In this document: in pieces, positions 1 to 64,000 of the stretch
Layout of the letters: each line of letters starts with the position of its first letter
How positions within the stretch are numbered: the stretch's first letter is position 1
Origin: Anaerolineae bacterium
GTDB taxonomy: Bacteria > Chloroflexota > Anaerolineae > UBA4142 > SHND01
Assembly: GCA_020851635.1 (NCBI GenBank)
Contig: JADZCJ010000121.1
Span: forward strand, 1 to 64,000
Direction: 5' to 3'
DNA length: 64,000 nucleotides
Translations under genes and position numbers: made by a program
The notes under the pieces: generated by a model
What the model was told of the DNA's origin: nothing
The model's input: only the letters and a program-made list of their open reading frames with translations
Databases searched by the model: none

Positions 1-35
1 ATCAGGGCACGCACGTACCTCACATCAACGCCCAT
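1..35 (-). CDS. Start of an unidentified gene running off the window
   Basis: A minus-strand ATG at 35 has a strong ribosome binding site (AGGAGG, about 6 bases away). The frame then stays open for eleven codons (MGVDVRYVRAL) to the window edge. The fragment is too short to identify. It is divergent from the HEPN remnant that follows. Confidence 0.4.
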   Translation of the reverse strand, partial: MGVDVRYVRAL

Positions 36-107
36 GTAATTCCTCCTCTCGCGGAGAGGGTTCTTCCGCGCGCTCATCAACACCTTGAATCAGTCTGTGT
101 TTTGTGA

Positions 108-374
108 GTGAGTTGCCAATGTCCAGTCAAGAGCATGCTCGTCGCCAAGAAACAGGCGTTTCCGAAAACACACGATTTGATCGCATTGAGCGATTTATGC
201 GAACAGGCGGGAATTTTGTTGGGCATGGCCAAGAAACAGTTAAATGATCTGTCCGATCATGCGGTGCGCGTCCGATATCCGGGGACAGAACCCACGTTCG
301 ATGAAACGCGACAAGCATTGGACACCGCGAAAACCGTTCGCAAGTTTGCTCGAAAATTTCTGAATGTGAAATGA
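108..374 (+). pseudogene. HEPN-domain protein, N-terminally truncated
   Basis: The 88 residues match the second half of a HEPN domain, including the characteristic FPKTHDL segment followed by a long helix. The first HEPN helices (about 40 residues) are missing: an in-frame TGA lies directly before the GTG at 108, and no nucleotidyltransferase partner precedes it. HEPN proteins usually pair with MNT-type nucleotidyltransferases as toxin-antitoxin modules. I read this as a remnant; a shortened functional protein cannot be excluded. The stop overlaps the next start by four bases (ATGA), so the two are probably co-transcribed. Confidence 0.55.
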
Positions 375-1519
375 ACACTCCCCCGCGCATCCTCATCCTC
401 TATGCCTCTATCGGCGGCGGTCACGCCAGCGCGGCGCGCGCCCTCGAAAAGGTGTTCCGGGAGCGCGGCATCGCCGACATTGAAAACAGGGACGTTTTTG
501 AATTTGGCGGCGAACTCTTGCGGAAAGCGGTCGTCGGCAGTTATACCGTCACCAGCGAAAAAGCGCCGTTCCTGTGGAAAATATTTTACGAGTCCGGCGA
601 TGTCAGCAACCCCGAGCGGGGCGAGTTCAAAAACCAGCTGCGCGGGCAGGCACAGCGTCCCCTCTTTGTCCTCACCCTCGACCGCTTTGTCAAAAAATAC
701 GCGCCCGATATTATCATCGGCACCCATTTCATGCCGCTCGAAATCCTGATGCCGCTCAAGCGCAAGGGCGAAATCACCGCGCCCATGTATGAAGTGATTA
801 CCGATTTTATGGTGAGCAGCGACTGGATTCAAAACGGCGTGGATGCGTATTTTGTCGCCAGCGAATTTACGCGCGATGCTATGATCGCGCGGCAGGTGGA
901 CCCGGCAATCATTCAGGTCACGGGCATTCCCGTCAAGCCCGAACTGGCGCTGCCGAACGATCGCGCCGCGGCGCGCGCCAGAATTGGCATTACGGACCCG
1001 CTCGTTATTACGCTGCTCGGCAGCGGCATTCACAGCAAACGTGTGCGCCGCGTGACAAAAGCGCTGCTAAACACCGATTTGCGCGGCGCGCTGGTCGTCG
1101 TTGCGGGGCGCAACGAAGAGCTGGAAAAGGAAATCGCCGACCTCACCAGCGGTCCAACGCTGCGGCTGCTTTCGTTCGGCTTTATTGATTTTGTGGATGA
1201 CCTGATCGCGGCAAGCGATATCGTGATCACCAAAGCGGGCGGTCTCACCGTCAGCGAAATTCTGGCGCGCGGGACGCCCATGATCGTCATTGACCCCATC
1301 CCGGGCCAAGAAGAATGGAACGCCGATTTTGTTGCGGGCAGCGGCGCGGGCGTTCAACTGCGGATGATCGAGACCGCGCCCGCCGCCGCCCTCACTCTGG
1401 TCAGCGAACCCGAACGCCTCGCCGCTATGCGCGCTCGCGCCGAACGCGTCGGCAGACCCCGCGCCGCGTATGATATTGCGGACTATGTGCTGGAACATGC
1501 TATGATTCCCGGCGCATAG
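371..1519 (+). CDS. MGDG synthase/UgtP-like glycosyltransferase
   Basis: This 382-residue protein begins with the N-terminal signature of monogalactosyldiacylglycerol synthase-type enzymes (ASIGGGHASAARAL, residues about 12-25). It ends with a GT28-like donor-binding domain (TKAGGLTVSEILARGTPMIV, around residue 305). The family transfers a sugar from a nucleotide donor to diacylglycerol at the inner face of the membrane, making glycolipids. Length is typical and there is no signal peptide. Translation is coupled to the HEPN remnant through an ATGA overlap. The exact sugar and acceptor cannot be told from sequence. Confidence 0.82.
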   Translation: MNTPPRILILYASIGGGHASAARALEKVFRERGIADIENRDVFEFGGELLRKAVVGSYTVTSEKAPFLWKIFYESGDVSNPERGEFKNQLRGQAQRPLFVLTLDRFVKKYAPDIIIGTHFMPLEILMPLKRKGEITAPMYEVITDFMVSSDWIQNGVDAYFVASEFTRDAMIARQVDPAIIQVTGIPVKPELALPNDRAAARARIGITDPLVITLLGSGIHSKRVRRVTKALLNTDLRGALVVVAGRNEELEKEIADLTSGPTLRLLSFGFIDFVDDLIAASDIVITKAGGLTVSEILARGTPMIVIDPIPGQEEWNADFVAGSGAGVQLRMIETAPAAALTLVSEPERLAAMRARAERVGRPRAAYDIADYVLEHAMIPGA

Positions 1520-1663
1520 CTGCTGTCTTATGTGCATCGTCGAGTTTCGCCGTCTTTTTGACCAGGAAAATGCTGCCCGTGTTCAATTTCATCTTGACCG
1601 TGATCGGGTAGTCCAGTTTGTTGTGCAGTTAGAGTGTCTGCTTCAAGGAGAGAGGTATGAACA

Positions 1664-1957
1664 ATGGCAAAGCGAATAAAGGACCATGGAAGCGGGATCG
1701 TCAACCGCAATATTGTTTTGCTGGACGCACTCATGCGCTATCTCATCGCCGAGCCGCGCATTTTTTCTGCGCTTCCGGATAATTTCGAACTGGTTATCTT
1801 GCCCGAAGATGATCCCGAGATTCGCCTCTATAATCTGGACCTGCTGGACCGTTTGGGAGCGGAAGGAAAACCGGTTGTCTTGGCACGGCTCAAGTCTGCA
1901 AGACACTTGGATCTGAAACGAGTCAAGCCGGATTTATACGTTCCAATTGCGGCATAA
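1664..1957 (+). CDS. Small DUF5647-like protein
   Basis: A 97-residue soluble protein with a good purine-rich ribosome binding site (GAGAGG). It contains VILPEDDPEIRLYNLDLL and a following valine-rich strand (KPVVLARL), which resemble my recollection of the DUF5647 family, small proteins common in Chloroflexota and cyanobacteria and often near toxin-antitoxin genes. The function is unknown. It converges on the MazF gene and is separated from it by a strong terminator. Confidence 0.6.
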   Translation: MAKRIKDHGSGIVNRNIVLLDALMRYLIAEPRIFSALPDNFELVILPEDDPEIRLYNLDLLDRLGAEGKPVVLARLKSARHLDLKRVKPDLYVPIAA

Positions 1958-1966
1958 GAAAATAAA

Positions 1967-2010
1967 GCACAAAAAAATGACGAGTCGAAAGACTCGTCAT
2001 TTTTTTGTGC
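1967..2010. terminator. Bidirectional intrinsic terminator
   Basis: A perfect 20-bp stem with a GAAA tetraloop. The outer part of each arm is an A7/T7 run, so the hairpin can end transcription in both directions. It sits between the convergent DUF5647-like gene and the mazF-type gene. Confidence 0.9.
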
Positions 2011-2043
2011 TTGTCTGATTCAGCCGCCACCGCTTACTCTCCT

Positions 2044-2388
2044 TTATCCGTGACGGAGCCAATCGGACAAACGACTCTTGATTTGCGTCAATCGTTTTGT
2101 CGAGATGCGGCCCAAACGCGCGTTGATTACACTCGACTCTACACTGGCAAGCCTCGCTAATCGGACAACGGAACGCGCCTTCAACCCCGTTATCTTGTAA
2201 TCCGAATCATCCGTCTCGATCATCTCGTCAAATTTGGGAACCGCCTGCTGCGTTTGCGATGTGATTAGCGCAAGCAGCAAATCAGCGTGACGCCCGGGAG
2301 CAACTGCAATCACCAGGGCCGGACGAAGTTTTCCTGCGTTCAAATCGGATTGAGGAAAACGGATGAGCACAATGTCGCCGGGATTCAT
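2044..2388 (-). CDS. MazF/PemK-family toxin endoribonuclease
   Basis: A 114-residue protein opening with GDIVLIRFPQSD and containing KLRPALVI, the hallmark of the MazF/PemK fold: a GDIV strand, then the conserved RP in the substrate loop. These toxins cleave mRNA at short sequence motifs. The start overlaps the stop of the upstream small gene by four bases, the usual toxin-antitoxin arrangement. Confidence 0.87.
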   Translation of the reverse strand: MNPGDIVLIRFPQSDLNAGKLRPALVIAVAPGRHADLLLALITSQTQQAVPKFDEMIETDDSDYKITGLKARSVVRLARLASVESSVINARLGRISTKRLTQIKSRLSDWLRHG

Positions 2389-2618
2389 GGATGATAAACT
2401 TCTTGCGCGTCCTTCAAGGTATATTCGACGGGGTCATCCTCCCGCAAGAATTGTTCAAGCGCAAAGGTCTGCCATTCATCGCTCGACCAATCCATAATAA
2501 CCGGCACAATTTGGCGTCGCGCCGCCACAAACGACGCGAAATCAGCGATCACTTGCACCACCTCATCGGGCAACACGTCAATTTGTTGATGGAGTTGTTC
2601 TCGGATTGCTCTAGCCAT
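2385..2618 (-). CDS. Antitoxin of the MazF-type pair
   Basis: A 77-codon gene (MARAIREQLHQQ...) immediately upstream of the toxin. The segment LPDEVVQVIADFASFVAARR resembles the DUF2281/short helical antitoxins found with MazF and PIN toxins. I chose the ATG at 2618 because GAGGT lies about 6 bases upstream; the frame stays open to 2660, but that extension has no ribosome binding site. It probably neutralises the toxin and represses its own promoter. Confidence 0.7.
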   Translation of the reverse strand: MARAIREQLHQQIDVLPDEVVQVIADFASFVAARRQIVPVIMDWSSDEWQTFALEQFLREDDPVEYTLKDAQEVYHP

Positions 2619-2691
2619 TCTGTATACCTCACAAAAGAATGAATCCGCAGACTTTTGCATATTATAACATGCCCGTTTGCGGGTTGATTCC

Positions 2692-4515
2692 TTACTCTGC
2701 CGCCACCGCCAACCCGGTCAATCTGCCCAGCCCGTACTCGCTCTCCAATTCTTTGCGGAACTGGCGCGTATAGAGTTCGTAATAATGTCCGTGTTTTCGC
2801 AGCAGTTCGGCGTGCGTGCCCATTTCCGAGATGCCGCCTTTTTCGATCACGAGGATGCGGCTCGCGCGCTTGATGGTCGAAAGACGGTGCGCGATCACAA
2901 AACTGGTGCGCCCCTGCATCAGACGCTCCATCCCGCGCTGGATCAACGCCTCGGTCAGCGTGTCCACCGAGCTCGTCGCTTCGTCCATGACCAGAATGTC
3001 GGGATTCGCCAGCACGGCGCGCGCCAGCGAGATCAATTGTTTCTGCCCGGTCGAAAGCAGGTTGCCGCCTTCGCCCACTTGTGCCAAATACCCCTTTTCC
3101 AGAGTGACGATGAAATCGTGCGCGCCCGCGACCCTGGCGGCTTGTTCCACCTGCTCATCCGTCGCCTCCAACTTGCCGTAACGGATGTTTTCACGCACCG
3201 TGCCGCTAAAGAGATGCGGCGTTTGCAGCACCACGCCGATGCGCGATTGGATGCTGTGCAGGGTCAGGTCCAAGTAATCGCGCCCGCCGATTCTCAGCAC
3301 GCCGCTCTTGGGCTCATAGAAACGGCAGATCAGATTCACCAGCGTTGATTTGCCGCCGCCGGTCGGACCCACCAGCGCAATCGTTTCTCCCGCCTTGACG
3401 CGCAGGTTGAATTTTTCGAGCACGGGCTTTTCCGGCACATACCAAAAGTCCACATTTTCCAGTTCAATGTCCCCGCGCAAACTCCCCGGGTCCACCGCAT
3501 TGGGGCGGTCCACAATTTCCGCCTTGGTATCCAGCAGCGAAAATGTCCGTTCCGCCGACGCCACCGCATGCTGCATCGAAGCATAGACGCGCGCCAGGTC
3601 CTGGATGGGCCACAGCATGAACGTGATATACCCGATGAATGCCGTCAACGTCCCGATCGTCATCGTGCCCCACACGATTTGCAGACCGCCGTACCAGGCG
3701 ATGATGCTCAACGCAATCGCGCTGATAAACTGCACCACGGGCAAAAAGAGCGCCGACATGCGCGCCGCGCGATACGACGCGCTATACATCTGCCCCGTCA
3801 GTTCGCCAAACTCGTCCAGGTTCTTTTCTTCGCGGTTCAGCGCCTTGATCACGCGGACGCCCTGGATGTTTTCGTTATAGGCGCCGGTGATGCGCGAGTT
3901 GGTCTTGCGCACGATGCGATATTCCGTAATGATGCGCTTTTGAAACCACGAGGCGACGACGATCAGGACCGGAATGACCGTAAGCACGACGAGCGCCAAC
4001 TGCCAGTTCAAGAGCAGCATAAAGAACGCGGCGGTCGCGATGCTCATGATCGCCCACGTCACATCCACCGCGCCCCACGTAATCAGGTCGGCAATGTGAC
4101 TCGTGTCGCTCGTCACGCGCGACATGATCCAGCCCACCGGGGTGCGGTCAAAATACGAGAACGATAGGTGCTGGAGGTGATTGAACAGCGCCTTGCGCAG
4201 GTCATATTGCACGCGCTCGCCCAGAATGCCCGCGAGATAGATAAACCCAAACACACAGGCGGCCTGGCTGACCGCAATCACGCCGTAAACAGCCATGATG
4301 CGCGCCAGCGCGGCCGGGTCATTCGGCGTGATGCCCGCGTCAATGATCAGTTTTTTGAGATAGTTGAACACACCATCCTGCGCGGCGACGATGGCAATGA
4401 GCACGACAAAACCGATCAGCCACCACTTGTGCGGCAGCGCCAGCGTAAACATCCGTTTGATCGTCTTGCCGGAAAGTTGCGCTTGAAAATCTTCTTCTTC
4501 AAATTCTTGATTCAT
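2692..4515 (-). CDS. ABC exporter half-transporter (subunit with non-canonical signature)
   Basis: About 607 residues: an N-terminal ABC exporter transmembrane domain (six helices, roughly residues 25-325), then a nucleotide-binding domain. Walker A is GPTGGGKST and Walker B is ILVMDEATSSVD with the catalytic Glu. The signature motif reads LLSTGQ instead of LSGGQ. With the neighbouring gene, which has the opposite defect, this forms a predicted heterodimer. I took the ATG at 4515; the longer frame from 4560 would start within an intercistronic hairpin. The substrate could be a lipid, peptide or drug. Confidence 0.9.
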   Translation of the reverse strand: MNQEFEEEDFQAQLSGKTIKRMFTLALPHKWWLIGFVVLIAIVAAQDGVFNYLKKLIIDAGITPNDPAALARIMAVYGVIAVSQAACVFGFIYLAGILGERVQYDLRKALFNHLQHLSFSYFDRTPVGWIMSRVTSDTSHIADLITWGAVDVTWAIMSIATAAFFMLLLNWQLALVVLTVIPVLIVVASWFQKRIITEYRIVRKTNSRITGAYNENIQGVRVIKALNREEKNLDEFGELTGQMYSASYRAARMSALFLPVVQFISAIALSIIAWYGGLQIVWGTMTIGTLTAFIGYITFMLWPIQDLARVYASMQHAVASAERTFSLLDTKAEIVDRPNAVDPGSLRGDIELENVDFWYVPEKPVLEKFNLRVKAGETIALVGPTGGGKSTLVNLICRFYEPKSGVLRIGGRDYLDLTLHSIQSRIGVVLQTPHLFSGTVRENIRYGKLEATDEQVEQAARVAGAHDFIVTLEKGYLAQVGEGGNLLSTGQKQLISLARAVLANPDILVMDEATSSVDTLTEALIQRGMERLMQGRTSFVIAHRLSTIKRASRILVIEKGGISEMGTHAELLRKHGHYYELYTRQFRKELESEYGLGRLTGLAVAAE

Positions 4516-4530
4516 GGTGAGTGATGATCG

Positions 4531-4561
4531 CGTGGTTTGTGCGCCCGGCGCACAAACCACG
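4531..4561. other. Intercistronic hairpin between the two ABC genes
   Basis: A 15-bp perfect inverted repeat with a single central base lies between the stop of the upstream ABC gene and the start of the downstream one. It has no T-run, so it is more likely an mRNA stability or translation element than a terminator. Confidence 0.7.
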
Positions 4562-4569
4562 CGAAATTT

Positions 4570-6423
4570 CTAATTCATCAACCGCTCGACCGCGTGTTTT
4601 TCTTGAAACTCGCGCGAGGTTTCCGCCACCTCGCGCTCGACCTGGCTTTCGATTTTCGCTTGCAGTTCGTAAATCCGCTTGTAGAGCCCTTCCTGCTGTG
4701 TCAGTTCGCGGTGTGTGCCGCGCTGGGTGATGCGCCCGCCTTCCAGCACCAGAATCTGGTCGGCGTTCATCACGCTCTGGATGCGGTGCGCGATGATGAA
4801 GGTCGTGCGGTCGCGCATCAGCGCTTCCAGCGCCTCGCGGATCGCCTCTTCGGTCTCGGTATCCACCGACGAGGTGGAATCGTCCAGAATCAGGATGCGC
4901 GGGTCTTTGAGAATGGTGCGCGCAATGGTGATGCGCTGTTTCTGACCGCCCGAGAGCGTGATACCTTTTTCGCCGACGAGCGTGGCGTATCCTTCGGGGA
5001 ACGACAGAATGACATCGTGAACCGCCGCCGCCTGCGCCGCCGCAAACACCTGTTCATCCGTCACCGCGCGCCCCACGCCATAGGTGATGTTTTCGCGAAT
5101 CGTCCGCGAAAAGAGGAACGGTTCCTGTTCCACAATCCCGATGTGGCGCCGCAGGTAATCGCGCGGAAACTCTTGCAGTTCCACGCCGTCCAGCCGGACG
5201 TGACCCGACGCGTATTCATAGAAACGCGGGAGCAGGTTCACGAGCGACGTTTTGCCCGACCCGGTCGGACCCATCAGGGCGATCACCTGTCCCGGCTCGG
5301 CATGAAAGGTAATGTCGTGCAGGACGCGGCTTTCGCCCGCATACTCGAAATTGACGTTCTGAAACTCGATGTCTCCGCGCAGGCGATAGTTGGCGGGCGG
5401 AATGAACGCGCCGTCTTCGATGGGTTCGCGCGTCGTGCGGATAATCTCTGCCAGCCGCCCGAACGAGACCATGCCCGTGGATGCCTGCACGATCTGGCGA
5501 CCCAATTCGCGCATGGGCCAGATCAAGAGCACGACCAGCCCCATGTAGGTCACATACGCCCCCAGCGTCAGCTGTCCGTTCATGACCATCAGCGCGCCGA
5601 TGGTATAGCCCGCCATCATTTGGGCGGCGCACAGAATGTCGGCGGAGGGCCAAAAGAGCGAGTGCATGATGAGCAGTCTTTTGCCGCGCTTGAACTTTTC
5701 GAAATTGGCGCCTTCGAATTTTTCTTGTTCGTGCTCCTGGCGCGCAAACGCCTTGACGACGCGCACGCCGGTCAGGTTTTCCTGCAGGGTCGTGGAAACC
5801 ACCGCATCCTGGTTTTGATAGTGTTCGTATGCTTTCGAGACGCGGCGAAAGAAAAAGAAAGACATGACCACGATCAGCGGCACGACCACGACGGACGCCA
5901 GCGCCAACTGGCGATTGAGCGCAAACAGCGCGACAAAGTTGACGATAAAGAGGAGCGTGATGCGCGAGACGCCGAGCGCCTGTTCGGCATAGAACCTTCG
6001 CACCGCCTCTACATCTGAGGTCGAACGCTGAATCAGGTCGCCCGTCGGCATTTTGTCGTGAAACGCAAAGGTCATGCGCTGGATGTGGTCATAGAGATAG
6101 TTGCGAATCTTGCGCGCGATGCCTTCGGCGGTGAGCGCGGCAAAGCGTCCGCTGAGAAACGAAAAGGTCCCTTCGGTGAGCGCGAGGGCGATAAAGCCGA
6201 GGGCGATGAGCGGCAGGAGCTGGAGCATGGAGGCGCTTGCCAGAATCTCGTTGACGAGGTAGCCGATGAGGAAAAAGGTGCCGGTGCGGGCGGCGACCGA
6301 AATCATCTGGGAGCCGATGGCGGCGGCATATTTCAGCCGGAACCCGCGCAAGAGCCGCCATAGTCCGAGAAAGGGTTTTTCAGTTGCGATATGTCGGAAT
6401 TCGGACGAATCTGTTTTTGCCAT
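4570..6423 (-). CDS. ABC exporter half-transporter (subunit with degenerate Walker B)
   Basis: About 617 residues, starting MAKTDSSEF with GGAG 8-9 bases upstream. It has six predicted membrane helices and then a nucleotide-binding domain with Walker A GPTGSGKTS and a canonical signature LSGGQKQR. Walker B reads ILILDDSTSSVD: the catalytic Glu is replaced by Asp. In heterodimeric exporters such as TM287/288 or TmrAB, a subunit of this kind supplies the catalytically dead half-site. First gene of a two-gene operon. Confidence 0.9.
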   Translation of the reverse strand: MAKTDSSEFRHIATEKPFLGLWRLLRGFRLKYAAAIGSQMISVAARTGTFFLIGYLVNEILASASMLQLLPLIALGFIALALTEGTFSFLSGRFAALTAEGIARKIRNYLYDHIQRMTFAFHDKMPTGDLIQRSTSDVEAVRRFYAEQALGVSRITLLFIVNFVALFALNRQLALASVVVVPLIVVMSFFFFRRVSKAYEHYQNQDAVVSTTLQENLTGVRVVKAFARQEHEQEKFEGANFEKFKRGKRLLIMHSLFWPSADILCAAQMMAGYTIGALMVMNGQLTLGAYVTYMGLVVLLIWPMRELGRQIVQASTGMVSFGRLAEIIRTTREPIEDGAFIPPANYRLRGDIEFQNVNFEYAGESRVLHDITFHAEPGQVIALMGPTGSGKTSLVNLLPRFYEYASGHVRLDGVELQEFPRDYLRRHIGIVEQEPFLFSRTIRENITYGVGRAVTDEQVFAAAQAAAVHDVILSFPEGYATLVGEKGITLSGGQKQRITIARTILKDPRILILDDSTSSVDTETEEAIREALEALMRDRTTFIIAHRIQSVMNADQILVLEGGRITQRGTHRELTQQEGLYKRIYELQAKIESQVEREVAETSREFQEKHAVERLMN

Positions 6424-6449
6424 GTGTTGTTCTCCGGACAAATGCCAGA

Positions 6450-6471
6450 GGAACGCTGCGGCGAGCGTTCC
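6450..6471. repeat. Dispersed palindromic repeat, GGAACGCT variant
   Basis: A GGAACGCTGC-GGCGAGCGTTCC hairpin followed by CTAC, a variant of the intergenic repeat family seen elsewhere in the window. It lies just upstream of the ABC operon. Confidence 0.7.
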
Positions 6472-6560
6472 CTACCGGGGCGTTGCCTGCCAGGGTAGGC
6501 GTTCTCGATAAACTGTCGGTAAAGGATACATAAAAGCGCATGTTGCCGCGCTTGAGAAAT

Positions 6561-6596
6561 AAAAAACGGTCACAGCGCGGGGTGCGACTGTGACCG
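6561..6596 (-). terminator. Intrinsic terminator on the minus strand
   Basis: CGGTCACAG (6567-6575) pairs with CTGTGACCG (6588-6596). On the minus strand the stem is followed by six T residues. It implies a short transcript upstream, between about 6600 and 6790, ending before the ABC operon. Confidence 0.75.
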
Positions 6597-6627
6597 TCGA
6601 AAAGACGACAGCGGGACCGGATACGTT

Positions 6628-6732
6628 TTATCCGTCAACAGGCACACCTATACAAGGCGCAGACGCCACATCACCACCGCTCGTGTTGGCGGCGCTGTGA
6701 TCGCGCGGGAGAATGACAAACATGCTGCTCAT
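6628..6732 (-). CDS. Possible small peptide gene (34 aa)
   Basis: A minus-strand ATG frame beginning MSSMFVILPRDH and ending PCIGVPVDG, directly upstream of the terminator at 6561-6596. A TTGACA lies at 6785-6790 on the same strand, but no good -10 follows it. There is no clear ribosome binding site and no recognised homologue. The only evidence is the ORF-plus-terminator arrangement ahead of an exporter operon. The transcript could equally be a small RNA. Confidence 0.25.
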   Translation of the reverse strand: MSSMFVILPRDHSAANTSGGDVASAPCIGVPVDG

Positions 6733-6875
6733 TAACGCATAACTACGTGTTTGGACAACGGCTGAATCCGAAGCGTTCCTGCATTGTCAAAACGTGTAGA
6801 GTGGACCTGTCAGTAAAGCAAAGGAGAGTTTATCATAGGTTTTTGGGATGTCAAGAGCTGCGGGGAGGAAATTTT

Positions 6876-7110
6876 CGATTTCAGGTTGCAGGTTACAGGT
6901 TACAGGCAACAGATTACAGACGATGGGCGATGGGCGATGGGCTATCGGTTATCGGCTATGGGCTATCGGCTATAGGTGGAAACCGGGGGTACGCGTTGGT
7001 AAAGATAGTATAGAACGGACGCGCTGAATCTCAAGATGTTTTTGGGGCGGGGAACCTTAAAAATGTCGGACAGACGAATGACGAAGGACGAACGATGAAG
7101 GACGAATGAG
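6876..7110. repeat. Low-complexity intergenic repeats
   Basis: Degenerate runs built on GGTTACAGGTTACAGG, GATGGGCGATGGGC and TATCGGCTATGGGC, followed by GACGAATGACGAAGGACGAACG. Similar word-salad repeats recur at about 15095-15150 and 52080-52270. No gene is seen between 6733 and 7119. Confidence 0.6.
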
Positions 7111-7119
7111 CGTCCGGTG

Positions 7120-7347
7120 TCACGCGGCAACGGGGCGCGCGTGCGCGATTTCATGATGTCCAATGGGGCGCACCTGCGAGGGATACAGGGAAACAACGGC
7201 AACCGTTTCGCCATCGAGGGTAACAAATTCTACCTCATACCCCTTGTGGTCGCGATGGACGAGGACGACGGTGCCGATGTCCCCAGCCTTGAGTGCGTGA
7301 TCGGGTAAATCGGTGGTCAATACGATGCGGTCCAATTCATGAATCAT
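7120..7347 (-). CDS. DUF4926-domain protein
   Basis: A 75-residue protein from the ATG at 7347 (MIHELDRIVLTTDLPDHALK). The pattern LDRIVL...DLP...LKAGDIGTVVLV...YEVEFVTLDGET matches DUF4926, a small SH3-like beta-barrel family of unknown function. The frame is open further upstream, but that extension encodes part of a different protein (next entry), so the start at 7347 is preferred. Confidence 0.75.
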   Translation of the reverse strand: MIHELDRIVLTTDLPDHALKAGDIGTVVLVHRDHKGYEVEFVTLDGETVAVVSLYPSQVRPIGHHEIAHARPVAA

Positions 7348-7509
7348 GGGCGCGTTCCGGGTGTGGGAGTTTCGCGGTGATTTGACGCCTTTGACATTGA
7401 CAACTTTGTCCGGGTTCAATCCATACAATTGACAGACGAGTTTGTCAATTTCGCGTGCGAGCGGGGTAGTGGTGGTCGGCGGCTGTGGGGGGGCAGGTAA
7501 TTCAAAGGT
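7348..7509 (-). pseudogene. C-terminal scar of a DNA methyltransferase/restriction enzyme
   Basis: In frame with and directly upstream of the DUF4926 gene is a stretch reading LAREIDKLVCQLYGL. It matches the C-terminal 'EIDxLVYxLYGLT' motif of Eco57I-type and related N6-adenine methyltransferase/restriction proteins. A TGA at 7510-7512 cuts off anything upstream. I interpret it as the last piece of a deleted restriction-modification gene. Confidence 0.5.
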
Positions 7510-7524
7510 TCAGAATTTGGGGCA

Positions 7525-7553
7525 TTGCGCGTGCCTTGCCGATTTGGTAAAAT
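7525..7553 (+). promoter_or_regulatory. Likely promoter of the mod gene
   Basis: TTGCGC (7525-7530), a 17-base spacer, then TAAAAT (7548-7553). The same -35 hexamer occurs before the secreted protein gene at 37075. Confidence 0.5.
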
Positions 7554-7555
7554 CA

Positions 7556-7595
7556 CGCGGCGTTTGCATGATAGTGCGAACGCCGCGTTTTTTTT
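7556..7595 (+). terminator. Terminator-like hairpin in the mod leader
   Basis: A 13-bp GC-rich stem (CGCGGCGTTTGCA pairing with TGCGAACGCCGCG) is followed by eight T residues, 21 bases before the mod start. There is no plus-strand gene upstream that needs a terminator. It could insulate mod or act as an attenuator or start-site roadblock. Confidence 0.7.
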
Positions 7596-7616
7596 AGCAG
7601 ACCATTGTGAGGGATC

Positions 7617-9635
7617 ATGACGGAATTGATTTGGGATGGGAAATATAAAGAGGGTGGCGTTGGAAAACACGCCCAAAAGGTTGCGCCTCTGCGCGTCGCG
7701 CTGCCGTTTCAGACGGTCGAGACGGTGAACGAGACCGCCAAAGAGCGCCAGCGCACATTGGATTTGTTTAGCGCGGGGCGTGATGCGGAATGGCGCAATC
7801 GTTTGATCTGGGGTGACAAAAAGTATGTCCTGCCTTCGCTGCTGCCGGAATTCGCGGGCAAGGTGAACCTGATTTACATTGACCCGCCGTTCAACGTGGG
7901 CGCGGACTTTTCATTCACGGCGACCATCCCCGACAATCCCGAGACGGACGAAGACGAAACGACCTCCTTCGTCAAAGAGCCGAGCGTGATCGAGACCAAG
8001 GCATACCGTGATACGTGGGGGCGCGGGCTGGATTCGTATTTGCAATGGTTTTATGAGACGGTGATTTTGCTGCGCGAGCTGCTGGCGGAGGATGGGAGTA
8101 TTTATGTGCATTTGGATTGGCATATGGCGCATTACGCGAAAGTAGTACTTGATGAACTGTTCGGAGTAGAAAATTGCCAAAATGAGTTGATTTGGAAACG
8201 AACGTCCGCGCGAAGCGATTCGCACACCTTTAATCACATACATGATGTTGTTTTTCTCTACAGCAAATCGGAAAGTTATGTTTTTAGCACCCAGTATACT
8301 GCGTATGATCAAACATATCTTGAAAATTTCTATAGGCAGGTCGAAGAAGAAACAGGAAGACGATTTACTCTGAGTGACCTTATGGCTGCTGGCACACGGA
8401 GGGGTTCCTCGGGAAAACCGTGGCGGGGGATCGACCCGAATTCTCGTGGCAATCATTGGAAATACACTATTGAAAAGCTTGAGGAACTCGACCGTAACGG
8501 TCGGATCTATTGGCCACAAAAAGATGGAGGTGTGCCAAGATACAAACGCTATCTAGATGAGATGCCTGGAGTGCCACTACAGTCTATTTGGACTGATGTG
8601 GGCCCAGTATCCTCCCAAGGCCTTGAGAATGTAAACTACTCAACCCAAAAACCCGAAGCCCTTCTCGAACGCATCATCAAGGCATCGTCCAACGAAAACG
8701 ACCTTGTCCTCGACTGTTTCGCAGGCAGCGGCACAACGGCCGCCGTCGCCGAAAAACTGAACCGGCGCTGGATCACGGCGGACTTGGGGCGTTTTGCGAT
8801 TCATACCACGCGCAAACGCTTGCTCGCCATTGACAATGTGCGCCCGTTCGTGGTGCAGAACCTGGGCAAATACGAGCGGCAGGTGTGGCAGGCGGCGGAA
8901 TTTGAGACGGCGGACAACGGGCGGCAGACCACAGAGGCGGAACGACAGCTGGTGTATCGGAACTTTATTCTGGAACTGTACAAGGGGCGTCCGATCACCG
9001 GGTACAGTTGGCTGCACGGTATCAAGGGCGGACGGCTGGTGCATGTGGGCGCGGTGGATTCGCCCGTGTCGGTCGGGGATGTGAAAAACATTGTTGCCGA
9101 GTTCAAAAAGGCGATTGGGACGGGCAAGGACGCGCCCGCGACGAACGGGGTGGATGTGCTGGGATGGGACTTTGCGTTCGAGTTGAACGAGGTGGCGGTG
9201 CAGCAAGCCGCGCAGGCGAATGTGAACGTGCGCTTTGTGCGCATCCCGCGCGAAGTGTTGGAGAAAAAGGCGGTCGAGCAGGGAGATATTCGGTTTTTCG
9301 AGTTGGCGGCGCTCAAGGTAAACGTTCACAAAAACAAGCGCGAGGTGACGTTGAAGCTGGAAGATTTTGTCATTCCCCCGGACGATGTGCCCGAGGACGT
9401 GCAGCGCGCAATCAAGCACTGGTCACAATGGATTGATTACTGGGCGGTGGACTGGGACAACAAGGGGGATACGTTTCACAACGAATGGCAGACCTATCGC
9501 ACGCGCAAGAGTCCCGACCTGCAAAAATCGGTCGGACACGCCTACGACGCGGCGGGGGAATATACGGTTGTGGTCAAGGTGATTGATATTTTAGGGAATG
9601 ATACGACCAAGACGGTGCGGGTAAAGGTGAGGTAG
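7617..9635 (+). CDS. Type III-like DNA methyltransferase (Mod)
   Basis: 672 residues. Motif IV DPPF lies at residues 89-92 and motif I FAGSGTT at about 368-374, the beta-class order of amino-methyltransferases. The stretch between them is the target recognition region; it is visibly more AT-rich from about 8140 to 8640, as expected for a swapped recognition domain. The C-terminal 60 residues (AAGEYTVVVKVIDILGNDT) look like a PKD-type beta domain. It methylates DNA and specifies recognition for the restriction subunit at 12108. GAGGG precedes the ATG. Confidence 0.88.
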   Translation: MTELIWDGKYKEGGVGKHAQKVAPLRVALPFQTVETVNETAKERQRTLDLFSAGRDAEWRNRLIWGDKKYVLPSLLPEFAGKVNLIYIDPPFNVGADFSFTATIPDNPETDEDETTSFVKEPSVIETKAYRDTWGRGLDSYLQWFYETVILLRELLAEDGSIYVHLDWHMAHYAKVVLDELFGVENCQNELIWKRTSARSDSHTFNHIHDVVFLYSKSESYVFSTQYTAYDQTYLENFYRQVEEETGRRFTLSDLMAAGTRRGSSGKPWRGIDPNSRGNHWKYTIEKLEELDRNGRIYWPQKDGGVPRYKRYLDEMPGVPLQSIWTDVGPVSSQGLENVNYSTQKPEALLERIIKASSNENDLVLDCFAGSGTTAAVAEKLNRRWITADLGRFAIHTTRKRLLAIDNVRPFVVQNLGKYERQVWQAAEFETADNGRQTTEAERQLVYRNFILELYKGRPITGYSWLHGIKGGRLVHVGAVDSPVSVGDVKNIVAEFKKAIGTGKDAPATNGVDVLGWDFAFELNEVAVQQAAQANVNVRFVRIPREVLEKKAVEQGDIRFFELAALKVNVHKNKREVTLKLEDFVIPPDDVPEDVQRAIKHWSQWIDYWAVDWDNKGDTFHNEWQTYRTRKSPDLQKSVGHAYDAAGEYTVVVKVIDILGNDTTKTVRVKVR

Positions 9636-9833
9636 GAAACAATCCGGTTGGTTCTGACTGTTCGAAAAATAACCGAGTTGTAACTAAAAGTGATAGACAG
9701 TGCACGGTAAATGCGCGATAATCGAGTTGTGCTTTTTGTTTCGGTTTCAGCTTTGGAAACGATAGTTATGTGTATGACCTCTTAGTTTGCCCCACCGACA
9801 ATTTGCGTTCGTCTTGAATGGAGACAAATCACG

Positions 9834-11540
9834 ATGGAAGAAACTCTTTCGATTGACCAGTGCCCGCATTGTAAAGAAGTGGTTGAAGATCCTGTATTCT
9901 TGTGCCCTCACTGTGACAGGTTGATTCTCAAATTCGGTCGGGCGTCATCATCGCTTTTCTTGCTTGCAGCATTTCTCTCAATTCTCGCGTTCCGTGTAAG
10001 CGGATCAATCTGGCCTATGTATTTTGTTGTTGCGATCGGCATAGTCCATTTATATGCGGTTGTATTCTCCCGAGGAGCGGCGATTGTAACCGGCACCATC
10101 GCGCTTTTAGCAGTCTCGCTAGGTTGGGCGCTTTGGTTACTTTTTGAATGGATCGTAGGGTATTCTCCCATCTCTGCAAATGTAGCTCCGCTCTGGCTTA
10201 CGATACAGCAAGCATTCGACCTTGTGGGATTTTTGTTAGCTCTGGGTATATGGGTTTTAGGTACGGTATGGGCACTCATGCTTGGGCGTAGGCGAGCGTT
10301 ACCAGGCATAAGATTAGCAAGTAGCTATTTTCTCGCAACAGGCGCCTTTATCTTTGGACTTTGGGCCACATGGGCGATCTTGATAGAAAATAGCCGATTC
10401 CAAGAAATTGTTATCAACGTAGCCGTCCTACTCGCGCTTATAGTTCCTGTAGTGCTATTGGTGTTTCTCTTGAGACGAGAACCGCCAAAGGGAACACGGT
10501 CACAAGTGTTTGCGGTCTGGTCGTTGCTCCTTACAGCTTATCTGTTCTCGACTCAGTTTCTCACCGTCCTGGTAGAGTATGGACTTGGCGTGATTCTACC
10601 AAAGGTACTTGGATTGCCGACTCTCGGCGTCGATTTGCCGTGGTTGCTCGATGTTCTCAAATGGCGGGCTCCAATTTCAGGAATCCTCTTGGCGGTTGCT
10701 TTGGTATCCTTGACTGCTTCAAGTCTCGCAACGGCCATTGAAGAATATCGTTCGTCCAAATCAGATAATCTACAACGTTTCGCAGATGGAATCAGAGAGC
10801 GTCTCACAGGATCCTCCAATTTTGTCGAGCAAATGACCTTACATATCGGAGGTGCATTAGCAGAGCTGGCAATACTTGGGACGAAAATTGCAGTCGTCGC
10901 TGGTGTTACCGCAACCAATCTCATTGACAATATTGTCGCTGTTTTAAAGGACGGATGGTATTACGGACTGAAGATGCTACGGTTTTTAATCGTCCCCGTG
11001 TTTAGCTTTTCGGTGTTGAGTATTCTATTAATCATAGTACTTACTGACTATCAAAGATACATTAGCGGGATAGCATTTTCTCCGTGGGCTCTTTGGGGAG
11101 AGGCAATTACCTACCTCATACTCGTTCTTGTGTTGAGTGCTGCTTGCTTCGGTTTTGCCCCTGCAATACAAAGTCGATTTGTCTTTAGTGGCACAATGGC
11201 GGCAGCCATGTTTGGTGTCTTGATCTACTTTGTGATTTCGATTGCCAGCTTGGGACTTTTGTTCATACATTTTGGATTCCGGACAGTTGGAATTTCCATG
11301 CCGTTTGTGGAACCGGGTCCAATCTACACATTGAATATTGTTGCATGTGTAGTGGCATTAGGATTACTGATAATGACGGTTGCTCCGACAACCATCCTTT
11401 CAAATTTGCGCGAGCGCTTTGCTCGTTTTGGCGCACTTCTTCCGGGATTTCAAGTTGCAGTATTAGTCGGGTTTGGAGTACTGGCGATCTACTTTGGTTT
11501 GGGTCTGATTTCGGAGAACATCTTGAAGTTAACCAAATGA
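9834..11540 (+). CDS. Polytopic membrane protein with N-terminal zinc ribbon
   Basis: 568 residues from an ATG with GGAG upstream. Residues 10-30 hold two CPHC motifs (CPHCKEVV and CPHCDRLI), a zinc-ribbon knuckle. The remainder is about a dozen hydrophobic segments interrupted by one cytosolic loop with a predicted amphipathic stretch around residues 305-340. I do not recognise the family. Base composition is clearly more AT-rich than the mod and res genes. Its position between them, in the same orientation, suggests it arrived with or inserted into the restriction island. Confidence 0.8.
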   Translation: MEETLSIDQCPHCKEVVEDPVFLCPHCDRLILKFGRASSSLFLLAAFLSILAFRVSGSIWPMYFVVAIGIVHLYAVVFSRGAAIVTGTIALLAVSLGWALWLLFEWIVGYSPISANVAPLWLTIQQAFDLVGFLLALGIWVLGTVWALMLGRRRALPGIRLASSYFLATGAFIFGLWATWAILIENSRFQEIVINVAVLLALIVPVVLLVFLLRREPPKGTRSQVFAVWSLLLTAYLFSTQFLTVLVEYGLGVILPKVLGLPTLGVDLPWLLDVLKWRAPISGILLAVALVSLTASSLATAIEEYRSSKSDNLQRFADGIRERLTGSSNFVEQMTLHIGGALAELAILGTKIAVVAGVTATNLIDNIVAVLKDGWYYGLKMLRFLIVPVFSFSVLSILLIIVLTDYQRYISGIAFSPWALWGEAITYLILVLVLSAACFGFAPAIQSRFVFSGTMAAAMFGVLIYFVISIASLGLLFIHFGFRTVGISMPFVEPGPIYTLNIVACVVALGLLIMTVAPTTILSNLRERFARFGALLPGFQVAVLVGFGVLAIYFGLGLISENILKLTK

Positions 11541-11748
11541 GTTCTCTTTGGAAACACCGTACGCCTTTGAGATGAGCTCTCCCCATCGCCAGTCGAATTC
11601 ATTGGTCTATCCTCCCTTTTCAAAAACTTACCTGCAAAACTCCTCGCCCGTGCCCTGCCACCCAGGCTCCGCAGAAATGTTACACGCAGTCTTTGACAAA
11701 CATATTCTTGCGCGAAAAGTGCTGTCTTGGAATAAACAAGCCAGCCCT

Positions 11749-11902
11749 CTGTAGGCTAGGCTCGGATGTCGAGCGCACGGCATAAAGCCGACTTTTACCT
11801 ACAGCCGACCGGCTGTTATTTCACTGCCCTGACTCCGAACTGTTCCGTTGGAACACTCACCATACGCTCGGTACGGGTTTCGGTGGTCAGTGACACATCT
11901 AT
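11749..11902 (-). ncRNA. Candidate structured RNA within the restriction island
   Basis: Two stacked junctions can be drawn. The first is a three-way junction: CTGTAGG (11749-11755) pairs with CCTACAG (11798-11804) and encloses the hairpins GCTCG-N5-CGAGC and CGGC-N5-GCCG. The second is a stem CTGA..CCGAA (11829-11839) pairing with TTCGG..TCAG (11879-11890), enclosing TGTTCC-gtt-GGAACA. A consensus-like promoter on the minus strand would start transcription near 11902. No ORF accounts for the sequence and it matches no RNA family I recognise. The 3' end is not defined. Confidence 0.45.
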
Positions 11903-11908
11903 GTTTCT

Positions 11909-11936
11909 ATTGTAACGGATATTCTCACCTCGTCAA
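11909..11936 (-). promoter_or_regulatory. Promoter for the candidate RNA
   Basis: On the minus strand: TTGACG (11936-11931), a 16-base spacer, and TACAAT (11914-11909). The predicted start is at about 11902, just before the first stem of the structured region. Confidence 0.5.
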
Positions 11937-12107
11937 TACCTGAATTTTGTTCGGAGTGTGCGTCACGATTTTGGGTAACAATTTACTCCCCCTCAAATTT
12001 AGTATAGATTCGTGGAGATTCGCGTTGATTCGCGGTTTCTATCCCCAGAGTCGAGAGTTGCCCAAAACTTTGACGCATACCCTTTTGCTCGGTTTTAAGG
12101 ATTTGCC

Positions 12108-14684
12108 ATGCCTCGCCCAAAGAAATCAACACTACAACCCTCTTTGCTCGAACCCGCGTTCAAGACCGCCCCGACCGTGCCTGCCATCAAGGAGGCGGTG
12201 CGCGAATGGCGCGAGGCGAAATACAAAGGCGCGACCGAGACAACGCGCATTTTATTAAATTACTGGTTCAAGACCGGCCATCGCAGGTTGAATGGGCGTC
12301 CGTTCGTCTATTATGACGCCCAGCGGGAAGCGATCGAGACGCTGATTTATTTATACGAAGTGGCGAACGTGCGAACGCACAAGGAGCTGATCGAGAAATA
12401 TGCGGGCAAGGTCAAGGACTTGCGTTTGCTGCAATACGATCTGTTTGCGCGGTATGGGGTCAAGATGGCGACGGGGAGCGGCAAGACCAAAGTCATGGCG
12501 CTGGCGGTCGCGTGGCAATACTTTAATGCGGTGGCAGAAGGACGCGACGATTACGCCAAGACATTTTTGCTGCTTGCGCCAAATGTGATCGTGTTTGAAC
12601 GTTTGAAATTCGATTTTGAAAACGGTCGGGTGTTCAAGACCGACCCGCTGATTCCGCCCGAACTGGAGATTTTTTGGGACTTTGATTTCTATATGCGCGG
12701 CGACGGCGAACGCGCCAGCTCGCAAGGCGCGCTGTATCTGACCAACATTCAGCAGTTTTATGAGCGCGCCTCGACGGATGACGACGAACCCGACATCATG
12801 ACCGCCGTTCTGGGACCGAAACCGCCGACCCAACCGAACGGCGCGGATAATTTTGACAAACGCATTGCCGCGCGCGGCGGCGCGGTGATGGTGCTGAACG
12901 ACGAAGCGCATCATACGCACGACGAGGAAAGCGAGTGGAACAAGTGCATTCGACGGCTCCATAGTCAAACCCTTGAGGTCTCAGAGACCTCAAGGGTTTT
13001 GGCGCAGTTGGATTTTAGCGCGACGCCGCGTTACAGCAAGGGTTCGCTCTTTACGTGGACGGTGTTTGATTATCCCCTCAAGCAGGCGATCATTGACAAC
13101 ATTGTCAAACGCCCGCTCAAAGGGATTGCCAGTGGCATTCAGGAAGCAAAATCGGACATTGCGAGTGTGCGTTACAAGGCATACCTCACCGCCGGAGTGG
13201 AGCGTTGGCGCGAGTATGTCACGCAGCTCGCGCCGCTCAGCAAGAAACCGGTCCTCTTTGTCATGATGAACACCACGGACGACGCGGACGATGTAGCAAG
13301 TTGGCTACGTGACCGTTACCCCACCGAGTTCAGCGGGGAAAGGTTATTGAGGATCCACACCGACAGGTCGGGCGAAGTATCTAAAAAAGATTTGGACGAC
13401 GCGCGCAAGGCGGCGCGTGAGGTGGATTCATCCAACAATCCCATCAATGCCATCGTCAGCGTGTTGATGCTGCGTGAAGGTTGGGACGTGCAGAATGTGA
13501 CGGTCGTCGTCGGTCTGCGCCCCTATACGTCCAAGGCGAATATTCTGCCCGAACAAACGGTGGGGCGCGGACTGCGCAAAATGTTTCGCGACCTGGCGAC
13601 GGATTACACCGAGCGCGTGGACGTGATCGGAAACAAGGCGTTTATCGAATTTGTCGAGCAGCTGGAAAAAGAAGAGGACCTTGCCTTTGAGACTTTTGAG
13701 GTCGGCAAGGACAAACTCGCCATCGTCACGATCGCGCCCGACCCTGCCAAACTCGCCAAGGATATTGCGGTCCCCGTGCTCAGTCCGATTCTCGCGCGCA
13801 AAAAGACGCTGGCAGAGGAAATTGCCGGGTTGGACGTTTCCAAAATGGACCGGGTGACGCTACCGATCAAGAGCGGAGACAAGGCGGCCGAGACGTTCAA
13901 GTACGAGGGATATGATTTTCTGACCCTGCAAAAACTGGTCGAGCGCGATTACAAACTGCCCGAAGTGCAGACGTCGCAAGAGGTGATTTCGTATTACGCC
14001 AAGCGCATCGCACAGGACGTCAAGCTGCCGTCACAGTTTGCGGCGCTTGCGCCCAAGGTGCGCGAGTTTTTGGAAACGCGCGCATTCAACCTGCCCGCCG
14101 ACCTGGACGACCCCGTGATTTTGAAAGCGATTGCGACCAACGTGGCGCAGTATGTGACCGTGCAAACGTTTGTCAAGGCGCTGCGCCCGCTCGTGGTGCA
14201 AGAGTTGACACCCGAATTGAGCGGAGAGGCGCGCAAATTATCCGAGACGCCGCCCTTTCCGTATGCGCGCACTACCCTGCCTGCCGCCAAGACGGTGTTC
14301 AATCTGGTGACCTGCGGCAACGAGCTCGAAAAAGCGTTCGCCAAATTTCTCGACGGCGCGCAAGACGTGGAACGTTTTGCCAAGCTGCCCGAACAATTCA
14401 ACTTTGCCATCGAATACACAGATTCAAACAACAATCTGCGCTATTACGAGCCCGATTTTGTCGTTGTGACCGCGGACCGCGGGCACTGGCTCGTTGAAAC
14501 CAAAGGACGCGAAGATATTGACGTTGCCAACAAAGACCGCGCCGCCATGCTCTGGTGCGAGAACGCAACGCGATTGACGGGCACAGAATGGAGTTATCTC
14601 AAGATTCCGCAAAAAGAATTTGAGAAATTGCAGGCGGACGAGTTTGGGGATTTGCAGGTGTTTGCGCCCCCGCCGCTTTTTTAA
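12108..14684 (+). CDS. Type III-like restriction endonuclease (Res)
   Basis: 858 residues. Helicase motifs: Walker A ATGSGKT (about 121-127), DEAH box (265-268), and motif VI QTVGRGLRK (around 486). A C-terminal PD-(D/E)XK nuclease follows (YYEPDFVVV then VETKG, about 780-800). It translocates on and cuts DNA lacking Mod methylation. AAGGA lies 6-7 bases before the ATG. An 11-codon palindromic sequence interrupts the region between the DEAH motif and the SATPR motif without breaking the frame (see 12967). It is separated from mod by the membrane-protein gene. Confidence 0.88.
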   Translation: MPRPKKSTLQPSLLEPAFKTAPTVPAIKEAVREWREAKYKGATETTRILLNYWFKTGHRRLNGRPFVYYDAQREAIETLIYLYEVANVRTHKELIEKYAGKVKDLRLLQYDLFARYGVKMATGSGKTKVMALAVAWQYFNAVAEGRDDYAKTFLLLAPNVIVFERLKFDFENGRVFKTDPLIPPELEIFWDFDFYMRGDGERASSQGALYLTNIQQFYERASTDDDEPDIMTAVLGPKPPTQPNGADNFDKRIAARGGAVMVLNDEAHHTHDEESEWNKCIRRLHSQTLEVSETSRVLAQLDFSATPRYSKGSLFTWTVFDYPLKQAIIDNIVKRPLKGIASGIQEAKSDIASVRYKAYLTAGVERWREYVTQLAPLSKKPVLFVMMNTTDDADDVASWLRDRYPTEFSGERLLRIHTDRSGEVSKKDLDDARKAAREVDSSNNPINAIVSVLMLREGWDVQNVTVVVGLRPYTSKANILPEQTVGRGLRKMFRDLATDYTERVDVIGNKAFIEFVEQLEKEEDLAFETFEVGKDKLAIVTIAPDPAKLAKDIAVPVLSPILARKKTLAEEIAGLDVSKMDRVTLPIKSGDKAAETFKYEGYDFLTLQKLVERDYKLPEVQTSQEVISYYAKRIAQDVKLPSQFAALAPKVREFLETRAFNLPADLDDPVILKAIATNVAQYVTVQTFVKALRPLVVQELTPELSGEARKLSETPPFPYARTTLPAAKTVFNLVTCGNELEKAFAKFLDGAQDVERFAKLPEQFNFAIEYTDSNNNLRYYEPDFVVVTADRGHWLVETKGREDIDVANKDRAAMLWCENATRLTGTEWSYLKIPQKEFEKLQADEFGDLQVFAPPPLF
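12967..12999. repeat. Perfect palindrome inside the res gene
   Basis: Two 16-base arms (AAACCCTTGAGGTCTC and its reverse complement) are separated by a single A. The 33-bp length equals 11 codons, encoding about residues 287-297 (roughly QTLEVSETSRV). It looks like a mobile intergenic-type repeat that inserted in frame. Confidence 0.85.
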
Positions 14685-14728
14685 GAGTCGTGCAGGAAAC
14701 CTTTGGGATGCGAGCAAGATGTGCTGCT

Positions 14729-14794
14729 CTCCTGGGAACGCAAATCTCCGATTTGCCCCCTCCCCTCTCCTGGGAACGCAAATTTCCAATTTGC
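14729..14794. repeat. Tandem hairpin repeat with compensatory change
   Basis: Two 38-bp-spaced units share CTCCTGGGAACGCAAAT. Each ends in a hairpin: GCAAATC-tcc-GATTTGC (14740-14756) and GCAAATT-tcc-AATTTGC (14778-14794). One base pair differs by a compensatory C-G to T-A change. The rest of 14685-15090 contains no gene. Confidence 0.75.
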
Positions 14795-14968
14795 GCACTG
14801 TCCCCGCCCTCTACGTAAAACATTCGTGAAACATACGTGCAAGATACGTGAAAAATACGCGCCACACGTATTTACATTCCCCGCCGCTTGTTCTACACTT
14901 GCCCCATCAACCTATTCCGCACCCACCTTAAAAATCCAACTCGCTTGCCCACCGGCTTGTGCAGATCC

Positions 14969-15006
14969 AACTTGATTAATTTCTTGATTAATCAAGAAAT
15001 CAAGTT
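14969..15006. repeat. Nested AT-rich palindrome
   Basis: A 22-bp perfect palindrome (14979-15000, ATTTCTTGATT and its complement) is flanked by outer arms AACTTGAT/ATCAAGTT. The word ATCAAG recurs again at about 15040-15056. It could be a protein binding site; nothing else supports a function. Confidence 0.5.
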
Positions 15007-15155
15007 TACGACTATAAACCACAAATTTCACCCCAAACAATCAAGTTAATCAAGAAGGGGCGGCGCCTCGTGCCAGCCCACCCGTCCCCGCCCTTCGTAC
15101 CTTGCGACCTGTCACCTGCGACCTGTCACTTGTACCTTGCAACTTGCAAAAACAC

Positions 15156-15184
15156 TTGACACCGCACATCCGTTCTAGTATAAT
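15156..15184 (+). promoter_or_regulatory. recA promoter
   Basis: A perfect consensus: TTGACA (15156-15161), a 17-base spacer, TATAAT (15179-15184), giving a leader of about 200 bases. No SOS box was recognised. Confidence 0.8.
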
Positions 15185-15270
15185 CCTTTCACCGTTCCTT
15201 GTGGACGGCGTTCTCGCCTCTGGCGAGCACAATCTCGATTCGGTCCCGTTCTTTAGGCGAATCCAGCCGG

Positions 15271-15297
15271 GTTGGTTGCAACGGTGTTGCAACCAAC
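15271..15297 (+). other. Hairpin in the recA leader
   Basis: GTTGGTTGCAAC pairs perfectly with GTTGCAACCAAC across a GGT loop, within the long recA 5' leader. It has no T-run, so it is an mRNA structure or an operator rather than a terminator. Confidence 0.6.
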
Positions 15298-15395
15298 ATC
15301 CAATTGGAGTATATTCGCCCCACTCGACGCCACGCGCGACAGCCATAAGCGCGGTCAAGAGCAAATACAAGCACGGGCAAAAGGAGCATGTCAAC

Positions 15396-16520
15396 ATGGC
15401 TGCATCTGACAAGACTGCGGATAAAGAGAGCAAGGGCAAGGCGCAATCCCTCGATTCCACCCTCAGCTCGCTCAAGAAACGCTTTGGCGAAGGCGCGATC
15501 ATGCGTCTCGGCGACAATCCCCACGCCAAAATCGAAGCCATCCCCACCGGCGCCGTTTCCCTCGACCTCGCCCTCGGCATCGGCGGCGTTCCCAAAGGAC
15601 GCATCACCGAAATCTATGGTCCCGAAGCGTCCGGCAAAACCACCATCTGCCAGCATATCATCGCCAACGCCCAGAAAAACGGCGGCGTCGCGGCGTTTAT
15701 TGACGTCGAGCACGCGTTCGATTCGTCCTATGCCGCCAAGTGCGGCGTCAACACCGAAGAGTTGTTGATCTCCCAGCCCGACACGGGAGAACAGGCGCTC
15801 GAAATCGCCGAAGCGCTCGTCCGTTCCGGCGCGGTGGATGTGGTCGTGATTGACTCGGTCGCCGCCCTCGTCCCACGCGCCGAGATCGAAGGCGAAATGG
15901 GCGACTCGCACATGGGTCTCCACGCCCGTCTCATGTCCCAGGCGCTCCGCAAACTGACCGGCGCGATCAAAAAGTCCAACACCGCCGTCATTTTCACCAA
16001 CCAGCTGCGCCAGAAAATCGGCATCATGTTTGGCAACCCCGAAACGACCACCGGCGGCATGGCACTCAAGTTCTATGCCTCGGTCCGCATGGACGTGCGC
16101 CCGACCGACCAGATCAAGAACGGCGACAACGTGATCGGCACGCGCGTGCGCGTCCGCGTCAAGAAAAACAAGGTCGCCCCGCCCTTTACCAAAGCCGAAT
16201 TTGACATTCTCCACAACGAAGGCATCTCGCGCGAAGGCGACATGATTGACACCGGCGTGGAATACGGCATCATTGACAAGCGCGGCGCATTCTATTCCTA
16301 CAACGGTCAGCGGCTCGGACAGGGACGCGAGAATTCGCGCACCTTTTTGCGCGAAAATCCGGCGGTCATGGACGAACTCGTCCACGCCATCCGCGTCAAG
16401 GCGGGCATTGACGGGGCGAACGGCGTCGCCGCCATCCCCGCTGCCATGATGGACACACCCGATCTGGACGACGAGGACGAAGCAGAAGAGGAAGAGGAAG
16501 AAGAGGACGACGAAGAATAA
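15396..16520 (+). CDS. recA: Recombinase RecA
   Basis: 374 residues from the ATG at 15396, preceded by AAGGAG; an in-frame extension to 15102 would run through the promoter. Walker [10 protein letters not shown] is at residues 75-83. The DNA-binding loop 2 region contains [18 protein letters not shown], and the protein ends in a very acidic tail. RecA forms ATP-dependent filaments on single-stranded DNA for homologous recombination and SOS induction. Its modulator recX lies downstream. Confidence 0.97.
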
Positions 16521-16530
16521 AGCGACCAAA

Positions 16531-16557
16531 CCAAACCCATCCCGCGCGGATGGGTTT
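16531..16557 (+). other. Hairpin downstream of recA
   Basis: CAAACCCATCC pairs with GGATGGGTTTG across a five-base loop, 10 bases after the recA stop. No T-run follows; instead a TATAAT at 16562-16567 begins almost at once. It may be a weak terminator. Confidence 0.5.
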
Positions 16558-16561
16558 GTGG

Positions 16562-17145
16562 TATAATCCCGCCACTTGACGGCGCGCACAGAGAGGATGC
16601 GCGCGGCGTTGGTCGTTTGACGGCGAACGCGTGGTTCCCTGATCCCGGAACCGAACCCACAGCCACGAATTTTCGATGTGTCTCGAAAATGGAGCGCCGG
16701 GCGTATGCGATGAGAGTTTGTTCGCATCGGCATATGCCGGGTCCGATCAAGAACCTTTTACGAGATGCGTTGCAGTGTGATGTCAAAGCCAGGCACGAAC
16801 TGGTTACCTTGCGATATGTCCCGACCGATGGTGAACGGCGTTTATTGTAATGCTTATGTAGAGACGAACCTATGATTTTTGAAATGGCGCCGCCAACCGT
16901 CCGGCTAAACTTGATCGTCTAACTCTCGCGCGCGCGGGTCGCGCGTTGCCAAGCCGTAGTTTGGCGAACGCGCCTCGCGTCAGCGCCCTTGACACGCACC
17001 TGCGCCCTTGTAGTGCGCCAACTTGAATGCCGAGTTGGGCATAGAGTTTGTTGTTGCACTGGCGCAGCTAAAATTCAATCCGAACGAATACGGGTCGCTG
17101 TGGGTTCGACACGCCAGGAGGTCGAGACACAGCGACTTGTGTTTT
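16562..17145 (+). other. recA-recX interval with several stable hairpins
   Basis: No convincing gene lies here. A TATAAT (16562-16567) without a clear -35 could start a transcript near 16574. Readable stems are: GCGCGC-N11-GCGCGC just downstream; GGTTCC-N8-GGAACC near 16632; GCGCGTTGCCAA with TTTGGCGAACGCGC (about 16942-16976); and GTCGCTGTG with CACAGCGAC (about 17094-17136). It could be a structured RNA or a long recX leader. I do not recognise a known RNA. Confidence 0.3.
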
Positions 17146-17181
17146 TTGTTACGAACAAGCGTTCGCAGTTTGGGGGAGAGG

Positions 17182-17240
17182 GGAACGAAACGGCGTTCGT
17201 TCCTTACGGCGCCGCGTAGGGCACGCTCGCGGCAGCGTGC
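17182..17240. repeat. Dispersed palindromic repeats, two types side by side
   Basis: One copy of GGAACGAA-N6-TTCGTTCC followed by TTACGG (17182-17209) and one GGCACGCT-type hairpin (17218-17240), upstream of recX. Confidence 0.8.
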
Positions 17241-17290
17241 CGGGTTTGTGGCGGACATTTTTTGCAGAGGGACCTTGAGGTCGGGAGTTG

Positions 17291-18049
17291 ATGGAAACCG
17301 GGAAATTCAAGAAACCCTTGAAACGAAAATTCAAGACGGCGGAGGAACGGGCGGCGGACCGCGCGGCGCGGGTCAACCTGACCCCGGGACGGGTCACGGC
17401 GGTCGAGCCGCAGGTCAAACGTCCGAACCGCTATAGTTTGTATATTGACGATCATTTTGCGATGGGCTTGTCCGCCTATGTGGCGGCAGGCGTCCGCGTG
17501 GGGCAGGAATTGGCGCGGGCAGACCTCGACAAGCTCTATAGCGCCGAACAGCTCGAGCAGGCGCGCGACAAGGCGCTCTCTTTTCTCGCCGTGCGCCCCC
17601 GCAGCGAGCAGGAACTGCGCCGACGTCTGGCACAGAAAAAATATTCGGAAGAAATCATTACGCAGGTCATTGCGCGTCTCGGCGATGTCGAGCTCGTGAA
17701 TGACCGTGATTTTGCAAAATTCTGGGTCGAAAATCGGGAAGGATTCAAGCCGCGCAGCAAGCGCGCCCTGCAATACGAACTGCGACAAAAGGGCGTGTCA
17801 AATGAGGAAATTGCGCGCGCGGTCAAAAAGGTGGACGAAGGCGAAAGCGCCTATCGCGCCGCCTATTCCAAAGCGCTCCGCTACAAGGAGCTGGATGCCA
17901 AAACCTTTCGAGAAAAATTGAGCGGTTTCCTGGCGCGGCGCGGGTTTGATTACACCGTCACCCGCAAAACGGTAGACCGCTTGTGGCAGCAGGTGAACGA
18001 AACAGAACAGAATTCAGATCAAGACCAGGTGTGGAAAATTGACGCGTAG
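17291..18049 (+). CDS. recX: Regulatory protein RecX
   Basis: 252 residues with the repeated three-helix architecture of RecX. The typical segments ALSFLAVRPRSEQELRRRL (around residue 95) and RDFAKFWVENRE (around 138) are present. RecX binds RecA filaments and blocks or modulates their growth, and it commonly follows recA. I chose the ATG at 17291; a TTG directly before it is possible. The N-terminal 35 residues are basic and longer than in most RecX proteins. Confidence 0.92.
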   Translation: METGKFKKPLKRKFKTAEERAADRAARVNLTPGRVTAVEPQVKRPNRYSLYIDDHFAMGLSAYVAAGVRVGQELARADLDKLYSAEQLEQARDKALSFLAVRPRSEQELRRRLAQKKYSEEIITQVIARLGDVELVNDRDFAKFWVENREGFKPRSKRALQYELRQKGVSNEEIARAVKKVDEGESAYRAAYSKALRYKELDAKTFREKLSGFLARRGFDYTVTRKTVDRLWQQVNETEQNSDQDQVWKIDA

Positions 18050-18134
18050 CGCCAAACGTCACGCGCCCGCCGTTTCAAGAGCGGACCGGGCGATAGGCGA
18101 TGCGCCCTACGCTATCTGCTAATGTGGAGGACCC

Positions 18135-19673
18135 ATGGACGTACTCGTCGCACTTGTGGTCGCCGTCATTGTCGGCGCCCTCGGGTTCGGGGTCGGCTAT
18201 CTCCTCCAGTCGCGTGTCTTTACGGCAAAAAAGGTCGAACTGGAAACACAGCGCGCAGAAATTCAGCAAAAGATTGCACAAGCTGACGCGCAGGCAAAAG
18301 ACATTATCCTAAAAGCCAAAGACCAGGCGCTTGTGGTCCGCAACGAACAAGAAGCGGACAACAAACGCCGACGCGTCGAGCTGTCGCGTGAAGATGATCA
18401 ACTGCGACAGCGGCGCGAAGCGCTCGACAAACGACTGGAGCAGATCGAAAGCCGCAACCGCAAACTCGAAAATCGTGAAAAAGAAGCCGACCGCGCCAAA
18501 GCGCGGATGGATGAACTGGAAAACAAAAAACTGCAAGAAATCCAACGCGTCGCCGCGATGAGCGCCGAAGAGGCGCGCCAGCTCTTGCTGCAGGCGGTCG
18601 AAAAAGACACCCGCCAGGATTCGGCGCGCATCATTCGCGAGATCGAAGCGACCGCCAAAGAAGAAGGCGAACGCCGCGCGCGCGAAATCCTCACCACCGC
18701 CATCGAACGTGTCGCGTCCGATCAGGTGGTCGAAAGCACCGTCTCGCTCGTCCCCCTGCCGAGCGACGAGATGAAAGGCAGAATCATCGGCAAACAGGGG
18801 CGCAATATCCGCGCCATCGAAATGTTGACCGGTGTTGACCTGGTGGTGGACGACACCCCCGAAGCGGTCATTATTTCGTCGCACAATCCCATCCGTCGCG
18901 AAGTGGCGCGGGTTTCGTTACAAAAGCTGATCAGCGACGGACGGATTCATCCCGGACGGATCGAAAAAATCGTCGAAAGCGCCGAAGAAGAGGTCAACAA
19001 GAGCATCCTCGAAGCGGGCGAAGCGGCGGTCCTCGAGACCGGCGTCGGCAACCTGCACCCCGAACTCGTAAAGATGCTCGGGTCGCTCAAATTCCGCACC
19101 TCGTATGGGCAAAATGTGCTCGCCCACGTGGTCGAGACCTCGTTTCTCGCCGGCATGATCGCCGCCGAACTCAAAGCAGATGTCAAAGCCGCCAAAATGG
19201 GCGCGCTGCTGCACGACATTGGCAAGGCGGTGACGCACGAGGTCGGCGGCGCGCACGCCATCATCGGCGCGGAATATGCGCGCAAATACGGCGTGCCCGA
19301 AAATGTGTGCAACATGATCGCCTCGCATCACGGCGAAGTCGAGCCAAAATCCATCGAAGCGGTGCTGGTCACTGCCGCCGACGCCATTTCGGGCGCGCGC
19401 CCGGGCGCGCGGCGCGAGTCGCTCGAACAGTATCTGAAACGGGTCGAAGCGCTCGAAGGGATGGCAAATGCCATGCCCGGAGTGCAGCAGTCGTATGCGA
19501 TTCAAGCGGGGCGTGAGTTACGTATAATTGTCAAGCCGGAGCAGATAGATGACCTGAGCGCGATCAACCTGTCCAAGCTGATTGCGCGCAAGATCGAAGA
19601 GAATCTCGAATATCCGGGGCAGATCAAAATAACGGTTATTCGCGAGCAGCGGGCGGTAGAATACGCAAAATAA
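18135..19673 (+). CDS. rny: Ribonuclease Y
   Basis: 512 residues: an N-terminal membrane helix (residues 3-25), a long coiled coil (about 30-200), a KH domain (GRIIGKQGRNIRAIE, about 216-230) and an HD domain (LLHDIGKA, then ASHHGEVEP). It is the membrane-anchored endoribonuclease that starts mRNA decay in many bacteria lacking RNase E. GGAGG precedes the ATG. It is followed by spoVS and a PHP enzyme. Confidence 0.97.
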   Translation: MDVLVALVVAVIVGALGFGVGYLLQSRVFTAKKVELETQRAEIQQKIAQADAQAKDIILKAKDQALVVRNEQEADNKRRRVELSREDDQLRQRREALDKRLEQIESRNRKLENREKEADRAKARMDELENKKLQEIQRVAAMSAEEARQLLLQAVEKDTRQDSARIIREIEATAKEEGERRAREILTTAIERVASDQVVESTVSLVPLPSDEMKGRIIGKQGRNIRAIEMLTGVDLVVDDTPEAVIISSHNPIRREVARVSLQKLISDGRIHPGRIEKIVESAEEEVNKSILEAGEAAVLETGVGNLHPELVKMLGSLKFRTSYGQNVLAHVVETSFLAGMIAAELKADVKAAKMGALLHDIGKAVTHEVGGAHAIIGAEYARKYGVPENVCNMIASHHGEVEPKSIEAVLVTAADAISGARPGARRESLEQYLKRVEALEGMANAMPGVQQSYAIQAGRELRIIVKPEQIDDLSAINLSKLIARKIEENLEYPGQIKITVIREQRAVEYAK

Positions 19674-19854
19674 TTCTAATCCCGCACTCATCTAATCCTA
19701 GCCCCGCGCGAGTATCTTGAGGGGGTCTCGGGGGAACGATTCGTAGACAAATATAGTCAATACAATACTGCAGCCACACCCGAGTTCATCAACACCACCC
19801 GAGCAGCTATGCAGAACTCCGGCTCGACTGCTCCGCCAGCATTGGGTTGATGTA

Positions 19855-19894
19855 GCAAGGTCCCATTCACGAGACCTGTCAGGGCGAACCTTGC
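19855..19894 (+). other. Structured leader hairpin before spoVS
   Basis: GCAAGGT pairs with ACCTTGC, with CCC/GGG stacking inside, 39 bases before the spoVS start. The 260-base rny-spoVS interval has no gene. Confidence 0.5.
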
Positions 19895-19932
19895 GTGTGT
19901 GGGCATGTTCATTGTAGGGAGTTACAAACCAC

Positions 19933-20265
19933 ATGGATACAATCAAAGTCTCCGCCAAGTCTCGATCAACTGCGGTTGCAGGCGCGATTGCAGGCGTGAT
20001 CCGCGAATATCGCCAGGCACAGGTACAAGCCATCGGCGCGGGCGCGGTCAATCAAGCCATCAAAGCGATTGCGATTGCGCGCAGCTATCTCCAACAAGAC
20101 CAATTGGACCTTGCCGTGGTGCCGACCTTTGCCGAGGTGGACATTAACGGCGAAGAACGCACCGCCGTGCGCCTGTATATCGAATCGCGCCCGTCGGAAG
20201 AATCCCCGAACGTGCCGCACAGCAACGGGCATCACGTTGATACCGTAGCGCTGGAAGCCGTATAA
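19933..20265 (+). CDS. spoVS: Stage V sporulation protein S (SpoVS)
   Basis: 110 residues. The core IKVSAKSRSTAVAGAIAG and the following segment with QAIKAIAIAR identify the SpoVS family, an Alba-like nucleic-acid-binding fold. In Bacillus it influences sporulation, but it is widespread in non-spore-formers such as Deinococcus-Thermus and Chloroflexota. GGGAG precedes the ATG. The C-terminal 20 residues are His-rich and not conserved. Its position between RNase Y and a PHP nuclease-like protein suggests a role in RNA metabolism. Confidence 0.93.
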   Translation: MDTIKVSAKSRSTAVAGAIAGVIREYRQAQVQAIGAGAVNQAIKAIAIARSYLQQDQLDLAVVPTFAEVDINGEERTAVRLYIESRPSEESPNVPHSNGHHVDTVALEAV

Positions 20266-20280
20266 TCCTCGAAAAATAAA

Positions 20281-20322
20281 TCGGGGCAGGTTTCGCCAAG
20301 TTCGCCGCGAGACCTGTCCCGA
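20281..20322 (+). other. Long hairpin between spoVS and the PHP gene
   Basis: TCGGGGCAGGTTTCG pairs with CGCGAGACCTGTCCCGA (two G-T wobbles). It has no T-run, so it may be an inefficient terminator or an mRNA processing site. Confidence 0.6.
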
Positions 20323-20354
20323 TGGTCTCTTAATCCTATCGTCGGAGCAGACTG

Positions 20355-21203
20355 TTGTCCGGGTTGACAAAAAAGATGCGCGTGGATTTGCACGCGCATA
20401 CAAACGCGTCTGACGGTGAACATTCACCGGAAGAACTGGTAAGGATTGCGCGCGATCGCGGCGTCACCGTGCTCGGCATCGCTGACCACGACACCCTCGC
20501 GGGGCTCGAACGCGCCGTCGCCGCCGCCGGGACCTATGGCGACATTGAAATCATTCCCGCGGTCGAATTTTCGACCGATTGGGAAAAACGCGAGATTCAT
20601 GTACTCGCCTACATGGTGGACTATAACGATCCCGCCACGATTGCGCTCGCCGACAAATTTCGCGAAGGACGTTTGGGGCGCGCGCAAAAGATTCTGGCGA
20701 AACTCGCCGCGCTCGGCGTGCCCGTGGAATTTGACAAGGTCGCCGCGATTGCGGGCGATGCCGCGATTGGACGTCCGCACGTCGCCCGCGCGATGGTCGA
20801 AGCGGGGCGCGTTGCCACCGTGCAGGAAGCGTTCGACAAGTATCTCGCCAGCGACAAACCCGCGTATGTGGAATACGAAAGCGCGTCGCCGCATCAAGCG
20901 GTCGAGCTGATTCGGGCGGTCGGCGCGGTGCCGGTGCTGGCGCATCCAAAGGATGTGGAGCGACTGGTGCCCGAGCTGGTGCAGGTGGGTCTCGTCGGGC
21001 TGGAATGTTATTACGTCCAATACAACGAGCGCGAACAGCGCGAACTCGCGGCGCTTGCCAAACAATACGGACTCATCGCCACCGGCGGCAGCGATTTTCA
21101 CGGGCTGAACCGCATGGGTCACATGAGCGCGCTCGGCGAGGGCAATGTGCCCGTCGAAACGGCTGCTAAACTGAAGCAAGCCAAAGCAAAAATGATAAAG
21201 TGA
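20355..21203 (+). CDS. PHP-domain phosphoesterase (TrpH/RNase AM-like)
   Basis: About 282 residues. The PHP metal motifs are clear: VDLHAHTNASDGEHSP near the N-terminus, GIADHDTLAGL, a middle EFS, HPKD, and GGSDFHG near the C-terminus. Relatives hydrolyse 3',5'-nucleoside bisphosphates or act as 5'-3' exoribonucleases trimming rRNA. The TTG at 20355 is favoured because GGAG lies 7 bases upstream; the ATG at 20376 lacks a ribosome binding site. It converges on holB. Confidence 0.85.
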   Translation: MSGLTKKMRVDLHAHTNASDGEHSPEELVRIARDRGVTVLGIADHDTLAGLERAVAAAGTYGDIEIIPAVEFSTDWEKREIHVLAYMVDYNDPATIALADKFREGRLGRAQKILAKLAALGVPVEFDKVAAIAGDAAIGRPHVARAMVEAGRVATVQEAFDKYLASDKPAYVEYESASPHQAVELIRAVGAVPVLAHPKDVERLVPELVQVGLVGLECYYVQYNEREQRELAALAKQYGLIATGGSDFHGLNRMGHMSALGEGNVPVETAAKLKQAKAKMIK

Positions 21204-21246
21204 AACAAAAAATCCGAACGCCGCCGGCGTTCGGATTTTTTGTTTC
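21202..21246. terminator. Bidirectional terminator between PHP gene and holB
   Basis: A perfect 21-bp stem with a three-base loop and A6/T6 runs within the arms. It overlaps the stop codons of both convergent genes. Confidence 0.92.
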
Positions 21247-22345
21247 AACCTTGCGGCAGGTGGAGCGCAAGCACCTCGGTCACCAGCCGCGCATTTACAT
21301 TCTGCGCCAGTTGTCGCGCCGCCGCGCGTGTGGCGGTCAATGCTTTGTGAATGTCCTCATCCGAAAAACGCCCCGCCTGTTCCTCGAGCGCGGGCATATA
21401 GTCCACATTGGTCACGCGCGGCGCCTGGTTGTGCGCCAGCAGCAGCAGATCGCGCCACCACGTTTGCCACGTTTCGAATACCTGCGGCAGTTCGCCCGCC
21501 TCTTTTGCCAGTCCCCCGGCGCTTGTGATTCGTTCGGCGCGCCCCTGGCGCACCAGCGCATTCAGCGATTCCAATGCCTCGCGCCGTGATTCCAGCACGT
21601 GCGGCGATTCCAGCGCCCGCACCGCCCAGCCCAGGCGTCCGCCCGAGATGCGCGCGAGCAGTTCTGCGTCGGCGGGACTTGCGCCCCATTTTTCCGCGAG
21701 CGCCTTTTCGACCGTTTCGACCGGGAGCGGGCGCAGGGTCAGCGGCTGACAGCGCGAAACGATCGTGGGCAGCAGCAGCCCTGCGTCCTGCGTCGTGAGA
21801 ATTAAAATTGCGTGCGACGGCGGCTCTTCGAGGGTTTTCAAAAATGCGTTCTGCGCCGCTTCGTTCGCATCCTCAAAGCGCCGCAAAATCCCGATCTTGT
21901 GCGACCCCTCGAACGGCGCGGTCGAGAGCCATTTTTCCATATCGCGTATCTGCTCGACCAGCAGAATCCGTTTTTCGCGGTCGTTCTTGCGGGGCGGCGC
22001 GGTGGAACCGTTTTTGGTGTAATAATCGCGCGATGGCGCTCCTTCCAGAATCATCACATCGGGATGCACGCCCTTGGCATTCTTGATGCAGGCGCGACAT
22101 TCACCGCACGGCGGTTCGTTCACCACCGCCGCATCGCCAAACATGGAATGTTGCGCGATGGGCGCGTCGTTCGTCAGGCACAACAGACGTTTTGCCAGCG
22201 CGCGCGCCAGGGTCATCTTTCCCACGCTGTGGAGACCCGCAATCAAAAAGGCATGTGCCGCGCGTTTTGTGCGAATGGCATGTTCAAGCGACTCGACCGC
22301 CCATTCGTGCCCGACGATGCCCCATCGGGTCTGTAAATCTTTCAC
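21245..22345 (-). CDS. holB: DNA polymerase III delta-prime subunit
   Basis: 366 residues: an AAA+ clamp-loader domain with a P-loop-like GLHSVGKMTLA (about residues 37-47), a zinc-binding CGECRACIK (about 77-85) followed by HPDV, and the SRC sensor (TIVSRCQPL). Delta-prime is the stator of the clamp loader. The segment LKTLEEPPSHAILILTT is typical. No SD is obvious, and the start is placed at the only good ATG. Confidence 0.9.
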   Translation of the reverse strand: MKDLQTRWGIVGHEWAVESLEHAIRTKRAAHAFLIAGLHSVGKMTLARALAKRLLCLTNDAPIAQHSMFGDAAVVNEPPCGECRACIKNAKGVHPDVMILEGAPSRDYYTKNGSTAPPRKNDREKRILLVEQIRDMEKWLSTAPFEGSHKIGILRRFEDANEAAQNAFLKTLEEPPSHAILILTTQDAGLLLPTIVSRCQPLTLRPLPVETVEKALAEKWGASPADAELLARISGGRLGWAVRALESPHVLESRREALESLNALVRQGRAERITSAGGLAKEAGELPQVFETWQTWWRDLLLLAHNQAPRVTNVDYMPALEEQAGRFSDEDIHKALTATRAAARQLAQNVNARLVTEVLALHLPQG

Positions 22346-22374
22346 GCCCGCGATTCTATCACAGTGCAGCGCGG

Positions 22375-22396
22375 GGAACGAAACGGCGTTCGTTCC
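22375..22396. repeat. Dispersed palindromic repeat copy
   Basis: GGAACGAA-N6-TTCGTTCC followed by TTACGG, between the divergent holB and sensor-kinase genes. Confidence 0.8.
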
Positions 22397-22440
22397 TTAC
22401 GGTCCAAGATTGTGATGCGCGCGCTGATCACAATTCGCCC

Positions 22441-22469
22441 TTGTTTTACGTTTTGGAGCTTGATATAAT
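22441..22469 (+). promoter_or_regulatory. Promoter of the sensor kinase operon
   Basis: TTGTTT (22441-22446), 17-base spacer, TATAAT (22464-22469), 28 bases before the ATG. Confidence 0.65.
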
Positions 22470-22497
22470 CGAATCAATTCCACAAACGAGGTCTGTT

Positions 22498-25400
22498 ATG
22501 CTCCCCGACCCGTATTCTGCTCTGTTTGACGACGCGGACCGTAATGTTTCTTCCGACGCGTCCGAGAATAACGAGATCGTCTTTGGTCAAACCCTCGAGA
22601 CGCTGGAACGCCGCAATCAAGAACTGCAGCTGCTCCACGAGCTCGCCACGCGCCTCAACAAGAGCATCGAGACCAAGCAGGCGATGGAGGTGGGATTGGA
22701 CCTTGTTGTCAAACTCACCGGCGCGGAATCTATTGCGATCGTTCTGATCAACTCGGAAGAAGGACACTCGGACCTCGTCGCGCACAACGGCATCGAGGAC
22801 CACCTGGCAGCAAAGTATGCGGTTTCCCCGTTTGACCGCGCGGTCTATGAACCGGGCAAGATTGACCCGGAGACCACCCGCAACCTTGCCGAGTATGTGA
22901 TTTTGACGCGCCGCAGTTTGACCACGCAGGATTTTCAAGCGATGCCGCGTTTCAATCTCGCACCGATCCTTGATTCGGGCTATCAGTCCATCCTCGCACT
23001 CCCGATTTATTTTGACGCGCAAGTGTTTGGATTTGTAATGCTGGGTTCCAAACTGGCTGACCAATTCGACCAGCATACGGTCCAGCTGGGTGAAAATATT
23101 TCCGCCCAGTTGGGCTTGACTCTGCGCAGTCGCTCCCTCTTGACCGATCTCACCCGGCAGGTCGCACAAATGCGCGCCGTCGTCGAAACCGGCTCGCTCC
23201 TGCAATATGCCCCGCGCGCCCAGTCCGCTCTGCCTGAGGTGCTGCTCACAATTCGAGACATTCTGCATACACATTCGGTCGCGGTGCTTTTGTTGAACGG
23301 CGACCATTTTGAAATTGTCAGCACAACCAACGCGCACGAACCCCGTTTCCCTCTGCCGATTTCTCCGCATCACCGCCGCTTACTGGAATCCGACGAGCCG
23401 CTCGTCGTCAACGACCGCTCGGCGCCCGATGTTGACCCCATCCAGCGTGTCACCCTCGAACGTCTTGGGCGTCAGGCCTCGATGGGGATTCGTTTGTATG
23501 CGCGCGATCATGCTTTTGGACTGCTATTTGTCGTCCACAACGTACCCCACAGGTGGCAGCCCGATGAAAAACAACTTGTCAAGGCATTTGCGCATCAGAT
23601 TGCTTATGCGCTGGAAAACAAGCGTCTTTTGGAATGGTCGCAAAAACAGGTCCGCGAATTGAAATCGCTGTCCAGAGTCGGACGTCTGATTGCGACTTCG
23701 AACCCGCCCGACAATGCGCTCTATGCTGCGGCGGACGAAATTGCGCGCGTCATGCGCGTCGATTATGTCAGTTTTCACTTGCGCGAAGGCGAATTTTTGT
23801 GTCTTGTGGCGGAATCGCGCTATTCCGGCGCGCCCGCGCGACTGCCCATTCAGGCGCACCAGTATCGCATCCTTGCCGAACTGGACCCGGTTCGGGTGAA
23901 CGATTGCGAGCAAGATGCAGCGAGCGCCAAACAGCGCGAGTTTTTGCGCGCGTTTAATATCCGCGCCGATCTTGGCGTTGCGTTGGTCTCGGAGCAAAAG
24001 GCGCTGGGCATTTTGTATATCAGCCAACAAACGCCGCGCGCATGGAACGATGATGACATCGAACTCGCCCAGACGTTTGCCCAGCAGATTGCCGGCGCGC
24101 TGACGAATGCCCGGTTCCTGCGCGATTCACAAAATCAAGTGCGCGACCTGCGCGCGCTCGCCCGGACCTCCACCCTGATCGCGCACAGCCGTTCGCCCGA
24201 AACCGCGCTGTCGCAGGCAGCGAGTGATTTGCGGCGCGTGCTCGCCGCCGACTATGTTGGTTTCCATCTGCTGGAAGGCGATGAATTTCGGATTGTCACC
24301 GAAGCCCAGCACAAACTATCCGGACTGCGCTACCCGATCAAGCCGTATCACAAATTCATTGTCGAGCATGGTCAAAAACTTGTCATCCATGACCGTGAAC
24401 GGGACGCGCCCGAAGAGGCGCTGCGCGAGACGCTCATCCAATTCGGTTATCAGGCAGAGGTAGGTGTGCCCATGGTCTCGCGCGGCAAGACAACGGGCAT
24501 CCTCTTTGTCAGCCAAAAAGCGACGCGCCTCTGGCGCGAGGGCGAGATTCATCTCATCGAGACGTATGCGCAGCAAATCGCCACGGTCCTCGAAAATGTG
24601 CAGCTGCTCAATGAAAAGGCGCGTCAAGTCCTGGAACTTGAACAACTCACCGAACTGAACGAGATGGCGGCGTCAAACCTCGATCAGGATGTGTTGATCG
24701 AAATGTCCATGACCGCGCTCAAACAACTGCTGAATGCTGACCGCGTTCTCGTGGCGACGATCGAGAACGGCATGTTGCAGCCAGTTCGCAGCTCGGATGG
24801 CATGATTCATCCCGAGCAGCCGGCTCGCCCCAGCAAGCAATTGCAGGAATTGCTTTGGAGCAAGGACCCGTTTATTGTGGACCCCTTGCATCCGCACCAG
24901 TCTTCGGATGACCTGGCAGAACGCGCCAGGTTTCACGGAGCCAGGTCGTGGATGACGATCCCGCTCTTGTCGGTGAATGAAACGCTAGGCATCCTCGGTT
25001 TTGTTTTCTTGACCGAACATATTTTTACGTCGGCGGAAATCCGGCTGGCAGTGGCAGCCGCCAATCAATTGGCAATGGCGTTTGCCAATGCGCGCCTGCT
25101 GCGCGACCAGAACAAGCGCATTGACAGACAAAGCCGCCTGTCCGAATTTGGTCTGTGGTGCAGCACTGTGCGCGACAGCGCCGCACTGATCGAACAAGCG
25201 GCGGAACGGGTGCGACTGCTTCTGGACTCGGCGGGCGCAAGCATCCGCCTCTTGAACGGCGACACGCTCAGCGCGGGCGCCAGCGCCGGCTATCGCGATC
25301 CGGACGCGCGCGCACACCCCATCGCCGTCAGCGCCGGTCTGCATCGCATCTTGAATCAACGCAAACCGTATCAGATTCGCGATCTGGAAACGCATGTCGG

Positions 25401-26703
25401 CGTGCCCGCCCATTGGCGCGAACGTCAATTGCGCGAAGGGTATCGCTCACTCTTGATGGCGCCGATGGTGGCAGAGAGTCATGCCATCGGACTTTTGACG
25501 GTCTTTCGGTCCACGGTCCAGGATTGGGATGAATCGGAAATCCAATATGCGCAGACGGTTGCCAACACGCTGGCGCTGGCGCTGGTCAACGAACGTCAGA
25601 TCGAGCACGCGCGCGAGCAAAGCGACGAACTCCGCGCGACTCTGGACAGCGTCTTTAGCGGGGTGTTCACCACCGATAGAGAGGGCAAAATTCTGTCGTG
25701 GAACAATGCGGCGAGCAAGATTACGGGGCTGGGGGCGCAAGAGATGTATGGAAAAATGTGGCACAAGCACGGGCCCCGCGTCGGCGCGCACCGTCGCGCC
25801 GATATGATTGTGTTTGAAGCGATGGAAGGCAACTCGACGTGTTTCAGTCTGGCGCCCCGCTCTTTTACCTGCGCGGACGGACGCGTGATCGAACTGCGCG
25901 AAGCGGCTGCGCCGCTGCTATCCCGCAGCGGACAGGTGCGCGGCGCGGTGTGCGCGTTTTGGGACCGCACCGAAGAACAGTCGGCGGAACGCGCCAAAGT
26001 GGACTTTATCAATCTCGTCGCCCACCAGCTCAACAACAAACTCGCCGTATTGATTTGGAGCGCCGAGCGAATGCAGCGCGACGATTTGAGCGTCAGACAT
26101 CGTCAGGACTTGCTCGCGGTCGTCTCGCGAATGTTGAACGAGCTGCGCGCCTTTAATGCGCGCTTTGTCGAATTTCAACGCGAACATTCGCGGCAAGAGA
26201 TCGAAGAAAGTGAGGTGGACCTGCAAAGTTTTCTGCAAGCCAAAATCCAAGTCTGGCGCAGCACGCGTCCGACACATCGCTTTAGCGTGAGCGTCGGGGA
26301 AGGCAAGGCGCTCGCCGACGAAATGCGGCTGGATGTGGTGATTGACAATTTATTGGACAACGCCGTCAAGTACTCGGAGCCGAAATCCAAGATCACGCTG
26401 CGCGGCAGGCGCGTCCGACCCGATCTGTTCGAATTGAACATTCACAACCCGGGCAAGCCGATCAATCCCGAGCTGAGCGCTCGACTCTTTGAGCGTTTTG
26501 AACGGGGCAATTCAGCCGAACCCGGTTTTGGTCTGGGGCTGTGGCTTGTTCGCACCAAACTGCACGAGATGGGCGGGGATATTTTCATCCAAAGCCCGCG
26601 TCGCGGCGGCACGACTTTGCGCATCACGCTGCGCTGTAAACCCCCCGCTCCCGAATCAACGGCAAAAACGGACGAGGGACCGGAAATCGGCGCTGCCGCA
26701 TGA
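22498..26703 (+). CDS. Multi-GAF sensor histidine kinase
   Basis: 1401 residues from the ATG at 22498 (GAGG upstream). Six GAF-type sensor domains start at roughly residues 45, 224, 386, 549, 716 and 877. They are followed by a PAS domain (about 1043), a HisKA dimerisation domain with the phospho-acceptor His in VAHQLNNKL (about 1174) and a HATPase domain (N box DNLLDNAVKY, about 1282; GFGLGLWLV). There are no membrane segments, so it senses a cytosolic signal. The ligands are unknown. It is followed by a response regulator, its likely partner. Confidence 0.92.
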   Translation: MLPDPYSALFDDADRNVSSDASENNEIVFGQTLETLERRNQELQLLHELATRLNKSIETKQAMEVGLDLVVKLTGAESIAIVLINSEEGHSDLVAHNGIEDHLAAKYAVSPFDRAVYEPGKIDPETTRNLAEYVILTRRSLTTQDFQAMPRFNLAPILDSGYQSILALPIYFDAQVFGFVMLGSKLADQFDQHTVQLGENISAQLGLTLRSRSLLTDLTRQVAQMRAVVETGSLLQYAPRAQSALPEVLLTIRDILHTHSVAVLLLNGDHFEIVSTTNAHEPRFPLPISPHHRRLLESDEPLVVNDRSAPDVDPIQRVTLERLGRQASMGIRLYARDHAFGLLFVVHNVPHRWQPDEKQLVKAFAHQIAYALENKRLLEWSQKQVRELKSLSRVGRLIATSNPPDNALYAAADEIARVMRVDYVSFHLREGEFLCLVAESRYSGAPARLPIQAHQYRILAELDPVRVNDCEQDAASAKQREFLRAFNIRADLGVALVSEQKALGILYISQQTPRAWNDDDIELAQTFAQQIAGALTNARFLRDSQNQVRDLRALARTSTLIAHSRSPETALSQAASDLRRVLAADYVGFHLLEGDEFRIVTEAQHKLSGLRYPIKPYHKFIVEHGQKLVIHDRERDAPEEALRETLIQFGYQAEVGVPMVSRGKTTGILFVSQKATRLWREGEIHLIETYAQQIATVLENVQLLNEKARQVLELEQLTELNEMAASNLDQDVLIEMSMTALKQLLNADRVLVATIENGMLQPVRSSDGMIHPEQPARPSKQLQELLWSKDPFIVDPLHPHQSSDDLAERARFHGARSWMTIPLLSVNETLGILGFVFLTEHIFTSAEIRLAVAAANQLAMAFANARLLRDQNKRIDRQSRLSEFGLWCSTVRDSAALIEQAAERVRLLLDSAGASIRLLNGDTLSAGASAGYRDPDARAHPIAVSAGLHRILNQRKPYQIRDLETHVGVPAHWRERQLREGYRSLLMAPMVAESHAIGLLTVFRSTVQDWDESEIQYAQTVANTLALALVNERQIEHAREQSDELRATLDSVFSGVFTTDREGKILSWNNAASKITGLGAQEMYGKMWHKHGPRVGAHRRADMIVFEAMEGNSTCFSLAPRSFTCADGRVIELREAAAPLLSRSGQVRGAVCAFWDRTEEQSAERAKVDFINLVAHQLNNKLAVLIWSAERMQRDDLSVRHRQDLLAVVSRMLNELRAFNARFVEFQREHSRQEIEESEVDLQSFLQAKIQVWRSTRPTHRFSVSVGEGKALADEMRLDVVIDNLLDNAVKYSEPKSKITLRGRRVRPDLFELNIHNPGKPINPELSARLFERFERGNSAEPGFGLGLWLVRTKLHEMGGDIFIQSPRRGGTTLRITLRCKPPAPESTAKTDEGPEIGAAA

Positions 26704-26824
26704 TGCAATTGCCGGAGCAGGCGGATCGAGGGGGACCAAGTCCAATAATTACGGCTATCCAAACATAATTCGATTGCAGACAGCTATTCCGAGATAGTTT
26801 CCTGGCAGACCAAGGAGGATTGGA

Positions 26825-27529
26825 ATGGGCTCGTTTGGACAAAAGATATTGATTATTGATGATGACCCTGATATTGTTGGGGTTTTGACGCTTGCCCTGG
26901 AACATGCCAACTTTGAGGTCGCTTCCGCCAACGGCGGCAAGGAGGGCTTGCGCGCCGCTTATGAACACCACCCCGATTTGATCTTGCTCGATATCAGCAT
27001 GCCGGGGATGAACGGGCTTGAGGTGCTCGAGCATTTACGGCTGGTCACCCTTGTGCCGGTCATCCTCTTGACCTCCATGACCTATGAAACCAACCACATT
27101 CACGGCATGCAAAACGGCGCGGCGGATTTTATTGCCAAGGGCACCAGCATGGAAGTCCTGATGGCGCACATCAACGCACGCCTGGAACTGCATTATCCGC
27201 ACGCGCACGAGAACGGACACCGCCGCGTAGATGAGCGGCTGGAGGTGGACGTGCCTCGCCGCCGTATTCGTCTGGATAACGAGAATGTCAATCTGACCCC
27301 CCTACAGTGGAAATTGTTTCGACATCTCCTGGAAAACGAGGGGCGCATCGTGCCCTATGAGAATCTCTTGAATGCGGGCTGGCAAAACCCAGAGGAGTGC
27401 GATTTGCACGGCGTCAAGGTGCAGATTTCGCTGCTGCGCGAAAAATTGCGGGACTCGGCCACCCGCTCGCGTTATATTCACACCGTCCGCGAAGAGGGGT
27501 ATTTGTTCGAGGTGCGCGACCGCGTGTGA
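26825..27529 (+). CDS. OmpR-family response regulator
   Basis: 234 residues. The receiver domain has IDDDPD, the phospho-acceptor Asp56 in LILLDISMPG, the conserved Thr (LLTSM) and the Lys (IAKGTS). It is joined to a winged-helix DNA-binding domain (NLTPLQWKLFRHLLENEG... REEGYLFE). AGGAGG precedes the ATG. It probably receives phosphate from the six-GAF kinase 122 bases upstream. Confidence 0.93.
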   Translation: MGSFGQKILIIDDDPDIVGVLTLALEHANFEVASANGGKEGLRAAYEHHPDLILLDISMPGMNGLEVLEHLRLVTLVPVILLTSMTYETNHIHGMQNGAADFIAKGTSMEVLMAHINARLELHYPHAHENGHRRVDERLEVDVPRRRIRLDNENVNLTPLQWKLFRHLLENEGRIVPYENLLNAGWQNPEECDLHGVKVQISLLREKLRDSATRSRYIHTVREEGYLFEVRDRV

Positions 27530-27623
27530 GGCGGCATCCTCCGTGCTGCCTGCTTTTGCTTGTTTGCGGGAGAGGGCGGCATGGAGCGGGTTTTTTACAA
27601 CCTCGGGATTCTCCGACATACGC

Positions 27624-27629
27624 TATAAT
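27624..27629 (+). promoter_or_regulatory. -10 box before the GT4 gene
   Basis: TATAAT with no convincing -35. An ATG overlapping this box (27628) is therefore unlikely to be the start of the next gene. Confidence 0.4.
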
Positions 27630-27669
27630 GTTTGTCGCATACGGCAACAAGCTGCCGTATGTGGCAGCA

Positions 27670-28890
27670 ATGATTTATTTTGTCTATCCCCGTCTCAAAA
27701 AGCTTTCCGGCGCCGAACGTCTCATCCTTGCACTCGCCGGTCATATCACCCAACTCGGCACGCCCGTCACCCTCCTGACCCATTATTTTGACGCCAACTG
27801 CGCGCCCGCGCTTGCCCCGCAAGTCACGCTGTTTCAAACGGGCGACCGGCTCGAGGTCTTTGACAATCACTATCTCGACGCGCCGCTGGAATACCTGCAC
27901 TCGCTCCGCCTGTTGAAACAGATTCGCGCGGACGCGGACGCCGTCACCTTTTTTGGTCCGCCCAGCTTGCCCGCGCTGGCAGTGAGCGCGCGGCAAAAAC
28001 AATTGCGCGCGCCCAAACTCTATTTTTGTTACGAGCCGCCGCGTTTCATCTATGACGACGCGGACGCGGTGACTGCGCGGATGGGCGTCAGCGGGATGGC
28101 GGCAAGACCGTTTTTTGGACTATACAAAATGCTCGACCGCGCGATGGTGCGCCGCGCCGATGCTCTGCTCGCCAACAGTCATTTCGGCGCGGAACGTTTG
28201 CGCGCCGCGTATGAGCGCGAGGCGTCTGTCATCACTCACGGGTCAGATTTCAAGCCCGCGCCGGCGCCCGAGATCCAAACGATGCGCGCCCGGTATGACC
28301 TCGAAGGAAAAATCGTTTTTCTGACGGTGAATTTTTTGCACCCGCGCAAACGCATTGATTTGTTTTTGCGCGCGTTGGCGCAACTGTATGCGCGTGTGCC
28401 GAACGTGGCGGCGCTGGTCGTCGGCGCGGGACCGGAACAAGACGCCCTGCATGCACTGGCGCGCGAATTGAATATTACGGACATTGTGCGCTTTACGGGA
28501 TTCGTGCCTGACGCACAACTGCCCGCGTTGTATGGCGCGAGCGATGTCTATGTCCACACCTGCAAGAATGAATCGTTCGGGCTGAGCGTGCTGGAAGCGA
28601 GCGCGGCCGGTCTGCCCGTCGTTGCGGTTGACGAGGGTGGACCGCGCGAGATTTTGGAGCGGGACATTACGGGCTTGCTGGTCGCGCCAACCGCGGATGC
28701 CGTAGAAATCGGCATGTTCGCCCTCGCCCAGGACCCCGCCGAACGCGCGCAAATGGGCGCGGCGGGCAAGGCGCGCACAGCATCCATGTATTCCTGGGAG
28801 CGCGGGGCGCGCGAGTTTCTCGCCGTCGTCGCTCAACTGCATTCCGGCGTCACGCTCGCGCCGCAGGTCGGTCCGAAATTGTCGAATTAG
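27670..28890 (+). CDS. GT4-family glycosyltransferase
   Basis: About 406 residues from MIYFVYPRLKKL. It has two Rossmann-like domains. The donor-site motif NESFGLSVLEASAAGLPVVA (the E-x7-E of GT4 enzymes) is followed by GGPREI. Such retaining enzymes transfer sugars from nucleotide donors to cell-surface glycans or lipids. The ATG at 27628 lies inside the -10 box, so 27670 is preferred. It is followed by two large membrane proteins likely to share a glycan pathway. Confidence 0.88.
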   Translation: MIYFVYPRLKKLSGAERLILALAGHITQLGTPVTLLTHYFDANCAPALAPQVTLFQTGDRLEVFDNHYLDAPLEYLHSLRLLKQIRADADAVTFFGPPSLPALAVSARQKQLRAPKLYFCYEPPRFIYDDADAVTARMGVSGMAARPFFGLYKMLDRAMVRRADALLANSHFGAERLRAAYEREASVITHGSDFKPAPAPEIQTMRARYDLEGKIVFLTVNFLHPRKRIDLFLRALAQLYARVPNVAALVVGAGPEQDALHALARELNITDIVRFTGFVPDAQLPALYGASDVYVHTCKNESFGLSVLEASAAGLPVVAVDEGGPREILERDITGLLVAPTADAVEIGMFALAQDPAERAQMGAAGKARTASMYSWERGAREFLAVVAQLHSGVTLAPQVGPKLSN

Positions 28891-28919
28891 CGCAAATTCC
28901 TGTTCGCGCAAGGTTTTTG

Positions 28920-30356
28920 ATGCAAGCTGCTGCTCAACCCACCGACCCCGCCATAAACCGCCAAACGCGCCTCCAAGCGCGTCTGAACGCGGTGATTGCG
29001 CGCCCCCTGCCATTCTTTAGCGTCATCTTTTTGGTGTTTCTCGCCGCCTACGGCGCATCCATCTTTTTGATCCCCAAACGCTATGGGCGCTTGATCGTGG
29101 GCGACGGGATTTATTACTATGTCTATTTGCGCTCGGCGGCGCTCGACGGCGACCTGGAATTTACCAACGATTACACGATTTATCAGGAATTTAATACCAC
29201 AGACCCGCGCAAAAAAGAGGAAATGCTCGAACGCAAGACACCCACCGGCATGGCAGCAAATTTCTTTTCCGTCGGACCTGCGGTCTTGTGGTCTCCCATT
29301 TTTATCTTGGCGCACGCAGCTGCCTTGCTGTTGGGACAGCCGACGGATGGGTTTTCGTTCTGGGATCAGGCGCCCATCCTGTTTGCCAGCATCGCCTATG
29401 GTTTTGCGGGCATCTGGCTGACGTATCGCGTGGCAGAGGGGCTGTTTTCGAAATTTGCCGCGTTCGTTTCGATTCTGGGCATCTGGCTTGCGACGAACGT
29501 GGTCTATTACATGGGGGTCTCGCCGTCGGCATCGCATGTGTTGTCTCTTTTTGCCAGCGCGTTGTTTGTGTATCTCTGGTGGCGCGGGCGGGAGGGGCGC
29601 AGGCGGCGCGATTGGTTTGTGTGGGGTCTCTCGGCGGGCTTGCTGGCGCTGGTGCGCTGGCAGGATGTGTTGATTGCCGTCCTCGCGCTGTTTGTCTGGA
29701 CCGCCGACGTTCGACGCGCATGGAAGGGTGGCGAATCCAAGTTCGGAGATTTTGTCCCGCCGCTCTTGAACGGTTTCCTCTTTATGGGGGGGCTCGTCCT
29801 CGCCTTTGTGCCGCAGATGATTGCGTGGCAGGCGCTGTATGGCGCGCCGCTCACCGCGCCACAGGGCGGCGGATTTTTCCAATTTTTGCGCCCCGAAATG
29901 TTGAATGTGTGGTTCTCGACCAAGCGCGGGCTGTTTTCCTGGTCGCCCATTCTGATTCTTGCTCTGATCGGGTTCGTGCCGCTCTATCGAAAAAATCGTC
30001 TATTGGGCGCGGCGACGATGGTCATTTTTTTGCTCGAGTCGTATGTTAACAGCATCGTCAACGATTGGTGGGGGGGCGAGGCATTCGGCGCGCGGCGTTT
30101 TATCTCGCTCATGCCGTTTTTTGCGCTGGGACTGGCGGCGTTTCTCGACAGCATTCGTAATCGGGTTTCGCAGAATGTGGTGCTGATCGTGCTGGGCGCG
30201 TTTATCGTCTGGAACAATCTTTTTTTGCTGCAATACAATTTGTGGCTGCACGGCATCGGGCACATTAGCGCGGTTCCGACCTTGCAAGAAATGACGATTG
30301 ACAAATTTATCGCGCCGTTCAAGGCGCTGGAAAAGCTGTTCGCGCGCATTTCGTAG
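28920..30356 (+). CDS. Polytopic membrane protein, GT-C glycosyltransferase-like
   Basis: 478 residues with around ten membrane helices. After the first helix (residues about 35-50) a periplasmic segment contains VGDGIYYYVYLRSAALDGD. Acidic motifs in this position are typical of GT-C lipid-linked-sugar transferases. A later loop has NDWWGGEAFGARRF. I cannot name a substrate. AAGG is weakly placed before the ATG. It belongs with the GT4 gene upstream. Confidence 0.7.
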   Translation: MQAAAQPTDPAINRQTRLQARLNAVIARPLPFFSVIFLVFLAAYGASIFLIPKRYGRLIVGDGIYYYVYLRSAALDGDLEFTNDYTIYQEFNTTDPRKKEEMLERKTPTGMAANFFSVGPAVLWSPIFILAHAAALLLGQPTDGFSFWDQAPILFASIAYGFAGIWLTYRVAEGLFSKFAAFVSILGIWLATNVVYYMGVSPSASHVLSLFASALFVYLWWRGREGRRRRDWFVWGLSAGLLALVRWQDVLIAVLALFVWTADVRRAWKGGESKFGDFVPPLLNGFLFMGGLVLAFVPQMIAWQALYGAPLTAPQGGGFFQFLRPEMLNVWFSTKRGLFSWSPILILALIGFVPLYRKNRLLGAATMVIFLLESYVNSIVNDWWGGEAFGARRFISLMPFFALGLAAFLDSIRNRVSQNVVLIVLGAFIVWNNLFLLQYNLWLHGIGHISAVPTLQEMTIDKFIAPFKALEKLFARIS

Positions 30357-30412
30357 GGAACGCTCGCCGCAGCGTTCCGCTCCTATCGGAACGAAACGGC
30401 GTGCCCGCGCAT
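30357..30412. repeat. Two dispersed repeat copies
   Basis: A GGAACGCT-type hairpin (30357-30378) and a degenerate GGAACGAAACGGCG half-copy (about 30398-30412), directly after the GT-C-like gene. Confidence 0.7.
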
Positions 30413-30445
30413 CGGAACGGAGAACGGAGAACGATGCCAAGTGAA

Positions 30446-30520
30446 TTTGGCGTCTGAGGAGGCGCAAATCGGTTGAAACCGATTTTGCCAGCGGTATCGT
30501 ATTTTTGGTTGTGGATGGGG
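30446..30520. repeat. Repeat element A, copy 1
   Basis: A 75-bp element with a central hairpin AAATCGGTT-GA-AACCGATTT (30466-30485... 20 bases) followed by GGTATC and TTTTTGGTTGTGG. A second copy lies at 36704-36780, again directly followed by a GGAACGAA array. Confidence 0.85.
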
Positions 30521-30782
30521 AACGAAACGGCGTTCGTTCCCTACGGGTGGCGGGGTGATTGATTGGAACGAAACGGCGGTCGTTCCCTACGGGTGATGGG
30601 GTGATTGATCGGAACGAAACGGCGTTCGTTCCCTACGGGTGATGGGGTGATTGATCGGAACGAAACGGCGTTCGTTCCCTACAGGTGGTGGGGTGATTGA
30701 TTGGAACGAAACGGCGTTCGTTCCCTACGGGTGATGGGGTGATTGATTGGAACGAAACGGCGTTCGTTCCCTACGGGTGGTG
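30519..30782. repeat. Tandem repeat array, six units of 46 bp
   Basis: Units start at 30519, 30565, 30611, 30657, 30703 and 30749. Each begins GGAACGAA-N6-TTCGTTCC, then CTACGGGTG and a spacer GATGGGGTGATTGAT(C/T). The units are nearly identical. The last reaches within 20 bases of the next gene's start. Confidence 0.95.
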
Positions 30783-30800
30783 TTTGCTCGCTATTTGCTT

Positions 30801-32816
30801 ATGTCTTGTGCGGTTCGCCCGGCGTTCTCTATTCTACGCGATGCTTTGCTGGTCGCGTTGTTGACCGCGCTGGCGCTCGCGCTGGCGTATCAGGTGCGTT
30901 TGCGCGTTTTTGTTGATCTGGGGGGCGTGCGCGACGGTTTTTTTCTGCAAGGATTTTTTGACGCCGAAGATGACCAGACGCAGACGTATCGCTGGACGCG
31001 CGGAGACGCGCGGGTGACATTGGAGGGACAGCAGCTCGCGACACCATACATTTTGACGATGCGGCTGAACGGGTACCGACCCAATCGCCCGGCGAAGGTG
31101 GATGTGAAGGTCAATCATGCTCCCCTGCAAGCGTTCGAGGCGTCGGGCGCGTGGGAATTGTATGACATGGAGAGTGATGTCGGCGCAGATGCATGGACGG
31201 GCACGACCACCTTTGAGATTGCGAGCGATACGTTTGTTCCCCATGAGATTGACCCGAACAATTCAGACACGCGTCCGCTGGGTGTTGCGATTGACCGGCT
31301 GGAATGGATGCCCGCGCGCAGTCCGTCTGCCATCGGCAGCGCGACGGCGTGGATTGATTTGGGACAACCGCCCATCGTGCCGCCGGGCGCGGTCGTCCTG
31401 AGCTGGTCCGTTGCGCTGGGAATTTTATACGCGATTGCACGCGGGATCGGATTGGCGGCGCGCCCGGTCAACCTATTATTTGGCGCGCTGATTCTCTTGC
31501 TCGCGCTCGGCATCGCCGTATGGCGTCCGTATGTGGCGACCTTTACAGGCGCGTTTTTGACGCTGGCGCTCATCCTCGCCGCGCTCGCGGTCGCGCTCGT
31601 GTGGCTGCTGCCGCGTCTCGCGCGACGGTTTTCTTTTCCGCTCACGGCGTCCGCGCAGGCAGTCCTTTGTGCCATCGCCCTGTTGTCGGTCGGCTTGAAA
31701 TGGGGCGGCGCGTGGTATCCGCAGTATCGCTCTTCGGACTTGCTTTTTCACGCTCATCGTTTGGAGTTTGTGGCAGAAGGGAATTTGTTTTTTACGTCGG
31801 AACTGCCCGATGCGGCGCGCCGCGTGGTGCCCTATCCGCCCGCGCTGTATGTCGTCCTCACTCCCATCGCGCCGTGGGTTTCCGACCTGCAAGGGCTGCT
31901 GCTGATTGCGAATGTCCTATTTGATGTGATCGGCATCCTCGCAATTTTTTTTACGGCAAGGACGATTTATGCGCGCCCGGATGCGGGACAGATTGAAAGA
32001 GTGTCCGACGGACATGCCACACGGTATGCGCTGTTTACCACGTTTCTGTTTGCCTTTAACCCTGTCTCGTTCTGGATTTATTCGTGGGGCAATCACACCA
32101 ACATATTCGGACAGCTCGCGGCGACGCTGTTGTTTTGTGTCCTGCTGACGCAGCCGCTCACCCGCCCGCGCAATTTTTTGTTGGCGTTATTTTTCCTCGC
32201 TCTCGCGTCCATCGCTCATCTCGGCGTTTTTCTCTCGCTCGCCGCGTTTTTGCCGCTCGCGGCGGTCCTGCGATTCCTCATGCGCGATACGGACGCGCGA
32301 CGGGAAGGCATTGCGCTGTCCGCGCTGCTGCTGGCAGGCATCGTGCTGAGCGCGCTGGCGTATTATGGCGAATTTGCGGATTTGCTCGTTACCCAAACCC
32401 GTGCGTTTATTGGCGATTTTGGCGCGGGGCGCGCCGCGGGCGAGGATGGGCTGCGCGCCTCGCGCGTGACCGATGTCTTGCGCTATACGTGGGAACAGGT
32501 GGGATGGGTCTTGCTGTTGTGTGGGATGGCGGGGATTCCGCTCGCGTGGAAGCGTTTTACGGGACGCGTGCGCGCCGTGTGGTTGGCGTGGCTGGTCGTG
32601 GCGTTGGTTTTTGGGCTGGTCACCATCGGCTCGACCTTTTCCACGCGCTATACACTGTGGGCTGCGCCCGCGCTGGCGTTGAGTGGGGGGTTGGTCTTGC
32701 TGTGGTTGTTTGAGCGTTCGCGCGCCGCACAGTTCGCCGCCTATGCCCTGTGCGCGTTTGCGCTGGCACAAACGTTGTGGCTTTGGATAGACCGCGTGCT
32801 ATATGGTTACCAGTAA
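30801..32816 (+). CDS. Large polytopic membrane protein, GT-C-like
   Basis: 671 residues. One N-terminal helix (about 10-28) is followed by a 170-residue extracytoplasmic beta-rich domain (residues about 35-200), then roughly ten membrane helices with a loop PQYRSSDLLFHAHRLEFVAE after one of them. This is the layout of membrane-bound mannosyl/arabinosyl-type glycosyltransferases. Family and substrate are unknown. The frame runs back into the repeat array, but translation there would start in a repeat unit, so I use the ATG at 30801. No SD is visible. Confidence 0.7.
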   Translation: MSCAVRPAFSILRDALLVALLTALALALAYQVRLRVFVDLGGVRDGFFLQGFFDAEDDQTQTYRWTRGDARVTLEGQQLATPYILTMRLNGYRPNRPAKVDVKVNHAPLQAFEASGAWELYDMESDVGADAWTGTTTFEIASDTFVPHEIDPNNSDTRPLGVAIDRLEWMPARSPSAIGSATAWIDLGQPPIVPPGAVVLSWSVALGILYAIARGIGLAARPVNLLFGALILLLALGIAVWRPYVATFTGAFLTLALILAALAVALVWLLPRLARRFSFPLTASAQAVLCAIALLSVGLKWGGAWYPQYRSSDLLFHAHRLEFVAEGNLFFTSELPDAARRVVPYPPALYVVLTPIAPWVSDLQGLLLIANVLFDVIGILAIFFTARTIYARPDAGQIERVSDGHATRYALFTTFLFAFNPVSFWIYSWGNHTNIFGQLAATLLFCVLLTQPLTRPRNFLLALFFLALASIAHLGVFLSLAAFLPLAAVLRFLMRDTDARREGIALSALLLAGIVLSALAYYGEFADLLVTQTRAFIGDFGAGRAAGEDGLRASRVTDVLRYTWEQVGWVLLLCGMAGIPLAWKRFTGRVRAVWLAWLVVALVFGLVTIGSTFSTRYTLWAAPALALSGGLVLLWLFERSRAAQFAAYALCAFALAQTLWLWIDRVLYGYQ

Positions 32817-32820
32817 AAAG

Positions 32821-32857
32821 ACAAGAGACACCGACAAATCTCGTCGGTGTCGCTTGT
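32821..32857. terminator. Terminator between convergent genes
   Basis: ACAAG-GACACCGAC pairs with GTCGGTGTC-CTTGT across a seven-base loop. On the minus strand it is followed by CTTTTT. It ends the HD-hydrolase transcript and probably also the membrane-protein transcript. Confidence 0.8.
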
Positions 32858-32930
32858 TTCGCATTAATTCGCGCAGATTCGCGTTTTCATTTCGTTCGTC
32901 GGTGATTGTTTGGTCAGCCGCCCCGACAAA

Positions 32931-33524
32931 TCAGAGTCCCAACGTTTCGTGTTCTGCCTTGAGCGCGGTCAGCACATTCTGTATGTGCTCGTCGAGCGGC
33001 ACCCCCAACTCGGCTGCGCCGCGTTCGATATCCTCGCGTTTGGCGCCGCGCGCAAACGCCTTGTCCTTCCACTTTTTCTTGATGGACGACAGCTCGACAT
33101 CCTCTAATTTTTTGGATGGGCGCACATATGCCACCGCCATGATCAAGCCGGTGAGCTCGTCCACCGCATACAGCACCTTGTCCACAAGCCGGATGCGCGG
33201 CGCGGGTTCGCGGTATTGCTCTTCCAGCGACGCGGGGTCGCCGTAATCGGCGTGCGAACGGATGGTGTATAAAAATTCTTCGGGGAACCCCGCTTCGGTC
33301 AGCACTTCAAGTCCGTGAAACGGATGCCGTTCAGGGTATTTGTCGTAATCAAAGTCGTGCACCAGCCCGATGTTGCCCCACAAGACTTCATCCGCGCCAT
33401 ATTTGCGCGCATAAAATTTCATTGTCGCTTCGACGGCGAGCATGTGCTTGCGCAATTGCTCGTTTTCGGTGTATTCGCACACCAGTTGCCAGATGTGTTC
33501 GCGGTTGAGATGATCCATATGCAT
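32931..33524 (-). CDS. HD-domain phosphohydrolase
   Basis: 197 residues. The HD metal-binding pattern is visible: LRKHMLAVEATM, then GLVHDFDYDKYPERHPFHG and IRSHADYG, with a final Asp in VDKVLYAVDEL. Related standalone HD proteins are predicted nucleotidases or phosphohydrolases; the substrate is unknown. The start may be either of the two nearby Met codons (MHMDHLN). Confidence 0.85.
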   Translation of the reverse strand: MHMDHLNREHIWQLVCEYTENEQLRKHMLAVEATMKFYARKYGADEVLWGNIGLVHDFDYDKYPERHPFHGLEVLTEAGFPEEFLYTIRSHADYGDPASLEEQYREPAPRIRLVDKVLYAVDELTGLIMAVAYVRPSKKLEDVELSSIKKKWKDKAFARGAKREDIERGAAELGVPLDEHIQNVLTALKAEHETLGL

Positions 33525-33763
33525 TTTTACCGGTTAATGGAATTCTTAATGAAGACTGCTCAGCAGCTTAAATGACCTAGCTCCAGTCAGCCAATTACAG
33601 ATGTAAGTAGAGACTATAGCATCATTACCGCTATGTCGCGATCGGTCAGAGGGATTTGGAACACGAAATGCGGTAAGGGGCACCGCCGCGAAAGAGCGCG
33701 AATCCCGCGAAAGGCGGAGTACAAGCATCTCTCGGTAGAGTTGCTACAGTGTCTGTAAGTAAC

Positions 33764-34978
33764 CTATTTTTTGACGGGCCCCTTCCACCCAAAGAGTTGT
33801 GTGTCTGTTGTCAATTCTCGAATTTCTACAAAACTGGAGCCAGAGCGGATGAATCTAATGAGGTCAACAAATTTCGTTAGGTCTTTCCAGTACATGGAAT
33901 TTTTGATCCCTAGCCGCCATTCTTTAAGTCCTTTATTTACATTGTTCGGAGATACATCCAACCATGGCTGACCGTCGACCAAGAAAATTGTTCCATCCCG
34001 AAATCCTGCATCAATCTGAATGATATTTTGTGACAGCCAGAACAACTCGAAGATTTCGTCATCTGGCATGGGCGAGTTGGAACTCAATTTGGCAAGTAGG
34101 TCTCGCATCCTTATAGTATCATCTATCTCCACCTTCGCCCCTTTCCACTCTATCCTAGTCCCTTTGAGGCTGTCAACACCAATTGATAGCTCGGGGTCAC
34201 CAAGCCCCGCAGCACGTGCATACTGTTGAAAATCAGGTGGAGGCGCGGCAAGACCATTCACCTGAAGACGTGCCATCAAAATAAAATAGAAATAGAGGAG
34301 CGCTTTGCCGGGGGTGCTAGTTTTCACACTCCCGAATCGCATCTCATCTGTCGGCAAGACCTGAATTTTCCCAATATTACTCGCATCAACACTAACAATT
34401 ACGCCTGACTCATTGTTGGGATCGCGCAGAAGTAGAATAGCAATCGGCCATTCGGGAGTTCTTTTGTTGGCGCTGGCACTCTGTAGGTAATCCCTTGCAC
34501 TTTCTAGTGCAATTGAGCTCTGGTATGCAAACCCAAACACTGCTACTGGAGGAGTACTTGTGGCAATGTTAAATCCAGGTGCAATTGATACGATTCCAGT
34601 GGTTCGTTTCTCAAGTTTGGCGAGACTCTGGGCTTTCACAAATAAGTCATCTAGCCCTACCTTATTGATTTTCGACTTGACTTCAATCGCTGCAAATACC
34701 TGCTCTGCAAAAAAGATTTGATTATCACCATGGTCTTGGAGAGTTGGAGAATTGAACCGGTCAAAGATCACAAGGTCTTGCTGGCGACTCGTTTCTGCCT
34801 TTGAATCAACTACCAATCCAGTTCCAATTGAATAGCGGCTGGGTAAATACGGCTGCAGAAAATTCCTGGCGACCTCCTTTTCTCGTGCTTGCCCCTTAAC
34901 ACCTGAATGTGTAAGTCGTTGGGTTGCTTCAAAATCCGCCTCTAGTTTTTTGGCAACGGACTCGAATTCTTCAAGCAT
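33764..34978 (-). CDS. DUF6602-like predicted PD-(D/E)XK nuclease
   Basis: 404 residues. GVKGQAREKEVARNFLQPYLP is followed by GTGLVVDS, then QDLVIFD (Asp68 region) and AIEVKSK (Glu99, Lys101). This D...ExK order is that of the PD-(D/E)XK nuclease fold and matches what I know of DUF6602, a family found near defence genes. The second half is unlike anything I recognise. The gene is conspicuously AT-rich against its neighbours, suggesting recent transfer, and it lies beside a truncated DUF3291 gene. Confidence 0.7.
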   Translation of the reverse strand: MLEEFESVAKKLEADFEATQRLTHSGVKGQAREKEVARNFLQPYLPSRYSIGTGLVVDSKAETSRQQDLVIFDRFNSPTLQDHGDNQIFFAEQVFAAIEVKSKINKVGLDDLFVKAQSLAKLEKRTTGIVSIAPGFNIATSTPPVAVFGFAYQSSIALESARDYLQSASANKRTPEWPIAILLLRDPNNESGVIVSVDASNIGKIQVLPTDEMRFGSVKTSTPGKALLYFYFILMARLQVNGLAAPPPDFQQYARAAGLGDPELSIGVDSLKGTRIEWKGAKVEIDDTIRMRDLLAKLSSNSPMPDDEIFELFWLSQNIIQIDAGFRDGTIFLVDGQPWLDVSPNNVNKGLKEWRLGIKNSMYWKDLTKFVDLIRFIRSGSSFVEIRELTTDTQLFGWKGPVKK

Positions 34979-35028
34979 TTTTTTCCTTTACTCGTGCTCA
35001 CTTTGAGCATCTAATAAATGGTGCTCGT

Positions 35029-35286
35029 TTATGAGTCGCAGAAATGACGTGCACATTTTTCATTTCCTATCAAACACTGTGCATTAATCATTGTCCATTC
35101 GTCCTCGAACGGACGCAGCGCGGTCGCATTGCCCGCCTCATCCTGCAAACGCCACACAAACCCCGGCGCCGCATCCGCCAGCGCGTTAATGTCGTCCAGA
35201 CGCGCGACAAATCCCGCCATGGTCGGCGAGTCCATCGGCGCAAGCATCCGTCCGATATTCAGTTGAGCTAAATAGTGTTTAGGCAT
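35029..35286 (-). pseudogene. DUF3291 protein, C-terminally truncated
   Basis: The first 75 or so residues (HYLAQLNIGRMLAPMDSPTM, then PGFVWRLQDE) match DUF3291, a roughly 150-residue dimeric alpha-beta barrel family. After ALRPFEDEWTMINAQ the homology stops, and a short unrelated tail of AT-rich composition ends the frame. The break coincides with the edge of the AT-rich DUF6602 segment, so I infer an insertion or deletion truncated it. The start could also be the ATG at 35316. Confidence 0.7.
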
Positions 35287-35355
35287 GGGTCTCGGTTTGA
35301 GCGAACTGAATCGCATCTCTTGGATGATGGCTTGACACGTAATGCGGTCAACTCA

Positions 35356-36546
35356 TTATTCCTCCACCGCATTTTCTTCCAGATATTTGCGCGCCGCTTC
35401 CGCCATCAATGCCGCACCCGTGGGCAAAATATTTTCGTCAATATCAAAATCGGGGGCGTGATGCAAGCGGGTCGCTTCGTCCTTTTTTGCGCCCAGATAA
35501 AAGAATGCGCCGGGCGCGGCTTGCGCCATAAAGGAAAAGTCTTCGGCGCCCATTTCGATGGTCCCTTCCTGCACTCTATCCGCTCCGATCAGGTCCGACG
35601 CCATCCGCCGCACAAAGCGCGCCATCTCGGGGTCGTTGACCGTGACAGGATAGCCGTATTTGATTTGCAAATGATAATCGCCGCCAAATGCCTGCGTGAT
35701 GCGAAACGCATTTTCCAACTCGCGGTGCAGGAGCAGGCGCGTCTCTTGAGAGAACGAGCGAATCGTGCCGACCATTTCGACCTCGACCGGGATGACATTG
35801 CCCGCCTTGCCCGCATGGATCGCGCCAACCGTAATCAGTCCCGGCTCGACGGGGTGCTTGCGCCGCGAGAGCACCCCGTGAATCCCGTTGATCACCTGGG
35901 CGGAGAGCCAGATCGGATCAAGCCCCTCGTGCGGGTACGCGCCGTGACCGCCGCGCCCGATCACTCGAGCTTCAAAACTGTCCACCGCCGCCATGACGGG
36001 ACCCTCGCGAACAAATACCCGGTTTGCGGGCAGGGTGCTGATGACGTGCATACCCACCACCGCATCCACGCCCTCGAGCGCGTGTTCTTGAACCATGCGC
36101 TGACCGCCCGATTTGCCCTCTTCATCCTCGCTCTCTTCGGCGGGTTGAAACAGAAAACGCACCGTGCCCTTCAAGCGCCCCGCCGCAAAATCCTGCGCGA
36201 GCATCGTCGCCGCGCCCATCAGACACGTCACGTGCGCGTCGTGCCCGCAGGCGTGCATGATGCCCTCGTTTTCCGATTTGTACTCGACATCGTTGGCTTC
36301 CAAAATTGGCAGCGCATCCATATCGGCGCGCAGCGCAATCACGGGCGCGCCTTCGCCCAGATGAGCGACGACGCCGGTCTTGGCAACGCCCGTCGTGTAT
36401 TCGATGCCGAGATTGTCGAGGTGTTCGGTGATTTTTCTGGCGGTCCGCACTTCCTGGAAATATAGTTCGGGATGTTTGTGGAAATCGCGGCGCGTGGCAA
36501 CAAGCTGGTCGCGCATTTCCTCTGCGCGTTCGAGATAGGTGGACAT
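35356..36546 (-). CDS. M20-family amidohydrolase
   Basis: 396 residues from the ATG at 36546, with GAGGAG upstream. Motifs: RRDFHKHPEL near the N-terminus, ALRADMDALPI, the metal site MHACGHDAHV and QPAEE. This is the N-acyl-amino-acid/hippurate/IAA-amino-acid hydrolase group, which removes acyl groups from amino acids using two metal ions. There is no signal peptide. The in-frame extension upstream encodes only translated repeat sequence. Confidence 0.92.
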   Translation of the reverse strand: MSTYLERAEEMRDQLVATRRDFHKHPELYFQEVRTARKITEHLDNLGIEYTTGVAKTGVVAHLGEGAPVIALRADMDALPILEANDVEYKSENEGIMHACGHDAHVTCLMGAATMLAQDFAAGRLKGTVRFLFQPAEESEDEEGKSGGQRMVQEHALEGVDAVVGMHVISTLPANRVFVREGPVMAAVDSFEARVIGRGGHGAYPHEGLDPIWLSAQVINGIHGVLSRRKHPVEPGLITVGAIHAGKAGNVIPVEVEMVGTIRSFSQETRLLLHRELENAFRITQAFGGDYHLQIKYGYPVTVNDPEMARFVRRMASDLIGADRVQEGTIEMGAEDFSFMAQAAPGAFFYLGAKKDEATRLHHAPDFDIDENILPTGAALMAEAARKYLEENAVEE

Positions 36547-36703
36547 GTTGAGCAACTCCTCTGCGAGTTTGGAACAAATGAACGATGTTATTTTAGCATA
36601 ACCTACGCTGCATGGGATGAAACTATGGGGGCGGGCTATATTTTGATGCTGATGGTGTAATTGCGTCGCCAAGCCGTCAAGCCAAGCCGCCAAGCCAAAT
36701 AAC

Positions 36704-36780
36704 TTTGGCATCTGAAGGAGGTGGAAATCGGTTGAAACCGATTTCGCGAGTGGTATCATGTTTTTGGTTGTGGGGGGGGG
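36704..36780. repeat. Repeat element A, copy 2
   Basis: It matches 30446-30520: TTTGGCATCTGA, AAATCGGTT-GA-AACCGATTT (36725-36744), GTGGTATCATG, TTTTTGGTTGTGG. It is preceded by a short CCGCCAAGCCAAG-type run (36665-36700). Confidence 0.85.
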
Positions 36781-36901
36781 AACGAAACGGCGTTCGTTCC
36801 TTACGGTGCAAGATTGGTTGTGGGGGGGGGAACGAAACGGCGTTCGTTCCTTACGGTGCAAGATTGGTTGTGGGGGGGGAACGAAACGGCGTTCGTTCCT
36901 T
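36779..36901. repeat. Tandem repeat array, three units of about 50 bp
   Basis: Units start at 36779, 36829 and 36878. Each has GGAACGAA-N6-TTCGTTCC, TTACGGTGCAAGATTGGTTGTG and a G8-10 run. The spacer differs from the array at 30519 but the core is the same. No gene lies between 36547 and 37074. Confidence 0.93.
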
Positions 36902-37024
36902 ACTGCCTGAAATCGGGATGCGCACTCTGAAACTGTAATGTAATGTGAGCTGGGGAAAAAAGATGGCTACAAGCTTGCGCGTTCTGCGTGATGATCGCGC
37001 CCGGCGCATCTTTCTCTTGTCCTA

Positions 37025-37053
37025 TTGCGCCTCTCTCTGCCTCGCGCTATAGT
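37025..37053 (+). promoter_or_regulatory. Promoter of the secreted protein gene
   Basis: TTGCGC (37025-37030), 17-base spacer, TATAGT (37048-37053), 22 bases before the ATG. Confidence 0.55.
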
Positions 37054-37074
37054 CGGGAAAAAAGGTTTTCTATT

Positions 37075-39234
37075 ATGCCGTTTTCTTTGCCACAGCGTCT
37101 GCTTGCGGCGCTCCTGCTCGCCGCGTTTGTCATTGCCACTTTTGGATATATTCTGAAAAATCCCTCTCGGGTTTCTGCCGGGTCGTGCGCCGAAGATTCT
37201 GCCAATTTGCTGCAAAATGGCACGATGGCGCCCGGCGCGCCGAACGCGTTGGGCGTCGTTTCACACGAATGGCACGGGTTTGCCCTCGGTGATACCGTGC
37301 CACATTTTGAAAATGCCGAGAACGAAGGTTGGGACCCGAACGGGTCGCAGTATATCTGGCGTGATTTTGACGCGTGGGATGCGGGGTTGTATCAACGCCG
37401 CGAAAATCTGGCGCCGGGTCAGCGGTATCATTATTGGATGGTTTGGGGGCAATCGCTGCACGACATGGCGGGTGACAATGCGCGTTCGACGCTGATCAAT
37501 CGCCAAATCGGAGTTGACCTGACGGGCGGCACCGACCCCACGTCGCCCAATGTGCAGTGGAGCGTCCCGTATTATGGCGGCGGCGGATTCAATCGCCCCG
37601 AATGGCATTTGTATTTCACCGCCACGTCCAATATCGCCACGTTCTTTATCCGCGCGCAAAACGGGCATACGGACGGACGCAACAAGGTTTTTTTTGACAC
37701 GATTTGCTTGTATCCGGCGGAAGGGAATGCGCCCACCGCGACAAACACCCCCACCCCCACCGCCACCACCGCGCCGCCGACCGGTGTGATCGAAGACACG
37801 GACACGGGCATCCGCTATATCCGCGACTGGCTGCAATCGAACGACCCGACCGCGAGCAACGGGACTTTTCATTCGGCGCGCGGCGCAAAAGGCGCGGCAG
37901 TGGCGCTCAAATACAATTTCACCGGCACCTCCGTGACCGTGTTTTACATTGCCGACCCTAATCACGGCAAGGCACGGGTGGTGATTGACGGCGTCAAGAT
38001 GGGCAAGATTGACCAATACTCGCCGACTCGCCTCAATAATCTCTCGCAGACTTTTTCTGGTCTCGCGCCGGGACCGCATCTGATCAAAATCAGGAACGCG
38101 GGCGCAAAAAACGCGAACGCGCTCGACACGGTGATTGTGCTGGACAAACTCGAAATCGGGAACGAGTCGGCGGTTGTCTCGGCGGTCAAAAATGTTTCCC
38201 AGCGGATGACCGCAACCCCAAATGCCGCGCCGACACGCACGCCCACGCGCGCCGCGCCGCGATTGATCCCGTTCAAAAAAGCAAACCCCGCCGCCGACCC
38301 GCCCGCCGACCCCGATGTCATCTGGGACCCGCGCCTGCCCGGACTGAATGTGTATCTCGTCCCGGCAAACGTATCCAACGGCACGTTGTATTGGAAATTG
38401 ATTCGCGCGGACTATCACGATCCGTTCCAGCATGGCGGCGATTTTGGCAGCGATCACACCATGTATTATGTGATTACGGACGAGAACGGCAGCCGCGTGC
38501 CCGGTCAAAAAGTGTGGCAGGCATGGCCCGATGATTCGACGAGCGCGTTCACCAAAGAAAACGGCATTGCCGATATTCCCATGTGGGCAAATTATTTTCC
38601 GTCCAACGGACCCGGTCCGTATGACGGCTATGTGGACGGCTTGCCGAGTGATATGGTGCGCGGGATGGGGCTGCCCGCCAACAATCACGTCAGCTTTATC
38701 ATGTATTTTCAAAAGATGGTCAAGGGCGGCAATGTTTATACGGCTACGCCCACAGCTACAGCTACGGATACCCCGACCGCCACCCCCACCGATCCCCCGG
38801 CGCCTCCCACGTTTACGCCCACGGCGACCGAGACCCCCACGCAGGCATCTGCAACCATCATTGACGACTCGTCCGGCGACATTCTTTACAAAGGCGACTG
38901 GTCAATGCATTATGACGAGCAAACGGTCAACACAACCGTTCATTCGGGACGCGGCGTCAAGGGCGCGCCCGTCGTTTCGATCATTCGCCTGACGGGGACG
39001 GAAATCACGATTCGATTCGTCGGCGCACCCAATCACGGCAAAGTTCGGATAAAGCTTGATGGGGTCAAGCGCGGCAAACTCGATCAGTATCGTTCGGAAG
39101 TGACCTATAATCTCACTCACACATTCAGCGGGCTCGCACCCGGCGAGCATGTCTTGAAACTCAGGAGCGCCGGCGGCAAAAACAAGATGGCGAGCGATTC
39201 GACAATCACACTCGATGCGCTTGAATACCGGTAA
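37075..39234 (+). CDS. Secreted multidomain protein with Thr/Pro linkers
   Basis: 719 residues. An N-terminal hydrophobic segment (about 7-27) serves as signal peptide or anchor. An N-terminal domain (about 40-220) leads to a TP-rich linker and a beta domain (about 235-365). A middle domain (about 395-555) follows, then a second TP-rich linker and a second copy of the beta domain to the end. The two copies share FTGTSVTVFYI/LTGTEITIRFV, PNHGKARV/PNHGKVRI and FSGLAPG. They resemble galactose-binding-like carbohydrate modules. A cell-surface or extracellular binding role is likely; no catalytic motif is recognised. Confidence 0.75.
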   Translation: MPFSLPQRLLAALLLAAFVIATFGYILKNPSRVSAGSCAEDSANLLQNGTMAPGAPNALGVVSHEWHGFALGDTVPHFENAENEGWDPNGSQYIWRDFDAWDAGLYQRRENLAPGQRYHYWMVWGQSLHDMAGDNARSTLINRQIGVDLTGGTDPTSPNVQWSVPYYGGGGFNRPEWHLYFTATSNIATFFIRAQNGHTDGRNKVFFDTICLYPAEGNAPTATNTPTPTATTAPPTGVIEDTDTGIRYIRDWLQSNDPTASNGTFHSARGAKGAAVALKYNFTGTSVTVFYIADPNHGKARVVIDGVKMGKIDQYSPTRLNNLSQTFSGLAPGPHLIKIRNAGAKNANALDTVIVLDKLEIGNESAVVSAVKNVSQRMTATPNAAPTRTPTRAAPRLIPFKKANPAADPPADPDVIWDPRLPGLNVYLVPANVSNGTLYWKLIRADYHDPFQHGGDFGSDHTMYYVITDENGSRVPGQKVWQAWPDDSTSAFTKENGIADIPMWANYFPSNGPGPYDGYVDGLPSDMVRGMGLPANNHVSFIMYFQKMVKGGNVYTATPTATATDTPTATPTDPPAPPTFTPTATETPTQASATIIDDSSGDILYKGDWSMHYDEQTVNTTVHSGRGVKGAPVVSIIRLTGTEITIRFVGAPNHGKVRIKLDGVKRGKLDQYRSEVTYNLTHTFSGLAPGEHVLKLRSAGGKNKMASDSTITLDALEYR

Positions 39235-39240
39235 AATCTC

Positions 39241-39278
39241 ACAGCAACCCCTCTTCCAATCGGAAGAGGGGTTGCTGT
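39241..39278 (+). terminator. Intrinsic terminator
   Basis: A perfect 17-bp stem with an AATC loop starts 7 bases after the stop of the secreted protein gene. The T tail is short. Confidence 0.8.
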
Positions 39279-39347
39279 TTGGAATGCAGACCGCCTTTGC
39301 CCCCAAAATCATGTATCGGTGATTGTCATTCGCGTTGGCATTTTGCC

Positions 39348-39356
39348 TGTTATAAT
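39348..39356 (+). promoter_or_regulatory. Extended -10 promoter
   Basis: TG-T-TATAAT about 105 bases upstream of the next gene, without a well-spaced -35. Confidence 0.4.
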
Positions 39357-39460
39357 TGCCCGGTCTCGTGTGCTCGGAAACACTCGTTGTTTCCCATCAA
39401 AATCCAGCTTGCGGCAGAGCCGGGCACCGCTGCTGCATATCGGAATCCAGGAGGTACAGG

Positions 39461-40086
39461 ATGTTTGCACACAGATTCGCCGTTTCGTTCACCCTCACTG
39501 CTGCCCTGGCGGCTCTCGTCATCGTTCTCGGTTATTCTACGCCCGCGGCACAAGCCCAGGGTCCCGATGAGCAGGCAGCCGTCTGCACCGCGAATTTCAA
39601 ACAAAAATGGATGCCCAAAGGCAACTACAAGACCAATCCTGCCACCGATTTTGTCGGCACCCTGGATAATGTCGCCCTTGTGTTCAAGACCAACGCCGCC
39701 GAACGCATGCGAATTGATGCCGCCGGCAACATCGGCATGGGGACGAACGCGCCGAGCGCCTTGCTCTCGGTCATCAAATCAGGCGGGGTTCAGCCCAATG
39801 TGCTGGGAGTCCCAACGGGGTTATTGGTTATGCGCTGGAAGATTCCAACGCAGAGGGGACCATTCAGGTGTTTGCTGCGTTGGGAGAGAGCACGGCAGGA
39901 CAGGTTGCCAAGCTGCAAGACCGGGTCCAAGAGCTGGAGGAGCAAAATCTCACGATTCTCGGCGAGATACAGAAACTGAAAACAGAAAATGCGGCGCTTG
40001 GGGCACGCCTCGCGACAATCGAACGCTCAATCCAAGTTCGAACGCAGGCAGTGGACCATTCGACTGCGCTCGTCACTGCCCCGTAG
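39461..40086 (+). pseudogene. Secreted tail-fibre-like protein, frameshifted
   Basis: AGGAGGT precedes the ATG. A signal peptide (about residues 8-32, ending AAQAQ) is followed by the pattern GTLDNVALVFKTNAAERMRIDAAGNIGMGT, typical of fibre-like beta repeats in surface and tail-spike proteins. After residue 120 the frame becomes nonsense, but the -1 frame continues sensibly as GVIGYALEDSNAEGTIQVFA and a C-terminal coiled coil (VQELEEQNLTIL... to 40086). One missing G in the run at 39817-39820 would explain it. This may be a real mutation or a sequencing/assembly error. Confidence 0.75.
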
Positions 40087-40166
40087 CAATGAAACAAGGT
40101 AGAAACAAAAAATCTCGCAGCACAGCTTCTGTCAGGACACGCTCGTCGCAGTGTGCCGCGCGCGGG

Positions 40167-40263
40167 GAACGCAACGGCGTTCGTTCCCCGCTTTTTTTGG
40201 GTTGTGAGGAGAGCACGCTCGTCGCAGTGTGCCGCGCGTGGGGAACGAAACGGCGTTCGTTCC
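40167..40263. repeat. Two dispersed repeat pairs
   Basis: Copies of GGAACG(A/C)A-N6-TTCGTTCC at 40167-40188 and 40242-40263. Each is preceded by a CACGCTCGTCGCAGTGTGCC hairpin-type repeat. Confidence 0.8.
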
Positions 40264-40294
40264 TTACTACCCGACTTTTTGCACCCTAAATGAC

Positions 40295-40323
40295 TTGCCA
40301 AAACAGCCAACCTTCGATAAGAT
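40295..40323 (+). promoter_or_regulatory. proS promoter
   Basis: TTGCCA (40295-40300), 17-base spacer, TAAGAT (40318-40323). Predicted leader of about 290 bases. Confidence 0.55.
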
Positions 40324-40432
40324 AGTCCAGCTGTGTATAGTCTTGAATCATCCGCTCGTATTTTTTCCCTTTTTCTGCACTTGGCAGTTGCTGCCGAATC
40401 TCCGCAGAATCCCGACGGACCCTTGCCGCGCG

Positions 40433-40589
40433 CCCCCTCGCTGTCCCGCTAATTGATCTTGACAGTCGAGGGGGATTTCCACAATCGAACGGAATGTGTC
40501 ACCGCCGCAAATGGCGAATTGCCCCCTCGAAATCAAGCACGACGCTTTTTTTCGCGCATTCGCCCCTGCCCGGCGAGTGCGTTTTTTTT
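40433..40589 (+). promoter_or_regulatory. Switch-like leader with terminator before proS
   Basis: TCGAGGGGG (40466-40474) can pair upstream with CCCCCTCG (40433-40440), extended by CTGTC/GACAG, or downstream with CCCCCTCGA (40522-40530), which closes a three-way junction. The two pairings are mutually exclusive. An intrinsic terminator follows: CGCATTCGCC (40555-40564) pairs with GGCGAGTGCG (40572-40581), then eight T residues. No T-box consensus was found. Confidence 0.55.
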
Positions 40590-40621
40590 GAATATCTTTA
40601 TCCTGTACAGGAGCAACTGAC

Positions 40622-42058
40622 ATGGCAGACCAACTACCCTCTCGTTCCGAGAATTTTGCGGAATGGTATAACCAGATCGTCCAAAGGGCGGACCTTGCCG
40701 ATTACGGCGCCGCCAAAGGGACCATGATCATTAAACCCTACGGCTATGCGCTGTGGGAGAACATCCAAGCGTATCTCGACAAGCGGTTCAAACAGCACGG
40801 CGCCAAGAACGCGTTCTTTCCCACGTTCATTCCCGTCTCGTATATTCATAAAGAAAAGGAACATGTCGAGGGCTTTTCGCCAAACTTGTGGCTCGTGACG
40901 GCGGGCGGCGGCGAAACGCTGGAAGAAGCCTATGCCGTGCGTCCCACATCCGAGACGACCATCAACAGCACCGTCGGCAATTGGATCCAGTCGTATCGCG
41001 ATTTGCCTCTGCTCTTGAACCTGTGGAACAGCTGCTTTCGTTACGAACTGCGCACGCGCCTGTTTTTACGCACGTCCGAATTCCTCTGGCAGGAAGGGCA
41101 CACCTTTCACGCCACCTGGGACGAAGCGGACGCGTATTCGCGCGCGATCCTAAATGACGCGTATCTCGACTTTTACATCAATGCCGCCGCGCTGCCCGTC
41201 CTTGCGGGAAAAAAATCGGAACGCGAAAAGTTTCCCGGCGCCGACATCACCTATACGCTCGAAGGTCTCATGGGGGATGGACGCGCCCTGCAAAGCTGCA
41301 CCTCGCACAATCTCGGCAGCAACTTTGCCAAATCGTTCGACATTCGCTATCTCAACCGCAGCAACGAACTGGAATATGTGGCGTCCACCTCGTGGGGGCT
41401 TTCCACGCGCGCGGTGGGAGCGATCTTGATGACGCACGGGGACGACAAGGGGCTGCTGATGCCTCCTCGCATCGCGCCCATCCAGCTAGTCATCGTCCCC
41501 ATCTTTCGCAAAGAGAGCGAGCAGCAAGCTGTCCTCGAAGCGGCGAAACGGATTCAACGTGATTTGGACAACTATCGCGTAGAACTTGACGCCCGCGAAG
41601 GGCTGACGCCCGGTTTCAAATACAACGATTGGGAAATGCGCGGCGTGCCCATTCGTCTGGAAATCGGCCCCAAAGACATCGAGAAGAATCAGGTGGTGCT
41701 GGTGCGGCGCGATACGGGCGAAAAGAAATTTGTGCCCCTCGCACACCTGCTCGATGAAGTCAAGCAGATGCTCAACAACATCCACGACACGTTGTATGCG
41801 CGCGCCAAAAAATTTCAGGACGACAATACCTTTATCGTGGATTCGTACGAGGAATTCAAGGAACGGACGGCGGGCGAAGGCGGCGCGGGCTTTTTGCTGG
41901 CGCACTGGTGCGGCGACCGCGACTGTGAAGAAGCGATTCAAAAAGAGACCCGGGCGACCCTCCGCGTGATTCCCTTTGACCGGGTCAAAGAGACCGGGAA
42001 ATGTGTTCGCTGCGGTAACGCCAGCGAGGGTCGCGTCGTCTTTGCCAAAGCGTACTAG
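40622..42058 (+). CDS. proS: Prolyl-tRNA synthetase, archaeal type
   Basis: 478 residues. Class II motif 2 lies around FRYELRTRLFLRTSEF and motif 3 includes GLSTRAVGAILMTHGDD. The short length, the C-terminal zinc-type cysteines (HWCGDRDCEE, then CVRCG) and the terminal Tyr (AKAY) mark the archaeal/eukaryal-type ProRS found in Thermus, Chloroflexota and others. It lacks the INS editing domain of the bacterial type. AGGAG lies about 8 bases before the ATG. It charges tRNA-Pro. Confidence 0.95.
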   Translation: MADQLPSRSENFAEWYNQIVQRADLADYGAAKGTMIIKPYGYALWENIQAYLDKRFKQHGAKNAFFPTFIPVSYIHKEKEHVEGFSPNLWLVTAGGGETLEEAYAVRPTSETTINSTVGNWIQSYRDLPLLLNLWNSCFRYELRTRLFLRTSEFLWQEGHTFHATWDEADAYSRAILNDAYLDFYINAAALPVLAGKKSEREKFPGADITYTLEGLMGDGRALQSCTSHNLGSNFAKSFDIRYLNRSNELEYVASTSWGLSTRAVGAILMTHGDDKGLLMPPRIAPIQLVIVPIFRKESEQQAVLEAAKRIQRDLDNYRVELDAREGLTPGFKYNDWEMRGVPIRLEIGPKDIEKNQVVLVRRDTGEKKFVPLAHLLDEVKQMLNNIHDTLYARAKKFQDDNTFIVDSYEEFKERTAGEGGAGFLLAHWCGDRDCEEAIQKETRATLRVIPFDRVKETGKCVRCGNASEGRVVFAKAY

Positions 42059-42078
42059 ATTTCTGATTGGTGATTTTT

Positions 42079-42117
42079 GATTGCTGATTTATCAGTTGTT
42101 TCGATGAATCAGCAATC
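42079..42117 (+). other. Inverted repeat after proS
   Basis: GATTGCTGATT (42079-42089) pairs with AATCAGCAATC (42107-42117). It has no T-run; possible weak terminator. Confidence 0.4.
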
Positions 42118-42140
42118 ATCAATCCTCAACCAACAACCAA

Positions 42141-42200
42141 CAATCAACAATCAACAATCAACAATCAACAATCAACAATCAACAATCAACAATCAACAAT
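42141..42200. repeat. Heptanucleotide tandem repeat
   Basis: About 8.5 copies of CAATCAA in perfect register, ending 6 bases before the ATG of the methyltransferase gene and replacing any ribosome binding site. Confidence 0.95.
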
Positions 42201-42206
42201 CCATCC

Positions 42207-42992
42207 ATGCATTACCACGAACTCGAAGCTTCCATCTATGACAAGGTCTATGCAGGGACGACCGAGGACATTCCTTTTTGGACCGGGTTTGCGCGCGAGA
42301 CGTGCGGCAATGATGGACACGCGCTCGAACTCGCCTGCGGCACCCTGCGCGTGCTCTTGCCCGTCGCCGAAGCGGGCACGCGCGTCACGGGCATTGACGA
42401 ATCCCCATACATGCTCGACCTCGCCAACAAAAAACTCGCTGCCGCGTCTTGTGCCGCCCGCGAACGCGTCACGCTGCTGCAGGGCGACATGCGTTCGTTC
42501 GACCTGCCCGAACGGTTCAATCTCATCTATGTCCCGTTCAACTCTTTTGGGCTGCTCCTCACCGTCGAGGACCAGCTCGCCGCGCTCGCGTCCGTAAAAA
42601 AGCATCTTGCGCTGGGCGGATTGTTTGCGTTCGTTGTGTTTTTTCCCGATGTGGAACGTTTGCACGGTCCCGACCTGTCGCGCTGGCAGTTGGAAATGGA
42701 CCACTCGTTCGGCGACGGCTCGCGCATCCAGCGCGACCTCGTCCGCGAGGTAGACACACGCTCCCAGATCACATCCATTCAATGGCGCAACAAAGAGTAT
42801 CAGGATCAGGTTCTCGTGCGCGAGTGGATCACGGACTTGAAACTGACGTACTTTTGGCCGCGCGAAATCGAGCACCTCATGACGCGCGCCGGGTTCCAAA
42901 TCGTTCACTATTGGGGTGACTTGCAGCGCACGGATTTCTATTCCATGTCCGAAACATGGAAACAGATCGTCGTCGCACGCGCAAACGCATAA
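42207..42992 (+). CDS. SAM-dependent methyltransferase (class I)
   Basis: 261 residues. LELACGTLRVLLPVAEAG (about residues 39-56) with the acidic GIDES and QGDMRSFDL form a Rossmann-type SAM-binding site. The C-terminal half resembles small-molecule methyltransferases of the ubiE/TehB-like groups. The substrate is unknown. The start codon is preceded by the heptamer array and has no SD, so expression may vary with array length. Confidence 0.8.
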   Translation: MHYHELEASIYDKVYAGTTEDIPFWTGFARETCGNDGHALELACGTLRVLLPVAEAGTRVTGIDESPYMLDLANKKLAAASCAARERVTLLQGDMRSFDLPERFNLIYVPFNSFGLLLTVEDQLAALASVKKHLALGGLFAFVVFFPDVERLHGPDLSRWQLEMDHSFGDGSRIQRDLVREVDTRSQITSIQWRNKEYQDQVLVREWITDLKLTYFWPREIEHLMTRAGFQIVHYWGDLQRTDFYSMSETWKQIVVARANA

Positions 42993-43055
42993 ATTTCTTG
43001 CGCCCGGCAATTCGCGCCCGGCGATTCATGATGGGGCACGAATAAGCACATTCGC

Positions 43056-44006
43056 ATGGCTGAAAAACCAACTCTGATCGAGCCGCGCGCCGCAACCCGA
43101 CCCGCGAAATTCCAATTTGGGACAACCGATCTGGCGCTCTTGCTCATGACGCTCATCTGGGGTCTCAACTTTGTCGTCGTCAAGACCACTTTTCTCGAAC
43201 TCGACCCTTTCACCTTTCTGACGCTCCGCTTTCTCTTTGCCAGCATCTTTTTTCTGGTGGTCGTCTATCTCGTCCAAAAGGGTTTTCACATCCCCCGCCG
43301 CGCCTGGGTCCAAGTCCTGCTTCTCGGGGTCGTCGGCACCTCGCTCTATCAGCCATTGTTCATGGCAGGTCTCTCGTTGAGTCAGGCCTCTACCAGCGCA
43401 CTCATTCTCGCCACCACCCCTGCGTTTGTCGTGCTGCTCAACCGCATCATCAGCCGCGAACGTTTTGCCGCGCGCGGTTGGCTCGGTCTGCTCTTTTCTT
43501 TTTCCGGTCTCGCGCTCATTATTCTTTCGGGCGGCGATTTCGCCCTCCACTCGCGCGCATTGTGGGGCGACGCCCTCGTGCTGACCGCGACCATTTGTTG
43601 GTCGTTCTATTCAGTCCTTTCGGCGCCCTTGTTGAGACGATACTCGGCATTGTCGGTCGCCGCGCTCTCGACCATCATGGGCACCGTTCCTTTGTTGTTC
43701 ATTACCGCCCCTGCGGTCGCGGCACAGAACTGGGCACAGGTGACGACAAGCGGCTGGCTGGGCGTGCTCTATTCCTCTGTCCTGGCGATTGGAATTGCAT
43801 ATATACTGTGGAACTATGGCGTCAAACGGATCGGCAGCGCGCACACCGCAATCTATAATAATCTCACGCCGGTCATTGCCACCTTTGGGGCAGCGATCTT
43901 TTTGGGCGAGCCGCTGACCGTTTTCAAAATCGTCGGCGCCGTCATTATCTTTGCCGGTTTATATCTCGCCCGCACGGCAAATATCGTCATGGAACCGGAA
44001 GGATGA
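43056..44006 (+). CDS. DMT-family transporter (EamA domains)
   Basis: 316 residues with ten membrane helices in two EamA repeats. The first carries LLMTLIWGLNFVVVK; the second ends with GEPLTVFKIVGAVIIFAGL, the typical EamA ending. The family exports metabolites or amino acids across the inner membrane. The substrate is unknown. The SD is weak. Confidence 0.88.
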   Translation: MAEKPTLIEPRAATRPAKFQFGTTDLALLLMTLIWGLNFVVVKTTFLELDPFTFLTLRFLFASIFFLVVVYLVQKGFHIPRRAWVQVLLLGVVGTSLYQPLFMAGLSLSQASTSALILATTPAFVVLLNRIISRERFAARGWLGLLFSFSGLALIILSGGDFALHSRALWGDALVLTATICWSFYSVLSAPLLRRYSALSVAALSTIMGTVPLLFITAPAVAAQNWAQVTTSGWLGVLYSSVLAIGIAYILWNYGVKRIGSAHTAIYNNLTPVIATFGAAIFLGEPLTVFKIVGAVIIFAGLYLARTANIVMEPEG

Positions 44007-44142
44007 ATCGCGTTCAACTCGCCATTTTTCATACCAATATCGGCGAAGTGATACAAGCATATCTTGCGACCCATGCTCCGCTTCCGCCTCCGGAGATGGG
44101 GCGCTGGCAGGGGATTTACTGACGGTATTTGGAGAAATGAGA

Positions 44143-45252
44143 ATGGCAAACACTCTTATCAACCGAATTGGGCTCAGCACGGGCGGCGGCGACGCCCCCG
44201 GTCTGAATGCTGTCATCCGCGCGGCAACGCTGGCGGCGCTCAATCGTGGTTGGCAGGTCGTCGGCATCCGCGATGGTTTTAACGGGCTGCTCTTGCCCGA
44301 CGATTACCCCGACAACGGATTGATGAAACTAAGTCGGCGCACGGTGCGCGGGATTACGCATCTCGGCGGCACGATTTTGGGCACGACCAATCGCGGCAAC
44401 CCGTGCAAATATCCGATCTCTCAACCCGACGGCACGGTGATCGAGGTGGACCGCACCGGCGAATTGGTCGAGCTTTTTCGCCAAGCTCAGATTGACGCGC
44501 TCATTACCATCGGCGGAGATGGCTCGATGGCGATCGCCAAAGCATTGTGGGAAAAAGGGCTGAACGTGGTCGGCGTGCCCAAGACGATTGACAACGATTT
44601 GGACTCTACCGAAGCGACGTTTGGGTTTGATACCGCCGTGGCATTTGCGACCGAATGTCTGGACCGTTTGCACACCACAGCTGCCTCGCACAATCGCGTC
44701 ATCGTGGTCGAGGTGATGGGGCGTTATGCGGGATGGATTGCCCTCCATGCGGGGATCGCGGGCTCGGCGGATGCAATCCTGATTCCCGAGATTCCGTACG
44801 ACCTGGACCGGGTTGCGCAGAAAATCAATGAACGGGAGGGGAGCGGCAGGAAATTCTCGCTCGTCGTCGCCGCCGAAGGCGCAAAACCTTTGCACGGCGA
44901 GGTGTCTGTGATTGGCAAAGAAGTGGGGCGCGCCGAACGTCTTGGCGGCATTGGCGACAAGATCGCCGAAGAGCTCCAGCCCATGACCGGCAAAGAAACG
45001 CGCGTCGTCGTCCTCGGGCATCTTTTGCGCGGCGGCACACCCACCGCGCAGGACCGCTTGCTCGGATTGCGCTTTGGCGCCGCAGCCGTCCGCGCGCTCG
45101 CCGAGGGGCAAAACGGTGTTATGGTCGCGCTCGACCCGCCCTCTGTAAATTACGTCCCGCTCGAACGCGCCACGCGGCGCATGAAGACGGTGCCTTTGGA
45201 TTCAGACACGCTCCAGACCGGACGCGATCTGGGCATCTGTTTTGGAGATTGA
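44143..45252 (+). CDS. pfkA: 6-phosphofructokinase
   Basis: 369 residues from the second of two close ATGs (GGAG 8 bases before it). STGGGDAPGLNAVIR, TIGGDGS, PKTIDND and GRYAGWIAL are the PFK motifs. GGDGS has the Gly typical of ATP users, while PKTIDND carries the Lys usual in PPi-dependent enzymes. This mix is known from the actinobacterial-type (group III) PFKs, many of which use ATP. It phosphorylates fructose 6-phosphate in glycolysis. The stop overlaps the next start by one base. Confidence 0.92.
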   Translation: MANTLINRIGLSTGGGDAPGLNAVIRAATLAALNRGWQVVGIRDGFNGLLLPDDYPDNGLMKLSRRTVRGITHLGGTILGTTNRGNPCKYPISQPDGTVIEVDRTGELVELFRQAQIDALITIGGDGSMAIAKALWEKGLNVVGVPKTIDNDLDSTEATFGFDTAVAFATECLDRLHTTAASHNRVIVVEVMGRYAGWIALHAGIAGSADAILIPEIPYDLDRVAQKINEREGSGRKFSLVVAAEGAKPLHGEVSVIGKEVGRAERLGGIGDKIAEELQPMTGKETRVVVLGHLLRGGTPTAQDRLLGLRFGAAAVRALAEGQNGVMVALDPPSVNYVPLERATRRMKTVPLDSDTLQTGRDLGICFGD

Positions 45253-45983
45253 TGTCGCCTGACAAGACACCACCACCGCCGTCGTGGCTCGACCTGATCC
45301 TCTATCTGGTCGTTGGTATGGGCGGTTTTTTTGGCGCGTCCCTGTTGGTGGGGCGGATTGTCAACACCGATGTTGTCACCCTGCCCATCAGCATCCTCGC
45401 CTATGTGCTCAACTTGATCTTTTTTGCGGGCAGTGTTTTGGTATTGGGCGTCGCGCGCGGCAAGCTGAGTTTACGCGAGATCGGGTTCATACCCCCGCGC
45501 ATCGAATGGAAATGGTTTTTTGGCGCAATCGCCATTTCGCTCGCGCTGCTCCCCCTGCGTGGTCTTGTCGGCGTCGCAGTCCAATATCTCGCGGGCGGCA
45601 ATATGGAGGGTCTGCAAGGGCGCATGGATGTGATTGCGCCCGACGGGTTCACCTGGCTCGGTTTTTTTGTCACGCTTTTGGGCGCGGGCATCCTGGCGCC
45701 CATTTCCGAAGAATTGTTTTTTCGCGGCGCCATCTTTACGTGGTTTCGCGGGCGTTATAGTTTTTCCATCGCCATGTTTGCCAGTTCGCTGTTGTTTGGA
45801 TTGGGTCACTTTGACACGGTGGGCGTCGTCGCCTCCAGTTTTGTGCTTGCGCTCGTCGCCGCCTATGTTTTTGAAAAAAGCAAGACGCTCTGGGCGCCCA
45901 TTCTCATGCACATTACCACCAATTCGGTGGCGATCCTCTTCATCTATGCGGCGCTCGCCTTTGCGCCCGACCTGGTAAAGTAA
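45252..45983 (+). CDS. CPBP-family intramembrane metalloprotease
   Basis: 243 residues and about seven to eight membrane helices. The catalytic motifs are SEELFFRGAIFTWF (the EExxxR), FGLGHFD and HITTNSVA. The family includes type II CAAX prenyl proteases and bacteriocin self-immunity proteins; the role here is unknown. It starts at the ATG overlapping the pfkA stop. Confidence 0.88.
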   Translation: MSPDKTPPPPSWLDLILYLVVGMGGFFGASLLVGRIVNTDVVTLPISILAYVLNLIFFAGSVLVLGVARGKLSLREIGFIPPRIEWKWFFGAIAISLALLPLRGLVGVAVQYLAGGNMEGLQGRMDVIAPDGFTWLGFFVTLLGAGILAPISEELFFRGAIFTWFRGRYSFSIAMFASSLLFGLGHFDTVGVVASSFVLALVAAYVFEKSKTLWAPILMHITTNSVAILFIYAALAFAPDLVK

Positions 45984-45987
45984 ATTC

Positions 45988-46917
45988 GTGTCCTTGTTGT
46001 CAACATTCCTCACGACACTTTTTACGATTGTCGTCCCCATTTTTGTCGTCGCCGCCGTCGCGTTTTTATTGTCCCGGCGCGGCATCATTACCGAACAGCG
46101 CCCCCTCGCCAGAGTGTCGCTCTATTTTTTTAGCCCCGCGCTCGCGTTTCAATCTCTCTCCAATTCAACCATCAACACAACCGACGTGGTCTCGATCGTC
46201 CTCTTTGTGTTTTTGATGGCGCTCATTGTGGGCGCGCTGTGTCTGGGGTTTGTGCGCGCGCTGAAATTCGACCGGCTGTTGACGAGCGCGTTTCTGCTGA
46301 GCATCCTGTTTGTGAATGCGGGCAATTACGGCATCCCGTTCGTGCAGTTTGCATTCGGCTCTGAAGGCGTCGCCCGCGCCGCGATCTATTTCACTGCCAA
46401 TTCGGTCCTTGCCAACACGCTCGCCGTGTCTATCGCGACCGCCGGGCATTCGAACATGCGCCGGGCATTGGTGACGGCGGTGAAAATGCCGTTGGCGTAT
46501 GCGGCGCTGGCAGGACTCGTCTTTAATACAATGGGCTGGAGTCTGCCTCTGCCGCTTGCGCGAGCGATCCAGCTTGCCGCCGCCGCCGCCCTGCCCGTCA
46601 TGCTGGTCAATTTGGGACTGGAGTTGGCGCGCGCCAGGTTGCGGGACTATGATGCAAATGTGTTTATGGCGGTGGGGATCAAACTGCTGGTCACGCCGTT
46701 GATTGCGCTGGGACTCGCCGCCGTGATGGGCATGACCGGTTTGACGCGCTCGGTCTCGGTCATTGAGGCGGCGATGCCGACTGCCGTAATGGCGTCGCTG
46801 ATCGCCACCGAATTTCAAGCGCGTTCCGATTTTGTGACCAGTGTGGTCTTTGTCTCGACGCTCGGCAGCACCATCACGCTGACTCTGCTGCTCATCTTTT
46901 TGGGCTATGCGCCCTGA
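45988..46917 (+). CDS. AEC-family transporter
   Basis: 309 residues and ten predicted helices. Conserved segments are VNAGNYGIPFV and AMPTAVMASLIATEF, typical of auxin efflux carrier/malate permease proteins. It starts with GTG, four bases after the CPBP stop, within a four-gene run starting at pfkA. Substrate unknown, perhaps an organic acid. Confidence 0.87.
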   Translation: MSLLSTFLTTLFTIVVPIFVVAAVAFLLSRRGIITEQRPLARVSLYFFSPALAFQSLSNSTINTTDVVSIVLFVFLMALIVGALCLGFVRALKFDRLLTSAFLLSILFVNAGNYGIPFVQFAFGSEGVARAAIYFTANSVLANTLAVSIATAGHSNMRRALVTAVKMPLAYAALAGLVFNTMGWSLPLPLARAIQLAAAAALPVMLVNLGLELARARLRDYDANVFMAVGIKLLVTPLIALGLAAVMGMTGLTRSVSVIEAAMPTAVMASLIATEFQARSDFVTSVVFVSTLGSTITLTLLLIFLGYAP

Positions 46918-46922
46918 ACCCG

Positions 46923-47453
46923 ATGGAAATCGTTCTTGTGCTCATCCTTTTTTTCGCGCTCGTCGCGGCTTTTTATCTGCGGCGCACGGGACGCGCCGTC
47001 AAGGCGCGGGCGGGACTGCCCATTGCCGCGCGCGTCGTCTATTCAGACACGGGCGCATGGCAGCGCGTCGAGAAACCGCTCTTTTCTCGCAAATATCGGC
47101 TGACGGGCAAACCCGACTATATCGTCCGGGATGAATCGGGCGCGCTGATTCCCATCGAGGTCAAACCCACGCGCACCGCATCCGAACCACGCGCGTCGGA
47201 CACGATGCAGTTGATGGCGTATGGGGTTTTGGTGGAACAGGAATTTGGCGCGCGACCCACATACGGTCTGCTCAAATATCGCGACCATGTCTTTCAGATT
47301 GATTTCACCGACGACCTGCGCGCCGAATTTTTCGAGACCCTTCAAGACATGCGGGCATACCGTCGCGCAGCAAATGTCCCCCGTAGTCACGACGACCCGG
47401 CGCGCTGCCGGCACTGCGGCTATCGCGAGGAATGCAGTGAGCGTTTGATATGA
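46923..47453 (+). CDS. Membrane-anchored Cas4-like PD-(D/E)XK nuclease
   Basis: 176 residues. An N-terminal membrane helix (3-19) is followed by a RecB/Cas4 nuclease core: GKPDYIV (Asp65), IEVKPTR (Glu79, Lys81) and the Q-x3-Y motif (Gln96, Tyr100). Three C-terminal cysteines (CRHCGYREEC, 162-171) suggest an iron-sulphur site, but the fourth Cys that Cas4 has near the N-terminus is absent. No CRISPR array or cas gene is in the window. It starts six bases after the AEC gene. Confidence 0.8.
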   Translation: MEIVLVLILFFALVAAFYLRRTGRAVKARAGLPIAARVVYSDTGAWQRVEKPLFSRKYRLTGKPDYIVRDESGALIPIEVKPTRTASEPRASDTMQLMAYGVLVEQEFGARPTYGLLKYRDHVFQIDFTDDLRAEFFETLQDMRAYRRAANVPRSHDDPARCRHCGYREECSERLI

Positions 47454-47481
47454 AAAATGGCATGCCTGGCATGCCATTTTT
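47453..47481. terminator. Bidirectional terminator
   Basis: AAAAATGGCATGCC, one T, then GGCATGCCATTTTT. It lies between the Cas4-like gene and the convergent SDR gene, starting at the last base of the former's stop codon. Confidence 0.85.
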
Positions 47482-47487
47482 TATAGC

Positions 47488-48195
47488 TTAATTTGTTCCA
47501 AATACCGGAATCCGCGCTCCCGTAATCGCCCCCCCCTGGTCCGAACACAAAAATAACAGCGTCGCCGCGACATCTTCGGGATGCACCCAGCCCGTCAGTT
47601 TGTTAGGCTGTTTGGCGCGCTCGGCGGGCGTGTCGAGCGCGCGAATCAATACCACGTTCGCCGTAATTCCTTTGTCCTTGACTTCTTGCGCGACCGCAAG
47701 CGTCATGGTTTCGAGCGCCGCTTTGGCGGTGACATACGCGACGGCATTGGCAGGCGGAGTCCGGGTGATGCCCGAAGAAATCGTGATGATGCGCCCCCAG
47801 CCATTTGTCTCCAAAAGCGGCAAAAATGCCTTGATCGAATGTGCTGCCGTCCGCAAATTCACATTCAGCATCGAGTCCCAGGTTTCGGCGCTCGTGTCCT
47901 TGAGGGTCCCGCCCTTATAGGCGCCCGCAATGTGCAAAAGGATATCGGCGCGCCCAAACCTGCCCAGCACCATCTCTGCCAACGCCTGCATCTCGCTTTC
48001 GTCGAGTGCATTGGAGACGCGCGTAATCACGCGCGTGTCGCGAAAACCCAATTCTTTTTGCAGCGCATCCAACCCTTCCTGGTGTTCGCTGACGAGGACC
48101 AGTCTGGCGCCTTGATGGGCGAATGCTTTGGCGGTCGCATGTCCAAGCTGTCCGGTGGCGCCGATAATGATTGCAACTTTGTCGGTAAGAGGCAT
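47488..48195 (-). CDS. Short-chain dehydrogenase/reductase
   Basis: 235 residues from the ATG at 48195. GATGQLG is the cofactor-binding glycine motif. ISSG and YVTAK supply the catalytic Ser, Tyr and Lys. The C-terminal half has the Rossmann SDR layout. NAD(P)-dependent oxidoreduction of an alcohol or ketone is expected; the substrate is unknown. It lies 115 bases downstream of opcA on the same strand. Confidence 0.9.
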   Translation of the reverse strand: MPLTDKVAIIIGATGQLGHATAKAFAHQGARLVLVSEHQEGLDALQKELGFRDTRVITRVSNALDESEMQALAEMVLGRFGRADILLHIAGAYKGGTLKDTSAETWDSMLNVNLRTAAHSIKAFLPLLETNGWGRIITISSGITRTPPANAVAYVTAKAALETMTLAVAQEVKDKGITANVVLIRALDTPAERAKQPNKLTGWVHPEDVAATLLFLCSDQGGAITGARIPVFGTN

Positions 48196-48310
48196 GATTA
48201 GATTCGTGATGGTTGATTCTCGATCAGACCCTGAATTACGCGCACAAGATTGACATTGGGGGGCGAATTGACAAACAGCGATGCGCGAATTGGGGTCTGC
48301 AATCGGCAAT

Positions 48311-49498
48311 TCAAGTCATCGGGGCAACCAGCGCCTCGATCACATCCAGCGCGCGGTGATAATTTCTGTCGTGACGCGGCGCGTCGAGTTCCGAAGTGAG
48401 GACCGCGCTCTCGTGCGGCACATTCAGGACCAAACACCGTTCGCTGAAACGATTCAACGTCAATTCCTTGATATCCACAAATCCGCCGACGGCGCGGGCC
48501 GCTTGAAAAACCGCTTCGGGCAAATCGTCCTGCGTTTCGATACGCACGCCCGTTATTTCACCGGGCAAACAATCTTGCTGCTCGCGCACCTGGATATCAA
48601 ATTGGATTTCGCGCGGGGCGCGCCCCTTTGGTTCCAGTCGTTCAAAACGCGCCATGCGCCGCATCCCCTGGCGCTCGTACGACCCGCGCACTACGCGCCA
48701 GCCGAGCGCACCGGCGAACCACGCCATAAAAAGGATCGGCGCGCTTTGGTTTCCGTTCAGCCCTATGGAGAAATCAAGCTGGACCCGCGCGATCGTGTCG
48801 AGATACTGCATGTTGGCCGGGTCATCAAAAAACTGGGCGACAAATTCGCGCCAGGGGCGAATCCGCTGCCAGTTGACATCGCCGAACGAAACCTTTGGAA
48901 AATTTCTGCGAAGGCGCGCCAGCGTGCTGTTGATTTGTTGTGCCCGCGCCGTAAAATGCTGAGAATCAAAAAGAATCCCATCGCACTCGGGCACGAGCGC
49001 GCGAAACAGACTATCGTCCAGGTCGGGCTGTCCGCGCCAATACAACACCAGAGGCAAACCGCTAACGCGCAGCGCCAGCACCGCGCTCGGCAGCGAATCG
49101 TATCGTTCGCCGCGCGGGTAAAAAGCAACCTCTTCGCCGACGAATCTCGGCGTCGCGCCGCGCGTGACGGTATACGACGAGATGCGCGTCTCGACCCACG
49201 CTTCTGCCTTGGGGTCGTGCTGGGCGATCAGGATGATTCGCGCCGGATGGGACTCGACAATTTCTGCAAGCAGTTCAGTCATGTCCGTCGGGTCTTCGTT
49301 CCGGTCACACAGCACGACGAGCGTGAGCGTACAGGCGCGCAGACTCGCGGCAGTCGCGCTCTCTGCGACTTTTCCTGTGCCGGACGCGACAGGTATCCCA
49401 GCCATCGCCTCTTGCCGCAGTTTACCCAATTCATGCTCGATATTCCTGAGCGGGACCACGCGCGGCATGGGATGGAGAATGTCAGTCGGCAAAAGCAT
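48311..49498 (-). CDS. opcA: Glucose-6-phosphate dehydrogenase assembly protein OpcA
   Basis: 395 residues. RACTLTLVVLCD, followed by HPARIILI, is the N-terminal OpcA domain. The glycan/OpcA C-terminal half contains LPLVLYWRGQPDLDD. OpcA is required for assembly or allosteric activation of G6PDH in cyanobacteria and actinobacteria. It lies 86 bases after zwf on the same strand. No SD; the ATG at 49468 is an alternative. Confidence 0.9.
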   Translation of the reverse strand: MLLPTDILHPMPRVVPLRNIEHELGKLRQEAMAGIPVASGTGKVAESATAASLRACTLTLVVLCDRNEDPTDMTELLAEIVESHPARIILIAQHDPKAEAWVETRISSYTVTRGATPRFVGEEVAFYPRGERYDSLPSAVLALRVSGLPLVLYWRGQPDLDDSLFRALVPECDGILFDSQHFTARAQQINSTLARLRRNFPKVSFGDVNWQRIRPWREFVAQFFDDPANMQYLDTIARVQLDFSIGLNGNQSAPILFMAWFAGALGWRVVRGSYERQGMRRMARFERLEPKGRAPREIQFDIQVREQQDCLPGEITGVRIETQDDLPEAVFQAARAVGGFVDIKELTLNRFSERCLVLNVPHESAVLTSELDAPRHDRNYHRALDVIEALVAPMT

Positions 49499-49584
49499 TT
49501 TGTATTACGCCTCGGGTCCTGGACAGCTCGCTGTCGTCAAGCCCCGCAAAATCATGAACCTTGGTCCGAATTCGCAAATCATTG

Positions 49585-51138
49585 CTATAGTCTCCGCCAT
49601 TTGTGCTTGTCTCGCCGCATAAACTCGTCCGCCGCTTTGGGTCCCCACGTCCCGGCATCGTAATTGGGAAATGTCGGCGCGGGAATCTTTGCCCATGCTT
49701 CGAGAATCGGCGAAATCACAGCCCACTGGGCTTCGACCTCATCGTAACGCGTAAACAACATCGGGTCGCCGAGCATCGCGTCCAGCAGCAACCGTTCATA
49801 CGCCTCGGGCGCCGCCTCGCCAAAAGTGCTGGTGTATCGGAAATCCATGTTGACGGGACGAATGCGGTTGTCCTGTCCCGGAATCTTGCTCTCGAATTTT
49901 AGCGAAATTCCTTCGTCCGGTTGAATATTGAAAACCAGGGTGTTGGGTTCCATCTGGTTCACCCAATCACGCCCAAACAACATCAAGGGCGGCAAATTGA
50001 ACTCGATCGCGATTTCGGTCAGTCGTTTTGGCAGGCGCTTGCCCGTGCGCAAATAGATCGGCACGCCCGCCCAGCGCCAATTTTCAATCTGCACCTTGAG
50101 CGCCACATAGGTTTCGGTCTCGGATTGCGGGTTGACCTCTGCTTCGGTGCGATAGCCGGGCACCTGGAGCCCGCCGATTGCCCCGGCGCCATACTGCCCG
50201 CGCACGGTGTTGGCTTGGATGTCCTCAAAACTCTGCGGGCGGATCGAGCGCAGGACCTGCGCTTTGGCATCGCGCACATCGGTCGGCGTAAATTCGGGCG
50301 GCGGCTCCATCGTCGTCACGGCGAGCAACTGCAAACCGTGATTCTGGATAATGTCGCGCAGCGCGCCCGAATTGTCATAATATTCGCCGCGCTCTTCCAC
50401 CCCGACCGTCTCTGCAACCGTGATTTGGATATTGTTGACATAGGTGCGGTTCCAGATCGGTTCCAGAATCCCGTTTGCAAAACGAAAGACAAAAATGTTC
50501 TGCACCGCTTCCTTGCCGAGATAATGGTCAATGCGATAGATTTGCGACTCGTCAAATACGAGGTGCAGGCGGCGATTGAGGTCCACCGCAGACTTGAGAT
50601 CACGTCCAAAGGGTTTTTCGACAATGATGCGCGTATAACCCGCGCTGTGATTCAACCCCGACTTGCCGAGCATGTCAATAATTTCGGGCATGATTTCGGG
50701 AGGGACGGCGAGATAAAACAAGCGGTTGCCTGCCGTCCCGCGCTGCTGGTCCATTCCATCCAGCTCTGCCCCGAGCCGTTTATAGCCGTCCAAATCATCC
50801 AGGTTCGACTGCATATAAAAAATGTTGTTTGCAAACGAGTCCCAGATCTGGTCCTGCGGCTTTTGGCGCGAAAATTCCATCGCCGATTGTTTGTATTGCG
50901 CGCGTATGTCGTCATTTGTATGCGGCTTGCGCGCAAAACCCACAATGTTGTATACGGTCGGCATGTAATTGTCATGCGCGAGATTATAGAGCGCGGGGAT
51001 CAGTTTGCGGTGCACCAGGTCGCCCGTCGCGCCAAAAATGACGATCGAGGTGGGTTCGGGCGCGCGCGCCACGCGCATTCCTTCGCGCAGAGGGTTCAGT
51101 ACAGGGCGTGTTTCAAGCATAGGATCTTGTAGGGTCAT
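49585..51138 (-). CDS. zwf: Glucose-6-phosphate 1-dehydrogenase
   Basis: 517 residues from the ATG at 51138, which overlaps the gnd stop (ATGA). IFGATGDLVHRKLIPALYNL is the NADP-binding site, EKPFG and RIDHYLGKE the substrate site, and the C-terminal lobe is complete. It catalyses the first step of the oxidative pentose phosphate pathway. Confidence 0.96.
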   Translation of the reverse strand: MTLQDPMLETRPVLNPLREGMRVARAPEPTSIVIFGATGDLVHRKLIPALYNLAHDNYMPTVYNIVGFARKPHTNDDIRAQYKQSAMEFSRQKPQDQIWDSFANNIFYMQSNLDDLDGYKRLGAELDGMDQQRGTAGNRLFYLAVPPEIMPEIIDMLGKSGLNHSAGYTRIIVEKPFGRDLKSAVDLNRRLHLVFDESQIYRIDHYLGKEAVQNIFVFRFANGILEPIWNRTYVNNIQITVAETVGVEERGEYYDNSGALRDIIQNHGLQLLAVTTMEPPPEFTPTDVRDAKAQVLRSIRPQSFEDIQANTVRGQYGAGAIGGLQVPGYRTEAEVNPQSETETYVALKVQIENWRWAGVPIYLRTGKRLPKRLTEIAIEFNLPPLMLFGRDWVNQMEPNTLVFNIQPDEGISLKFESKIPGQDNRIRPVNMDFRYTSTFGEAAPEAYERLLLDAMLGDPMLFTRYDEVEAQWAVISPILEAWAKIPAPTFPNYDAGTWGPKAADEFMRRDKHKWRRL

Positions 51139-52040
51139 GCGGTTTTCATTGGATGTCCGCCGAATTCGTTTCGCAACGCTGCCAGCACCTGGGCGCTGAA
51201 TGATTCGTTCTGCCGCGAGGCAAGGCGCATCAGGAGCGAGAGCGTGATCACAGGCGCGGGCACATCTTCGGCGATGGCTGCCTCCACCGTCCAGCGCCCT
51301 TCGCCCGAGTCCGCCACAAAGTCCTTGATCGCCGCCAAATCGTTGCCGTGTTTTCGAAACGCATCCACCGCCAGATCGAGGAGCCACGAACGCACCACAC
51401 TGCCCGCTTGCCACACCTGCGACACTTTGAGCAGGTCGGGACTGTATTCCGAGTGTCTCAAAATCTCGTAGCCCTCGCCATACGCCTGCATCATGCCGTA
51501 TTCGATGCCGTTGTGCACCATTTTTACAAAATGCCCCGCGCCGTGCGTGCCCATCAAGCCATAGTTTCCCGTAGGCGGCGCGAGCGTTTTGAAAATCGGT
51601 TCGCAGAAAGCAAACGTGTCGGGGTCGCCGCCGATCATTTGGGAATAGCCCTCGGTGATGCCCCAGATGCCGCCGCTCACGCCCACATCCATATATTTCA
51701 GCCCCATCGCGGCGAATTTTGGCGCGCGCCGTTTGTCGTCGGTCCAGCGCGAGTTGGCGCCGTCAATAATAATGTCACCGGGCGACAACAAGGGCGCGAC
51801 CCGGTCCATCTCGTCGTCGGTCGTTTGCCCGGCAGGCAGCATGAACCACAGCACGCGCGGCGATTGCTTGAGCATACCGGGCAGATCAGCCAATTGATCG
51901 GTGCCTTGCATACCCATTGCAATATGCGCGTCCACTTTGCTGCGCGAACGATTCCACACGACGACGCGATGACCACCTTTCATCAAGCGCACTGACATAT
52001 TGCCGCCCATGCGGCCCAGACCGAGAATTGCAAGTTCCAT
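51135..52040 (-). CDS. gnd: 6-phosphogluconate dehydrogenase (decarboxylating), short form
   Basis: 301 residues. AILGLGRMGGNM is the cofactor-binding motif, DVGVSGGIWG the substrate motif, and GHFVKMVHNGIEYGMMQAY carries the catalytic Lys. The length is that of the short dimer/tetramer form often assigned to NAD use. It makes ribulose 5-phosphate. It lies directly upstream of zwf with a four-base overlap. Confidence 0.95.
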   Translation of the reverse strand: MELAILGLGRMGGNMSVRLMKGGHRVVVWNRSRSKVDAHIAMGMQGTDQLADLPGMLKQSPRVLWFMLPAGQTTDDEMDRVAPLLSPGDIIIDGANSRWTDDKRRAPKFAAMGLKYMDVGVSGGIWGITEGYSQMIGGDPDTFAFCEPIFKTLAPPTGNYGLMGTHGAGHFVKMVHNGIEYGMMQAYGEGYEILRHSEYSPDLLKVSQVWQAGSVVRSWLLDLAVDAFRKHGNDLAAIKDFVADSGEGRWTVEAAIAEDVPAPVITLSLLMRLASRQNESFSAQVLAALRNEFGGHPMKTA

Positions 52041-52272
52041 ATGAGCTCCTGGTAGTTATGATTCAGGATTGTTGATTGCTGAATTTCGATTTTCGATTTT
52101 CGATTGCAACTTGTGCTGCGCGCTGTATGCACTTGTACTCTTGCTGCTGCTCTGCGTGAGACGCGCTCGGCGTTTCACGTTCGGTGCTCACGTTGACGCT
52201 CACGCTCGACGTTTGACGTTTGTACATTGTGCATTCGGCATTGCGCATTCGTCCTTTGTCATCCGTCCTTTG

Positions 52273-53412
52273 TCACCTGCCACCCGCGATCTGCTGTCGT
52301 TTCTTGTCAATCCCCGCCAGCAACTGGTCAAACGCCTGGTCGAATTTCACAACCCCCTCTTTCAGGACCTGCGCGGTCACGGCATCGAGCGAAAAACCCG
52401 CCGCTTTGAATCGTTTGATAATGTCATGCGCCGCTTGCGGGTCCGCGTCCACCGTGCGCGCCACGACACCGTGTTCGGCAAAGGCATGAATTGTCTCCAT
52501 CGGCAATGTATTGACGGTATTCGGTCCGATCAGCTGCTCTACATATATCACATCGCGATAGGCGGGGTTCTTGGTTGACGTGGATGCCCAGAGCGGGCGC
52601 TGGACGCGGGCGCGTTTTGCCTGAATCGCCAACCCGCGCTCGGACGAGAAAATCTGCTTGAAATGTTCATACGCAATTTGCGCGTTCGCAATCGCGATTT
52701 TGCCCTGCAAATCCTCTAATTCTTGAAATCGCTGCGCATCTTTTTCCGTCTTGCGGGCATCGCTCAAGAGTTTGTCCGCCAGGGTATCAATACGGCTGAC
52801 AAAAAAACTGGCGACCGAAGCAATGCGGTCAATCGGTTTTCCCTCTGCCGCGCGCCGCTCCAATGCGCGCACAAAAGCCCACGCCACATCCTCATAGGCC
52901 TGCACTGCAAACAAGAGCGTGATGTTGATATTTAGCCCATCATACAGACATTGCTCGATGGCGGGAACGCCCTCGGGCGTCCCCGGGATTTTTACCATAA
53001 GATTGGGCCGATTGACCGTCTGCCACAGCCGTTTCACTTCGGCAATCGTCCCCTGCGTGTCATGCGCGAGGCGCGGCGAGACTTCGATGCTGACAAAACC
53101 GTCACCGCCGTTCGATTCGTCATACACCGGACGAAACACATCGCACGCCGCGCGCACATCGTCGGTCGCCAACTTTTCATAAATGGCGAGCGTATTGTGC
53201 CCCGCCGCAGCCAGCGTCTTGATTTGCGCGTCATAATCGTTGCTGCCGACGATCGCTTTTTCAAAAATGCTCGGGTTGGAGGTTTCCCCGCGCAGCGCCA
53301 CTGTGGTAACCAGTTGTTTCAATTCCCCCGATTCAATTTGATTGCGTTGCAGGCTGTCAAGCCAGACTGATTGCCCCTGCGCCAGCAGATCATAAAACCG
53401 ATTCGTAGCCAT
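52273..53412 (-). CDS. tal: Transaldolase
   Basis: 379 residues. The Schiff-base Lys is in LMVKIPGTPEGV. SNPSIFEKAI and the C-terminal GFSLDAVTAQVLKEGV are typical of the long bacterial transaldolases found with opcA and zwf. GGGAG precedes the ATG. The 232 bases to gnd hold only low-complexity repeats. Confidence 0.95.
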   Translation of the reverse strand: MATNRFYDLLAQGQSVWLDSLQRNQIESGELKQLVTTVALRGETSNPSIFEKAIVGSNDYDAQIKTLAAAGHNTLAIYEKLATDDVRAACDVFRPVYDESNGGDGFVSIEVSPRLAHDTQGTIAEVKRLWQTVNRPNLMVKIPGTPEGVPAIEQCLYDGLNINITLLFAVQAYEDVAWAFVRALERRAAEGKPIDRIASVASFFVSRIDTLADKLLSDARKTEKDAQRFQELEDLQGKIAIANAQIAYEHFKQIFSSERGLAIQAKRARVQRPLWASTSTKNPAYRDVIYVEQLIGPNTVNTLPMETIHAFAEHGVVARTVDADPQAAHDIIKRFKAAGFSLDAVTAQVLKEGVVKFDQAFDQLLAGIDKKRQQIAGGR

Positions 53413-53496
53413 AATTACTCCCTGATAATGTCATTTAGATATATGCGCCGCTTGCAAAATGGCGCGCCTGTCGCGTACCGGGGCTTGGACCTTGGA

Positions 53497-55014
53497 TCAC
53501 GATGCCAGCAGCTGATGATACAACTTGGTTTGTCGTTCGCGCGCGCGCTGATAAATCTCGAAATGGGCGGGATTCGGGACAAAGGTCTCGCCCAAATCTG
53601 CCTCCAAGTTATCTAACGATGAATTGTCGCTTGACGCGATGCTTGATTTGAGGGCGCGCAAAGCGAGCAGCGCCGCGCCCCGCGCGGATGCCTCGTCCTC
53701 GCCCGACGCCGTCACGGGCACGCCCAGCACATCAGCCAGAATCTGCACCCACACCGTCGAGTTGAGCAGCGCGCCCCCACTGGCAATTATTTCGCGGGGC
53801 GGTGGAATGGCGACCCGCAGCAAATCAAAAATCGCCGCAAACCGAAAGGCGACCGCCTCCAGCGACGCGCGCCACAATTCCACGGGCAAAGTGTCCAGAT
53901 TCCAACCGGTCAGCGCCGCGCGAGCATCGCCGTGATACCCCGGACTGCGCTCGCCCCCAAAAAAGGGCAGCAGCGTCAAGCCGTGCGCGTCGGGTTTCAT
54001 CGCGCGCAGTTCGGTTTCCACCTGCTCCTGTTCCGGCAGTTGGAAAATGCGCGCATAATACGCAAAGATATTGCCTCCGTCGGTCAGCGAACCGCCCATC
54101 AGCCCATCGTGCTCGTCCACGCGATACATCCACAACCCACGCGGCAGTTTGCGCAAGCCCTGCTCTGCGGGGAGGACCACGCGCATGGCGCCGCTGGTGC
54201 CCACCGTCACGGCGACGCGCGTTTCGTCCGTGCACCCGCTCCCCACGTTTGCCACCGCGCCGTCGCCCAGGGCGGGATACCACGGCACATTCGCCAGCGA
54301 TTTCCAGCGCGTCGCAAACTCGCCCTGCAGCCCCGACAGTCCCTGACTCACCAAAGTCACCGGCGACAACCGGGCGCGCGAAACCTCCGCAATATTCAAC
54401 ACCTGTTCATCCCAATCGCCGGTCGCGTGGTCCAACATCCCCGTCCACGCGGCGAACGAATGCGAAACGATGCTCCTGCCAAAGAGTTTTTGCAAAAAAT
54501 ATTCGTGAAGCGAGACAAACCGGGCGGTGCGCGCAAACACATCGGGCTGTGTCTCGCGCAGCCACAACAACCGCGCGGCAAGATACGCCGTGTGCAGCGG
54601 GCATCCCGTGCGCGCATAGATCGGCGCCCAATCATACGCGGCGCGCAGCTGCTCTACCTCGCGCGCGTTGCGTGTGTCGGCATAGAGATAGACGGGCGTC
54701 AGCGGCGCATCGTTTGCGTCGAGCGCCAGCATGTTGCTTGCAAGCGTGGACGCCGCCACCGCCGAGATTTCGAGCTTGTCGTGAACGAGAGCAAGGATCT
54801 CGTCAATGGCGTGTGTAAACGCGTCGAACATGACGCGCGCATCGAGCGTCGAGCCGCCGCCTTTGGTCGTATCGGGATGATATTTGCGCCGCGTCGTCAA
54901 CCCTGTCACATCGCGCGCCCGCGCATCATACACCATCGCGCGCAGGGACGATGTGCCAATGTCAATCACCAGCACAAACGGCGCGCGCGCGGCAGACAGG
55001 GAGACGCCAGACAT
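53497..55014 (-). CDS. FGGY-family carbohydrate kinase, probable gluconokinase
   Basis: 505 residues from MSGVSLSAARAPF. VIDIGTSSLRAMVYD is the phosphate-1 motif of the FGGY fold, and VTVGTSGAMRVV and IIASGGALLNS are the phosphate-2 and adenosine motifs. The family phosphorylates gluconate, xylulose, glycerol and others. The position upstream of tal, gnd and zwf favours gluconate as substrate; this is inference from context. Confidence 0.82.
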   Translation of the reverse strand: MSGVSLSAARAPFVLVIDIGTSSLRAMVYDARARDVTGLTTRRKYHPDTTKGGGSTLDARVMFDAFTHAIDEILALVHDKLEISAVAASTLASNMLALDANDAPLTPVYLYADTRNAREVEQLRAAYDWAPIYARTGCPLHTAYLAARLLWLRETQPDVFARTARFVSLHEYFLQKLFGRSIVSHSFAAWTGMLDHATGDWDEQVLNIAEVSRARLSPVTLVSQGLSGLQGEFATRWKSLANVPWYPALGDGAVANVGSGCTDETRVAVTVGTSGAMRVVLPAEQGLRKLPRGLWMYRVDEHDGLMGGSLTDGGNIFAYYARIFQLPEQEQVETELRAMKPDAHGLTLLPFFGGERSPGYHGDARAALTGWNLDTLPVELWRASLEAVAFRFAAIFDLLRVAIPPPREIIASGGALLNSTVWVQILADVLGVPVTASGEDEASARGAALLALRALKSSIASSDNSSLDNLEADLGETFVPNPAHFEIYQRARERQTKLYHQLLAS

Positions 55015-55102
55015 AAAAAAAGAGAGACGAACCGTTCCCAAACTCACATTTGCTGCGATAGAGTGAACTGTTCCGGACCGGTCCGCCTCTGCAAATTGTG
55101 CG

Positions 55103-55669
55103 TTATGCTTTGAGAAGCTCAGAGTGACTCTTGCGGAATTTGTTTACTTTGGGCGAGACGACCAGGCGACAATATGGCTGGTTCGGATTGTTTTTGAAAT
55201 ATTCCTGGTGATAATCTTCCGCCGGATAAAACTCTTGGAAAGGCACAACCTGCGTAACGATGGGGTCGTGGAACGCTTTGGCATCGGTGAGCGCTTTGAT
55301 GGTGGCGTTTGCAATCCGCTCTTGTTCGGCATCGTGTGTCAGGATGATCGAGCGGTATTGGTCGCCCACATCATTGCCCTGCCGATTCAACGTCGTCGGG
55401 TCGTGAATCTGAAAGAAAATGTCCAGCACGTCCCGGTAGGTAATCACGTTTGGATCGAACATGATCCGGACCACCTCGGCGTGACCCGTGTGGTGGGCGC
55501 AGACTTGATCGTAGGTTGGATTCTTGACGTGTCCGCCCGCGTACCCCGAAGTTGCCGAGGAAACGCCCCGCAAATTATTGTAAATCGCTTCGATGCACCA
55601 AAAACACCCGCCCCCCAGCGTCGCAATCTGCAAATTGTCCGTCCGGACGTGACCATTGCCGTTATTCAT
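55103..55669 (-). CDS. msrA: Peptide-methionine (S)-S-oxide reductase
   Basis: 188 residues with the active-site GGGCFWC, followed by GVSSATSGYAGG, YDQVCAHHTGHAEVV and YFKNNPNQPYC. It repairs methionine sulphoxide in proteins. No fused MsrB domain. Confidence 0.96.
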   Translation of the reverse strand: MNNGNGHVRTDNLQIATLGGGCFWCIEAIYNNLRGVSSATSGYAGGHVKNPTYDQVCAHHTGHAEVVRIMFDPNVITYRDVLDIFFQIHDPTTLNRQGNDVGDQYRSIILTHDAEQERIANATIKALTDAKAFHDPIVTQVVPFQEFYPAEDYHQEYFKNNPNQPYCRLVVSPKVNKFRKSHSELLKA

Positions 55670-55765
55670 TGGATAAATCCTTTCGTGCAGCGGAGAGTCT
55701 GACGATAAAGCATGTCTCTATAGAGTTTCACAACCATCCGAGATGTTACCTGTCGCGGCGTTACG

Positions 55766-56251
55766 CTATGTCTTGTTCAAGACCAAAAACAACAGAATAC
55801 CCACAACAATCGCCAGCCCGATGCTCACGATACCCAGCACAATGACCGGTCCCAGGTTGGTTGTGGGCGCGGGCGGGGGCAGCTGGCGCATGGGGGCGGC
55901 GCTAACATGGGTGGTCATGATCACCGGCGCAACAGGCGGCGCGCCCGGCGCAAGCTCAGGCACACCAGCGCGGTTCTCGTCCGCCAGTTTGCGCATCGCC
56001 TCCTCGTATTTTGCGCGCGCTTCCGGCGGCAAATCGTCCGCGCTCGCATACGTCTTGCCGTCGTACACGATTGTGTTGGACCGGATCATTGTCGCGCCCG
56101 CCGTTGCCAGATTGTCCATAATATCCGGCAGTCCGTTTTGATTCTTGTCGGCAAACACGTTTTGCATCGCGTCCCACTGCGCCCTGACATCCGGCGGCAT
56201 TTCTTCCAGACTGGCATACGTCTTGCCGTTGATCATCAAGGTATTTGACAT
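55766..56251 (-). CDS. Small protein with duplicated motif and C-terminal membrane helix
   Basis: 161 residues. Two copies of a 25-residue motif (INGKTYASLEEMPPDVRAQW and YDGKTYASADDLPPEARAKY) flank a DKNQNGLPDIMD stretch resembling a calcium-binding DxNxNGxxD loop. A Pro-rich linker leads to a C-terminal membrane helix (about 133-157). Family unknown. It directly follows the cysteine-rich gene (stop and start abut). Confidence 0.7.
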   Translation of the reverse strand: MSNTLMINGKTYASLEEMPPDVRAQWDAMQNVFADKNQNGLPDIMDNLATAGATMIRSNTIVYDGKTYASADDLPPEARAKYEEAMRKLADENRAGVPELAPGAPPVAPVIMTTHVSAAPMRQLPPPAPTTNLGPVIVLGIVSIGLAIVVGILLFLVLNKT

Positions 56252-56614
56252 TTATTTTTCTATCACCTCGAACTCTTGCAAATCCACCTCATGGCAGCGC
56301 CCGCACCCCACGCGCGGGTCCTGCACTTGGGAGAAATCCCGGTCGCAAAAACTCTCGACCTCGACCTTTTTGCTCAGCCCGAACAGCGATTTTGCCACGC
56401 GCCCATACAAATGCAAATGCTCGCACTGATTGGTCAGCAAAATATCCGGCGCCGGGCAATTCTGACAGAGCGCCGGAAACCATTTAGGCGAGTCCGGATT
56501 ATTCTCTATCAGCCGACATTCTTCCGACTCGCGCCCGCGAAAATAGTCGCTGTAATAATATTTACATTCTTTGCCGTACGGTGTTTTCATAAATCCCTCG
56601 ACCCATTTCGCCAC
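56252..56614 (-). CDS. Cysteine-rich protein of unknown function
   Basis: About 120 residues from the GTG at 56614 (MAKWVEGFMKTPYGKECKYY). At least nine cysteines are spaced as in a metal-binding protein: KEC, EEC, ALCQNC, NQC, SFC, GCGRC. The YYY-DYFRGR-EC-RLI pattern looks like a conserved Chloroflexota family, but I can assign no function. ATG 56590 is an alternative start. It sits 10 bases after the subtilase stop. Confidence 0.7.
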   Translation of the reverse strand: MAKWVEGFMKTPYGKECKYYYSDYFRGRESEECRLIENNPDSPKWFPALCQNCPAPDILLTNQCEHLHLYGRVAKSLFGLSKKVEVESFCDRDFSQVQDPRVGCGRCHEVDLQEFEVIEK

Positions 56615-56624
56615 CCGGACGGGT

Positions 56625-57851
56625 TCACCGCGGCCCGACGGCCTCGTCGAGTTTGCCGGGTCTTGTGCGTGTTGCCTGTCCGTGCTGCGGGGCGCTTGCC
56701 AAGAGATCTGCCGCCCGGATCGCCCGATACGCATCAATTCGACCAAAGCCCATGTATTTGTTCCATCCTCCCTCCTCGGCGCGTTCGGAGAAATCGCACT
56801 CTACTCCACATTCCTGTTTCTTGAAAGCAGTCCGTTGAAGAAGGTCTTGAATTTGACGCGGCGTCAGATTGGGATTCTTTGACAGCACGAGCGCGACGAG
56901 CGCGCTCACCTGAGGCGCCGCGTAGGATGTTCCGCTGTAATACCCGTATCCGTCGGGTTTCGTTGTATAGATATTCTGACCCGGCGCCATCAGGTCCAGT
57001 TCTATGCCGTAATTACTGCCGGACCACAGCGGGATCTGGTTGGGAATCGCACAATTGAGCGCAAGAAGCGCCCCGGCGCATCTCTCATCGGAATAGTTGG
57101 TCGCGCCGACGGCTATCACTTCAGGAAAACGCGCCGGATAGAGAACATTTTCCTCATTCTTGTTCCCGCTCGCCGCCACAATCACAATGCCCCTGGCATA
57201 CGCCTCACGAATTGCGCCATGTAAACCTTGCAACACATCCTGACTGCAAAGGTCGCGCGGGCAGGGGCCGCCGATGCTGATATTGATCACCCTTGGCGGG
57301 GTCGGAGTGGCGTTTATCGCCATCCTGATCGCCTTTTCCATGCGTGAAAAGATAACATCATAGTTGTTGCCGCCTCCCGCGCTGTCCATCACTTTGAGCG
57401 GCATGATCCTGCCGTCCCAGGTAATTCCCGCCATGCCCCTGGCGTTGTCTGTCACCGCTCCGATAATGCCTGCAACAGCTGTGCCATGCCCCAGGTTGTC
57501 TTCGGGCACGCTGTCGGCGTTGGCAAAATCATACCCGGTCACCAGTCTCTTTTGCAGGTCTTCGTGGTCGAGGTCTATGCCGGTATCAAGCACCGCAACA
57601 ATGATATTCGGGTTGCCGCGGGTCAGTTCCCACGCATTCTGAAATCCCAATTTGGCGGCTTGCGAGTCCGCAAGATACCATTGACTTTTATCTTTGAAAC
57701 GCGGGTCATTGGGAGTTTTGATCGGAGCGGCGGCGGCGGAATTCAAAGTGATGCCGAGGATAGCGCAGGCAAGCATCACAATTATTCCCTTGACCGGTAA
57801 TCCTGACGCAGTCATCAAGAACGCCGAAAGACGATGTAGGTGGTCACTCAT
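56625..57851 (-). CDS. Secreted subtilisin-like serine protease (S8)
   Basis: 408 residues from the ATG at 57851 (AAAGGA upstream). A signal peptide or anchor (about 20-42) is followed by the S8 catalytic domain: Asp in VAVLDTGIDLDHEDL, His in LGHGTAVAGIIG and Ser in SGTSYAAPQ. An Asn oxyanion residue lies in AASGNK. It has no large propeptide. Predicted extracellular or periplasmic protease. First gene of a three-gene run with the two small proteins downstream. Confidence 0.93.
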   Translation of the reverse strand: MSDHLHRLSAFLMTASGLPVKGIIVMLACAILGITLNSAAAAPIKTPNDPRFKDKSQWYLADSQAAKLGFQNAWELTRGNPNIIVAVLDTGIDLDHEDLQKRLVTGYDFANADSVPEDNLGHGTAVAGIIGAVTDNARGMAGITWDGRIMPLKVMDSAGGGNNYDVIFSRMEKAIRMAINATPTPPRVINISIGGPCPRDLCSQDVLQGLHGAIREAYARGIVIVAASGNKNEENVLYPARFPEVIAVGATNYSDERCAGALLALNCAIPNQIPLWSGSNYGIELDLMAPGQNIYTTKPDGYGYYSGTSYAAPQVSALVALVLSKNPNLTPRQIQDLLQRTAFKKQECGVECDFSERAEEGGWNKYMGFGRIDAYRAIRAADLLASAPQHGQATRTRPGKLDEAVGPR

Positions 57852-58015
57852 CGTTGCCGGTCCTTTTGCCAGTGTCTTGACATTGTCGCACATTTTAGCA
57901 TAAAGGTTCGAACAGCTTGTAGTATTCTCGATCTCTCAGAAAAAGATTGCCCATCCGTTTGGGGGAGGGCAGTCTCTTTTGATCGTCCCTACTCGATGTG
58001 CCATTGTCTATGCCC

Positions 58016-58816
58016 CTACGTCCGTTTGACGTTCCCCCAATCCCCCATCTTGACATATACCACCGCCAGCGACCACACCTGTCCCAGATACGGCACATTG
58101 TCAACCTGGAATTGAAATTCATCCGACAGCGGAATTCCCAGATTGCTGCCCAGCGCAAATTTTGCCAGCGCCGATTGGTCGTTCAGCGGCACACCCATTC
58201 GGTTCGCTCCGGCAATCAACGCCGCTCGCCGCGCATCTCTGCCGGAGGGACCCGTTTGCAGGTCGGCAATCATTCGATCAAAGGGACAATTCGGTCCCGG
58301 ACAGTTCGGACGGTCCACCGTGTCAAAATCATTGTGTCCAATCAGCGTCTCGCCGCGCACATATTCCAGCTCCGTCTCGTTCCGAATCCACTGCAACAGT
58401 TTCAAATTTGCCAGATACATCGGCTCGGTCCATGGCTCGCCAAAAAAACCTTCGTGCTCGATCGAAATCGTATATTGGTTTGGGTTCACCGCCGGAATCA
58501 ACCCTCCCCACTTGGGCGTCACCTCGATTCCGCGCGGGTTGCGCCACACGCCGTTGTCCCACTTTAGTCCGTTTGCCCACGCGGTATCGTTGATCGAAAC
58601 ATATTGTTCGATCTCGCCCTGTTTCCCCACCGTGAAATGCGCCGACGCCTTGCGCGCGGGATTGTTGAACGTCGGAAAGAACGCGGTGAGCGGTCCTTCG
58701 CCGATGTGCAGGACCACCGCCTTGACGCGCTGTCCGTTCCGACCCACCTCAAAGTTTCCCGAATCGGTGATTGGTTTTTGCGTAGCAAAAGGGCATAGCC
58801 CGTTGGATGTTGGCAT
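58016..58816 (-). CDS. N-acetylmuramoyl-L-alanine amidase-like protein (Ami_2)
   Basis: 266 residues. VVLHIGEG supplies the first zinc His, and SIEHEGF and LIGHNDFD the following acidic and His residues; SAHFTVGKQGEIEQYV is the typical amidase_2 strand pair. The enzyme cleaves the amide between muramic acid and the peptide stem. No signal peptide is visible, so secretion is uncertain. Start at 58816 has AGGA upstream; the ATG at 58846 would add 10 residues. Confidence 0.85.
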   Translation of the reverse strand: MPTSNGLCPFATQKPITDSGNFEVGRNGQRVKAVVLHIGEGPLTAFFPTFNNPARKASAHFTVGKQGEIEQYVSINDTAWANGLKWDNGVWRNPRGIEVTPKWGGLIPAVNPNQYTISIEHEGFFGEPWTEPMYLANLKLLQWIRNETELEYVRGETLIGHNDFDTVDRPNCPGPNCPFDRMIADLQTGPSGRDARRAALIAGANRMGVPLNDQSALAKFALGSNLGIPLSDEFQFQVDNVPYLGQVWSLAVVYVKMGDWGNVKRT

Positions 58817-58878
58817 AAGCGTATCCTGTTGTCTCTTTTTTTTCATTTTAGCACAACCGCTATGCAACTGGCGGGTGG

Positions 58879-59000
58879 GGAACGAAACGGCGGGGGAACG
58901 AAACGGTGCAATGCTGGCGGGTGGGGGAACGAAGCGGCGCAATGTTGGCGGGTGGGGGAACGAAGCGGCGGGGGAACGAAACGGCGTTCGTTCCTTACGG
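58879..59000. repeat. Degenerate cluster of GGAACGAA repeats
   Basis: Several partial copies (GGAACGAAACGGCG, GGAACGAAGCGGCG) separated by GGCGGGTGGG, ending in one complete copy followed by TTACGG. The remainder of 58817-59263 shows no gene. Confidence 0.8.
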
Positions 59001-59263
59001 ATCAAGTCGTGAGGCACATGTCAGTTGGGTGAGGATGATGACAGGACATAGCCCCGGTGCTACAATATCGCTGCACCGTCCACAAAACTCGTCTTGGCAC
59101 GGCTCGGTATTGCACTGTCGTTTGTTGTCGCCCCGCGCGGCGCCATCAAATCGGGCAGACCCGGTACTGCCCCATCATGTGACAACCGAGACAAGCGGCA
59201 ATGTGTGTTTCCGGCGAATTCGTTCGCAACCGGCTTGTCCGTTTCTCGACAGGAGGAATCAAC

Positions 59264-59719
59264 ATGCTTCAAGGAGTCACGCCTTATGGAATTGACCGGC
59301 GCCCCACACCGTCCGGGCTTGATCTCGATCAATTACTGCCGAGCCGGGTGGGACCATACACGCGCACACTTTTGGAAACCTCGTCAAACCGCGGTGTTCC
59401 CGCGACAACCGTCAAACTCGATGGCGAGTCAATATACGCCACCTACCAATCCGGCGCAAAACAAATCCTGGTCGAGTTTGCCGTCAGCAGTCGTCCCGAG
59501 GACGCGCAGATGGTTCTGGATGTTGCGGCGAGCGAGACCACCGACCAATTCCCGACCGACCCGCGTTTCGGTTCGATGGGCACCGAGCCGAGCTACCTCA
59601 AAGTGAACAACGAGTACGGCTCGTTCTTTGCCTGGACGCGCGGCGGCTATTATTTTTCTGCCAATGCCAAAGGCGGCGAGGCCGATCTCGACGCGTTTAT
59701 TCAATCCTTTCCCTATTGA
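59264..59719 (+). CDS. Hypothetical protein (151 aa)
   Basis: A perfect AGGAGG lies about 7 bases before the ATG. It is a compact soluble protein with no signal peptide; it contains GPYTRTLLETSSNRGV, ILVEFAVSSRPEDAQMVL and YFSANAKGGEADLDAFI. It looks like a small alpha-beta domain of unknown family. It is followed 59 bases later by the beta-helix gene on the same strand. Confidence 0.75.
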   Translation: MLQGVTPYGIDRRPTPSGLDLDQLLPSRVGPYTRTLLETSSNRGVPATTVKLDGESIYATYQSGAKQILVEFAVSSRPEDAQMVLDVAASETTDQFPTDPRFGSMGTEPSYLKVNNEYGSFFAWTRGGYYFSANAKGGEADLDAFIQSFPY

Positions 59720-59778
59720 ACCGGCAAAACACATGGCGAGCGTTCGCTGCCGTCGCCCCGCATAAAGGAGTTGCCACC

Positions 59779-61128
59779 ATGAGCAAATTGTTTGCTGTCA
59801 CGTTGGCTGGCATGTGTCTCTATGTTTTTGTATCGGTCCCCGCGCACGCGCGAGCTGTCATTCCGCACGTCATTTATACCGTCAACAGCACACTCGACGA
59901 GCCGGACGCCAATCCCGGCAATGGCAAATGCAAAAGCGCGCCCTCTCGAAAATGCACCCTGCGCGCGGCGATCATGGAGAGCAACGCAGTGGGCGGCGCG
60001 ACGATCATTCTCCCCGCCGGGACCTATCAGCTCACTCACAAAGACCCGGCTGAACCCTCCGAAGATACAGGCAAGAGCGGCGACCTTGACGTGCTTGTGC
60101 CTCTCAAATTCAAGGGCGCGGGCAAAGGGTTGACCATTATTGACGGGAAAGGTCTCGACCGCGTCTTTGACCTCTTTGGCAAAACAAAAATCGCGCGCAT
60201 GACCATTCAAAATGGCGCCACCGCCGAGAATGGCGGCGGCATCAAGATCGAGGGCAGCGGCAAACTTGTACTGCGAAACAGCGTCGTGACAGATAATCAA
60301 GCGCTCAACGGCAGCGGCATTTACGGCGGCGGAGACATGACGCTCATCCACTCGACGGTCTGGTACAACAACTGCGTCAACAAAGCGCAGCAGGGCGGCG
60401 GCATCTATGTCGGCTATGGCGCGTATATTTCGCAAACGCGCATCAGCAACAACTGCGCCGACCAGGGCGGCGGGATTTTTGCCACCGATCTCGCGGATGT
60501 GCGGCTCGATGTGTTCCTTGTCAACAGCACCGTGGACAGCAACAAGGCGCGCGAGGGCGGGGGCATCTACACCTATACCGGCGGCTATGTTCTGAACAGC
60601 ACTATCGTTTCGAATCGCGCCAATCTCGGTTCCGGTGGTTCGGGCGAAGGCGGCGGCGTTTACAACAGCAGCGTAATCGAGGATTTTTCGTTCTGGAATG
60701 CCACCATCGTCGGCAATAGCGCGGGCGCGGGGAGCACGGCGGGCGGCATCTATGTCGCGCCGTTTGAAAACGCAAATCTCAAAAACACGATCCTCGATTT
60801 CAATTCGCCCGACGACTGTGAGGGTTCATTTACGTCGTGGAATTACAACCTGATTTATAACCCGAACGGCTGCGCGCTGAGCGCGGACCCGAGCACGCAG
60901 ACCGGCTTGCACGCCGACTTGAAACCACTCGCCAGCAACGGCGGACCGACGCCCACCATGGGACTGTATCTCGTGAGTGAAGCGCTCGATGCCATTCCCG
61001 TCGCGCACTGCACATGGAGCAGCGGCAACATCGCGCTCACCACCGACCAACGCGGTTTTCCGCGCCCGGTTGATGGTGACGGCAACGGCAAGGCAAAATG
61101 CGACATCGGGGCGGTCGAGATGCCGTAG
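59779..61128 (+). CDS. Secreted parallel beta-helix protein with CSLREA-like motif
   Basis: 449 residues from the ATG at 59779 (AAAGGAG upstream). A signal peptide (about 3-24) is followed by FTVN-like YTVNSTLDEPDANPG and CTLRAAIMESNA, the CSLREA motif that opens many bacterial surface beta-helix proteins. The rest is Asn/Gly-rich right-handed beta-helix repeats (NGGGI, QGGGIYV, EGGGIYT). The C-terminal QRGFPRPVDGDGNG-CDIGAVE is the usual end of this family. Surface location likely; adhesin or glycan-binding role possible. Confidence 0.88.
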   Translation: MSKLFAVTLAGMCLYVFVSVPAHARAVIPHVIYTVNSTLDEPDANPGNGKCKSAPSRKCTLRAAIMESNAVGGATIILPAGTYQLTHKDPAEPSEDTGKSGDLDVLVPLKFKGAGKGLTIIDGKGLDRVFDLFGKTKIARMTIQNGATAENGGGIKIEGSGKLVLRNSVVTDNQALNGSGIYGGGDMTLIHSTVWYNNCVNKAQQGGGIYVGYGAYISQTRISNNCADQGGGIFATDLADVRLDVFLVNSTVDSNKAREGGGIYTYTGGYVLNSTIVSNRANLGSGGSGEGGGVYNSSVIEDFSFWNATIVGNSAGAGSTAGGIYVAPFENANLKNTILDFNSPDDCEGSFTSWNYNLIYNPNGCALSADPSTQTGLHADLKPLASNGGPTPTMGLYLVSEALDAIPVAHCTWSSGNIALTTDQRGFPRPVDGDGNGKAKCDIGAVEMP

Positions 61129-61178
61129 ACTGTAGACGAGAATATAGAGGGAGCAGAGGACAGGCGGAGGACCGCAAT

Positions 61179-62192
61179 CTATCGCGCGTCAGACGTTTCG
61201 ATTTCTCCGCTAATTTCCAGCGCGGGTTCAGGCAGCCCGGCGTGAGGGTCAGAAGAAGGCATGTTTTCGCCCCGCCACGCAGCAACCCATGCCCGCAGCG
61301 CTCGCGCAATTTTGCGCGCAAGGCGCGGACTCTTGGTGCGGACCAGGTGCTCGGCGGCTTCGTCAAAGCCCACATCGTGAGTGTGGCGCCGGAGTTCTTG
61401 TTGATTCAGCCACCAATGATGGTCAGTGACCCAGAGATACAGGTCCGCTTCGGTGCGCCCCGGGAACTCGGACATGACGTTTCTTTCGCGAATGATTGTG
61501 ATGATGGGCATATAGACATAGTCATGCCAGTCGGTCACGGCTTGTTCCCACGTCACGTCGCGGCGATAGTCAAGCCCCAAAAGGTATTGATGAACGACGA
61601 TGTGTTCGAGCAGGCGCGCATAGCCGCCCGGCTGGGAAAATTCAATGTTGACGTCGGGGCGGAACTTGTCCAGTCTGGTTTTTTCGAAAAAGACCGCGTA
61701 TTCGCCCAGCGCCTGCAACCCCCGGGGGTCGAGGCGGCGTATATTTTTTGTGAGCGGCGTATGCGTCTGCATCTCGATCACTTCGGCGTCAATGTCGGTC
61801 TGACCGATCTGACGCGCGACCGAAACGCGGTGGTGTCCGTCGCGGACAAAATAGACCTCGCCGACTTTATATAATTGAATGGGGGGGAGCGAAATATCGC
61901 GCAGGCGCAGTTCATCAATCGCCTTCCAGCGCGCTTTGGTGCGCGCCTGCGAGGGTAAAAAGGCGCGGTCGAAATCAGCATAACGGTTGGAGGTGGTGCC
62001 GATGATTTTGTCCACCGGCACTTGCTGCACACCGCGATAGCTTTGTGAATAAACGGGCAGGGCGCGGCGCACCGCGTCGAACGACAAGAGTTCGTTCGGG
62101 CGGCGTTCAAAAAACGCCCCAACGTCGTTCAGAAAAGAGCGCCAGCGCGCCTCGTTGAAATCGCGCTCGGCTTGAAAGGAAAAACTGTCCAT
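61179..62192 (-). CDS. ParB-like (ParB/Srx fold) domain protein
   Basis: 337 residues. VPVDKIIGTTSNRYADFDRAF is followed by LPPIQLYKVGEVYFVRDGHHRVSVAR (residues about 95-120), the ParB N-terminal CTPase/nuclease-fold motif. The C-terminal half is alpha-helical (DUF4032-like at best). There is no helix-turn-helix as in true ParB. Role unknown; it starts seven bases from the stop of the metallophosphoesterase gene upstream, so the two are one operon. Confidence 0.75.
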   Translation of the reverse strand: MDSFSFQAERDFNEARWRSFLNDVGAFFERRPNELLSFDAVRRALPVYSQSYRGVQQVPVDKIIGTTSNRYADFDRAFLPSQARTKARWKAIDELRLRDISLPPIQLYKVGEVYFVRDGHHRVSVARQIGQTDIDAEVIEMQTHTPLTKNIRRLDPRGLQALGEYAVFFEKTRLDKFRPDVNIEFSQPGGYARLLEHIVVHQYLLGLDYRRDVTWEQAVTDWHDYVYMPIITIIRERNVMSEFPGRTEADLYLWVTDHHWWLNQQELRRHTHDVGFDEAAEHLVRTKSPRLARKIARALRAWVAAWRGENMPSSDPHAGLPEPALEISGEIETSDAR

Positions 62193-62198
62193 GATCGT

Positions 62199-62840
62199 TT
62201 AAGTCGGCTGCGACGCCCGGTCCGCCGGCGTTTTCAGGTCGAGAAATTTGTAACCGTATGTATTGATAATCAAGGTGTGCCCGCGCACGGACTGGCGCAC
62301 GGCGCGATTGTCATAGAGATGCGTATGTCCGTGCAGCAAATACTCGGGGTGATAGCGGTCAATGAATGTAACAAAAGATTTGAACCCCCGGTGCGGCAAA
62401 TCCTGCCCGTCATGAATTCCAAAGGGTGGGGAGTGAGTCACCAGGACATCGAGAAAACGACCCTGTTTTAGACGGTTTATCCACATTTGTCGTTCCAACG
62501 CAAATATTTTGCGGCGCATGGCGCGTTCGGTGTATTGATAGTGGGGAGCTTTGTTGTAACGCATGGAACCTTCCAACCCCCCAATGAGCAACCCTTTGTG
62601 ATTCACAATCCGTTCGTCCAAATTGATACACCCTTCCGGTTGGGGGCGCGCACCGCCGCGCGCGCCGTGGTTCCCCATGACGTAATAAAGGGGCTTGTCA
62701 ATCATCGAAACGATATATTCGAGATACGCGCTGGGCAAATCGCCGCATGACACAACAAATTCTATGTCGTTCGCAATCTCGCGGATTGCGGGGCTATACA
62801 GCGCTTCGACAATTACATCACTGATGGCGAGGATTCGCAT
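62199..62840 (-). CDS. Calcineurin-like metallophosphoesterase
   Basis: 213 residues from MRILAISDV. Metal motifs GDLPS, GNHG, THSPP and HGHTHLYD are present. The first motif, normally DxH, reads SDVIVE, so the His ligand is missing. Substrate unknown. First gene of the pair with the ParB-like protein. Confidence 0.85.
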   Translation of the reverse strand: MRILAISDVIVEALYSPAIREIANDIEFVVSCGDLPSAYLEYIVSMIDKPLYYVMGNHGARGGARPQPEGCINLDERIVNHKGLLIGGLEGSMRYNKAPHYQYTERAMRRKIFALERQMWINRLKQGRFLDVLVTHSPPFGIHDGQDLPHRGFKSFVTFIDRYHPEYLLHGHTHLYDNRAVRQSVRGHTLIINTYGYKFLDLKTPADRASQPT

Positions 62841-62985
62841 GGGCTGGAGGCGAGCTGAATTCAAGACTCATTGTAACCCTTTTTTCAGGTTGGGGGGCTG
62901 CCGCCCGGCGCGAGCCGAACATGTGACGCGCGATGACGTGAGATAACTGGCATCCGATTATCCCTGCGTCGTTTGATTGTGCTAG

Positions 62986-63079
62986 TAGTGCAACAACATG
63001 AGATTGCGGGGGCGAGCGTCGAGTTTTGCAACTCGCGTGCCATCACTTGACTCGGCAATTTCATCATGTTGTTGCACTA
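62986..63079. repeat. Long inverted repeat, possible miniature element
   Basis: Perfect 16-bp arms (TAGTGCAACAACATGA and its reverse complement) are separated by 62 bases that contain a further CGAGT-N5-ACTCG stem. It lies in the intergenic region before the DUF1269 gene, ending 40 bases before its start. Confidence 0.7.
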
Positions 63080-63118
63080 GAATTGAATGGCAGGATTGAT
63101 TCAACAAGGAGCTGTCGT

Positions 63119-63664
63119 ATGAGCACGTTGATTGCAGTAACTTATCCGAACGAACAGCGCGCACAAGAGGTCCTCGCCGAACTGCGCCGTCTCGAATCAC
63201 AATATCTGATTGACCTGGAGGATGCGGTATATGTGACCAAAGACAGCGACGGCAAACCGCGACTGCACCAGTCGGTGGACTTGACGCAGGCGGGCGCGGT
63301 GAACGGCGCGTTTTGGGGTTTGCTGATCGGACTGTTGATCACGCTGCCGTTTCCGTTTCTCGCGCCGTTGGCGTGGATGGGGATTGCCGCCGCAACGGCG
63401 GGGATTGGCGCGGCGGGGGGGGCGTTGCTCGGTAAAGCGTCCGACCTGGGCATTGACGACGCGTTTATGCAGAACCTCACCGCGAACATGACGCCCGGCA
63501 CCTCGACGCTTTTTATTCTCGCCCGCAGTGTCACCTATGACAGAGTGGAACCCGACCTTGCCAAGTTCGGCGGGCAGCTGCTCTATACGAATTTGAACAA
63601 GGAAGCAGAAGACAAACTGCGCGCGCAGCTTGGTTCAGGCGCACAGGGCACGACCTCCGGCTGA
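63119..63664 (+). CDS. DUF1269-domain membrane protein
   Basis: 181 residues. TLIAVTYPNEQRAQEVLAEL and the central hydrophobic Gly/Ala-rich hairpin (about 60-105), followed by FMQNLTANMTPGTSTLFILA, are typical of DUF1269. The start codon has AAGGAG about 8 bases upstream. The function is unknown; relatives are often stress-linked. Confidence 0.87.
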   Translation: MSTLIAVTYPNEQRAQEVLAELRRLESQYLIDLEDAVYVTKDSDGKPRLHQSVDLTQAGAVNGAFWGLLIGLLITLPFPFLAPLAWMGIAAATAGIGAAGGALLGKASDLGIDDAFMQNLTANMTPGTSTLFILARSVTYDRVEPDLAKFGGQLLYTNLNKEAEDKLRAQLGSGAQGTTSG

Positions 63665-63681
63665 GGTGTGCCACGCTCGAT

Positions 63682-63718
63682 AAAAATCCTCCCGACGCGT
63701 CGCGTCGGGAGGATTTTT
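63682..63718 (+). terminator. Intrinsic terminator
   Basis: A perfect 17-bp stem with a GTC loop, with A5/T5 runs in the arms, 17 bases after the DUF1269 stop and ahead of the convergent PIG-L gene. Confidence 0.9.
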
Positions 63719-63786
63719 GTTGTTCAAGTTGGAGAGATGACAGGTTGATAGAGCTGTCTTGGGTCGGAGCGCCAAAGGGTCCATTC

Positions 63787-64000
63787 TTATGGCAAAAAAT
63801 AGCCCGGTTGATTCCTGCCCCACACCCGATAGCGAATGAATCCCTCTGCATATTTCACACCGCACTGGTACCCGCGAAACTTGGCCATGGTCTCGAGCGC
63901 GTCCAGCGCGTTATAATTGTCGTGCTCTTGGAGCCAGTTCAATTGGCTCGAATGTTTTGACAGCATTGCGACTTTGTGCGGCAGCGTGTCGGTAATGTCC
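63787..64000 (-). CDS. PIG-L-family deacetylase, C-terminal part
   Basis: A minus-strand frame of 71 codons runs in from the window edge and ends in TAA at 63787. DITDTLPHKVAMLSKHSSQL and GVKYAEGFIRY are the C-terminal signature of PIG-L/LmbE N-acetylglucosaminyl-type deacetylases, zinc enzymes acting on GlcNAc conjugates. The catalytic N-terminal part lies outside the window. Confidence 0.75.
   Translation of the reverse strand, partial: DITDTLPHKVAMLSKHSSQLNWLQEHDNYNALDALETMAKFRGYQCGVKYAEGFIRYRVWGRNQPGYFLP

Follow-up and report, generated by a model that had tools for sequence, protein, structure and literature searches.

The window (the whole stretch of 64,000 nucleotides analysed here, from a contig of an Anaerolineae bacterium) encodes a type III restriction-modification (RM) operon. 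The gap between its mod and res genes holds a gene for a predicted membrane protein and, at 11734-11901 on the minus strand, two RNAs that each form a three-way junction, RNA2 preceding RNA1 in the order of transcription (table 1). The membrane-like protein has no match in Pfam, PADLOC or NCBIfam and might be the present accessory gene of the operon. An imperfect 33-nt inverted repeat (73%) lies just upstream of res, at 11956-12080; part of it is also found at G000:C90:2900-2958 (85%) and on G000:C48, possibly as a dispersed repeat. No DUF3800 gene adjoins the two RNAs at this locus, and no reverse transcriptase gene occurs among the genes flanking them (mod, membrane protein, res). A previous sequence-only reading had described a single structured RNA with two branched structures, explained by no open reading frame or known RNA family. 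Both structures are present, as RNA1 and RNA2, but they are two separate RNA genes; the segment does lack a match in Rfam, but its relatives account for it.

Table 1. Features of the mod-res region, in coordinates of the window.
Feature	Position	Strand	Basis
mod, type III DNA methyltransferase	7617..9635	+	PF01555 1.5e-43; PADLOC MTase_III 1.7e-112
568-aa predicted membrane protein, mod-res gap	9834..11540	+	no family match
RNA1	11734..11819	-	R1 match 89.6 bits (window itself in model); covariation
RNA2	11814..11901	-	R2 match 73.8 bits (window itself in model); pair-by-pair comparison with L043
-10 element TACAAT	11909..11914	-	16-base spacer from -35
-35 element TTGACG	11931..11936	-	sequence; -35/-10 pair 10/12 matches
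res, type III restriction subunit	12108..14684	+	PF04851 1.7e-14, PF19778 1e-06

The closing stem of RNA1 pairs 11739-11755 with 11798-11814, its hairpins lie at 11778-11790 and 11760-11774, and its 3' end, GGGCTGGCTTGTTT, is a terminator-like stem followed by a U-tract. On the minus strand, 11740-11925 has a folding energy of -65.4 kcal/mol (z -3.0, with 1 of 200 shuffles equally good), and RNA1 folded alone reaches a z of -5.0. When 22 RNA1 sequences were placed in an unfitted MAFFT alignment, 87.4% of the cells of the three-way junction were paired, versus 29-53% for slid versions of the structure. Two-sided compensation occurs in 16 of the 25 pairs of this alignment, and none of 500 shuffles matched its covariation score. 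A consensus fold derived without any prior structure again shows both hairpins and the outer stem, and 11 of its pairs are compensated. The covariation case for RNA1 leans on these two analyses rather than on alignment A5, which is slightly contaminated by four opposite-strand R1 matches (L023, L055, L024, L060). These matches were rejected as mirror matches of identical stems.

RNA2 is closed by a stem between 11825-11832 and 11887-11895 and has hairpins at 11860-11876 and 11841-11855. Folded alone it has a z of only -1.3, so the case for this RNA is built on comparison and not on energy. Its family has five clear members (the window and L043-L046) and two sister sequences (L047 and L049). 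Between the window and L043, 9 of the 22 pairs have changed: five by two-sided compensation and two to wobble pairs, while the two outermost are broken. The U-tract is also gone from the window copy, as are these two outermost pairs. Five other R2 matches (L090-L094) were discarded as false positives, with no DUF3800 gene found and no promoter seen; they are still inside alignment A6, hence its result is not counted as support. Compensatory changes among relatives, which the sequence-only reading had proposed as a check, were found for RNA1 and RNA2 alike. Neither family has a match in Rfam 15, where nothing passed the gathering thresholds and E-values up to 10 returned chance matches only (for the window segment, one at E 3.6). 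By eye, RNA1, RNA2 and the RNA of a third, divergent DUF3800 clade have a common layout, in which the closing stem encloses GAAA or similar, a first hairpin, UG and a second hairpin, in this order; they may thus form one superfamily.

The near-consensus minus-strand promoter reported earlier, TTGACG-16-TACAAT, is indeed present and precedes RNA2; transcription is expected to start near 11902. RNA1 starts within a few bases after RNA2. Since the U-tract is missing from RNA2 and RNA1 is without a separate promoter in the window, the two are probably carried on one transcript. Transcription from the minus strand, as previously claimed, is backed at the level of sequence by the promoter, by the counts of G-U pairs and A-C mismatches, and by the U-tracts. 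Across 48 loci with RNA1 homologs, a TTGACA-16/18-TATAAT promoter (at least 10 of 12 matches) lies ahead of the RNA in 33; the opposite strand has one in 3 of 48, and the downstream side in none. A U-tract ends nearly all of the homologs. In the unfitted RNA1 alignment, G-U pairs outnumber A-C mismatches (47 versus 20), hence the RNA is the strand opposite to DUF3800. The plus strand was ruled out as the RNA by these counts, the promoter and the U-tract. In the relatives, the RNA is convergent to DUF3800, with its own sigma-70-type promoter and a terminator within the last DUF3800 codons, and overlaps the end of the gene by about 17-20 bases. The promoters and U-tracts thus define a rule: the DUF3800 gene is followed by a convergent RNA gene that has a strong promoter of its own.

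A BLAST search of 11740-11925 against 60 related genomes gave three good matches covering roughly the first 78 bases and one covering bases 87-153. The two parts were never matched together, and each matched copy lies at the 3' end of a gene encoding a DUF3800 (PF12686) protein. Readings of the segment as an integron attC site, an insertion-sequence end or another mobile element were weighed by eye and abandoned after this link emerged. When genome contigs were scanned with one such protein, an RNA1-like sequence was found at the stop codon of all 19 DUF3800 relatives, from Chloroflexota and from metagenome-assembled genomes assigned to Zixibacteria, Omnitrophota, Margulisbacteria, candidate phyla and others. 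Hence, the conserved end of the protein, ..KxSPL, is probably shaped by the RNA. The RNA1 family occupies the 3' end of one DUF3800 clade (D1) in Chloroflexota and other phyla. The RNA2 family is smaller and adjoins a different clade; the window copy is a relative of the RNA adjoining the DUF3800 gene in G058, G089, G020 and G055.

Among 396 genomes of the class, RNA1 accompanies all 11 intact close DUF3800 genes, and a related RNA accompanies all 17 divergent DUF3800 genes inspected by eye. The genome of the window has two other DUF3800 genes, on contigs C18 and C74, each apparently followed by its own convergent RNA. At L041 (G000:C18:5200-6060) the DUF3800 gene is broken by an in-frame TGA and the convergent RNA looks intact. 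Close RNA1-type DUF3800 genes were not found on plasmids; a divergent DUF3800 occurs on a single viral contig (L097), together with a weak R1 match (28.9 bits). A further RNA family (GCCAGNGGACGAAAYUCGGCUCCAUGCCGUGUG...CCUAUAUCCCUGGC) is convergent to divergent DUF3800 genes at L150-L166, usually with a strong promoter, and no Rfam match was found for it in the sampled loci. At two further loci (L100:2268-2490 and L101:2277-2569), DUF3800 genes lie between antitermination Q and holin genes, in lambdoid elements that sit on E. coli and Salmonella plasmids, and are followed by a conserved segment, GTCGACCTCTCAGCCGACAYGGTTGGAGTCCCAG, which may be another RNA.

We counted 21 RNA1 copies scoring at least 62 bits. 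An intact DUF3800 gene lies beside 11 of them and is lacking in the other 10: six are beside a truncated or stop-containing gene (G143, G185, G240, G364, G124, G041) and four are without any (the window, G030, G133, G178). The copy in G041 (L071), near a contig end, was scored as truncated since its DUF3800 end diverges after about 12 codons, and may be misassembled. The asymmetry between RNA and DUF3800 has a Fisher p of 0.006, which is indicative only, as the copies are not independent. Mean model scores are 74.6 bits without and 82.7 bits with an intact gene, a comparison biased by a model built mainly from gene-linked copies; promoter scores are 9.7 and 11.2, respectively. These lower scores and weaker promoters would fit decay.

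The copies without any DUF3800 gene lie close to restriction or other defence genes. The res homolog of G012 is 76% identical to that of the window and belongs to the order mod-DUF3800-RNA1-res, which is also found at L027. RNA1 and RNA2 matches are absent from the res homolog regions of G004, G066 and G085. The mod-res gap measures 44 bp in G085; the one in G066 encodes an AbiJ_NTD4/DUF7014 protein (L132:4246-5283), which suggests that the gap of type III operons may accept different abortive-infection genes. In type I systems, hsdS and hsdR of G281 flank an RNA1-like orphan (55.6 bits), and a DUF3800 gene with its RNA lies ahead of the start of a related hsdR in G248. Of the other orphan RNA1 copies, that of G133 lies 64 bp ahead of a CHAT-NACHT gene, that of G178 has a BrxC-like gene at about 0.7 kb, and that of G030 a type III res at 1.8 kb. 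Since several intact DUF3800-RNA modules have housekeeping neighbours, the tie of the module to defence loci is recurrent, not general.

The AlphaFold model of the DUF3800 protein is of high confidence (pLDDT 88.5) and best matches RNase HII (1eke; Z 10.4, 4.7 Å over 167 residues), followed by Argonaute PIWI at Z 8, a range where a match may mean little. Residues D14, E15 and D204 are invariant. The protein is thus predicted to fold like RNase HII and, as modelled, combines the fold and the conserved acidic residues expected of a nuclease of the RNase H fold. This fold is also stated for DUF3800 in PMC10910872. PADLOC assigns the RNA1-type protein to DUF3800_VII (6.7e-28) and the RNA2-type protein to PDC-M04A (2e-52). 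At nine loci with more distant RNA2-type relatives (L048, L050, L051, L052, L053, L095, L099, L102, L103), the next gene is PDC-M04B and no RNA was seen; it looks as if RNA and protein partners of DUF3800 were swapped across loci. PDC-M04B resembles PBECR2 nucleases, below threshold only. L099 is a P1-like phage-plasmid and L102 a type I RM locus, both with DUF3800 followed by PDC-M04B.

We hold the identity and layout of the two RNAs with high confidence. The explanation that we prefer is that a single minus-strand unit carries two DUF3800-partner RNAs, RNA2 then RNA1, with no DUF3800 gene, in the accessory gap between mod and res. DUF3800 would be an RNase-H-fold nuclease whose harm is held in check by its RNA, and the two would form a toxin-antitoxin-like pair able to sit within RM operons, as PrrC does. 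The protein gene would then not be retained without the RNA, while the RNA could persist alone. Such an asymmetry, in which the RNA is found alone and intact close DUF3800 genes are not, would be expected if the protein is harmful and its RNA neutralises it, but slow decay of leftovers could produce it too. In the window, two such RNAs would have been joined into one unit with a single promoter, and may still be produced. This explanation also draws on the RNase HII-like fold and on the loci where PDC-M04B takes the place of the RNA. Judged purely from gene layout and patterns of loss, inhibition is the best-supported mechanism, and the balance tips slightly towards the RNA being an inhibitory partner of DUF3800. 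We think it more likely than not that the segment represents orphaned, probably inhibitory, DUF3800 partner RNAs of an RM-embedded nuclease, and have some doubt that the orphan pair is still functional.

The copies in the window could instead be pure relics, remnants without function that drift has not yet broken up, the DUF3800 genes having been deleted or never having arrived. The lower scores and weaker promoters of copies lacking an intact gene speak for this, as do several half-decayed DUF3800 genes beside intact RNAs and the loss of the terminator U-tract and two outer pairs of RNA2. We regard such a history as a serious possibility, somewhat short of an even chance: the stems are retained in both RNAs, with the five two-sided compensated pairs of RNA2 relative to L043 (undated changes), and the promoter still has 10 of 12 matches. 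Antisense control, by which the RNA would act only by annealing to the DUF3800 mRNA at its end or through transcription collision, could exploit the convergent overlap of about 17-20 bases. It would need neither a conserved junction with compensatory changes nor invariant bases in the loops and junction outside the overlap, and would leave the orphans without a role, which makes it rather improbable.

Two proposals of the sequence-only reading fared worse. It had suggested a guide-like component, and the constant RNA-protein pairing and the presence of RNase HII and Argonaute PIWI among the fold matches could indicate a guide or scaffold for the RNase-H-fold protein. However, the RNA is almost wholly paired and stops within the coding end at a terminator of its own, about 48 homologs showed no 3' segment that is variable and unpaired, and orphan RNAs would be useless; we consider such a role very unlikely. 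It had also suggested a regulator upstream of res. The RNA is directly upstream of res in the window and in G012, but the res homolog regions of G004, G066 and G085 lack it, many RNA1 copies have no neighbouring RM genes, and the constant neighbour across relatives is DUF3800, not res. We give almost no credence to control of the mod-res operon itself. If the RNAs are orphaned inhibitory partners, they might have been kept as a double antidote that neutralises DUF3800 nucleases arriving on phages and plasmids. This is a speculative and unlikely extension; if true, it would be an RNA counterpart of anti-addiction antitoxins, drawn from two DUF3800 systems in an RM island.

The analysis adds two RNA families absent from Rfam 15, with strand and gene layout fixed; an RNA that often occurs without its protein, the reverse not being found; a module linked to positions between the genes of type I and type III RM operons; and DUF3800 genes in which a protein partner appears to replace the RNA. 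Together, these results allow a direct test of the idea that the RNA inhibits an RNase-H-fold nuclease.

RNAs adjoining DUF3800 genes have, to our knowledge, been reported already, without a known function, and Weinberg et al. (2017) reportedly described DUF3800-associated RNA motifs. Like the DUF3800 motifs of Rfam, RNA1 and RNA2 are conserved structured RNAs tied to DUF3800 genes; unlike them, they match no Rfam model even at E 10, and the window copies are gene-less and joined in tandem. The association between RNA motifs and DUF3800 is stated in PMC10910872, and the Rfam names DUF3800-I (RF02969) and DUF3800-IX (RF02968) are given in PMC11701678. The published DUF3800-I model had zero matches in 301 genomes of the phylum, in a search run without a positive control. 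The families have the covariation-backed structure and the adjacency to DUF3800 that characterize this class of RNAs, while the window copy itself does not adjoin such a gene. Homologous DUF3800 proteins are listed by PADLOC as defence genes: DUF3800_VII, the retron type VII effector, and PDC-M04A/B. The loci described here differ from these candidates by the convergent RNA gene, and RNA2-type loci have the RNA where PDC-M04B stands elsewhere.

If the RNA inhibits the nuclease, the pair would resemble type III toxin-antitoxin systems (ToxIN). In ToxIN the RNA lies upstream as repeats, codirectional with the toxin gene, whereas here the RNA gene is downstream, convergent and has its own promoter, and the DUF3800 partner has a predicted RNase H fold. 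OMEGA and CRISPR-like guides combine a scaffold with a variable unpaired guide, and here the paired body ends at the U-tract. PrrC is a tRNA-cutting enzyme silenced by the linked type I RM enzyme (PMC2610378, PMC3874168); it is held by an RM protein and is not known to have a partner RNA, unlike DUF3800, which moreover often lies outside RM loci. The likeness is one of position: PrrC is encoded among RM genes in a type I operon (PMC2610378, PMC3874168), and DUF3800 lies between mod and res in G012 and L027 and before hsdR in G248.
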